Source: a virus. From it: DNA of 34,459 nt. Under the pieces are notes generated by a model. It ran no database searches. It was not told the origin of the DNA and saw only the letters and a list, made by a program, of their open reading frames with translations. Location of the stretch: IMG/VR virus record IMGVR_UViG_3300010883_000181, positions 1 to 34,459 of that record. One strand, 5' to 3'. Shown in pieces: positions 1 through 34,459 of this stretch; the first letter of the stretch is position 1, and every line of letters begins with the position of its first letter. A program made the position numbers and the translations under genes.

Positions 1-2
1 CT

Positions 3-425
3 GATGACCAAGGTAACGGTTCTCTTAGTTCAACTAGATGTAGATACATGGAAATAATGGCAGGTGGTTTAGGTCCTGCTACTAATTCCGCTAATTATGC
101 TTTTCAGAATCAACCAATGTTTATAATCCCAACCGGTGCAAAACCAGCACCTACTGAATTTCTTGATTTCTTTTTAGTATTTAGTGCTACTTCAGTACCA
201 ACTTATTCTGTTCAATACTCAGTAATATTACAAAATAACGGGCAAGGGTTAGTGTCAGGCACAGTTACATTTAGTGCCGCAACTTCTAAAGCGTGTACTG
301 TAAGATTCCCAATTAATGTACACGCTCAACCCAACGATGTTTGTTCTGCCATTATTCAGGTTGTTGCTACTAATTCTGGTGGTTCTGTTACTTATCAAGA
401 AGCCATTGATTTAGTTATGCAGTAA
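3..425 (+). CDS. C-terminal part of a beta-rich, possibly structural protein (5' partial)
   Basis: The frame is open from the left edge through the ATG at 48 to the TAA at 423-425, so the gene starts outside the window. The visible 141 residues are rich in Thr, Ser, Val, Ala and Gly, with alternating hydrophobic residues typical of beta sandwiches, and lack charged clusters. There is no membrane segment or catalytic motif. This composition is common in virion surface or tail proteins, and it is the only rightward gene on the left side, facing the leftward replication genes. A virion role is inferred from composition and orientation only; I do not recognise the family. Confidence 0.7.
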   Translation, partial: DDQGNGSLSSTRCRYMEIMAGGLGPATNSANYAFQNQPMFIIPTGAKPAPTEFLDFFLVFSATSVPTYSVQYSVILQNNGQGLVSGTVTFSAATSKACTVRFPINVHAQPNDVCSAIIQVVATNSGGSVTYQEAIDLVMQ

Positions 426-477
426 TTAAGTGTAAGAATAAAAATACTCAAAAATGAAAAAATCGTAATTTTGGCGT

Positions 478-511
478 AAAAAAACGAGACAAAGCCGATT
501 TACATCGACTT
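478..511 (-). terminator. Hairpin plus T-run terminator of the leftward gene array
   Basis: On the minus strand an 8-bp stem (492-499 with 504-511, loop of 4) forms with one G-U pair, followed by a spacer and seven consecutive T (complement of 478-484). The same hairpin in the plus-strand RNA would have an A-C mismatch, so it fits leftward transcription. It lies 27 bases past the stop of the last leftward gene. Confidence 0.55.
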
Positions 512-538
512 CATCCCGAATTTTCCCTAACTCAAACA

Positions 539-1144
539 CTACCAATTTACTTCTAACTCACCAAAAGTATTTGCTACTTCATCAAAATACTTAACTACAC
601 CATTCTCTTGACCATATTTCCACAAATCATAGGTCAATTGAGAATCCTTAAGACAATAATCTACTACTTCATCATATTCTCCGGCCTTCCATTTTACAAC
701 AGAATCTAAACTACTCATATTCTTCTGGTCATTGATAGTACATTTAACCAAATTATCTAAATGAACTCTCTTACCATGCTGTTTAACTAAATGTGCACTT
801 GTATCAATACATCTATTGGATTTATCTTCTAAATATTTTCTTACAATATAAATATCCATTGAATCTCTAAGTACAGGTAAATCAAAAGCGTTAATGTTAT
901 GCCCTAACAAGATTCCACCTTTCTGAAAATGGTCATCTAAGTCATACTTAAGTTCTCTTAATGATTTGATTATAACACCACTATCTTTTTTTAAGTCATT
1001 AAGGGATTCATCTACATAAATTATACCTTGATTTCCATCCCATGTTGTTACACATGCTACTTTAAATAGATGGGTATTGCCCCATCCACCAATCTCATAA
1101 CTTAAATTTTTTGTCTCTATATCAAACGATAATACATCACTCAT
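539..1144 (-). CDS. DEDDy-family 3'-5' exonuclease (RNase H-like fold)
   Basis: This 201-residue protein carries the three exonuclease motifs in order: FDIET near the N terminus (Exo I, Asp and Glu), GHNINAFD in the middle (Exo II), and YCLKD near residue 165 (Exo III of the Tyr-xxx-Asp type). These residues bind the two metal ions in DEDDy exonucleases such as PolB proofreading domains. It is a stand-alone exonuclease, distinct from the proofreading domain kept in the polymerase at 6301-8694. It overlaps the helicase-like gene by 8 bases and is the last gene of the leftward array. A role in repair, recombination or host DNA breakdown is inferred. Confidence 0.8.
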   Translation of the reverse strand: MSDVLSFDIETKNLSYEIGGWGNTHLFKVACVTTWDGNQGIIYVDESLNDLKKDSGVIIKSLRELKYDLDDHFQKGGILLGHNINAFDLPVLRDSMDIYIVRKYLEDKSNRCIDTSAHLVKQHGKRVHLDNLVKCTINDQKNMSSLDSVVKWKAGEYDEVVDYCLKDSQLTYDLWKYGQENGVVKYFDEVANTFGELEVNW

Positions 1145-2663
1145 CTTTATTCACCTTTATTTTTACATATGACTTTGTAGTTCTTACTTCTTCAAACATG
1201 TGTTTTACATTTTGCCAATGTCTATAAAATTTATTTCTACCACACTGTTCGTTTTTTCTGAAAGCCTCAATCATTAACTTTTTGTCTACCCATCCTTCTG
1301 TACCATTAACCCTAACCTTTGGTTTTGTTAAATTGTATGCTACTACATACATTTTTTCATTACTCTTGTCGTTGAATCTTTTTGGTCTTTTCTTTAACTT
1401 ATCTGTGAACCAAGTAGTAATAGAGTCAAAAGATTCATCTGTTAATACTCTACCTTGTTCAATATGCTTTGCTGTAATTACCTCACTTCTTTCTGAAACG
1501 GCACATAATGCCGCCGCAATACAGATATTGTTTATCATATTCATAAGGAAGGTATTTAACGCTTCGTATATATTATCATCGAAACTATCCATGTACTTTT
1601 TCATACCTTTCCATACAGTCTTCAATCTTTTTTGAGCATCTTTAGAAAATACAACAACTTTTCTTTTATCACCATTAACTGCTTCAAGTCTTTCCTGTGC
1701 CCATCTATAAGAAGAATAAAGCATTTCTGAAAACTCTTCTTCATATGCCGCAGTTCCGTTATCTTCTTCAAGAATTTCTCCAATCATATCTATATAATCT
1801 TCTTCCATTTTTGACCTAAGAGATTCCGGAACATCTCTAACATAAAGCCACATACGCTGAAACACACCCTTAGTAAGAATTACCTTTTCTAATCCTTCCG
1901 GTGGTAATGTGGTAGCCCATAAAGAGCGTTGAGAATCTACCACTAAATCCTTTCCCCAATCAGTTAGCCTTTTCTTAATTAAGTGTGTCTTAGAATCAAG
2001 ACGATTCATAAACTTTTGAAACAACATAACTGTTTCTTGTTTATGTTGTGACTCCTTGAAAATACCCGAATGTTCAAATTCATCAAATGCTATTAACCCA
2101 CTACCATACAAACTACCAAAAATAGTTTCGTCGTGCATCTTAGGTATATCGTAATCAGCATCTCCATCAGCATCTTCTTTATTATAATCAGGATTAGGAA
2201 CATCCATTTTCATAGTTCCTAATAAAGATTGGTCAGTAAAACTATCTGGGTTATTTAAAGTAAATTCTTTAACACCTTTTAATGGTAATTCTTGATTTCT
2301 AACAGGGTGTTGATTAACTAATTTAAAGGTCGCTTCCCATACAGGACTTAAGAAATCAAACATTGTTGTCTTACCACTTCTTGAAGTTTGAATCCAACAG
2401 TAATGTATTCTTGGGTCTAACGCTAACCTTCCTATTGGGACTCTAATAACATCTTTTAGTATCTGTCCCATTGATACAAAGTATGCCATCTTAGCGGAGT
2501 AATCATTGTAAAGAGAAAACTCCCCTACAATTTCAGTCCACCTAATAACATCTTTTGGTAGTTCTACTTTCTTTGAACGAATAACTCCTAAACTACTTGT
2601 ATCAGTAACTTGTGCCAACGCATCATACATATCCCATTCATCTATATCTAAATCATCTGTCAT
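1137..2663 (-). CDS. AAA+ ATPase, probable replicative helicase (MCM-like)
   Basis: A P-loop variant with SGKTT lies at residues 92-100, and a Walker B motif LIAFDEFEH near 190-198. A sensor-1-like segment (SLWATTLPP) and a possible arginine-finger segment (FQRMWLYVRDVP) follow. A helical lid-like region near residues 370-410 and a basic winged-helix-like C terminus resemble the layout of MCM and related viral helicases. The start is supported by GAGGTGA seven bases upstream. The gene sits next to the primase and the XPF-like nuclease, which fits a replication role. The Walker A motif lacks the usual first Gly. Assignment to MCM proper, rather than another AAA+ or superfamily 3 clade, is uncertain. 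Confidence 0.6.
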   Translation of the reverse strand: MTDDLDIDEWDMYDALAQVTDTSSLGVIRSKKVELPKDVIRWTEIVGEFSLYNDYSAKMAYFVSMGQILKDVIRVPIGRLALDPRIHYCWIQTSRSGKTTMFDFLSPVWEATFKLVNQHPVRNQELPLKGVKEFTLNNPDSFTDQSLLGTMKMDVPNPDYNKEDADGDADYDIPKMHDETIFGSLYGSGLIAFDEFEHSGIFKESQHKQETVMLFQKFMNRLDSKTHLIKKRLTDWGKDLVVDSQRSLWATTLPPEGLEKVILTKGVFQRMWLYVRDVPESLRSKMEEDYIDMIGEILEEDNGTAAYEEEFSEMLYSSYRWAQERLEAVNGDKRKVVVFSKDAQKRLKTVWKGMKKYMDSFDDNIYEALNTFLMNMINNICIAAALCAVSERSEVITAKHIEQGRVLTDESFDSITTWFTDKLKKRPKRFNDKSNEKMYVVAYNLTKPKVRVNGTEGWVDKKLMIEAFRKNEQCGRNKFYRHWQNVKHMFEEVRTTKSYVKIKVNKDE

Positions 2664-3340
2664 TAATATTTCACCTCATTTTCTGAATTCAATGCCTTAA
2701 GTACATTCTCAGCAGTTTTATTTCCTATACCTTTTAACTTGATAATATCTTTACTATCAGCCATAGTTATTTCTGCTATACTTCCAAAGGACTTTAATAG
2801 GGCTTTTGCTTTTTCTACTGAAACACCCTGTATTTCAGAAAGTACATCTACTCGTACATCATCTGTTTTAATTTTCTTTGGTAATTCTTTGTGTATAATT
2901 AATTGTTTATCTATATGTTCTGTTGTTGCTAATATAATATGGGCGGCAGTTCTATAATTATCTACCCATACAGGTTTAACATCTGTATGTAATGCTATTG
3001 AAGTTAAAGCACCAACAAACATTTTCTTTAATTTACTTCGCCATCCCATCGAGTTATAATTTGTTCTACGAAGATACTCCATAGCGTCATCTAAACTCCC
3101 ATATATTAATATTATATTTTTATTATATGTTCTATCCATGTTATCTAATTGGTTAAAGATTCTTTTATTCCTAACTGATGCTAAGAAATCAGCGGCTGAT
3201 TTTGCTTCTATACAACAATCACCAATAATATAATCTCCTATCTCTAACCACTTCTTTTCTGTTTTTACTTTTGCTTTACTCGCTAAGTCAATTAGCGTTC
3301 TACTTAATTGTGAATCTTCTCTACTATCAATTGTTATCAT
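2663..3340 (-). CDS. XPF/Hef (ERCC4)-type structure-specific endonuclease
   Basis: The N-terminal nuclease domain shows IDSRE, then GDYIIGDCCIEAKSAADF, matching the GDY...ERKxxxD core of XPF/Mus81/Hef nucleases, but with Glu-Ala-Lys instead of Glu-Arg-Lys. The segment NKRIFNQ matches the usual helix after the core. The C-terminal 70 residues contain two helix-hairpin-helix motifs (IQGVSVEKAKALL and LKGIGNKTAENVL) that bind branched DNA. There is no N-terminal helicase domain, unlike full archaeal Hef. The start has GGAGGT six bases upstream. Such enzymes cut forks, flaps or recombination intermediates. It sits in the primase/helicase cluster. Confidence 0.88.
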   Translation of the reverse strand: MITIDSREDSQLSRTLIDLASKAKVKTEKKWLEIGDYIIGDCCIEAKSAADFLASVRNKRIFNQLDNMDRTYNKNIILIYGSLDDAMEYLRRTNYNSMGWRSKLKKMFVGALTSIALHTDVKPVWVDNYRTAAHIILATTEHIDKQLIIHKELPKKIKTDDVRVDVLSEIQGVSVEKAKALLKSFGSIAEITMADSKDIIKLKGIGNKTAENVLKALNSENEVKY

Positions 3341-4367
3341 GTCCGTACCTCCAACACTTACCTATGCAAAGTCCTTCTTCAATTAAAGTATTACAATGAG
3401 GTGCCATATATCTACCGTCTACAATAAACGATACATGCTTTTTTGTCTCGTATTTATTATAATCTATCCAAGTATCTTCATTGGATGCTATGGTATTAAC
3501 CTCATGTTCAATAATACTTTTAATATCATCTAAAGAACCTCCACTTAGTTCTCTTGGGTTTATTGTTAAATCTTCTTTTACTACTACTAATTCTGATAAA
3601 AACTCGTTATACCATTGAACAAGAAGTACTCTTGCTCTATGATTAGGATTTTCTGACATTACTGCATTTTTTAAGCAGGGTAATATAGGTAAATCACCAG
3701 GACTTTCTACACTATCAATTTCTATGTCTGCACTTTCCATCTTAATAACTTCAGGCCACTCTACTAATGTATTACCATAATATACAGGTTTTATATTTCT
3801 TGCACCTTTTTGTGACAGTTTATATATTGTGGGCAATCCAGAATATAAATCTTGTGAAGTAATAGGAATACACCATCTTTGGGCCTTTAGATGATATGTA
3901 TTCTGTATTCTCCTTAACCTACTTGTATTAATTACTACTGTATCAAGATATTCACTTTTATTTACTACATCATAACAGATATTAAAGAACGCTTTTATTT
4001 GTCTGAAGGTATTTGCTACTTCACCATAAACAAAAATATGAAATCCTCTACCTGAAAAAGAAATATTATGCTTGTAGTCTTTACTTAACAACCACTTATG
4101 CATTCTAAATACATCTTGATATAAGTTTTCTAACGGCTTTCCGTGTGCATCAAAGTCTAAAAATATCCTATCAATAATAATAGAATATTCTAATCCCCTG
4201 TTAGTTGTAAAGTGTTTATAATCATACACTGATGTAAAAAGATTCATTTTACCATTATACATTTTGATAAAATCTTTATACTCATCTTCATCTTTAACTA
4301 TAATCCTTGAAGGTTCTCTTGCTCTATTTCTTAGGCTACCTGCCCACATCTCTCTCGGAAAATACAT
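3327..4367 (-). CDS. Archaeo-eukaryotic primase, small-subunit (PriS)-like
   Basis: The catalytic motifs of the AEP superfamily are present: FLDFDAHG (metal-binding Asp-x-Asp), SFSGRGFHIFV (Ser-Gly...His nucleotide-binding motif), and DTVVINTSRLRRIQNTYH (third acidic residue plus the RNxYH-type segment). The C terminus carries a Cys/His set (HCNTLIEEGLCIGKC), which may bind zinc or an iron-sulfur cluster. I place the start at 4367 because GAGGTGAT lies four bases upstream; a longer in-frame extension to 4412 has no such signal. The gene starts inside the small zinc protein at 4336-4464. It would make primers for the viral PolB. Confidence 0.85.
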   Translation of the reverse strand: MYFPREMWAGSLRNRAREPSRIIVKDEDEYKDFIKMYNGKMNLFTSVYDYKHFTTNRGLEYSIIIDRIFLDFDAHGKPLENLYQDVFRMHKWLLSKDYKHNISFSGRGFHIFVYGEVANTFRQIKAFFNICYDVVNKSEYLDTVVINTSRLRRIQNTYHLKAQRWCIPITSQDLYSGLPTIYKLSQKGARNIKPVYYGNTLVEWPEVIKMESADIEIDSVESPGDLPILPCLKNAVMSENPNHRARVLLVQWYNEFLSELVVVKEDLTINPRELSGGSLDDIKSIIEHEVNTIASNEDTWIDYNKYETKKHVSFIVDGRYMAPHCNTLIEEGLCIGKCWRYGHDNN

Positions 4368-4464
4368 TATCATCACCTCTTTTATATTTATGTATGGAAC
4401 AATATAAATCATCGGGGTTAGTCAATTCAGACTTACATCCCTTTAATTTACATCTATTACTCAT
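4336..4464 (-). CDS. 42-residue zinc-finger protein
   Basis: This short frame starts in an ATGA overlap with the stop of the upstream gene and overlaps the primase start by 32 bases. It encodes two Cys four residues apart (CKLKGC), then Cys-Ser-Ile-His (CSIH), so it has the four ligands of a small zinc finger. Translational coupling and the ligand spacing support a real gene. The function is unknown; a DNA- or protein-binding adaptor is likely. Confidence 0.6.
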   Translation of the reverse strand: MSNRCKLKGCKSELTNPDDLYCSIHKYKRGDDNVFSERDVGR

Positions 4465-4937
4465 ATCATACCACGCTTTTTCTTATCCTCTTCGTTTAAT
4501 AGTTTAGTGTCATTTTTAATTCTATCCTTTAAAGTCATTACCTTTTCATTTGGGTTAGTATTATCTTCAATTGAATCCAACTTTCCTTCAGGACCTTCCT
4601 CAAGCATTTCAATATTAATTTTATCTTCATTGAATTCCACCTTTGCTGTTCTTAGATACCTACCTAATACAAATTGAACCATATCAATTAAATTTATTAA
4701 TGCCTTATGGTGTATTGCTTTATTAAATGTCATTGGGGGTCTTCCGTTTTTCGCATAAGGTATGGGTGTTTCTGCAACTATCCAAAACATATTTTCTATA
4801 CTCATACCAGATATTAGTTCCCTTGCTATCTCTTTACAAATTTTATCTTTGTTAAGTATATCTTGAATAGACCATTCTCTAGCCATTAATTTATCTTCTA
4901 TTTCTCCACTATTAAGATAAGTATCAGAACCAATCAT
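4461..4937 (-). CDS. Conserved-looking protein of unknown function (158 aa)
   Basis: I do not recognise this protein. The first 100 residues are predicted mainly helical, with a segment around residues 50-70 (FWIVAETPIPYAKNGRPPMTF) that could be a loop or binding site. The C-terminal 50 residues are highly charged and probably disordered, ending in a Lys-rich stretch. It overlaps the Cas4-like gene by 14 bases and ends in an ATGA overlap with the small zinc protein. Its position between nuclease and primase suggests a replication accessory role. Confidence 0.75.
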   Translation of the reverse strand: MIGSDTYLNSGEIEDKLMAREWSIQDILNKDKICKEIARELISGMSIENMFWIVAETPIPYAKNGRPPMTFNKAIHHKALINLIDMVQFVLGRYLRTAKVEFNEDKINIEMLEEGPEGKLDSIEDNTNPNEKVMTLKDRIKNDTKLLNEEDKKKRGMI

Positions 4938-5829
4938 TTTCGTCTCCCCCTTCTACTGCTTCACAAATATCGTAATACCCACAATGGATGCACTTCTTGT
5001 AAAAGAAAGAGGCAGGAAACTGCTCTTCTAAATATGATTCAATCAGTTTATCAAAAGACCTTTTAACTGCGGTTTCTGAAGTCTTTAGAACCTTCTCGAC
5101 ATAAACATAATTAGAAGCAGGGAAATACCAACCCCAATGTGTAAAGGGAATATCAGGGTCTAACCCAATTGCTCTAACATCGTCGGGGTCTGCATTCTCG
5201 AATAACATTTTATAGAATGCCATTTCTTTTCTCATTCGTGTTTTAGCACTATCTTTCCAAAGACCTGTTTTTAATTCCATAGGAATATATCCACCGTTCT
5301 CTAAAAACAATCTATCAATAATACCCATCATGTGTACTTCAATACCTGAATCAGTAGTATATCTTGCGTGTAGAGTGATTTCATTTCCTGGCGGTATAAA
5401 CTCATCTAATGTTTCTTCTTCATGAGATTCAATAAACCTTTCAGTATTGTATGCTGACATTGACCTATACAAATCTTCTATATCTTCCTTATCTGTTTCA
5501 GGGTAAAGACTTCTAAAATGCTTTTGAAGTTTTGCAGGTTCACTAACTAACTTTGAGGCGTCATCTATTTTCATTATCTTCCAAAATTCTTCTTGGGCAT
5601 CGTGAACAATAGTACCTTTAATCATAGCCGGACTAACTTTTTGTTTTAAACTATCAATATAACCGTATTTATAATTTAATTTACAAAAGCCATAACCACC
5701 AATTGAAGACTTTGTAATCTTCAAGATAGGTGCGCCTGCTGTCTTTGGTTCCCATTTGTATGTATATATTCCGTTTTCTTCTCTCATTCTAATCTCTCTC
5801 TTTGCATCTTTGTTCGGTAGTATTTTCAC
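4924..5829 (-). CDS. Cas4/RecB-like PD-(D/E)XK exonuclease with probable iron-sulfur cluster
   Basis: The protein has the layout of Cas4/AddB-type nucleases: a Cys in GYGFC near residue 45, an active-site His in KGTIVHDAQEEF, the catalytic Asp in MGIIDRLF, and Glu-x-Lys in PMELKTG. A C-terminal CxxC-x5-C group (CIHCGYYDIC) would complete a 4Fe-4S cluster with the first Cys. A GTG start overlaps the upstream stop (GTGA). Stand-alone Cas4-like nucleases are common in archaeal viruses and act in end resection or recombination. No cas1, cas2 or CRISPR array is present, so a CRISPR role is not suggested. Confidence 0.85.
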   Translation of the reverse strand: MKILPNKDAKREIRMREENGIYTYKWEPKTAGAPILKITKSSIGGYGFCKLNYKYGYIDSLKQKVSPAMIKGTIVHDAQEEFWKIMKIDDASKLVSEPAKLQKHFRSLYPETDKEDIEDLYRSMSAYNTERFIESHEEETLDEFIPPGNEITLHARYTTDSGIEVHMMGIIDRLFLENGGYIPMELKTGLWKDSAKTRMRKEMAFYKMLFENADPDDVRAIGLDPDIPFTHWGWYFPASNYVYVEKVLKTSETAVKRSFDKLIESYLEEQFPASFFYKKCIHCGYYDICEAVEGGDENDWF

Positions 5830-6299
5830 TTCACTTTTTTTAATTCGTCAATTAGATGACTTGCCCCCTTACGAGTTAATCCATCTGGGATTTCCCCACC
5901 TAATTTCTTAATATACTTTATCTGACTTTCAGTAGGTTCTTTATCTTCATTCTCAGAAGATACTTTACCTGTACCTCCTTCTAAATTAGACTTTAACATA
6001 GAAGATGTTGTTAAATCATGACAAGGTTTACATAATTCTACTACATTAGACCTTGCACTAATTAGGTGCAGTAGTCCTTCTTTCTTACACTTATGTTGAG
6101 AAATGATATGATGCCATTCAGTATATCCACCATCACCTTTTTCTAAACATATAGTACATACTCCAGATTTGTTCCAAAGACTTTCTTCTTCTAATTGAAG
6201 TTTAGCAATCTTTTCTTCAAACTTAGTGTATTTGTCTTCTAACTTTTCCATCTCGCTCTTTAGTTTTATTATCTCTTTTATATTACTTTTATCTCTCAT
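5826..6299 (-). CDS. HNH endonuclease with coiled coil and C-terminal YIKKLGG module
   Basis: Residues 1-45 form a charged coiled coil. The HNH domain follows: a CTIC knuckle, WHHII (His pair), SNVVELC (Asn) and CKPCHDL (second knuckle and final His), the complete zinc-supported HNH set. The last 33 residues (QIKYIKKLGGEIPDGL and on) match the C terminus of the protein at 24121-25317, suggesting a shared docking or DNA-binding module. The gene starts one base after the polymerase stop and overlaps the Cas4-like gene (GTGA). A role in DNA processing next to replication enzymes is inferred; no intron or homing context is seen. Confidence 0.82.
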   Translation of the reverse strand: MRDKSNIKEIIKLKSEMEKLEDKYTKFEEKIAKLQLEEESLWNKSGVCTICLEKGDGGYTEWHHIISQHKCKKEGLLHLISARSNVVELCKPCHDLTTSSMLKSNLEGGTGKVSSENEDKEPTESQIKYIKKLGGEIPDGLTRKGASHLIDELKKVK

Positions 6300-6300
6300 A

Positions 6301-8694
6301 TTACCACCAACTATCTAATGTTGTTTGTTTGCCATCATTGGCTATCGCTGTTAAATCCCACCTTAGAGATTCATATATCAATTGGACTTTCTTTGTTATT
6401 TCAGAATCGGCTAAACGACCCCAATTAATAGGGAAGTATTCTAACACTTCTTCTATTTTCTTGAATGCTATGTATTCAACATTCCTTATTCTACCCTTAG
6501 TTTCATACTGTCTTGGGTATTTTGATATTTTCTTGTTATCTACTGTGTAATAGTAATAACTATCACCTACTTCTATTTCACCTATCTCTTGGTTATAGAA
6601 TAAAACACCTGCTGAACCTCCAGCAATTTGTAGATACTCCGAGATAGGTCTTTTAAGTCTACTTCTTTTAATAACAGACTTAGGGTTATAAGACCCAGCG
6701 TTGATTATTTTATACATCGCCTTAGTATACTTAGTCACATGACTTTCTGATTTACCTTGTACTACCATTTTAAGAACAGTAGACTGAACAGTTTTTGCTA
6801 ACTTGGTTTCATTAGATTTCTTCATTTCAAAACCCATTACGAAAAATTCATCTTCAATATCCTCTCCGTCTTTCCAACTAAGATAACCACAGTATCTGTT
6901 CTTCTTCTTAGATAAAAAGAATGATTTAGCAAACTTCTCAAACTCTAATTGTACATGTTCATTGAATACTTCCTTTTGTATATACTCATTCAACTTTGCA
7001 CATAGAATCTTACCTTCTTCTACATTAGGACATTCGACAAATATAGAATCTGTATGCCCGTAAATAACTCTAAAGCCTAATTCTTGTGCCTTAAATGCTA
7101 CACTTCTCATGGCTTCTCTTGCTGATGCTGTAATTGCTTGTGCCATATCCATATCTCCCCATCCGTATCCATCTTTTGCTAATACACCATATAGAGCATT
7201 TACACCACGCTTAGTTGCCATTTGTGCTGAATCCCATTTCTGGTATTCTTCTTTTGTCGTGGAGTTCTTTCTTTTAGTTTTATATTCATCTCGTAGTTTC
7301 ATTAGTGAAAGTACTGCATTCGGCATAACACCCAATGGTTCTTTAATAAACGAAACATTAGGAGTTCCTGCTTCCCACTTACTAAGATTCTTTGGTACGG
7401 AAAAATGAACATCATGCCCTTCACCTTTTGTCTCCCAAGATATATTCCTCGCCGCCATCATAGAAGGGTACAAAGATTTAAAATCAAATACTGCTACATT
7501 ATTATATAACCCAAAGGTTTCTTCTTCTACCGGATTCATAACGAAAGCCGCTTCATACTTTTCCTTAGTTCCTTTAATACCCGTTGGTGCTTTCCAATCT
7601 GAGTGTCGCATAAAATATGCCGCACCCATTTGAGAATTATGAAATACACATTCAAAAGGACATACGAATAATTGTTGAAGTGCAATATCGTTTTCTGATA
7701 TGTTCATCTCATTATCCATATCCACCATTAATTTTACATCCACTCTATTATATTCTAAGAATACTTCTGTGTCTTCTAACCATGAACGCTGAAAAAATTC
7801 ATCGTCACCAAACTTAGCATTGGTTTTTTCTTTACCTGTATCTTCTCCAAGTAATCTCTTAGAACAATAATCAAGAGAAAGAGATGGTAGAGTTCCTTTT
7901 TGAGAATCTAACCATAGCCTTTCAAATCTTGTCATTAAACAATAAGTAATTCTTCCCTTAATAGGTTGAGATGTATTAGTGTAATTTATATTATAAATAC
8001 GGTTATGTGAAACACCTCTAACTTCTCTATGAGGAGAAAGTCTTTTTGGATTAATATCATTAGCAATTAACCTTTCAATAATTCTAGGAATATCGAAACC
8101 TAAAATATACCAACCTATAATCATATCAGGGTCTTTATCTTCTATGTACTTAATGAATTGTTCTAACATATCTTGCTCATCATCATATACTTCTACACCT
8201 TTGTAGAAAGGAATTGGCTCGATAGGAAAATGAGTCATTACATAATAGTGTTCATCGAATGAATCATAGAATGTTAATGCGTTAATCTGTCCATCATACC
8301 TACCACCTACTTGAGTTTCAATATCAAGATACCACTTACGCATATTATATTCAGGTATTTCTGTTAGACAATCATTAGTATATTTTCTTGCTAATGAAAT
8401 GTCTGCTTCATATGTATTACCCCATTCTTTCTTAGCGTTATGGAAATCTCCTACCGTTTCAAAAGTTACTTTGATAAGTTTTTCATTGTTTAACGAAACC
8501 CAATTACCAAAAATATATGTTGGTTTAATTCTATTAGTACCATACTTACTTGAAGATGTAATAGTTTCCGGCATTTTATCTCCTTCTTTAATAAAAAGGT
8601 AAGGTTTAAAGTCAGTGATAGTTTTATTAACTCTAAAGTTTTCACTGTTTCTATATCTCATTTCAATATTATTTCTTACATCACTTATTATCAT
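6301..8694 (-). CDS. Family B DNA polymerase with C-terminal PCNA-interacting peptide
   Basis: All family B motifs are present over 797 residues: Exo I (LDIET, residues 123-127), Exo II (GWYILGFD), Exo III (YNRVD), motif A (DFKSLYPS), motif B (KRGVNALYG), motif C (YGHTDS) and the KKNRYCGY thumb motif. Motif C has His where most polymerases have Asp (YGDTDS). The last eight residues, QTTLDSWW, fit the PIP-box consensus Qxx(L/I)xx(F/Y/W)(F/Y/W) and should dock on the viral PCNA at 10759-11517. I start it at 8694, two bases after the preceding stop. A 19-residue extension to 8751 would overlap the upstream gene by 55 bases. Confidence 0.95.
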   Translation of the reverse strand: MIISDVRNNIEMRYRNSENFRVNKTITDFKPYLFIKEGDKMPETITSSSKYGTNRIKPTYIFGNWVSLNNEKLIKVTFETVGDFHNAKKEWGNTYEADISLARKYTNDCLTEIPEYNMRKWYLDIETQVGGRYDGQINALTFYDSFDEHYYVMTHFPIEPIPFYKGVEVYDDEQDMLEQFIKYIEDKDPDMIIGWYILGFDIPRIIERLIANDINPKRLSPHREVRGVSHNRIYNINYTNTSQPIKGRITYCLMTRFERLWLDSQKGTLPSLSLDYCSKRLLGEDTGKEKTNAKFGDDEFFQRSWLEDTEVFLEYNRVDVKLMVDMDNEMNISENDIALQQLFVCPFECVFHNSQMGAAYFMRHSDWKAPTGIKGTKEKYEAAFVMNPVEEETFGLYNNVAVFDFKSLYPSMMAARNISWETKGEGHDVHFSVPKNLSKWEAGTPNVSFIKEPLGVMPNAVLSLMKLRDEYKTKRKNSTTKEEYQKWDSAQMATKRGVNALYGVLAKDGYGWGDMDMAQAITASAREAMRSVAFKAQELGFRVIYGHTDSIFVECPNVEEGKILCAKLNEYIQKEVFNEHVQLEFEKFAKSFFLSKKKNRYCGYLSWKDGEDIEDEFFVMGFEMKKSNETKLAKTVQSTVLKMVVQGKSESHVTKYTKAMYKIINAGSYNPKSVIKRSRLKRPISEYLQIAGGSAGVLFYNQEIGEIEVGDSYYYYTVDNKKISKYPRQYETKGRIRNVEYIAFKKIEEVLEYFPINWGRLADSEITKKVQLIYESLRWDLTAIANDGKQTTLDSWW

Positions 8695-8696
8695 TC

Positions 8697-9743
8697 TTAA
8701 TCCATCCCGTGAGGTTTTGCTTCTGTCTGTCCTGCTTGAGTCACACGACAAAATCTTACTTTATTTTGGAAGTCGTAGATATTTGTTGCACCAACATAAC
8801 TCATTGATGACTTAATACCGTCAGATATATCATTGACAATCCTATTAACCTTACCTTTGTACGGGGTAATCTTAGAATTGCCTTCTACATTCTTTGTTTC
8901 TTCTCCCCTTGCTAATTTAGAATCAATTGATGCCGACCCTTGATACTTTTTGTATAACTTTTCATTAGGCCATTTTCCCATTTTAGCAATAGAACCAGGA
9001 GTTTCTTTAGTTCCTGAAAATAATGAGCCTACCATTACTGCATCTGCACCAAGACCAATTGCTTTAGGTATGTCTCCTACTGTTTTACAACCACCATCTG
9101 CTATAATATAAGGTGATTCGACTTCTAAAGAATTAGTATAACTATAAACATCCTCTAATGCTGTTGCTTGAGGAACACCTACACCTGCTCTAATTCTTGT
9201 TTCACACATAGAACCATTACCAATTCCTACTCTAAGAGAATCAGCCCCTGCTTCTGTAAGCATTTTTGCAGCACTAGCAGTTACAATATTACCCGCCATT
9301 ACATGTACATCTTCAAATTCTTGTTTGATATATTGAATCATATCTTTAACAAGCGAGTGGTCGCCATGTGCTACATCAATACAAACACCTGTTATATTTG
9401 TATAAGACATAAGAGAATCAATTCTGTTTAACCCTAACAAACCTACTCCTATTGCTGGTATAAACTTTGTTCCAACTTCTTCTGTAATAATATTACACAT
9501 ATCTACTTGTTCTACTATTGATTGAAATCTATGCAATACTCCTATACCACCAAGTTGAGCCATCCTTATACACATATCAACACCAGAAATTGTGTCCATT
9601 GGTGATGAAACTAAGGGAACATCTAATTCATAAATTCCTATTCTTGTATTAGTATCACAGTATGTTCTTGAAGTAATATCTGAATAAAATGGTATAATAC
9701 TAATATCATCGTAAGTTAAACTTTCTTTATTTTGAATTTTCAT
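8697..9743 (-). CDS. GMP reductase / IMP dehydrogenase family enzyme without CBS domains
   Basis: The 348 residues form one (beta/alpha)8 barrel of the IMPDH/GMPR family: SSPMDT near the N terminus, the catalytic loop GIGNGSMCETR with the nucleophilic Cys, then GVGVPQ, ADGG and MVGSLFSG phosphate-binding segments. No CBS pair is inserted, as in GMP reductase. The IMPDH flap Arg-Tyr is absent, while VEG near residue 280 can supply the Glu used by GMP reductases. The C terminus (RVTQAGQTEAKPHG) looks more like IMPDH. It probably adjusts the purine nucleotide pool for virus DNA synthesis. The start is in an ATGA overlap. Confidence 0.85.
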   Translation of the reverse strand: MKIQNKESLTYDDISIIPFYSDITSRTYCDTNTRIGIYELDVPLVSSPMDTISGVDMCIRMAQLGGIGVLHRFQSIVEQVDMCNIITEEVGTKFIPAIGVGLLGLNRIDSLMSYTNITGVCIDVAHGDHSLVKDMIQYIKQEFEDVHVMAGNIVTASAAKMLTEAGADSLRVGIGNGSMCETRIRAGVGVPQATALEDVYSYTNSLEVESPYIIADGGCKTVGDIPKAIGLGADAVMVGSLFSGTKETPGSIAKMGKWPNEKLYKKYQGSASIDSKLARGEETKNVEGNSKITPYKGKVNRIVNDISDGIKSSMSYVGATNIYDFQNKVRFCRVTQAGQTEAKPHGMD

Positions 9744-9988
9744 TGTTTCTCTCTCCCTAAAACTTTTTCCTTTGTCATCTTTATATCACCTAACACCCAT
9801 CTAAGGGCACTGATGACACCTTGTAATCCTTTATAGTTATTCCAATGTTGTACTCGTAAAGGTTTTGGACAATTTTGAAATGCTAACCATCTCTTATTTT
9901 GTTCTGCTTCAGCAGTATCTAATAGTGTTTCAATTTGTTCCCAACTTCTTGTATATGAAAAGTTTTCACTGTCTTGATGGTCATTCAT
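9740..9988 (-). CDS. Small helical protein of unknown function (82 aa)
   Basis: I do not recognise it. The sequence is predicted to be mostly helical, with several Trp residues (SWEQ, RWLAF, HWNN, RWVLG) and a basic C terminus. It starts with an 8-base overlap with the upstream zinc-protein gene and ends in an ATGA overlap with the GMPR/IMPDH gene, so it is translated with them. No zinc ligands or membrane segment are visible. Confidence 0.7.
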   Translation of the reverse strand: MNDHQDSENFSYTRSWEQIETLLDTAEAEQNKRWLAFQNCPKPLRVQHWNNYKGLQGVISALRWVLGDIKMTKEKVLGREKQ

Positions 9989-10160
9989 ATTTATCCCTCC
10001 TTAATTCTTTTTCTATAAATAATTTTTCTACTTTATCTATGTAGCATACATTACAAATACGAGAATAACCGTCAAGTTTAGTTAGAGAAAATGAATACAC
10101 AGGGGAATTACAATCTTCAAAATTACATTGGGTATTAGATACTTTCCATAATTTATTCAT
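9981..10160 (-). CDS. 59-residue zinc-finger protein
   Basis: Two Cys pairs (CNFEDC and CNVC, about 20 residues apart) form a likely zinc ribbon, followed by a charged helix (KVEKLFIEKELRRDKYE). I choose the ATG at 10160 because it overlaps the upstream TGA (ATGA) and has GGGAGG seven bases upstream; the ATG at 10166 is too close to that site. The function is unknown; it is one of many small zinc proteins in this array. Confidence 0.7.
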   Translation of the reverse strand: MNKLWKVSNTQCNFEDCNSPVYSFSLTKLDGYSRICNVCYIDKVEKLFIEKELRRDKYE

Positions 10161-10336
10161 TCCCATTCCTCCCCAAAATCCATTCCCATTCTAAATCTAG
10201 CCTGTAAAACTATCTTATGACATTTATCGCAACAGTAACCTTTGTTAATAGGATGTGCTAAATGTCCATATCCTAAATACGGTTCGTTGCAAATACTACA
10301 AAGTTTTTCACTCTTCCTCATTTCCATCATCTGCAT
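10157..10336 (-). CDS. 59-residue treble-clef zinc protein
   Basis: The motif CSICNEPYLGYGHLAHP followed by YCCDKCHKIV gives a CxxC...CxxC(H) treble-clef-like zinc site of a type often met in phage genomes. The ATG at 10336 has GGAGGGTG six bases upstream, within the end of the previous gene, so translation is probably coupled. A longer frame to 10378 has no ribosome-binding site. The function is unknown. Confidence 0.72.
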   Translation of the reverse strand: MQMMEMRKSEKLCSICNEPYLGYGHLAHPINKGYCCDKCHKIVLQARFRMGMDFGEEWE

Positions 10337-10508
10337 CTTTTTCACCCTCCATCTTACATACCGGACAATTATTATCACTAATTAACTCGCTACACCAACC
10401 GGTCTGATGTAATACATTTGCTGCTTCTAAATTAAAAGCGTTTGACATAAATGAAATCATGGCTAATAACCCTTCTATTACTTGTCTTTCTTCTGTTTTT
10501 TCTTTCAT
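10308..10508 (-). CDS. 66-residue protein with a CPVC motif
   Basis: The N-terminal half is a predicted helix with a hydrophobic patch (LLAMISFMSNAFNLEAA). Cys-Ser...Cys-Pro-Val-Cys follows, which may bind zinc with the first Cys, and the acidic tail ends GNEEE. The start lies in an ATGA overlap with the upstream stop. It overlaps the next gene by 29 bases. I do not recognise the family. Confidence 0.62.
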   Translation of the reverse strand: MKEKTEERQVIEGLLAMISFMSNAFNLEAANVLHQTGWCSELISDNNCPVCKMEGEKDADDGNEEE

Positions 10509-10762
10509 TCTTCTTCATCTCCTTGAGAATATACTTTACCTTCAAGTTCTTTTTCATCAATAGTTGCTTTTAATTCTTCTAACATTTCTGCAATAAGATT
10601 AATTCTACCTAAATGATATGCTACTCTTGCGACGGGTGGTAATTCACTATTAACTTTATCTTTCATAAAATCTTCTAATGAGTTATAACCTGCTTGCTTG
10701 ACGGCTAAATCTAATTCATTCTTCGCTGGGCCTAAATAATTTAATAAATTCATTTTAATCAC
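10505..10762 (-). CDS. 85-residue helical protein of unknown function
   Basis: It is a predicted all-helical acidic protein with no Cys. Two starts are possible: a GTG at 10762 that overlaps the PCNA stop (GTGA), or the ATG at 10753 three codons later. The overlap pattern used across this array favours the GTG. It follows PCNA directly, so it could be co-expressed with the clamp, but no PIP-box or known motif is visible. Confidence 0.7.
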   Translation of the reverse strand: MIKMNLLNYLGPAKNELDLAVKQAGYNSLEDFMKDKVNSELPPVARVAYHLGRINLIAEMLEELKATIDEKELEGKVYSQGDEEE

Positions 10763-11517
10763 ACTTCTATTCTTGGTGCTCTTAACACCTTTAAATTACC
10801 ACTTAAAATTGAGAGTGGTGACTCATCGTTAAAAGAAATTATAGTGGTTAGACCATTCAGATACTTATGAATAGGCGCACTAAATTCCATTGTTGCTTTT
10901 TCTCCTACTGATTCAACAGGTTCTAATTTAACTAAAACCATTTCTCTACCATTAGATGAAGAAACATTAAGATTAATTCCATCATAATCCAATTGAAAAA
11001 CTGAATTACCTACGGCTTCACAATCAATAAAAGCATTTATGAGTTCTTGTGAACTAACTTTAATTCTAGTTTTCAATTTAGTTTTCTCACTGATTGTAAC
11101 TTCTTTACTCATATCTCTCGGTACATTTAGATTCTTCTTTACAAAATGAATACTGTCGTTATTCTCATGTCTTTCTAATATAGGAAGATTAACTGTTTTC
11201 CTTTCAGAAATCAATTGAAAAATGTTATCTTCCAATTGAAAAATACAATCTTCTTTCGGTAGATATTTCAATAGGATTTCAGAATCAATTGCAAACTTAC
11301 CTGTTTTGTGATTATCAATCTCAATTGTTTCTAAAGCGTTAGATACAAATGTAGAAGCATTTGCATTAAACACTTTAACATCTGTTTCACTTACACTAAT
11401 AACAATAGAAGGACACAAAATACTACTTTTACTATTAGCACCATTGTTCCATTTACCTTTTAATAACACACTTTCTATCTTCTCTATCATTTCTTTTCCA
11501 TTTACTTTAAATTTCAT
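10759..11517 (-). CDS. PCNA-like DNA sliding clamp
   Basis: The 252-residue length, two alternating alpha/beta halves and the C-terminal LRAPRIEV match archaeal and eukaryotic PCNA, where the (L/A)PRIE segment closes the last strand. It should form the trimeric ring that tethers the viral PolB, whose C-terminal QTTLDSWW peptide fits the PCNA pocket. I place the start at 11517, with GGAGATGAT upstream; an in-frame extension to 11607 runs through the leader and has no ribosome-binding site. The upstream leader holds the AGTGGTGGG element at 11546-11566. Confidence 0.88.
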   Translation of the reverse strand: MKFKVNGKEMIEKIESVLLKGKWNNGANSKSSILCPSIVISVSETDVKVFNANASTFVSNALETIEIDNHKTGKFAIDSEILLKYLPKEDCIFQLEDNIFQLISERKTVNLPILERHENNDSIHFVKKNLNVPRDMSKEVTISEKTKLKTRIKVSSQELINAFIDCEAVGNSVFQLDYDGINLNVSSSNGREMVLVKLEPVESVGEKATMEFSAPIHKYLNGLTTIISFNDESPLSILSGNLKVLRAPRIEV

Positions 11518-11545
11518 ATTATCATCTCCATTGTATAGGGGGAAT

Positions 11546-11566
11546 AAAGTGGTGGGAGGACACCTT
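11546..11566 (-). promoter_or_regulatory. Leader element shared with 29756-29776
   Basis: A 21-base stretch with the plus-strand core AGTGGTGGG lies 29 bases upstream of the PCNA start. A second copy with 16 of 21 identical positions lies 36 bases upstream of the gene starting at 29720, in the same orientation. These are two of the few real gaps in the leftward array, so a promoter-proximal or RNA leader role is likely. Confidence 0.4.
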
Positions 11567-11622
11567 ATCAGATTCATACACCTTTCTTTATTCATTACTA
11601 CTGACAAAACCCTAATTCTGTA

Positions 11623-11637
11623 TGAGGTTATACCTCA
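11623..11637. promoter_or_regulatory. 15-bp palindrome TGAGGTTATACCTCA at the head of the PCNA leader
   Basis: TGAGG and CCTCA form a perfect 5-bp inverted repeat around TTATA. It overlaps the stop codon of the RadA-like gene and opens the 117-base gap before PCNA. It could be an operator or a weak hairpin; no T-run follows it. Confidence 0.3.
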
Positions 11638-12543
11638 AAGAGTATTCTCACTAATGCTCGGAATACCTGTCCATTCAATTTTACCATTATTATTTTCCAT
11701 AATAGTAAATGTTTGTCCTACATTCTTAGCATTAGTTTTTGACTTCTTTACTTGACCTATTAATTTAAAGGTCTTACCTCGTTCTTCTCTTTTACATTCA
11801 ATATGCTGAAATAATTTAGCCGTTGTTGATTTTTCCCAATCAGGCTTTAGTCCTACAATATCGAATCCATCATGTACTTCCTTCATATGAGTAATGAAAA
11901 ACTTATGACATTTCAATTGACAAGCCGCCTTAAACAAACGCTTGTATTCTTCAGTTCTAGCATACCATTGAGTCGGAACCATTTTTACTTTATCGGCAAG
12001 TCTTGGGTCTTTTCCCTTAATGTGATTTAATCGTGCAATCATATTGGTAGTATCTAACCATGAATCTAGTCCATCAAAAACAATAGCCTTTACTGCTTCG
12101 ATTTTAACAATCTGTTCACCGTCTTCAATTTCACCTGTTTCTATTGCTTCATTAACCATAGCAATAAAATATCTTGCCATGTCAGCAGTAGCCACATAAT
12201 CTACGGTCATATCTTCATTGTAAATAAACGGATTAAAGATAACAATCTTTTCATCATTACTCCAATGTTGTCTCCAAGTAGGTTCAGCACCTTCATCAAA
12301 GTCAAGAATAAACAACCAATGTGTTTCTCTTTCTTCTTCTGTTCTACAATCAAGTGCAATACCTGTTTTACCTGTTCCTGGATTTCCACTAATTCCACAA
12401 ATCATATGAGCAGACTCTTGTTCTAAAAGTTCTTTTCGTTGATTCATCGCTCTAAGTTTTGCTCTCTTAAATGCGGTCATTCCTTCTTCATTCTTCGCTG
12501 TTGCAACTCCTGTTGCCTTATCTTTCTTATTTCCTAATCCCAT
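11635..12543 (-). CDS. RadA/Sak4-like RecA-fold ATPase
   Basis: A RecA-type P-loop (GNPGTGKTG, near residues 53-61) and a Walker B strand (VKAIVFDGLDSW, near 155-165) mark a RecA-fold ATPase of about 300 residues. The FITHMKEV segment fits the later core strands. The layout resembles phage Sak4 and short RadA-like proteins that lack the N-terminal helix-hairpin-helix domain of cellular RadA. It probably anneals or exchanges strands during recombination-dependent replication. It lies upstream of PCNA and downstream of a coiled-coil protein, overlapping it by 10 bases. Confidence 0.75.
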   Translation of the reverse strand: MGLGNKKDKATGVATAKNEEGMTAFKRAKLRAMNQRKELLEQESAHMICGISGNPGTGKTGIALDCRTEEERETHWLFILDFDEGAEPTWRQHWSNDEKIVIFNPFIYNEDMTVDYVATADMARYFIAMVNEAIETGEIEDGEQIVKIEAVKAIVFDGLDSWLDTTNMIARLNHIKGKDPRLADKVKMVPTQWYARTEEYKRLFKAACQLKCHKFFITHMKEVHDGFDIVGLKPDWEKSTTAKLFQHIECKREERGKTFKLIGQVKKSKTNAKNVGQTFTIMENNNGKIEWTGIPSISENTL

Positions 12544-12854
12544 TGTTCATCATCTCCCTCTTTCTTTTCTTGTTCATAAGTATAATTATACAAAGTTAGT
12601 TCTTTAATTATATTTTCTTTCATAACATCTATCTTATTTTGAACTTGATTAAGGCCACTTGCAGCAACATTTTTTATTATAACTCCTATATCATTTTGAA
12701 CTTGATTAAGGTCATTTATGTTTTCAACTAAAAATTGTATTTGTAATTTTCTATCTTTCAAATTATCTTGCAGTAAATTTTCCAACTCCGCATCGCTCTT
12801 TCTCAAAACTTCCATCTTATCTTGTAGTTTTTTCAAATCTTCTATTTTTATCAT
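12534..12854 (-). CDS. Coiled-coil protein with an internal 19-residue repeat
   Basis: About 106 residues, predicted to be a long coiled coil with regular Leu and Ile spacing. LNQVQN(D/K)I occurs twice, 19 residues apart, and the DNA keeps a 19-base identical stretch, so the repeat is recent or under selection. I choose the ATG at 12854, with AAGGTGA five bases upstream; the frame reaches a GTG at 12863. It overlaps the RadA-like gene by 10 bases. The function is unknown. Confidence 0.7.
   Translation of the reverse strand: MIKIEDLKKLQDKMEVLRKSDAELENLLQDNLKDRKLQIQFLVENINDLNQVQNDIGVIIKNVAASGLNQVQNKIDVMKENIIKELTLYNYTYEQEKKEGDDEQWD
12636..12711. repeat. Direct repeat, 19 identical bases with a 57-base period
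   Basis: ATTTTGAACTTGATTAAGG occurs at 12636-12654 and again at 12693-12711. The period is exactly 19 codons, so the repeat extends the coiled coil of the gene at 12534-12854 in frame. Confidence 0.85.
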
Positions 12855-12855
12855 A

Positions 12856-13071
12856 TCATTCACCTTCTATGTGTTCTCTAAACTGTTCTTTAAATTCTCT
12901 AAACTGTGCATCAAATACTTGTCGTGTATACATTTTACCACTCTTTAAATGTATTCTTACCGAATACAATTCATTGTCAGTAATGTTTTCTTCATCTGTT
13001 ATTTTCTTCCACTCTATCGCTTCTACTTCTTTTAAGTCCATACTTAATTGATTCATTCTTACATATCTCAT
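12856..13071 (-). CDS. 71-residue protein of unknown function
   Basis: The middle of the protein looks beta-rich (WKKITDEENITDNELYSVRIHLKSG) and the C-terminal 20 residues helical. The ATG at 13071 has AAGGTGA five bases upstream and is preferred to the in-frame GTG at 13080. It is the first gene after the 101-base gap following the SSB-like gene. No known motif is visible. Confidence 0.68.
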   Translation of the reverse strand: MRYVRMNQLSMDLKEVEAIEWKKITDEENITDNELYSVRIHLKSGKMYTRQVFDAQFREFKEQFREHIEGE

Positions 13072-13172
13072 GTTATTCACCTTGATTAAAAGATAGGCTT
13101 CGCACCTAATTGAGTGTCATTCAAACCGCCAACACTTACACGGCAACTCCAAATCTTCGAAATTTTAGAGTA

Positions 13173-14417
13173 TCACCAATAATTAAGAGTGTCGTCACTC
13201 TCATTTGACTTTGTTTCTTGAGGCGCACCTAAAGCAACTCTTGGTAGAATACCAAAGATGTTAAATGAAACAGGGTTCATTTCATCTTCAATCTTATTAC
13301 CATCTGAATCCTTCTTAGGAGATTGGTTTGTTCTACCAATAATGATAACATCAGAACCTACACCAAAATCAATATCCACATTAGATGGAATCCAACATGG
13401 TGTTGATTCAGGAACATCATCATCCTCAAATCCATATGCTGCATCGGCAGGTTCAATCCAAAGTACTCTATTACCTGTCTTTTCATTAACTTGTAGATTC
13501 ATACTACTAACAATTCCATCAGTAATACAAAGTTTCATTCCAGGATTTGACATAATTTGTGCGTGATAATCTTCAATCTCTAACAAATCAGCAATCCAAT
13601 CTCCCATATGTTCAACGAGTAAATCTTCCATTGAAGGTAAAGTACCAACGAACATATCATCACTTTCATCTAAGTTATCATTGTATTGTAAAGAATTAAC
13701 TGTTCGGGCTTTGATACCATAACAAGCATTTCTATCATCATTAAAGAGTGCATTCAAATGAAGCCATCGAAATGTTTCAATATCCCATTCTTTAGCAAGG
13801 TCATTCTTTAATCCGAAAGTCCAATACTGATACTCTCCGCCTTCTTTCTTAGCAATCAAATGTACTCGACGACGGAACTCTTCTTGAGGCAAAGGCTTTC
13901 CGTAGCGAGGATTAGAGTCACCACTCATAAAAGATTTAATATTATCAATAGGAACAATCCACTTATCTTCATCAACTTCAATAGATGATTTTGGTAATTG
14001 AGGAATGATTTTTGTCTTAACCTCACCGTCGATAATTTGACTCTTCTCATAACCTGCTTCAGTTAATACAACTTCAGCACATCGTTCTTCGTTAAAGACT
14101 GTATTAGAATTACTTGTGTAATCACTAACCAAATTCTTACGCTTCCATTCTTGTACATCTCTTGAAGGTTCACTACCTACAATAAATCCAAAAGCATCGT
14201 TTCCGAATCCACCCTTTTTAGATGACGACTTATTTCCTTTGAGTGAACCTCTTGCAAAGTTACGAGTTAGAGTTAGTGCGACCATTCCATTTCGCTCATT
14301 CTCTAAGTCGAGTCCATTTGCTTCAGCAATCTCATTGTACTTTGCCAGCATCTCTTCTTCTGTCTTTCCTAATTTAACGGCCAATCCGCTTAGTTCCTTT
14401 TCTATTCTTTCATTCAT
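13173..14417 (-). CDS. Putative single-stranded-DNA-binding protein (OB-fold, acidic tail)
   Basis: The 414-residue protein lies between the clamp loader and the RadA-like ATPase. The C-terminal half has a beta-rich OB-like stretch (MKLCITDGIVSSMNLQV ... NRVLWIEP ... DVIIIGRTNQ), and the tail is acidic and ends in aromatics (ESDDTLNYW), as in many SSB and gp32-type proteins. A basic Lys/Gly/Ser-rich stretch lies near residues 58-72. Codons here are less AT-rich than in the neighbours, and the start has AAGGAAGTGAAAATATG, both hints of high expression. No zinc site is visible. The SSB role is an inference; an unrelated abundant protein is possible. Confidence 0.5.
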   Translation of the reverse strand: MNERIEKELSGLAVKLGKTEEEMLAKYNEIAEANGLDLENERNGMVALTLTRNFARGSLKGNKSSSKKGGFGNDAFGFIVGSEPSRDVQEWKRKNLVSDYTSNSNTVFNEERCAEVVLTEAGYEKSQIIDGEVKTKIIPQLPKSSIEVDEDKWIVPIDNIKSFMSGDSNPRYGKPLPQEEFRRRVHLIAKKEGGEYQYWTFGLKNDLAKEWDIETFRWLHLNALFNDDRNACYGIKARTVNSLQYNDNLDESDDMFVGTLPSMEDLLVEHMGDWIADLLEIEDYHAQIMSNPGMKLCITDGIVSSMNLQVNEKTGNRVLWIEPADAAYGFEDDDVPESTPCWIPSNVDIDFGVGSDVIIIGRTNQSPKKDSDGNKIEDEMNPVSFNIFGILPRVALGAPQETKSNESDDTLNYW

Positions 14418-14438
14418 ATTTTCACTTCCTTATTTTGT

Positions 14439-15353
14439 TTAGTCAATAAATTGGGCCGTGAACCACGACACAATTATTTTCGGAGTCATCGACTTAGACC
14501 TCCACTCCATCTCTCCAATATGACTTAGGCACTTAAACATAGTGTTCCTATTCATATTGCTTTCTAATACGGTATGATGTAGATTATTACATATCTCTTT
14601 AACAGAACGACCACTTAAAATTTCTTGCATAAGAATATCAAGTGCTTTATGTTCTTGTTGAGAGGTTAGTAAATCCAGACACCTTGCATAATCTTTCAAA
14701 AAATCTTTTGACTTTTCAGTAAGACTAACACCACTATGTACGGTTGCTTGTAATTCGTTAATTGCTCTACGCATATCACCACAAACAGTATCACATAGGT
14801 TTAGTAATTCTTCACTTGTTGGTTGATTAGATAACTCTTCTTCACAACAAATAAATGATAGCATGATAGACATAGCATTAGCATCTAATGGTTTAAACCA
14901 ATAATTAGCACAACGACTTCTAATTGGGTGTTCTATATTATATACATCATTACATGTAATAATGAATCTAACATTATGTGCTCTTTCCATTGTCCTTTTC
15001 AATGCCCTTTGGGAATCTTTAGTCATCCCATCGAATTCATCTAAGAAACAAATCTTAAAAGGTACATCATCTGTACCTTTAGTAGATGCAAAATCAGCAA
15101 TTGTTGTTCTAATAGTATCTAATTTCCTATCTTGACTTGCATTTATCTCTATGAAATTAAGAGGTTTGCTTTCTCCTAATATTTCATTTGCTAAACAATG
15201 GGCGGCTGATGTTTTACCATTACCTTGTTGCCCATATATTAACACATTAGGCATTTCTTTTTTATTTACCCATGTCATAGCGTCTGACACAAATTTCTGC
15301 TGTCCTACTACATCTTCTAATCTATGTGGTCTGTATTTTTCTGTCCAATTCAT
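14439..15353 (-). CDS. Clamp-loader small subunit (RFC-S-like AAA+ ATPase)
   Basis: The N terminus WTEKYRPHRLEDVVGQ is the classical RFC box. The Walker A motif (YGQQGNGKTS), Walker B (CFLDEFDG), sensor 1 (FIITCND) and arginine-finger motif (RSRC) follow in order, with a helical collar at the C terminus. It should load the viral PCNA onto primed DNA. I start it at 15353 (MNWTEKYRP), with GGAGAG upstream, rather than five codons earlier. No RFC large subunit is recognisable in the window; the small subunit may act with a host partner, alone, or with another viral ATPase. Confidence 0.93.
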   Translation of the reverse strand: MNWTEKYRPHRLEDVVGQQKFVSDAMTWVNKKEMPNVLIYGQQGNGKTSAAHCLANEILGESKPLNFIEINASQDRKLDTIRTTIADFASTKGTDDVPFKICFLDEFDGMTKDSQRALKRTMERAHNVRFIITCNDVYNIEHPIRSRCANYWFKPLDANAMSIMLSFICCEEELSNQPTSEELLNLCDTVCGDMRRAINELQATVHSGVSLTEKSKDFLKDYARCLDLLTSQQEHKALDILMQEILSGRSVKEICNNLHHTVLESNMNRNTMFKCLSHIGEMEWRSKSMTPKIIVSWFTAQFID

Positions 15354-15528
15354 TATCAATCTCTCCATTCATTATTTTATTTATAGCATCCGAAGGCTCT
15401 TTCGCCATTACTTCAACCGTTTTCTTTACACTGTTTTCCACATAAGAAACTATGTGTATTACCTTTTCAAGTAAATCTGATTCAGGTGTATTTTTATACT
15501 TTGTTCGGGCAGTATAATTTGTTCTCAC
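15322..15528 (-). CDS. 68-residue helical protein upstream of the clamp loader
   Basis: The protein is predicted helical with mixed charge and no Cys. A GTG at 15528 overlaps the stop of the upstream membrane-protein gene (GTGA), matching the coupling style of this array. An ATG five codons earlier at 15543 is the alternative start. It overlaps the RFC start by 32 bases. I do not recognise the family. Confidence 0.6.
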   Translation of the reverse strand: MRTNYTARTKYKNTPESDLLEKVIHIVSYVENSVKKTVEVMAKEPSDAINKIMNGEIDNELDRKIQTT

Positions 15529-15656
15529 TTTAATCCCACCCATACTAAAACTATTAATGTTAAAACATTAATAATACTAACACTAATTATAATCTTATTT
15601 GTTCTATCTATTAGTTCATTTAATCTTATTAATAGTTCATTTGTCTTGTCCATCAT
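15525..15656 (-). CDS. 43-residue single-pass membrane protein
   Basis: A charged amphipathic N terminus (KTNELLIRLNELIDRTNK) is followed by about 20 hydrophobic residues (IIISVSIINVLTLIVLVWVG), a clear transmembrane segment near the C terminus. It starts at an ATG-ATG pair with GAGGG upstream and ends in a GTGA overlap with the next gene. Such small tail-anchored proteins are frequent among viral genes; the function is unknown. Confidence 0.6.
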   Translation of the reverse strand: MMDKTNELLIRLNELIDRTNKIIISVSIINVLTLIVLVWVGLK

Positions 15657-15729
15657 TTAAATCAATCCCTCTTCTTTTAATTTCCCATCTAACTAATATT
15701 TCAATTAGTCTGTGATAAAATAATATCAT
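15637..15729 (-). CDS. Possible 30-residue basic peptide
   Basis: The frame encodes MILFYHRLIEILVRWEIKRRG and a short polar end. It starts inside the small zinc protein gene after GGGTAAAG and bridges the 44-base gap to the membrane-protein gene, overlapping both. The composition looks protein-like, but the length is marginal and the overlap with the next gene is 20 bases, so this is tentative. Confidence 0.35.
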   Translation of the reverse strand: MILFYHRLIEILVRWEIKRRGIDLNDGQDK

Positions 15730-15859
15730 CTTTACCCAATCCTAATAACCACATTCTTGCGTGAATTGATTTTGTCACACACGGATTACATACTTTGTAT
15801 AACCCACATCTCATTCCGCTGGCTTCTGCATTTTCTTCCTTACACATTTCGCATCTCAT
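15701..15859 (-). CDS. 52-residue zinc-finger protein
   Basis: Two CxxC pairs (CEMC and CNPC) separated by about 20 residues make a zinc ribbon, followed by an Arg/Trp-containing helix (SIHARMWLLGLG). It starts in an ATGA overlap with the stop of the upstream gene. The function is unknown. Confidence 0.65.
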   Translation of the reverse strand: MRCEMCKEENAEASGMRCGLYKVCNPCVTKSIHARMWLLGLGKDDIILSQTN

Positions 15860-16212
15860 TCTTCTTCACCTATATTATTACATTCATTACAATTATTATG
15901 ATTTATAAAACCAGAACCATCACATAATTCACACATGTTTAACTTTACATATACTCCACTGTGTCTATTGTTTGCTTCTAATACCTTCTTATATTGTTTA
16001 TTACTACTAATATAAGATGATACTTTTCCTTTAGTTGGAACAAAGGTATAGGTTATTTTCCTATCTGAGTTATCTATATACTCAAGAATACTTTCTATAA
16101 TTTGAGAAGATGTTCTTGACTCACCATCATTCATGGCTCTATCAATAAATCTTTCAGCATAGGTTTTATTCCTTTTTCTTTTCTTACCTTTAATCCAATT
16201 CCTTCTTACCAT
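15856..16212 (-). CDS. Basic protein with a DnaJ-type CxxCxGxG zinc motif
   Basis: The N terminus is very basic (RRNWIKGKKRKRNKTYAERF), which suggests nucleic-acid binding. The C terminus carries CELCDGSGF and CNECNN, the half-zinc-finger pair seen in DnaJ-like cysteine-rich domains. It lies between two small genes with 1-4 base junctions. I do not recognise the whole family; an RNA- or DNA-binding adaptor is plausible. Confidence 0.72.
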   Translation of the reverse strand: MVRRNWIKGKKRKRNKTYAERFIDRAMNDGESRTSSQIIESILEYIDNSDRKITYTFVPTKGKVSSYISSNKQYKKVLEANNRHSGVYVKLNMCELCDGSGFINHNNCNECNNIGEEE

Positions 16213-16213
16213 A

Positions 16214-16366
16214 TTACATCACTTTTATTATTACTTCTTCAGGTGTTAAGTCTGATTCGTAAAATTCACGCAGTATTAAAAATCTAGTATTCTTTCTAAG
16301 GTCATCGGGTAATAATCCTAACCATTTATTAAACGGACAACCTGTACCTTTTGCATTCCTCGCCAT
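16214..16366 (-). CDS. 50-residue protein of unknown function
   Basis: It starts with an ATG that overlaps the upstream TGA by one base and stops one base before the next gene, so it fills the space exactly. The peptide contains GTGCPFNKWLGLLPDDLR and a helical C terminus (TPEEVIIKVM). The single Cys gives no zinc site. Placement is the main support. Confidence 0.62.
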   Translation of the reverse strand: MARNAKGTGCPFNKWLGLLPDDLRKNTRFLILREFYESDLTPEEVIIKVM

Positions 16367-17202
16367 CAATAATCACCTAATTTTGTATTTACTAACCTAA
16401 CACTCTTTTTTCTGGGTTTAACTAAACCTAATAATTTACATTCTTCTTTATCTAATTTAGATATAGCCCAATTCTTATACTCTTCATCCATAAGTAAAGA
16501 CTTTACTAAGTATGAATCCTTTGTTTTTAATCCTAACTTATTACATATCTTAGGAACAGGTGAATAAGAATTCCTATTCGGAAAACTTAACCTACCTTTA
16601 TTACTACCATCCCATGAATAAACTAATATCTCATAGAAATAATCTATACTCCACTTTCTCATTACATTATCTGCAAATGATATACATCTTACATCTACAT
16701 TAGGTTGAATCCAACTTAATAATTGTATGTCAGGAGGCTTGTTATGTTTAACCATATCTAATACTTGTTTTCTATTACCGTTACAAAGGTACTCATAAGT
16801 TAAATCATAGATTGATTTATCTAAATCTATAATCTGTTCACTGTTAGGTGCTATATTTTTAATAACCCTTTGTCTGTAATCTACTGAAGAACCACATCTT
16901 TTCCTTATACACAAATTCATTATTGGTTTAGGTACATCTTTCTCATTAAGTGAAGTTAATACTACATGTTCTAACGCATGTAGAATTTCTAATATCTTCT
17001 CCTTTTGAGGTTTGTAATTAACTTCTTCAATTAGTATTCCGTGATTCTTAGGGTAGGAATATACATCATCCAACCTAATATCATTTGCTTGGAATACAAC
17101 AAAGGGTCTCCCTTTTAGTTCTTCAGTTGCTTTAGTAGTTTTACCACTACCATACCCACCACAATATATTTTAAATTTCTTATTTATTTGTTTCACTATC
17201 AA
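16366..17202 (-). CDS. P-loop ATPase of unknown role (AAA+/delta-like)
   Basis: A Walker A motif (CGGYGSGKTT) lies at residues 14-23. A hydrophobic strand ending in Glu-Glu (HGILIEEVNY) may serve as Walker B, and VVLTSLNEKDVP looks like a sensor-1 strand. The remaining 170 residues are helical, as in clamp-loader collar regions, ending in a basic tail. Only a TTG (17202) or GTG (17196) start is available. Because the virus has an RFC small subunit but no visible large one, this could be a diverged clamp-loader or DNA-processing partner; this is inference. Confidence 0.6.
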   Translation of the reverse strand: MIVKQINKKFKIYCGGYGSGKTTKATEELKGRPFVVFQANDIRLDDVYSYPKNHGILIEEVNYKPQKEKILEILHALEHVVLTSLNEKDVPKPIMNLCIRKRCGSSVDYRQRVIKNIAPNSEQIIDLDKSIYDLTYEYLCNGNRKQVLDMVKHNKPPDIQLLSWIQPNVDVRCISFADNVMRKWSIDYFYEILVYSWDGSNKGRLSFPNRNSYSPVPKICNKLGLKTKDSYLVKSLLMDEEYKNWAISKLDKEECKLLGLVKPRKKSVRLVNTKLGDY

Positions 17203-17587
17203 TCAACTCTAATAATAAGGACATGCCTTCTTTGTCTAAATGTGTTTTATCTGTTATAGCCTGTAAAACCGAATCAAACTTATACCAATTTGAGTGTGAA
17301 CATGGTATATTCTTTGGCATTAACTCCCTTAGAATTGTTAATGATTCTTTCTTACCTACTATAAGTACGGGTGCATTTCTATTAACACCTTCCTTTTCTC
17401 TAAGTATTGAGCCAATTTCTACCTGCTCAAACTTTCTTTGAAGAGCAATAAGAAAATCCCTATTGGCTCTAAACATAACCCTTGTTCTAATTGTCCATCC
17501 TGTTTTACTTTTAGATGAACGATAGATAGTTACTTCGGGTCTTGCTATCGTTAATAATATTCCTTCTAATTGTTCTATGTTAAACAT
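17180..17587 (-). CDS. LAGLIDADG-fold-like protein, catalytic motif degenerate
   Basis: The protein is about one LAGLIDADG domain long (135 residues). The stretch FLIALQRKFEQVEIGSILRE followed by LIVGKKESLTILRELMP resembles the second half of such domains, and LEGILLTIARPEVTI at residues 7-21 sits where the LAGLIDADG helix should be but lacks the acidic catalytic residue. It might be a retired homing nuclease reused for DNA binding. No intron or intein is seen nearby. It overlaps the P-loop gene by 23 bases. Confidence 0.5.
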   Translation of the reverse strand: MFNIEQLEGILLTIARPEVTIYRSSKSKTGWTIRTRVMFRANRDFLIALQRKFEQVEIGSILREKEGVNRNAPVLIVGKKESLTILRELMPKNIPCSHSNWYKFDSVLQAITDKTHLDKEGMSLLLELIDSETNK

Positions 17588-17812
17588 TTATACACCACCA
17601 TAATATTCTGCTCTTTCCTGTATGAAATCATGATATGTCGAATGACCTTTCAAAAATAATCCTGCTTCTCTTTTGTTTCCAACAAACTTCTCACCACATT
17701 CAGGACATTCAACCTTAACCATAGTGGCCGAGATATATAATCCATCATGCGTTTCGTAAGTATATGTTTTACCTTCATTGAAAATATTCGGAGGAAAAAT
17801 TTCATCCCACAT
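17588..17812 (-). CDS. 74-residue C2H2-type zinc-finger protein
   Basis: CPECGEKFVGN...GHSTYH gives a CxxC-x17-HxxxxH zinc finger near residues 36-62. The ATG at 17812 has GAGGG six bases upstream and is preferred to the ATG at 17818. It is a possible DNA-binding regulator of archaeal-virus C2H2 type; targets are unknown. Confidence 0.7.
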   Translation of the reverse strand: MWDEIFPPNIFNEGKTYTYETHDGLYISATMVKVECPECGEKFVGNKREAGLFLKGHSTYHDFIQERAEYYGGV

Positions 17813-17960
17813 AGTCATCCCTCAAAGCAGATGTTAGTGCCTCAAGATAATTATTATTACTATACTTTATTATCATTTCTATAATTTGCGATTTATTAAG
17901 ATTATTTAATGTTTCTCTAATAAACCAATTACGGGCTTCGACATATTCATCTTCATACAT
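17802..17960 (-). CDS. 52-residue helical protein
   Basis: Its ATG overlaps the upstream TAA by one base (TAATG), and it runs 11 bases into the next gene. The peptide is predicted helical (EYVEARNWFIRETLNNLNKSQ), with an amphipathic C-terminal half. The function is unknown; the support is coupling at both ends and the lack of any other frame in this space. Confidence 0.62.
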   Translation of the reverse strand: MYEDEYVEARNWFIRETLNNLNKSQIIEMIIKYSNNNYLEALTSALRDDYVG

Positions 17961-18238
17961 TACTCTTCCTCACCAAATTCTTCTAAAGTAGATTGACCTA
18001 CATTAGTTAGAGAAGAAGGTAAGGGTTTATTTAGAGTATCAACACAAGCCATAAATAAATGTTGAGGTAATACTCCCTCAATTCGATAAACAACTAACTT
18101 ACCTACACATCTTAGATGGTAGTATGTTGTACCAGATTCAATACTTTGAAGTAATCCTTCTTCTATACCGTTAAACTCTTGGTGACAATAATGACACCAT
18201 TTTCCCTGTTCTATCTTTCTTATATCCATATTTATCAT
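17960..18238 (-). CDS. 92-residue zinc protein
   Basis: CHYCH near residue 15 and HLRC near residue 42 supply a CxxC...HxxC zinc site. The rest is mixed alpha/beta with an acidic end (LEEFGEEE). The start is an ATGA overlap with the DNA ligase stop, so it is translated with the ligase. No family is recognised. Confidence 0.7.
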   Translation of the reverse strand: MINMDIRKIEQGKWCHYCHQEFNGIEEGLLQSIESGTTYYHLRCVGKLVVYRIEGVLPQHLFMACVDTLNKPLPSSLTNVGQSTLEEFGEEE

Positions 18239-19725
18239 TCCATTATATCTTTTAATTGTGTTGGTTCTTCTTTATCATCTCGGTATTTAACATATCTTGG
18301 GAATCTTAATCCATATTCTCCTGACTCGTTTTTAGTAATCATATCACCCTTAACCTCGATGATAAGGTTGCCCGCACCTAATCGGTTATACTCTTGGGTT
18401 AAGAAGGTTAGGTCTAAATCTGTAAATCCACTACCTACTTTACCAAATGAAACTAATTCATCACCATCTTTAATAGCAATATTGTAAGCACCATAAACAC
18501 CTGCTCTTTTACCTGAACCTAATGTTGCATCAGTAACTATACAATCTATATCTACCATAGGTGGTTTATACTTTAACCATGAATTACTTCTTGAACCGAA
18601 GTCATAAGAAGCATTTGGGTCTTTTACAATTACACCCTCAAACCCTTCAGCAATAGCATTGTTATATACATCCATCATTTCTTCTTGAGTATTGATTTCA
18701 ATAGTATTTGCTAATAGACATTTATCAAAGTGCATTTGTAAAGTAGATAACCTTGTGTCAAAATCATCTTCAAATACAGGTTGTCCACCATACATTAAAC
18801 AATCAAACAATCTAACTGTTACAGTATTACGGTAAATAACTTCATCAGTCTTACCATGAATACGACTCATCATATTCTTAAACTCCGCTGGATTTCCATC
18901 TGCATCAATTGGGTAAATCTCACCATCTGCAATCCAATCCACAGGGTCTGTATTTTCTACTATCCAAGGAATTAAATCATTCTCAAACTTCATAGTAATA
19001 TCATCACCCTTTCGATTAAAGATTTTAATACCTTCTTCAGTGTTATGAACCTGCGCTCTAATACCATCGTATTTATAATCACAGTATCTCTTATTCCTTA
19101 CTGTAAATGAACCACCTTTTGCTAACATAGGCTTCATATAATTACCTGCAACCGGAACATAAACTAATGCACCGTTATTAACTGACTGTGAAATAACATC
19201 ATCAATAGGTAAAAAGGAAGTAGCCTTTTTCATATCACTTGCAGGAATACCGTAAGTCTTAATCATCATTTTCTTAACTACTGTTTCTCCACATCGGTTT
19301 CGAGTCTCTTTTAGTAGGAAAGCGGCAAGCCATTTCTTTCCTAAAGCATTAACATTATCAAAACATACCATCAAGTTATCAAATAATTCGGCTGAATCAG
19401 TACCGCATAGTACCGCATAAACCTCCGATACGGATATGTTTCTATCTCCCTCTTGTAGTCCATCACCTAATGAAAGGATGGCCTCACCGAGTCCTCCATG
19501 TACTTCTACAAGCGTAGAAATAGTATGTTCATCTACATTATATTTCTCGGCAACCTTTGAAATTAAACCTGCTTCACCTGCCCCACTATTAGGGTAATTC
19601 CTTGCCCATAGGTTAAGTATTTCTACTGATTCTTCCATCGGGTTTTCATCAAAATGCTTAACCATTTGTGTAGGTGTCATATTGATATACATCTCATTTA
19701 TTTCTGCAAAATTATTCCAATTCAT
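18235..19725 (-). CDS. ATP-dependent DNA ligase (archaeal type)
   Basis: The nucleotidyltransferase motifs are complete: motif I KYDGIR with the lysine that takes AMP, motif III-like ADGEIYP and FDCLMYGG, motif IV EGVIVKDP and motif V WLKYKP, followed by an OB-fold domain. The first 170 residues form a helical DNA-binding domain as in archaeal LigB and eukaryotic ligase I. At 496 residues it is slightly shorter than cellular archaeal ligases. It would seal Okazaki fragments made by the viral replisome. It starts in an ATGA overlap with the histone-like gene. Confidence 0.94.
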   Translation of the reverse strand: MNWNNFAEINEMYINMTPTQMVKHFDENPMEESVEILNLWARNYPNSGAGEAGLISKVAEKYNVDEHTISTLVEVHGGLGEAILSLGDGLQEGDRNISVSEVYAVLCGTDSAELFDNLMVCFDNVNALGKKWLAAFLLKETRNRCGETVVKKMMIKTYGIPASDMKKATSFLPIDDVISQSVNNGALVYVPVAGNYMKPMLAKGGSFTVRNKRYCDYKYDGIRAQVHNTEEGIKIFNRKGDDITMKFENDLIPWIVENTDPVDWIADGEIYPIDADGNPAEFKNMMSRIHGKTDEVIYRNTVTVRLFDCLMYGGQPVFEDDFDTRLSTLQMHFDKCLLANTIEINTQEEMMDVYNNAIAEGFEGVIVKDPNASYDFGSRSNSWLKYKPPMVDIDCIVTDATLGSGKRAGVYGAYNIAIKDGDELVSFGKVGSGFTDLDLTFLTQEYNRLGAGNLIIEVKGDMITKNESGEYGLRFPRYVKYRDDKEEPTQLKDIME

Positions 19726-20009
19726 TCTTCATCACTCTCTTCTATCCATTCGCCAAATTCTTCTTCTTCTTCTTCAACTATTACTTCTTTACCTACACTA
19801 TCATTAAAATTAACATAAGCAATCTTAACATGATTAACAGTTAATCTTGTTTTAGTCTTCTCTCCACCTGCTTCATCATTACAAAGGTTAGCAAAATCCT
19901 CTAAAATCTTTTCTGCTCTCGTTTGAAATTCAATGATTGATGGTAAAGGTAATTGTCGTTCCGGTGCTATCTCTTCAAATATTCTTTTTATCTCTCTTAT
20001 ACTAACCAT
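19722..20009 (-). CDS. Possible histone-fold protein with acidic tail
   Basis: The 95 residues can be laid out as a histone fold: a short helix (IREIKRIFEEIAPE), a loop with LPLPS, a long central helix (about residues 25-48, QTRAEKILEDFANLCN), a loop with Thr-Arg-Leu-Thr-Val and a final helix (NHVKIAYVNF) that matches the (R/K)xTVxxxxhxxA ending of archaeal histones. The C-terminal 20 residues are almost all Glu and Asp, so DNA wrapping is not certain; a TAF/NF-Y-like or chaperone role is possible. The gene precedes the ligase. This is a pattern-based call without a search. Confidence 0.42.
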   Translation of the reverse strand: MVSIREIKRIFEEIAPERQLPLPSIIEFQTRAEKILEDFANLCNDEAGGEKTKTRLTVNHVKIAYVNFNDSVGKEVIVEEEEEEFGEWIEESDEE

Positions 20010-20419
20010 TTATCTACACTCTCCTTATTGTAAAAGTATTTTGGACTTTCAACTTTTTTAAGATTCAGGGCTATCCATACTGAACCACTTAGAGAATCAA
20101 CTCTAATTATTTCATAATTTTCTGTCACTATATAGGTTTCAACTTGAGGTGTTCTACCATAAAGCCTTTGAATCTCACTTGATACAATAGATATATTATC
20201 TACTATATATTTAATAATCAAAGGTTGTTGTATTTCTACATAAGGTTCAGATTCTAATTCATAATCTCCTGTCCAATTACAGACATTACATCCTTTCTTA
20301 TTACAGATAGGACAATTAATAATTAAATTTCCCAATACAGGAAACCTTATTCTTCTGAGTCGTCGAACTCTATCAGATTTGTCTTGCTTAGATATTGTTT
20401 GTTTTGATTCTTCCACCAT
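19997..20419 (-). CDS. Zinc-knuckle protein of unknown function
   Basis: CPICNKKGCNVC forms a compact zinc knuckle resembling half of a DnaJ cysteine-rich domain. The rest looks beta-rich, with a C-terminal segment (YEIIRVDSLSGSVWIALNL) that recurs loosely in the protein at 25589 (YEVIRVTSLKSNGSVW). The ATG at 20419 overlaps the JAMM gene by 73 bases, which is long for this array. A TTG at 20335 that keeps the zinc knuckle is the alternative start. Confidence 0.65.
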   Translation of the reverse strand: MVEESKQTISKQDKSDRVRRLRRIRFPVLGNLIINCPICNKKGCNVCNWTGDYELESEPYVEIQQPLIIKYIVDNISIVSSEIQRLYGRTPQVETYIVTENYEIIRVDSLSGSVWIALNLKKVESPKYFYNKESVDKWLV

Positions 20420-20802
20420 TTCATTCTCTCTCCATCACCTAAAACAATTGCTGATTCAAGAATTAACAATTGAGCATTTATTGTTCCCCAATCAGTATCA
20501 CTAAAATATGCAACACCAAAAGGATGAGTATGAATCCAACACTTAAAGGGAATCTTCATACCTGAAACATCTTCATTTTCATAATCAACAAAACTTCGAG
20601 TACCTTTACTGATGAATAGATTATTATCTCTATCAACAATAACAGATACTTCTAATTCTCCAAGATATTCTGTTGATACTTGCCAAATCGAATTCAAGAA
20701 CTTTTCACTCTCATAGTTTTTATTCGTAGCGGAGAAGGAATCATTTATTTCATCTTTCATATCCTGCCAATATTCTTCAGTTACTATTACATTATCAATC
20801 AT
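20347..20802 (-). CDS. JAMM/JAB metalloprotease (deubiquitinase-like)
   Basis: His91-Thr-His93 is followed after seven residues by Ser101 and Asp104 (HTHPFGVAYFSDTD), the complete JAMM zinc motif HxH-x7-SxxD; a Glu near residue 49-51 can be the catalytic acid. JAMM enzymes cut isopeptide or peptide bonds after ubiquitin-like proteins. The partner set is present in the window: a Gly-Gly-Ser-Cys-ended ubiquitin-like protein (29854-30060) and an E1-like enzyme (21734-22291). The start is an ATGA overlap with the zinc-finger gene upstream. Removing the last two residues of the viral ubiquitin-like protein is the most direct proposed role. Confidence 0.85.
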   Translation of the reverse strand: MIDNVIVTEEYWQDMKDEINDSFSATNKNYESEKFLNSIWQVSTEYLGELEVSVIVDRDNNLFISKGTRSFVDYENEDVSGMKIPFKCWIHTHPFGVAYFSDTDWGTINAQLLILESAIVLGDGERMKWWKNQNKQYLSKTNLIEFDDSEE

Positions 20803-21041
20803 TTGTTGTCCACTTCCTCTTTTACTTCATCTTTGGCCACTACTGTCTCTGCTTCATCTACTATTGGATTAAGACCGAGCATATCTACTCGTTCATCACT
20901 ACAATCAAAAGGGTTAGAATGAATCTGACCACTAACTCTTGCATTAACTAATTTAATATTCTGTTGTTCATTCGTGATTAATTTATCACAAACTCTACAT
21001 TTTGCTTGCCCGCTTCCGAATCCTAATTTCCATTCATTCAT
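20799..21041 (-). CDS. 80-residue protein with a PARP-like zinc finger
   Basis: The segment LGFGSGQAKCRVCDKLI ... HSNPFDC resembles the PARP/ligase III zinc finger, which binds DNA breaks: Gly-x-Ala-x-Cys-x-x-Cys, then His and Cys. The C-terminal 25 residues are acidic. The ATG at 21041 with AAAGGAAGTG upstream is preferred over an unlikely extension to 21122. It lies between the conserved phage-like protein and the JAMM gene. Confidence 0.65.
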   Translation of the reverse strand: MNEWKLGFGSGQAKCRVCDKLITNEQQNIKLVNARVSGQIHSNPFDCSDERVDMLGLNPIVDEAETVVAKDEVKEEVDNK

Positions 21042-21594
21042 TTGTTTCACTTCCTTTGTTCCAATCTTTAACCCATTGGGGGGCTTCTCTTTTCTTGTAG
21101 TCCATGAACTTGCTTTTAGCACTCATGTAATATGTTCTATATGCTAATATAGTGTCTTCATTTTTATAAACCATCGGCATACATTGTGGGGGTTTTTTGA
21201 ATCCCGCATTAGGTATGTTCTTAGGTTGTTCTTTTAGCAAATTTCTAAGTTTAGTATCTGTTAAATGTACCTTACCGTATCTGAATGTATATTCATCGCA
21301 CAACGCTACAAATAAATTATACAAATACATATAATGATTTCCCGATTCACGAACCCACTTCGTAGAAGGGTGATTTAAGTGTGCAGTTTTATAAACTACA
21401 CTTTCATTGTCCTTCATAATACCTACTTGCGTAAATACATAATCACCCTTTTCGTCTTGTGAAAAGAATTGGTCTAAGTGTCTATGTGTAGTACACAACA
21501 TTTGTGCTGATTCAAGAATCATTTTAACACAGTGTTTGTTATTATGCATCTTAGCACATTCTTCAGGAGAATCGTGTAAGTAAAATATATTCAT
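21034..21594 (-). CDS. Conserved phage-type protein of unknown function
   Basis: The N terminus (NIFYLHDSPEECAKMHNNKH) with CVKMILESAQML and TAHLNHPSTKWVRES matches, from memory, a family common in marine tailed phages. Many His residues suggest metal or nucleotide binding. The biochemical role is unproven; some phage annotations call relatives DNA glycosylases, which I cannot confirm. The start is in an ATGA overlap with a 45-residue gene and the end overlaps the zinc-finger gene. Confidence 0.75.
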   Translation of the reverse strand: MNIFYLHDSPEECAKMHNNKHCVKMILESAQMLCTTHRHLDQFFSQDEKGDYVFTQVGIMKDNESVVYKTAHLNHPSTKWVRESGNHYMYLYNLFVALCDEYTFRYGKVHLTDTKLRNLLKEQPKNIPNAGFKKPPQCMPMVYKNEDTILAYRTYYMSAKSKFMDYKKREAPQWVKDWNKGSETNE

Positions 21595-21728
21595 TGTCCT
21601 TCCTCCTTACATTCTTCAAGTATAACATATTCATCTTTTTCTAACTCTTCTCGCAATTCTTTGATTAGGTCATGAAACCATTGAATGTTTTTTATACCTA
21701 TTTGTAATTTTATATTATAATGTTTCAT
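21591..21728 (-). CDS. 45-residue acidic helical protein
   Basis: The ATG at 21728 has GGGTGAT five bases upstream and follows the E1-like stop by five bases. The peptide contains LIKELREELEKDEYVILEEC and ends in an ATGA overlap with the next gene. It fills the gap precisely, which supports reality. The function is unknown; its place beside the E1-like gene makes it worth testing as a partner. Confidence 0.65.
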   Translation of the reverse strand: MKHYNIKLQIGIKNIQWFHDLIKELREELEKDEYVILEECKEEGQ

Positions 21729-21733
21729 TATAA

Positions 21734-22291
21734 TCACCCGTTAATCTTGAAATGTTTTTCTACATAGTCTCCATTAAACCATCGTTGCATCCATTGGACA
21801 CCATAACCTGCAATTACTACCTGCATAAAATTAACACCTTCTGCTTTTCCTTCCCACTCATTACCTTGACAAGAAAAAGAACCATCTGGTCCACTTGTAA
21901 ATACATTATATAACTTAGGGTCTTCTAAATGTGAAATCATAGCAGCATTTCTTGCTTGTGCCCTCAAATCTAACCACTTAACATCTGAATTATACATTGT
22001 TCTACGAATATCTAAGTTATCAGCACAACAGATAACTAAATCATAGCCTTTTAATTGTCCTGCTGTTAAAACCTTGTATGGTTGAGCATCAATATTGTAT
22101 TTTTCTGCCATAGCATCAACCTTTCTCTTATCAATATCTTCTTTGGTAAAATTTTGATAAGTAATATTCTTCAATTCTACAATATCAGGGTCATAAACAG
22201 TAATATCATACAGTCCAACTTTATCTAACAGTGGAATCATAAAACTTCCTATTCCACCTGCGCCAATCATCATTACATTTCTCTTTTTCAT
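21734..22291 (-). CDS. E1/ThiF/MoeB-like adenylating enzyme, minimal form
   Basis: The Rossmann ATP site MIGAGGIGSF (residues 8-17), acidic residues in YDPD (34-36), Asn42, Lys57 and Asp91 match the E1/ThiF adenylation site. Cys141 in GSFSCQG is a candidate thioester Cys. The protein has 185 residues, shorter than ThiF or MoeB (about 250), and lacks the CxxC zinc pairs, as do several phage and PRTRC-type relatives. It would activate the Gly-Gly terminus of the viral ubiquitin-like protein. It starts in an ATGA overlap with the TFB-like gene; its start carries AAGGAAAGTG. Confidence 0.85.
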   Translation of the reverse strand: MKKRNVMMIGAGGIGSFMIPLLDKVGLYDITVYDPDIVELKNITYQNFTKEDIDKRKVDAMAEKYNIDAQPYKVLTAGQLKGYDLVICCADNLDIRRTMYNSDVKWLDLRAQARNAAMISHLEDPKLYNVFTSGPDGSFSCQGNEWEGKAEGVNFMQVVIAGYGVQWMQRWFNGDYVEKHFKING

Positions 22292-22911
22292 ATTCTCACT
22301 TTCCTTAAGTTTCTTTTTAATCTCGGCAGACTAACTCCGAATAACGCACACACTTGTTTTTGAGTATATGGTGTGTGTTCATATACATATGAGGCAATTA
22401 TACCTCGTGTTAATGTTTGTACTTCGTTCCATTCCTTACACTTATCAGAAACTTCCTTGTTTTCAATGCCCATATTAGACAAAAACTCGTCAATATCATT
22501 TATTCCAAACACTCCTGAATTAGAATAATGCCTTGCAATTCTTTTTGCGAGACGGCTTACTCTACTTGTTTTACAACCTAAGAATTTACAGTAATCTCTG
22601 TAATTAGTAGGCTTATTTAAATCTCTTAATGTATAATAAAGAATAGCACAAGCCCTCTCCGCTAAATCATAAGTATAATACATATTAGTATAGGAAATAT
22701 ATTTATCATTCTTGATAACTTCATCCTTATCTTCTATGTCATACTCATTCATAAGCATCATTAAGTCTGTGCTTTCTATTTTTTTATGTGTTGTATTTTC
22801 TATTACTTCGTATATTCTATACGCTTGAATACAACTACAATCTTGACAAACAGGTAGATTAAGACCTGTCTTTAATTTCAGGTGCTTGCTTTGACAATTC
22901 ACACATGGCAT
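22288..22911 (-). CDS. TFB (TFIIB)-like transcription initiation factor
   Basis: An N-terminal zinc ribbon (Cys3, Cys6, Cys22, Cys25) is followed by two cyclin-like helical repeats. The first contains ERACAILYYTLRDLN and SRVSRLAKRIARHY; the second, RGIIASYVYEHTPYTQKQVCALFGVSLPRLKRNLRKV, closely follows the TFIIB repeat ending. At 207 residues it is shorter than cellular TFB (about 300), and the linker is reduced. The first Cys pair requires the start at 22911, giving a 53-base overlap with the upstream gene. It could redirect host RNA polymerase to viral promoters. Confidence 0.72.
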   Translation of the reverse strand: MPCVNCQSKHLKLKTGLNLPVCQDCSCIQAYRIYEVIENTTHKKIESTDLMMLMNEYDIEDKDEVIKNDKYISYTNMYYTYDLAERACAILYYTLRDLNKPTNYRDYCKFLGCKTSRVSRLAKRIARHYSNSGVFGINDIDEFLSNMGIENKEVSDKCKEWNEVQTLTRGIIASYVYEHTPYTQKQVCALFGVSLPRLKRNLRKVRI

Positions 22912-24118
22912 CCCAATCTAACCTCAAACTTTCTTGTCCTGCTTCATGTCCATTAATATATCTCCTTACGGTAGAAACTAATTTAACAAGCATAGTATCA
23001 TTCATACAAGCAAATGCTCTCGCTGCGAATTGGTCGCCAACTGAAGCACCACTTGAAAGGTTATCAATACAAATTGGACCTGCCCAATATGGTTGTTTAT
23101 TAGTAGTATTTACAATAGATTCATCTAATACTGTCATAATATCATTTTCTCCAAGTGCTTTAGAAGTTAATACATAAGTTGATACATCTTGAATACCACG
23201 CTTAGACTGATTATCTGTCACCATCCAATCCGCATATTTACCTCGGATAAACATAGCCAAAACTTTCTCGCCTGACCTATTAATATGTACACCCTTTGTT
23301 ACTGTATCATATTTTCTAACCATGTCATCGAATAATTGCATTGCTCTTTGTTCAGCCAAATCACTTCGTCTATTTTGTTTCAGAAACTCTTTCATGATTT
23401 TAGTCTGTGCGTTAGTAGGTTTTTCTCCAACAGTCCTTGTCCATAATTCAGCAGGGGAAACCATATACCATTTACCTGTACGCTTATTGTGCAAGTAAGA
23501 ATTAACAAAGGTGTTTAGGTTCTTAACTGATATTTCACCCCATACACCACTACTAATTTCTAGTGCATAATTATCCGTTGCTATTCTCATTAACGATAAT
23601 CTTGTACTTCTTTCATGTACTGCACCGTCTTCCCTTTCAAAGAACTTATATGGTACACGATTTTCCATAGCATATGAAACATTCTCAGGAACTTCAATAC
23701 ATCGAAGTAAATAATCATCTAATGCTTCTTGGGCTTCTTCACCTTCTCCGTTAATAAATGCAGAACGCATAATGGTACGAGATATTGCTTTCATAATTAT
23801 ATCTAAATTTGCAAAATCACCATTCACATTATATCTATTACCAATCTTACGGAAACAAATTAGATACTTACACTTACCTACTCTCATAAAGATAGTACTC
23901 TTTGCATCACCTTTAACTAACCCTGTTAAATTGAGAGTAGATTTTAAGTTCTGGTTGATAGATTCAATAGTTGGTTCTTTACCATCTGGGTTTCTACTTC
24001 TTTGAGCATAAACATCAATATTTCTATCTCGGTTAAAATGCTTACAAACAACAGGTGTTTCTAATACTGATGTTCTATCATCGCTTGCGTGTCGTATTCT
24101 AAAGTTTGCTGTTCCCAT
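22859..24118 (-). CDS. Large protein of unknown function upstream of the TFB/E1 genes
   Basis: The 419 residues show no motif I can name. The N-terminal 130 residues look alpha/beta; residues about 165-220 are mixed; the C-terminal 100 residues contain YWAGPICIDNLSSGASVGDQFAARAF, a conserved-looking Cys/Asn/Ser-rich stretch followed by helices. Its position at the head of the TFB-E1-JAMM segment makes it a candidate partner, for example an unrecognised E2-like or effector protein, but nothing in the sequence proves this. Confidence 0.75.
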   Translation of the reverse strand: MGTANFRIRHASDDRTSVLETPVVCKHFNRDRNIDVYAQRSRNPDGKEPTIESINQNLKSTLNLTGLVKGDAKSTIFMRVGKCKYLICFRKIGNRYNVNGDFANLDIIMKAISRTIMRSAFINGEGEEAQEALDDYLLRCIEVPENVSYAMENRVPYKFFEREDGAVHERSTRLSLMRIATDNYALEISSGVWGEISVKNLNTFVNSYLHNKRTGKWYMVSPAELWTRTVGEKPTNAQTKIMKEFLKQNRRSDLAEQRAMQLFDDMVRKYDTVTKGVHINRSGEKVLAMFIRGKYADWMVTDNQSKRGIQDVSTYVLTSKALGENDIMTVLDESIVNTTNKQPYWAGPICIDNLSSGASVGDQFAARAFACMNDTMLVKLVSTVRRYINGHEAGQESLRLDWDAMCELSKQAPEIKDRS

Positions 24119-24120
24119 AT

Positions 24121-25317
24121 TTAATCCCTCAATAATTCTGTTATCATTTCACTTGCTCTTGTTTTAGTTATATCTTCAGGTGGTTCTCCGCCTAATTTTT
24201 TAATATAGTTAATTTGTTTAGATGATGCTGGAGTCTCTTGTACAGCATTAGGCATAATAATTTTTAGTAGTGCATTTAATTGATTTACTGATAGAGTTTT
24301 TCTATTGATAACTCTATTAGACATATCATTTAAGAATTTCTTTTCCCATGCATTACTACTATCTTCAACACTGAATACAGGAATATCATAATAAGCACAG
24401 GCTTCTGCCATAGCACTATCATCATAACTGTTTTTAGTTTCAGTACGAATTTTGTTTGCTTCAATCTTTAATTGTTCTCTCCTCTTTTCGGCAAGCAAAT
24501 CGGAAGATTGATTTTGTTCTCTAATGTAATCCTTGCGTTGTTCGACTTCTTCCTTTTTGGTATCTAACAACCTTTCAAACTTTTGAGACTTAGCAAAGAG
24601 TAATTGTACATCTCGCCATAACTGTTCATTAGGATAACCTCTCGTTTCTATTTGTCTCTTAGGATTATTAGGGTGATTCCATCTCCATACAACGGAAGAC
24701 ATTTTACCTAATGAACCAGACTTTGTTTTAGCAATAGTCATATGTGGTTCATATCTCTTAGTAGATAAGTCAAAGTATTTACCTTTAGAACGAACATTGA
24801 TGCGTACATCCAATTCTTTTACCTCATTGAACATCTCTTCCCAATCTTCTCCGTTTTCTTTCCACCACCAATCCTGTTTCATTGTCTTAACTGACTCTTT
24901 CATCCACTCGACAATTAACTCTTCAGTAATAGCATCGGCAGGAATACCTTTGTTCTCTTTCAAGTGACGAATAATCATCCAATTGGTAATATGTTCACTA
25001 CCAAGAATCTCCTTGATTTCATTTTCAGTATTTTCTACTTCAAAGTGCCACGCAATAGCATGTCCACAAACACATTCACTTGGATGACCGTGATGAATTT
25101 CAGGTAAATAATTCTCAGCCATTTGAGATAACCTTAGAGGAACATACCATACTCTACCTGTTGCTCTCCATTCATGTTTAGCCTCATCCCATTCATTAGA
25201 AACAGACTTTGCAGTTAGTCTACTAATAAGTGCCTTGTTTAAAGCACCCGATTCATTAACACTAATTATTTGTTTTTCTTCTCCATCAATGTACCTTGTA
25301 TTAAAATCATCTACCAT
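24121..25317 (-). CDS. Unknown protein with CxCGH zinc site and YIKKLGG C-terminal module
   Basis: A His-rich loop and CVCGHAIAWHF near residues 80-92 look like a zinc knuckle. A central charged coiled coil (about residues 250-300) follows. The last 33 residues (QINYIKKLGGEPPEDITKTRAS...) share the module at the C terminus of the HNH protein at 5826-6299. I start it at 25317, with GGAGGA six bases upstream. It may be a DNA-associated scaffold. No catalytic motif is seen. Confidence 0.75.
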   Translation of the reverse strand: MVDDFNTRYIDGEEKQIISVNESGALNKALISRLTAKSVSNEWDEAKHEWRATGRVWYVPLRLSQMAENYLPEIHHGHPSECVCGHAIAWHFEVENTENEIKEILGSEHITNWMIIRHLKENKGIPADAITEELIVEWMKESVKTMKQDWWWKENGEDWEEMFNEVKELDVRINVRSKGKYFDLSTKRYEPHMTIAKTKSGSLGKMSSVVWRWNHPNNPKRQIETRGYPNEQLWRDVQLLFAKSQKFERLLDTKKEEVEQRKDYIREQNQSSDLLAEKRREQLKIEANKIRTETKNSYDDSAMAEACAYYDIPVFSVEDSSNAWEKKFLNDMSNRVINRKTLSVNQLNALLKIIMPNAVQETPASSKQINYIKKLGGEPPEDITKTRASEMITELLRD

Positions 25318-25319
25318 AA

Positions 25320-25592
25320 TTATTCCTCCATATCTAATTCTTCTAAATCTACCCAAGCCAATTGTTCTTCTAAATAACCGTCACACATTTGATTTAGTTT
25401 TCCTGCCAAAGACTGAACTATTCCCGGAATTGTGCTTCGTTGTAAAGATAACCATATTGTATGTGCTTGGTTTAATACAATCACACAAGTATTATCGTTT
25501 TCATTCTTTTTGATAACCACAGGTGGCATATCATTACTATCTATCAATCTAAATTCTACTTCTTTCTTTTCTTTCATTTGCATATTTATCAC
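25320..25592 (-). CDS. 90-residue protein of unknown function
   Basis: The middle of the protein (TCVIVLNQAHTIWLSLQRSTI) suggests beta strands and a helix; the ends are acidic. It starts in an ATGA overlap and its last codons carry the ribosome-binding site of the next gene. I do not recognise it. Confidence 0.68.
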   Translation of the reverse strand: MINMQMKEKKEVEFRLIDSNDMPPVVIKKNENDNTCVIVLNQAHTIWLSLQRSTIPGIVQSLAGKLNQMCDGYLEEQLAWVDLEELDMEE

Positions 25593-25804
25593 TCCATATT
25601 CATTAAATGTGTCATTGGGTCTTGTTTTAGTGTTTGTTTACTAAGTATAATGTGTGGAAACTTACTTAACAACATAGGTATTACCTTGTTCCAATCCATT
25701 TCACTATCATATTGTTTAGTCCAAACACTTCCGTTTGATTTAAGTGAAGTCACTCTAATAACTTCATATTTTTCTTCTTTTTCATAATCCTTGCTTTCGC
25801 TCAT
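25589..25804 (-). CDS. 71-residue protein of unknown function
   Basis: Charged N terminus, then KYEVIRVTSLKSNGSVW, loosely similar to the C-terminal part of the zinc-knuckle protein at 19997-20419, and a hydrophobic C-terminal helix. The ATG at 25804 follows a GGA-containing site and is preferred to 25864, which would lie in the gap after the reductase gene. Confidence 0.65.
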   Translation of the reverse strand: MSESKDYEKEEKYEVIRVTSLKSNGSVWTKQYDSEMDWNKVIPMLLSKFPHIILSKQTLKQDPMTHLMNME

Positions 25805-25875
25805 TGTATCATATCCTTTATTTTTTTGTTGCTTATTGTGAGGCAGAATGTTTTGCCCTTGCATCTAACTGCTGA

Positions 25876-27735
25876 TTAAATTTCACATATTCCACCTGCA
25901 CAGGCTATTTCACCTGTTAGGTCTGTGTTATCTTCGGCTTCTTTTACTAATTTAATATCTATATCTTTAAGTCCAGCAAACATTTGCTCGTACTGTGACC
26001 TTGTAATTGTTTCAAATGGTGCTTGTTTATATGAACCACCATCATAAGGTAAAACACTAAGTCCATTGTAGTATTTTCTATTCTTCCACATCCATTCACC
26101 TACTTCTTTCCATTCATACGCTCTAATACTAATGGTAGCCGAAACATTGTGTGTATTCATTCCTTGAGTGTGTCCTGCATTTACCCAATTAGTAGCAATA
26201 TGTTTTACCCTATTTAGTAAATCAAGTGCGCTCTCATCTCTTGTAGTGCTACCTTCGGGTGCTTTCTGTGGTAAACTAATAACTGCTGTATCATGGGGTC
26301 TAAAGAAATCATCCTCAATTAATTCAGAGTAATTATCAGAAAGGAAATTATAAATTGCTTCATTCTTTCCGACTCTTAGACGACGAATATAATAATAATC
26401 ATGCCAAGCATGAATACCACTTGAAGTTCCTAAAACACATGAAGTAGTTCCAGCAGGTTTAACGCAAGTAATTCTAGCCGCAGGGTTAATACCTATCTCT
26501 TTAGCGATTGTCGAATTAACTACTTTGGCTAAGTTCGCCGCCACTTGTAAATCTAATTTGTTAATTTTATTAGATGCGATGCCAGTCATGCTAACCCCAA
26601 GAAGAGAATCTTTTTCAGTAGTAGTCTTCCATACTTCACGGAGATAATGAAAGTCAGTATATCCAGCCTGTAAAGTTCCTAATATTGTTGCCGCTACTAC
26701 TCTATGGTTTAAATCATCTTGGTCTATAACATCACTAACATTAATTTCTGTAAGGTTGCAAAATTGATTTGGTCTTAAAGCAATCTCGCAACAAGGATTA
26801 GTTCCCCAATCTTTGTCGTGAGAAAAATAAATCCCGGGTTCTCCAGAACCAGATGCTTCAATTCTTTTCCATAAATTCATAAAGTATTCTTTATCAATTC
26901 TACTCCTTAGTAGTACTGCAGAATTATTTGCTCTACCCCTTTGTGGATTGTTTTCCCACCAATTACCAGATTTAGAAGAAATCATTTCCATATCATCTGC
27001 ACTAAATAAACTAATTAATGCTGCTCTACGAATACCACCTGCTAAAACAGCATCAGCAATATGACACATTATATCATGTGCTTGAAGAGGTGAAATACCA
27101 ATCCCATTAGGAATACTTTTCAAGATTCCTTCAACCTTAACAAGACATTCTTTTAATGGTTGAGGTCCAGGTGCTTTACCTCCAGAAGTAATTAATCTTT
27201 CACCTTTACTTCTAATATCAGAAAAATCAAATATAGGTGTTGATGAAAGTCTACCAAAGTATGACTTGATTAAGACCTTAATTGAATCAGCCCAACCTTC
27301 TATTGAATCACCGATTAGATAACGACGAGTCCTTTTAGGATTAGGGTGTTGAATATCAGGTAAATTATCTACATGGTGGAATTGTACTGAATAACCTACT
27401 CCTGTACCTCCAAGTAATAAAAACATTGATTCACTAAACGCAGCAATATTATCTATTGGCATAAAAGCACAGTTATAGATTCTATTAGGTGCTACTTCGA
27501 TAGGTTTTCCTCCAAATTGTAATGAACGCATACTTGGTAGAACCTTTTTAGTAAAAACAAAATCTGTATATACCTGCTCAATTTGTTTAGTTAGTTTAGG
27601 GTAATGTTTTAGGTGCATTTGCATATTCCTTGTACATATTTCAGCCCATGTCTCTCTTCTTTCTTTCACATCATCATACTTTGCATACTTCATATGTACT
27701 GTTACATCACTTAAAATTTTTGTCGCTTTATTCAT
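25876..27735 (-). CDS. nrdJ: Class II (adenosylcobalamin-dependent) ribonucleotide reductase
   Basis: The 619-residue protein has the monomeric class II layout: SMRSLQFGG, IYNCAFMP with the first redox Cys (near residue 89), LLLGGTGVGYSVQ, NPCCEIALRPNQFCNL with the radical Cys, and the C-terminal pair CAGGICEI. It reduces ribonucleotides to deoxyribonucleotides using adenosylcobalamin and needs no oxygen or small subunit. The virus therefore depends on host cobalamin. The ATG at 27735 overlaps the upstream TGA (ATGA). No cobalamin riboswitch is seen upstream, as the gene has no leader. Confidence 0.92.
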   Translation of the reverse strand: MNKATKILSDVTVHMKYAKYDDVKERRETWAEICTRNMQMHLKHYPKLTKQIEQVYTDFVFTKKVLPSMRSLQFGGKPIEVAPNRIYNCAFMPIDNIAAFSESMFLLLGGTGVGYSVQFHHVDNLPDIQHPNPKRTRRYLIGDSIEGWADSIKVLIKSYFGRLSSTPIFDFSDIRSKGERLITSGGKAPGPQPLKECLVKVEGILKSIPNGIGISPLQAHDIMCHIADAVLAGGIRRAALISLFSADDMEMISSKSGNWWENNPQRGRANNSAVLLRSRIDKEYFMNLWKRIEASGSGEPGIYFSHDKDWGTNPCCEIALRPNQFCNLTEINVSDVIDQDDLNHRVVAATILGTLQAGYTDFHYLREVWKTTTEKDSLLGVSMTGIASNKINKLDLQVAANLAKVVNSTIAKEIGINPAARITCVKPAGTTSCVLGTSSGIHAWHDYYYIRRLRVGKNEAIYNFLSDNYSELIEDDFFRPHDTAVISLPQKAPEGSTTRDESALDLLNRVKHIATNWVNAGHTQGMNTHNVSATISIRAYEWKEVGEWMWKNRKYYNGLSVLPYDGGSYKQAPFETITRSQYEQMFAGLKDIDIKLVKEAEDNTDLTGEIACAGGICEI

Positions 27736-28178
27736 TGTTCCACATCCTTTCTTATTGGTAAATGTTCCCATTGATTAAATTGATGAAGAAAAAGATTATC
27801 CTTTTTACTCACAATTATCCAATCAGATACTTGAAGCCATTCCCATTTATCCATATTTTTTATTGCTTCTTCGCCATGTACTCTAACTAAATGTGATATA
27901 TCCCAATACTCTATATTTTTATATTTAATAATTGGATAACCACTCGCTTGAATAATACTTTTTCGGCTTTCTGCGATTGTATCTCCGTCGTTATAAAAGT
28001 TAGGGTTGGTAATAATAACATTTAGGTCATTGAATTTAATGTGCATATTTGCTAAAGATAAAGTATCTTTAACCTTCCATCCTGACATCTTTAAATCTGC
28101 CATCACTAACTTAGTAGGTAGGAAATCCTCGGCCTCTTCTTTGATGTTATACTCTTTGGTAAATGTTTTATATCTCAT
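27732..28178 (-). CDS. Unknown protein upstream of the reductase (possibly Vsr-like fold)
   Basis: The region DLNVIITNPNFYNDGDTIAES followed by RKSIIQASGYPIIKYKNIEYW resembles the layout of small PD-(D/E)XK or Vsr-like proteins, in which an Arg helix is followed by a Gly-Tyr/Trp-hydrophobic strand, but no clear catalytic acidic and Lys set is visible. This resemblance is weak. The gene is coupled to the reductase (ATGA) and to a 37-residue gene upstream. Confidence 0.65.
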   Translation of the reverse strand: MRYKTFTKEYNIKEEAEDFLPTKLVMADLKMSGWKVKDTLSLANMHIKFNDLNVIITNPNFYNDGDTIAESRKSIIQASGYPIIKYKNIEYWDISHLVRVHGEEAIKNMDKWEWLQVSDWIIVSKKDNLFLHQFNQWEHLPIRKDVEQ

Positions 28179-28288
28179 TCTAATCCCTCACTTAAAATAT
28201 ACTTATTACCCATACTTCCCGTAAAGGTATGAAGTCCAAAAAAGTTCGGAAGACAAGAGGCCAACTTCAATAAATTATTTAAAATCAT
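28175..28288 (-). CDS. 37-residue peptide gene
   Basis: The frame has ATGA overlaps at both its start (with the zinc-protein gene) and its end (with the next gene), the same coupling used by established genes here. The peptide is mildly hydrophobic (LNNLLKLASCLPNFFGLH). Function unknown. Confidence 0.55.
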   Translation of the reverse strand: MILNNLLKLASCLPNFFGLHTFTGSMGNKYILSEGLE

Positions 28289-28530
28289 ACTTTACCAGCC
28301 CTTGCAATTTCTCCTCTTTGGTTTTTTACAAAATCAAGTCCTTTCTTAAGTTCTATTTTATAACACTCATCACATATACAAAACAGTACTACTTTCGCAT
28401 TGAAATTTTGTCCGTAATTATGTTCACTTTTATGATGAGCATAGGATAATAATTCTATACCTTTAATAAGAACACCTGTTTCTGAATCTATTTTTATTAC
28501 TTTATTACATTTTATACATTTTCTTCTCAT
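28285..28530 (-). CDS. 81-residue zinc protein
   Basis: CIKCNK at the N terminus and CICDEC near residue 52 supply two Cys pairs; between them lies a His-rich stretch (YAHHKSEHNY). The layout resembles small treble-clef proteins of phages, but an HNH active site is not complete. It is coupled by ATGA to its neighbours on both sides. Confidence 0.7.
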   Translation of the reverse strand: MRRKCIKCNKVIKIDSETGVLIKGIELLSYAHHKSEHNYGQNFNAKVVLFCICDECYKIELKKGLDFVKNQRGEIARAGKV

Positions 28531-28751
28531 ATTGTTTCACCTTCCTGTCTAAATACCTTTCTGATAGAGGACTTAACTTCATGGTACACACCACCAGATT
28601 TAGGCGTTTTAGATACTGTAATTAATTTTACAGTACCTGTTGCTGGGTTTTCAATCCGCAGTTTAATGTGTTTAGATATTACACATTCTACTACATTGAC
28701 TCCAAGCGTTTCTATTGCTATCATCATCTTTTTCATTTCTTTACCGTTCAT
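28527..28751 (-). CDS. HicA/dsRBD-like small protein
   Basis: The segment KHIKLRIENPATGTVKLITVSKTP followed by a helix (EVKSSIRKVFR) matches the alpha-beta-beta-beta-alpha layout common to HicA-like phage proteins. The catalytic His-Gly of HicA toxins is not evident, so RNA binding without cleavage is possible. No HicB-like antitoxin lies next to it. It is the first gene downstream of the tRNA cluster. Confidence 0.55.
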   Translation of the reverse strand: MNGKEMKKMMIAIETLGVNVVECVISKHIKLRIENPATGTVKLITVSKTPKSGGVYHEVKSSIRKVFRQEGETI

Positions 28752-28775
28752 ATTATCATCTCTAGAATTAAATAG

Positions 28776-28850
28776 TGGACAATCTCGGATTTGAACCGAG
28801 GGTCACTTGGTTATGAGCCAAGAGCATTAACCAAACTATGCTAATTGTCC
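28776..28850 (-). tRNA. tRNA-Met (CAT)
   Basis: A complete cloverleaf reads on the minus strand: acceptor stem GGACAAT/ATTGTCC with discriminator A, anticodon stem CTTGG/CCAAG with loop CTCATAA, and T arm CTCGG-TTCAAAT-CCGAG. The CCA end is not encoded. A CAT anticodon could also mark an isoleucine tRNA with a modified base. Confidence 0.92.
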
Positions 28851-28859
28851 TTATTTTAA

Positions 28860-28931
28860 CGGGCATATCAGGAATCGAACCCGAATCTTCGGCTTAGAAG
28901 GCCAAAATGCTATCCATTACACCATATGCCC
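28860..28931 (-). tRNA. tRNA-Arg (TCT)
   Basis: Cloverleaf on the minus strand: acceptor GGGCATA/TATGCCC with discriminator G, anticodon loop CTTCTAA, and T loop TTCGATT. It reads AGA, a codon heavily used by the viral genes here. The CCA end is not encoded. Confidence 0.92.
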
Positions 28932-28943
28932 ATTGAATAAAAG

Positions 28944-29027
28944 TGCCGGAGGCAGGATTTGAACCTGCGAATCATTAAGAACAGGAATTTAAGCCCTGCG
29001 GTTTTAACCATGCTCACCCACTCCGGC
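28944..29027 (-). tRNA. tRNA-Leu (TAA)
   Basis: Cloverleaf on the minus strand: acceptor GCCGGAG/CTCCGGC with discriminator A, anticodon loop CTTAAAT, a long variable arm as expected for leucine tRNA, and T arm GCAGG-TTCAAAT-CCTGC. It reads UUA, which is abundant in this AT-rich genome. Confidence 0.92.
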
Positions 29028-29037
29028 GTTTTTGATT

Positions 29038-29349
29038 TCATAGAGGGAAATCTACCTCATACTTAGAAGCATACTGTTTAAGTGTACTTTCTAAAGCAAT
29101 ATCTTTCTCGTCTTTCTCGTCTTCTTCTAATGCAAAATATGCTGCACCAAATGTTTGTATTGCAAATTTACACATTTCATCTGGTAAATGCATCATATCT
29201 TCTTCAAACATGTGAAGAAAAGTACCTATCTTACCAATCTCATTTTCCATCGTTTTGAATTTAAGTATTGTTTTAGATTCGTTTCGGATTAATTTCCAGA
29301 CAGGTACAAGACTCATTACCATTGAATATATATCTCTAAGAATTCTCAT
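29038..29349 (-). CDS. 103-residue helical protein of unknown function
   Basis: Predicted all-helical, with a Met-rich central region (FLHMFEEDMMHLPDEMCKFA) and an acidic loop (LEEDEKDEKD). It starts in an ATGA overlap with the upstream gene and ends 11 bases before the tRNA-Leu gene. I do not recognise it. Confidence 0.7.
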   Translation of the reverse strand: MRILRDIYSMVMSLVPVWKLIRNESKTILKFKTMENEIGKIGTFLHMFEEDMMHLPDEMCKFAIQTFGAAYFALEEDEKDEKDIALESTLKQYASKYEVDFPL

Positions 29350-29720
29350 TCTAAAAAACTCCTTTCCTTCTCGAAATAATAGTACATGTCCTTAGCCTCA
29401 TTGAATTGATGTTTAGCACTTTTACCACCTTTCCATCTAAGGTTACAATCTAACCAATAATTTACTTTTTGAACCAAATGATAGTCCCTGTATTCAGAGT
29501 AACTCATGTCAAGTGAATTCTCTTTCCATTGTTCAGATATTGTCTTTTCCCAATCTTTAATAGTACTATTAAATCCTAATACTTGGACAGGGAATTTTAA
29601 ATGGTAAAACGGTGCATTGTAATTTCTATATTCTATATAATCTTCATCTTTTGGACCCAATGCAATTCTAGCAATCTCAATTAGTTCTTTACTTCCTGTT
29701 CCTTTTCTCCAATATGACAT
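29346..29720 (-). CDS. Aromatic-rich protein of unknown function (124 aa)
   Basis: Very rich in Tyr and Trp (YIEYRNYNAPFYHLKFP, YSEYRDYHLVQKVNYW). This fits phage protein families of unresolved role; no catalytic motif is clear. I choose the ATG at 29720, with AGGTG six bases upstream; the frame reaches a GTG at 29729. Its leader carries the AGTGGTGGG element, so it is probably the first gene of a transcription unit. Confidence 0.7.
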   Translation of the reverse strand: MSYWRKGTGSKELIEIARIALGPKDEDYIEYRNYNAPFYHLKFPVQVLGFNSTIKDWEKTISEQWKENSLDMSYSEYRDYHLVQKVNYWLDCNLRWKGGKSAKHQFNEAKDMYYYFEKERSFLE

Positions 29721-29755
29721 ATTAAACACCTTTCAATTAAAAAATCCCCTTTTTT

Positions 29756-29776
29756 ATAGTGGTGGGGGTCCACTTT
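29756..29776 (-). promoter_or_regulatory. Leader element, second copy of the 11546-11566 motif
   Basis: The plus strand reads AGTGG-TGGGGGT-CCACT (29758-29774), a hairpin with 5-bp arms, and matches 16 of 21 positions of the PCNA-leader element. It lies in the 133-base gap between the ubiquitin-like gene and the gene at 29346-29720. A second inverted repeat, AATGTT...AACATT, lies at 29784-29804. Confidence 0.4.
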
Positions 29777-29853
29777 AAGCGATAATGTTTTTAGCAAGAA
29801 CATTAAAACTTCATATGCCATAGTCGCATACTAACTATTAGAGGTTGCCTTTC

Positions 29854-30060
29854 TCAACAACTTCCGCCGACAATTGCTTGAGCCAAAACGACTTCATCTA
29901 CATTGTTAAAATCAATGTTAGCAATTTCTTCTCTTGTGACTAACTCGCCATCAACATATGCCCAATGTGTAGGGTGGTCGATAATTTGGTCTAATGCTTC
30001 TGTTGCACTTAGAGTTAGTTCTGTGTGTCCTGTTTCGTTTAATATTGTTATTTTTACCAT
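29854..30060 (-). CDS. Ubiquitin-like beta-grasp protein ending in GGSC (Prok_Ub/ThiS-like)
   Basis: The 68-residue protein follows the beta-grasp order: strand 1 VKITILN, strand 2 HTELTLS, helix ATEALDQIIDHP, strand 3 WAYVDGELVT, then REEIANIDF and a last strand VDEVVLAQAIV leading into Gly65-Gly66-Ser-Cys. The VDGELV(T)REE and acidic-VVL-AxVGG segments match the ThiS/Prok_Ub type. The two residues after Gly-Gly would have to be removed before E1 activation, a task suited to the JAMM enzyme at 20347-20802. The ATG at 30060 has AAGGAAGTGA five bases upstream. Confidence 0.8.
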   Translation of the reverse strand: MVKITILNETGHTELTLSATEALDQIIDHPTHWAYVDGELVTREEIANIDFNNVDEVVLAQAIVGGSC

Positions 30061-30085
30061 ATCTTTCACTTCCTTATTGTTTTAT

Positions 30086-30403
30086 TCAAGCCTCATCCCA
30101 TAGGGGTTGGCCGCTTTCTTGGTTTAGATTTCCACCATTTGTAATATGTTTTACAATGGCTTTTTCCATCTTTCGTCGAGTGCTGTCCATTCTCTTTTCA
30201 CTAACAACATTTAAGTTCGATAGAGTGCTTAGTGTTTCAGTAATAAAACTCTTTGCCAATTCAAACTGCCCTTGTTGCTCTTCATCGAGATAAACTCCAC
30301 CTGTTGCACGACTCATAATTCTTCGAAGTTCAAACTCCGTAATTAATCCTGCGTTCATCTGTTCTTTTAGCATCGTTTCCAATTCATTCACATTCTTGCT
30401 CAT
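30086..30403 (-). CDS. Helical protein co-transcribed with the ubiquitin-like gene
   Basis: The 105 residues are predicted mainly helical with no Cys. They contain MSRATGGVYLDEEQQGQF near residue 30 and a basic stretch (SEKRMDSTRRKMEKAIVKH). The ATG at 30403 carries AAGGAAGTGAAAATATG, like its downstream partner, suggesting strong translation. It lies just upstream of the ubiquitin-like gene and could be a substrate or partner; this is only positional inference. Confidence 0.68.
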   Translation of the reverse strand: MSKNVNELETMLKEQMNAGLITEFELRRIMSRATGGVYLDEEQQGQFELAKSFITETLSTLSNLNVVSEKRMDSTRRKMEKAIVKHITNGGNLNQESGQPLWDEA

Positions 30404-30556
30404 ATTTTCACTTCCTTTTTTTGGGTTGGGCTTAAGGCAGTTCCTCACCGTATCTACATAATAATTGGAGTCTATAAACCTTGTCCAATTTTATCTTATT
30501 CATAATGATACATTAGTATCTTCCTTTCCTATACACTTTGTACAGGTTACTCGCCG
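30404..30556 (-). promoter_or_regulatory. 153-base gap, likely promoter of the ubiquitin-like operon
   Basis: This AT-rich stretch holds no convincing gene. On the minus strand GTTTATAGA (TATA-like) lies about 75 bases upstream of the start at 30403, near a reasonable distance for an archaeal promoter with a leader. A 23-codon frame is present but has no ribosome-binding site. Confidence 0.35.
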
Positions 30557-30802
30557 TCAATCTACTTTCCATATGGTTATCATGTATGAGTTGTCTGAAA
30601 ACCCTTTGATTCTTTCCATATGGGATGCCTTGATATTAGGATTCTTACTGAGAATATTATTAAGAGCATGGGATTGTATTCCATTAGCATCTTTATTATT
30701 TACATACTCATAAATTTCTCTGGTATTTGATGGACCATTGGCCTCTAAATATTTAATAATCATTTTCTGTATTCTCTTGTATTTCATTCTACTCACTCGC
30801 AT
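30557..30802 (-). CDS. Winged-helix DNA-binding protein
   Basis: KYKRIQKMIIKYLEANGPSNTREIYEYV is a typical first pair of winged-helix helices, followed by a recognition-helix-like segment (SHALNNILSKNP) and a wing strand (SYMITIWKV). At 81 residues it is a single-domain regulator. It may repress or activate viral promoters. The start may be the ATG at 30802 or at 30787. Confidence 0.65.
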   Translation of the reverse strand: MRVSRMKYKRIQKMIIKYLEANGPSNTREIYEYVNNKDANGIQSHALNNILSKNPNIKASHMERIKGFSDNSYMITIWKVD

Positions 30803-30996
30803 TCTTCTTGAAGATTATCTACATCTTCTTGAACATTCTTAATTGTAGTCTTAACTATATCAAGTTTGTCTTTAATATTTACCTTCCATTCCTTGACTAA
30901 GATTTTCTTTAATTGTCTACCGTCAATCATACAGGGTGAACAGAATAAATCCTCACCGTGTTCTAAAATTGCTTTACACTTTGTACAACTTTTCAT
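30793..30996 (-). CDS. 67-residue zinc-ribbon plus coiled-coil protein
   Basis: CTKC and CSPC (15 residues apart) form a zinc ribbon at the N terminus; the rest is a coiled coil with regular Ile, Val and Leu (KLDIVKTTIKNVQEDVDNL). It starts in an ATGA overlap and overlaps the winged-helix gene by 10 bases. Confidence 0.68.
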   Translation of the reverse strand: MKSCTKCKAILEHGEDLFCSPCMIDGRQLKKILVKEWKVNIKDKLDIVKTTIKNVQEDVDNLQEECE

Positions 30997-31250
30997 TGTT
31001 TCACCCCCTTTAATTTATAATATGATTCCCAGAATATTCCCATAGCATAAGATATTTCCATTGAAACCTCATCAATATAACCATCTGCATCTATGTCTTG
31101 GCGTACTAATTGTTTACCATTTACTTCAGCATAATAACGACAGTTGCGATAACGAATATAGAATATATCACCATTCTCCATCTCACCATCTATTTGAGTA
31201 GGTGCTGCATGACTTGAAATTACAATATGTTTAATCTTTCCAATGTTCAT
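30993..31250 (-). CDS. 85-residue beta-rich protein of unknown function
   Basis: Alternating polar and hydrophobic residues (GDIFYIRYRNCRYYAEVNGK) suggest a small beta sheet, then an acidic loop (DIDADGYIDE) and a helix. The loop resembles a Ca-binding segment but is too short to call. It is coupled by ATGA at both ends. Confidence 0.66.
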   Translation of the reverse strand: MNIGKIKHIVISSHAAPTQIDGEMENGDIFYIRYRNCRYYAEVNGKQLVRQDIDADGYIDEVSMEISYAMGIFWESYYKLKGVKQ

Positions 31251-31639
31251 TCGTTATTCCTCCAATGTTGTTTTGCTGTCTTTCTTGAATTAGCAGAACC
31301 TACAAATCTACTATCGTATCTTGAACCTTCAACTGATGCTGTCGTATTAGCAATTGTTGTAGTATTCCTAATAGCACTAAGTACTCTCATATCCCTTTTA
31401 CTTAGAGAATGTTTCTTATTCAATAAATCTTCCAGGGTTTTTAGTTGTTCTTTACTCTTAGTAATGGCCCGTCTTTTATTCATCTCTTTAATTTTCAATG
31501 CACTATTACCAAGTTCTACTCCGTAGTTTTTCATATCCATATCCGCTTTATCCAAAATGGCCACTTCAATAGTAACCAATTCTGATTCCTGCTTCGCAAT
31601 TTTATTCTTCTTCGCTAATATTTTTTCGTTCAGTTTCAT
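31247..31639 (-). CDS. Basic coiled-coil protein
   Basis: The first 95 residues are a Lys- and Glu-rich coiled coil; the C-terminal 35 residues are Ser/Thr/Arg-rich and probably disordered (TTTIANTTASVEGSRYDSRF). It overlaps the upstream gene by 38 bases and ends in ATGA with the next one. No family recognised. Confidence 0.66.
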   Translation of the reverse strand: MKLNEKILAKKNKIAKQESELVTIEVAILDKADMDMKNYGVELGNSALKIKEMNKRRAITKSKEQLKTLEDLLNKKHSLSKRDMRVLSAIRNTTTIANTTASVEGSRYDSRFVGSANSRKTAKQHWRNNE

Positions 31640-31778
31640 AACTATCCCTCATTTCTCTTACAATTGTTTTACACTTGAGCCAATTGCCAGCCCTTCCATT
31701 GGTAAAAATATACCATGCTATTTTGTCATCGCTAAAATCATTCTCTAGCATGTAGTGAATCTTGCTCATTTTACTCAT
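31602..31778 (-). CDS. 58-residue protein of unknown function
   Basis: It contains FSDDKIAWYIFTNGRAGNW, which may be a small helix-turn-helix-like unit, and an acidic tail. The ATG at 31778 has GAGGG six bases upstream and is preferred over 31784. It overlaps both neighbours. Confidence 0.6.
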   Translation of the reverse strand: MSKMSKIHYMLENDFSDDKIAWYIFTNGRAGNWLKCKTIVREMRDSYETERKNISEEE

Positions 31779-32058
31779 TACCATCCCTCATCGAGATTAA
31801 CAATAAAGTAAGATAACCTATCAGGTCTTTAATGACATCTTCATCAGATTCCATATTATCATTACCTTGCATGAGTCTATTTAATTTATCATCTATTCTG
31901 ATTCTGATTCCTGCGCCAATCCCATTTCGCTCGTCACCGAGATTATTACTAAAGATTTTTATTGGCTTCATAACAGAATCGCCATATTGTTCATTCTTAG
32001 CAATCAGAAAATCTCTAATTTCATTCATCGTTTTTTCTATCTTTTTAGTAGTGTCCAT
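31771..32058 (-). CDS. DUF1599/MazG-like all-alpha nucleotide pyrophosphohydrolase
   Basis: The spacing of KNEQYGDS, then IRIRIDDKLNRL, then ESDEDVIKDLIGYLTLL is the DUF1599 pattern, related to MazG-type all-alpha NTP pyrophosphohydrolases; Glu and Asp in the last two segments would bind magnesium. Such viral enzymes may clean up nucleotide pools or lower alarmone signals. It is the first gene of the leftward array, next to the large control region, so it is expected to be early. The start follows GCCGGTGAAAAT. Confidence 0.7.
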   Translation of the reverse strand: MDTTKKIEKTMNEIRDFLIAKNEQYGDSVMKPIKIFSNNLGDERNGIGAGIRIRIDDKLNRLMQGNDNMESDEDVIKDLIGYLTLLLISMRDGNE

Positions 32059-32108
32059 ATTTTCACCGGCTTATTCATTATTCTATTCTAACACCTTACA
32101 AAAAGTCA

Positions 32109-32119
32109 TACAAATTGTA
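32109..32119. repeat. Palindrome TACAAATTGTA (iteron copy 1)
   Basis: A perfect 5-bp inverted repeat around one base. Related sequences occur at 32140-32154, 32190-32200, 32362-32373 and, reversed, near 32337 and 32548. Confidence 0.6.
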
Positions 32120-32139
32120 GGCTATTCCCATTATCCCAT

Positions 32140-32154
32140 CATACAAAATGTATG
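32140..32154. repeat. Palindrome CATACAAAATGTATG (iteron copy 2)
   Basis: Perfect 6-bp arms around AAA, the most complete copy of the repeated site. It lies 82 bases upstream of the first leftward gene, so it could also be an operator. Confidence 0.65.
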
Positions 32155-32261
32155 AGATAACAGAATGTTTGGGATAACAGTATTATCTTATACAAAATGA
32201 TAACTATTCCCGTTTTCCCACTTTTCCCACTCCTACCTTGTCTCATATAGGCTCTCACGGG

Positions 32262-32285
32262 GAAGAAGAAGAAGAAGAAGAAGAA
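32262..32285. repeat. (GAA)8 microsatellite in a purine-rich tract
   Basis: Eight GAA units in a row, continued by GAGAA, AAGAAAG and AGAGAAAAGGG to about 32330. Long purine tracts can form triplex or easily melted DNA; slippage may change the copy number. Confidence 0.85.
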
Positions 32286-32609
32286 GAGAATTAGTAAGAA
32301 AGAAAGAGAAAAGGGTAAAAGAGACTAACTTAAACACAATGTATTACATAATTATAATATCTAATACAAAATGTTTTCCCATAGCAAGGGAAATTGTGGG
32401 AAATCCCACTGTTAAAATTAAGTCACTCAAAATGAAACACTTATTTAAACAAAATAAGATAGAAGGAGAATAATATAATAAAGATATATTATTGCGATTA
32501 GATATAGTTTATATATTGTTTAGGAGTTTATTAAACATATAACACATATTGTATGAAATAATCATAGGTCTTGATGCCCAATGGACACCCAATGCGACCC
32601 CCGCCCCCT

Positions 32610-32646
32610 TATAAGGCATAGGCCACCCTCGGCTACTCGCCTTATA
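32610..32646. other. Strong GC-containing hairpin in the control region
   Basis: TATAAGGC (32610-32617) pairs with GCCTTATA (32639-32646), and inside it TAGGCC pairs with GGCTA with one bulged base. It lies in the only GC-rich part of the intergenic region and may be an origin structure, terminator-like element or small RNA. Confidence 0.5.
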
Positions 32647-32687
32647 GACCGAATAGAGTGACCTTAACCTAAGTTTAACGGGCAAAC

Positions 32688-32699
32688 AACCATATGGTT
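32688..32699. promoter_or_regulatory. AACCATATGGTT palindrome, copy 1
   Basis: A perfect 12-bp palindrome about 60 bases upstream of the rightward gene at 32759. GAACCTTACAACC and TTTAGTG follow it, as similar elements follow copy 3 at 33948. Confidence 0.55.
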
Positions 32700-32758
32700 C
32701 ATGCTTTGCTAAGAACCTTACAACCTTTTACCTATTGTATTTAGTGCGAGGAATCAAA

Positions 32759-33094
32759 ATGAAGAGAGTACTTAGTAAAATCAATTGGACTGAAAAGAAG
32801 TGGAACAAGTTCGCAGTATCTATGGCAGAATTAAGAAAGGTGCTAATGGCTGAAAGTCTTGTTTCCGTTGGTACAGATGTGGAAGATTTTTTAGCAGATA
32901 TGAAAGTTATATTTCTTATGGTAGAAAGAAAGATTGTTTGGGCTTTTGCATTTGACGACGCTGTACGCCTACAATATTACAATAAAAGGTTGAATAGATA
33001 CTATACCGATTTGAGAAATGAATTTGACCAACTCTACAATATCGAAGATATTCAAAAAGATAAATTACAATATTTCAAAAAACGATGGGCTTAA
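32759..33094 (+). CDS. 111-residue protein of unknown function, first rightward gene
   Basis: The ATG at 32759 has GCGAGG about seven bases upstream. The protein is predicted all-helical with a basic start (MKRVLSKINWTEKKWNKF) and a C terminus rich in Tyr and Lys. It transcribes away from the candidate origin, opposite to the replication genes, under the AACCATATGG element. I do not recognise the family; an origin- or DNA-binding role is possible. Confidence 0.7.
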   Translation: MKRVLSKINWTEKKWNKFAVSMAELRKVLMAESLVSVGTDVEDFLADMKVIFLMVERKIVWAFAFDDAVRLQYYNKRLNRYYTDLRNEFDQLYNIEDIQKDKLQYFKKRWA

Positions 33095-33192
33095 TTTAGC
33101 CACTCACCAATTATTCATGCAAGGTTTGAAAAGGTTTTAGGTTTTTATAGGTTCATCAGTTCCTATATTTTTCATTTTAACCCCTCCGAGAT

Positions 33193-33213
33193 AAAAAAAC
33201 CGTGGTAGGTTTT
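33193..33213 (-). terminator. Hairpin and T-run, probable leftward terminator
   Basis: AAAACC (33196-33201) and GGTTTT (33208-33213) form a 6-bp stem with a 6-base loop. Read leftwards, the stem is followed by seven T. It would stop transcripts from the leftward gene at 33394-33891. The 33095-33393 space also holds an AACCATATGGTT copy and no convincing gene. Confidence 0.45.
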
Positions 33214-33245
33214 CCTTGCACCCTCTAAGGTTCACACAAAGTTAG

Positions 33246-33257
33246 AACCATATGGTT
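33246..33257. promoter_or_regulatory. AACCATATGGTT palindrome, copy 2
   Basis: Identical to copy 1. It lies in the space between two converging genes, so its role is less clear than that of the other copies. A 38-codon rightward frame starts just after it but lacks a ribosome-binding site. Confidence 0.5.
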
Positions 33258-33369
33258 TTAAAAATGAAATGTATACGCATCTTTGTGAAGTATAATAAAA
33301 CCCTCGAAAGGTGGATTTTTATTTTTGTGGTGAGAATCCATAACTCACACGCTCTAAGAGCCGTTTTGA

Positions 33370-33386
33370 GACTGATTTAATCAATC
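33370..33386 (-). terminator. Possible hairpin after the leftward gene at 33394
   Basis: On the minus strand GATTGAT and ATCAGTC pair over 7 bp with one G-U, eight bases beyond the stop codon. No T-run follows, so it may be an mRNA-end stabiliser rather than a terminator. Confidence 0.3.
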
Positions 33387-33393
33387 TTCTTCT

Positions 33394-33891
33394 TCAAGAA
33401 GCATCGGGTACAACCTCTTGAGGAAAGGTCGGAGACTCCCAATTCAAGCCATCCTTATGCAAAGCCTTGAAAGATGTCATATCCGAAGAATGTTTTCGGT
33501 CGGCGAATTGCTCACCATCTCGATACGCATACTTCTTTGAATCTTTGGTGTATGTCAAAACGCCTGTGTAATTGTTGAAAAAATCAATCCATACTTGACG
33601 GTTGCCATCGGCCTTCAAAGTCATGTTATCAGTAATCGCTTTATCAAGTCGTTCAACAGACCAACCTTCAAAACCTTCGGCAGAATATTCGGTCTTCAAT
33701 TGAGCGACCATATCCGAGCGTTTGTTGGCATCTCTATTCCCTCGACGAATGGTTAATTCTGTTGATGCTATCCGGTCTTCATCATCATCATTCGCAGGTT
33801 TGAACGCTTTCATCCACTCATTGAGAGGGGCTAAAAAGGCAATCCATTTTTCATCGTTTGTCCACTTGTTTTTCTTTGTTTCTTTGGCCAT
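33394..33891 (-). CDS. 165-residue protein with distinct codon use, unknown function
   Basis: The sequence is clearly richer in G and C than its neighbours, with many codons ending in C or G, as in highly expressed or recently acquired genes. The protein has a Lys-rich N terminus (AKETKKNKWTNDEKW), acidic DDDEDR, and a Tyr- and Trp-containing C-terminal half. The ATG at 33891 follows GTGGTTGATATT. It is transcribed from the divergent region that also serves the gene at 34015. It may be an abundant DNA-binding or virion-internal protein; I do not recognise it. Confidence 0.7.
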   Translation of the reverse strand: MAKETKKNKWTNDEKWIAFLAPLNEWMKAFKPANDDDEDRIASTELTIRRGNRDANKRSDMVAQLKTEYSAEGFEGWSVERLDKAITDNMTLKADGNRQVWIDFFNNYTGVLTYTKDSKKYAYRDGEQFADRKHSSDMTSFKALHKDGLNWESPTFPQEVVPDAS

Positions 33892-33947
33892 AATATCAAC
33901 CACACAGTGCCATTTCATTAGGAGGATAAGGTATTCCACAAAGTTGC

Positions 33948-33958
33948 AACCATATGGT
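33948..33958. promoter_or_regulatory. AACCATATGGT palindrome, copy 3, between divergent genes
   Basis: The site is placed symmetrically, 57 bases from the leftward start at 33891 and 57 bases from the rightward start at 34015. GAACCTTATACC and TTTAGTG follow on the right, as after copy 1. This suits a shared operator or activator site. Confidence 0.55.
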
Positions 33959-34014
33959 AAGGCCTCTTTGGGGCACGAACCTTATACCATTTCTACTAAT
34001 CTTTAGTGGTTATT

Positions 34015-34350
34015 ATGATAACAGAAAAGATAATTTGGGGCAACCTACTATACAAAGACGGCACAGTTAGCAAATCATTTAGATATGTTTGTGATACAAT
34101 GAAAGAATTTAGCGCAGTAGCACATAAATGTATTGTGACAGAAAGGCAATATTCGGGAGACATAAAAAATAAAACTATAACAGTAATTACTTATGTTCCC
34201 TTTATTCCTGAAAATCTACCTGAAGATTTATTAGATGAATTCGTTGAAATAATTGATGAACATGAATTCGCTTTAGATAAGACGAAATGTATAAAGGAAA
34301 TTGTCGGGAATTGTGTCTGCGATGAATGCTGGATGGAGGAAGAAGAATGA
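34015..34350 (+). CDS. 111-residue protein with C-terminal CxCDEC motif
   Basis: The body looks mixed alpha/beta (KTITVITYVPFIPENLPEDLLDEF), and the end carries CVCDEC followed by an acidic tail. With the earlier Cys residues it may bind zinc. The ATG at 34015 follows GTGGTTATT; the frame also reaches a GTG at 34006. Its end overlaps the next gene (ATGA). Family unknown. Confidence 0.7.
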   Translation: MITEKIIWGNLLYKDGTVSKSFRYVCDTMKEFSAVAHKCIVTERQYSGDIKNKTITVITYVPFIPENLPEDLLDEFVEIIDEHEFALDKTKCIKEIVGNCVCDECWMEEEE

Positions 34351-34459
34351 AATTTTTTAAGAAAGAAACAAAAGAAGAAGAAAAGGTAGAGCCTGTTGCT
34401 AAGAATTTTACTATTAAACTAAAACAGGACCGGAATAAAATCTGGATTTGTGAAAGTGC
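34347..34459 (+). CDS. Start of a further rightward gene (3' partial)
   Basis: The ATG overlaps the stop of the previous gene (ATGA), and the frame stays open to the window end. The visible 37 residues begin with a Lys/Glu-rich stretch (MKFFKKETKEEEKVEP) and then a beta-like segment (NFTIKLKQDRNKIWICES). Too little is seen to name it. Confidence 0.6.
   Translation, partial: MKFFKKETKEEEKVEPVAKNFTIKLKQDRNKIWICES

Follow-up and report, generated by a model that had tools for sequence, protein, structure and literature searches.

Does a short viral open reading frame (ORF) whose product ends in Gly-Gly-Ser-Cys encode the precursor of a ubiquitin-like modifier, and would a JAMM protease of the same virus remove the two residues beyond the Gly-Gly pair? 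The ORF lies in a 34,459-base IMG/VR viral record, the whole of which was analysed and is referred to here as the window. The window also carries genes for a family-B DNA polymerase, an ERCC4-type nuclease, an ATP-dependent DNA ligase, a ribonucleotide reductase and an IMPDH-type enzyme, together with three tRNA genes. The best PDB matches of its RFC-type clamp loader are archaeal RFC small subunits, and the strongest phage matches of this protein are to Haloarcula tailed viruses, at approximately 30-33% identity. Such Haloarcula viruses group with marine viruses of archaea (PMC8651126), which makes an archaeal tailed virus the likely source. The ubiquitin-like (UBL) gene and its 3' end are laid out as follows.

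29854..30060, minus strand: ORF of the ubiquitin-like modifier precursor (UBL), 68 aa plus stop, with a beta-grasp prediction and 85 homologues.
29863..29868, minus strand: codons of Gly65-Gly66, where the functional C terminus and the cut are predicted to lie, invariant in 85/85.
29857..29862, minus strand: codons of the Ser67-Cys68 tail, a predicted propeptide, absent in 9/85 homologues and otherwise variable in length and sequence.

The ORF runs from an ATG at 30060 to a TGA at 29854-29856 and its product ends AIVGGSC, confirming the Gly-Gly followed by Ser-Cys from which the original prediction started. A GTG at 30069, nine bases upstream of the ATG, is a less likely start, because the alignment of close homologues begins at the ATG, which has a GGAAGTG stretch before it. 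Homology scans found UBL relatives in considerably more than 100 IMG/VR stretches, and many of the viral contigs that carry them are approximately 95 kb long. Among the seven closest relatives compared, dN is approximately 0.03-0.09 and dS approximately 0.64-0.95, nonsynonymous change running at about one tenth of synonymous change; at the sequence level the ORF is a real gene under purifying selection. The window UBL taken alone matches no Pfam family and no PHROG, and its matches in annotated phage genomes are at chance level only. Nine of the 85 UBL members match the ThiS profile, weakly and below the curated cut-off, and weak matches of members to the PinA-inhibitor Pfam family were regarded as chance and set aside.

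An AlphaFold2 model built from the 85 homologues has a mean pLDDT of 82 and the element order strand-strand-helix-strand-strand-helix-strand. Foldseek comparison of the model with the PDB returned mostly ubiquitin-family structures (NEDD8, ubiquitin, SUMO, ISG15 and ThiS), with probabilities up to 0.97 and modest E-values (best 0.0097); the best TM-scores among the matches listed, 0.58/0.60, are to a sulfurtransferase-complex chain, 5ztb_E (TtuB-type). The model thus supports the proposal that the protein is ubiquitin-like, and we regard the predicted beta-grasp assignment as good but not beyond doubt. An earlier fold from 13 sequences was poor, gave no useful match and is superseded by this one.

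The original prediction also held that the short tail would have to be removed for activation, an idea that a variable or missing Gly-Gly among homologues would count against. The pair was present in all 85 distinct homologous proteins from IMG/VR viruses, which were collected in scans seeded on parts of the protein other than Gly-Gly. Each of the two positions shows every one of the four Gly codons among the 99 distinct DNA versions, so the conservation is at the level of protein sequence, and judging from these sequences the presence of the pair is far beyond chance. What follows the pair is not constant: nine of the proteins have no further residue, 18 have one and 54 have two, and tails of 4, 7, 8 and 9 residues occur in one protein each. 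On the E1 protein tree (95 rows) the presence or absence of a tail needs at least 5 changes, its length class at least 20 and its sequence at least 58. With Gly-Gly invariant, the tail variable and at least five switches between tail and bare end, this is how a propeptide behaves: Gly-Gly would be the end that functions and the tail could be dispensed with. The pattern supports trimming, and the tail is probably removed before use.

The commonest last residue of the tail is Tyr, which closes 27 of the 76 tails; among 1,494 other ORFs of these viruses its share is 1.2% (Fisher p 2e-26, a value inflated by relatedness, though on the tree Tyr requires at least 15 changes). Cys ends 12/76 tails against 1.7% in other genes, an enrichment smaller than that of Tyr. 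One guess at the cause is a JAMM preference, in that the enzyme that cuts may favour tails ending in Tyr, Cys, Leu or Phe. Tyr and Cys codons neighbour stop codons, and we considered an origin of the tail residues in mutated stop codons; since Ser (AGT/TCT), Leu (CTT) and Asn codons, all of them common in the tails, are not neighbours of stops, this cannot account for most tails. A special role for the final Cys, as a product or regulator of sulfur transfer, had been suggested as well and is not supported, given its poor conservation: Cys is the last residue in only 12/85 homologues, and 6/85 end in Ser-Cys. QbsE, to which the layout had been likened, ends in Gly-Gly-Cys-Phe. None of the 85 homologues has Cys-Phe as its tail, and some have Cys-Tyr.

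The enzymes that could act on such a precursor, and a possible partner protein, are encoded on the same strand of the window.

21734..22291, minus strand: minimal E1-like (ThiF) activating enzyme, 185 aa, without a rhodanese domain (PF00899, E 5e-16).
20347..20802, minus strand: JAMM metalloprotease, 151 aa, with AMSH-like and CsRpn11 profile matches.
20491..20532, minus strand: JAMM zinc-site motif, translation HTHPFGVAYFSDTD, containing invariant residues.
19997..20419, minus strand: small CPxC...CxxC protein, 140 aa, overlapping the end of the JAMM gene.

The ThiF-type nucleotide-binding core is present in the E1 (PF00899 together with GxGGxG, K57 and D91), and GxGGxG, K57, D91 and C141 are invariant in 121/121 sequences. 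Its profile matches MccB, UBA5, Cap2, MoeB, Uba4 and ThiF structures. The enzyme has Tyr45 where the NLTRQ motif of MccB has Arg and is without paired zinc cysteines (C141 shows a weak alignment to one of them); its chemistry may therefore be different. Immediately upstream of E1, at 22288-22911 on the minus strand, lies a 207-aa ORF with an N-terminal four-cysteine ribbon and an HTH-like C terminus; by eye the product resembles a TFB-like transcription factor, and it has no significant Pfam match.

A JAMM enzyme had been said to occur in the same virus, and the gene is there with its motif intact: the JAMM/MPN+ pattern E...H-S/T-H-x7-S-x2-D is present as E51 and H91-T-H93-x7-S101-x2-D104 in 119/119 sequences. 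The window JAMM scores 16.8 bits against Pfam Prok-JAB, below the curated cut-off of 25, and its profile finds AMSH-type deubiquitinases as best match (E 5e-5) and archaeal CsRpn11 weakly. Peptide patterns returned no JAMM relatives in the viral collection, and the relatives were found instead beside E1 genes; annotated phage genomes hold no JAMM relative. The CPxC...CxxC protein, which has homologues in 141 loci and keeps its four Cys in 99-100% of 103 sequences, may act in the UBL system as an adapter or a ligase-like partner.

The three genes travel together. UBL, E1 and JAMM were each found in 30/30 near-full-length related records, and the order UBL, E1, JAMM on one strand recurs in 128 loci. 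One locus (L007) had been flagged as without JAMM; its sequence stops 1.2 kb past the E1 gene, within the 548-2306 bases that separate E1 and JAMM elsewhere, and it is therefore no evidence of absence. Bare Gly-Gly UBL proteins occur in 17 loci, and all 16 of these that reach the JAMM position have an intact JAMM motif. No E2 or E3 was recognised for the system, the E2 search (UQ_con) matching 0/25 records and likewise no control genome, so that its control was not working. One 184,733-base record (G018, locus L064) has two UBL, two E1 and two JAMM genes approximately 90 kb apart and is probably two related genomes joined during assembly. Three contigs labelled Maricaulis and Altibacter (L171, L172 and L173) carry the same E1 family at 53-55% identity, and are probably viral contigs binned into bacterial assemblies rather than host copies. 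A contig of Candidatus Methanoperedens sp. BLZ2 (L174) encodes at 9875-10489 a 205-aa ThiF protein that shares approximately 30% identity with the viral E1; the 20 kb of this contig covered has neither a UBL nor a JAMM relative.

We consider it moderately probable that the virus encodes in this ORF a ubiquitin-like modifier that starts as a precursor trimmed by the JAMM, is activated by the E1 and conjugated, and is removed again by the JAMM. The UBL would be synthesised as a short precursor whose C terminus is blocked by the residues beyond Gly-Gly, Ser-Cys in this virus. The viral JAMM would be the enzyme most likely to cut after Gly66 and free the Gly-Gly end. The small ThiF-type E1 would then adenylate this end and might form a thioester through its invariant Cys141; the UBL would be transferred onto host or viral proteins without a recognisable E2. 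The same JAMM would later strip the UBL from its targets, probably the role for which it is conserved: viruses with a bare Gly-Gly end need no trimming and keep the JAMM nonetheless, so deconjugation probably comes first among its jobs and trimming second. Given this pattern of retention, trimming cannot be the only task of the predicted protease. It could act on host conjugates instead.

The best-surviving alternative, which we consider fairly unlikely, is that the UBL is a sulfur carrier like ThiS, MoaD, TtuB, QbsE or CysO, whose trimmed Gly-Gly thiocarboxylate gives sulfur to a tRNA, nucleotide or metabolite, with the JAMM trimming the precursor or, as in CysO/Mec+, releasing an adduct. The ThiS-type structures and the TtuB-type chain among the fold matches fit this, as do the weak ThiS profile matches in 9/85 members and the Cys-Tyr tails, which come near the Cys-Phe of QbsE, and JAMM-containing sulfur-transfer gene clusters are known (PMC1779556). 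Against it, rhodanese (PF00581) was found in 0/30 records with the control positive in 13/14 genomes, ATP_bind_3 and MoaE in 0/25 with working controls, and PALP (PF00291, CysM-type cysteine synthase) in 0/25 with the control positive in 14/14; the JAMM is, moreover, kept where the UBL needs no trimming. The likeness to QbsE accordingly stands for the layout and fails for the rest, with neither rhodanese nor the other sulfur partners searched for and no conserved Cys-Phe tail. Sulfur carriage is retained as an explanation because host enzymes, including cysteine synthase, could supply the missing functions.

The viral JAMM might instead serve mainly in counter-defence, removing host SAMP-type modifiers from viral proteins while the UBL and E1 overload or redirect the pathway of the host and do not make up a separate system. 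Borg elements have many JAMM proteins, for which reversal of SAMP tagging by the host has been proposed (PMC12660748), and retention of the JAMM by bare Gly-Gly viruses fits here too. The occurrence of all three genes together in 30/30 records is, however, what a matched set would give, and strict specificity for the cognate modifier is known among JAMM proteins (PMC6043591); we hold this explanation to be quite improbable. That the UBL is no modifier at all, and is rather a small binding or assembly factor with a structural Gly-Gly and a tail that is never removed, is very unlikely: many beta-grasp proteins are not modifiers and a tail so often ending in Tyr (27/76 against 1.2% in other genes) could have its own function, but nine distinct homologues are tail-less, and strict Gly-Gly with a linked E1 and JAMM is better explained by processing.

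For the preferred reading, that of a trimmed, conjugated and removable modifier, several known systems offer comparisons. Scattered E1 or JAB genes are known from bacterial and archaeal viruses, and eukaryotic ubiquitins have a precursor tail. The SAMPs of Haloferax have a tail-less Gly-Gly end, and UbaA is a larger E1. JAMM trimming is already a known idea; what is new here is the setting in viruses and its conservation. The SAMP/UbaA/HvJAMM1 system of Haloferax volcanii, which is E2-less, likewise combines an archaeal-type UBL and a single E1 with a JAMM, there a deconjugase (PMC4443979), whereas here the UBL, E1 and JAMM genes are viral and lie in one region. In Caldiarchaeum subterraneum the CsUb precursor likewise has a tail after Gly-Gly, and CsRpn11 cuts it precisely there and also releases CsUb from conjugates (PMC6043591). 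The CsUb system is cellular, with a nine-residue tail and an E1, E2 and small RING protein, in contrast to the mostly two-residue tail, minimal E1 and lack of a recognised E2 of the viral system. According to Makarova and Koonin, linkage of a Jab gene to a Ubl gene is rare in archaea (PMC2948915).

In the Pseudomonas siderophore clusters with QbsE/QbsD and PdtH/PdtG, a UBL, an E1-like enzyme and a JAB protein likewise occur together (PMC1779556), but there the E1 is fused to a rhodanese for sulfur transfer, and the viral set has neither a rhodanese nor a conserved Cys-Phe tail. The TAPI/TAPK proteins of lambda-type phages include a Ub-like domain that has a conserved Gly, and a JAB domain predicted to cut it (PMC1779556); these are tail-assembly genes with no E1 described in the cluster, whereas the viral set sits amid replication and nucleotide-metabolism genes. 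Comparable as a virus-encoded pair are the adjacent Prok-JAB and ThiF genes of the crAss-like phage cr106_1, with no small ORF ending in Gly-Gly within 3.5 kb. The products of this pair (locus L176, positions 1731-4163), a 405-aa Prok-JAB and a 403-aa ThiF protein annotated only as hypothetical, are larger than those of the viral set. In the open-access literature searched, no complete UBL-E1-JAMM set is described in an archaeal virus, and no complete set borne by viruses and kept throughout one of their lineages.

The system is small (68, 185 and 151 aa), and activation, trimming and removal could be reconstituted in vitro; the homologues, whose natural tails range from 0 to 9 residues while the core stays constant, are a panel for JAMM cleavage preferences. 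The wider proposition, which we regard as evenly balanced, is that a marine, probably archaeal, tailed-virus lineage depends on its own complete, E2-less UBL conjugation and deconjugation system, near-universal in the replication region, which would modify host or viral proteins in infection. If true, protein tagging by a conserved UBL, E1 and JAMM with a precursor tail would be a regular component of a viral life cycle outside eukaryotes.
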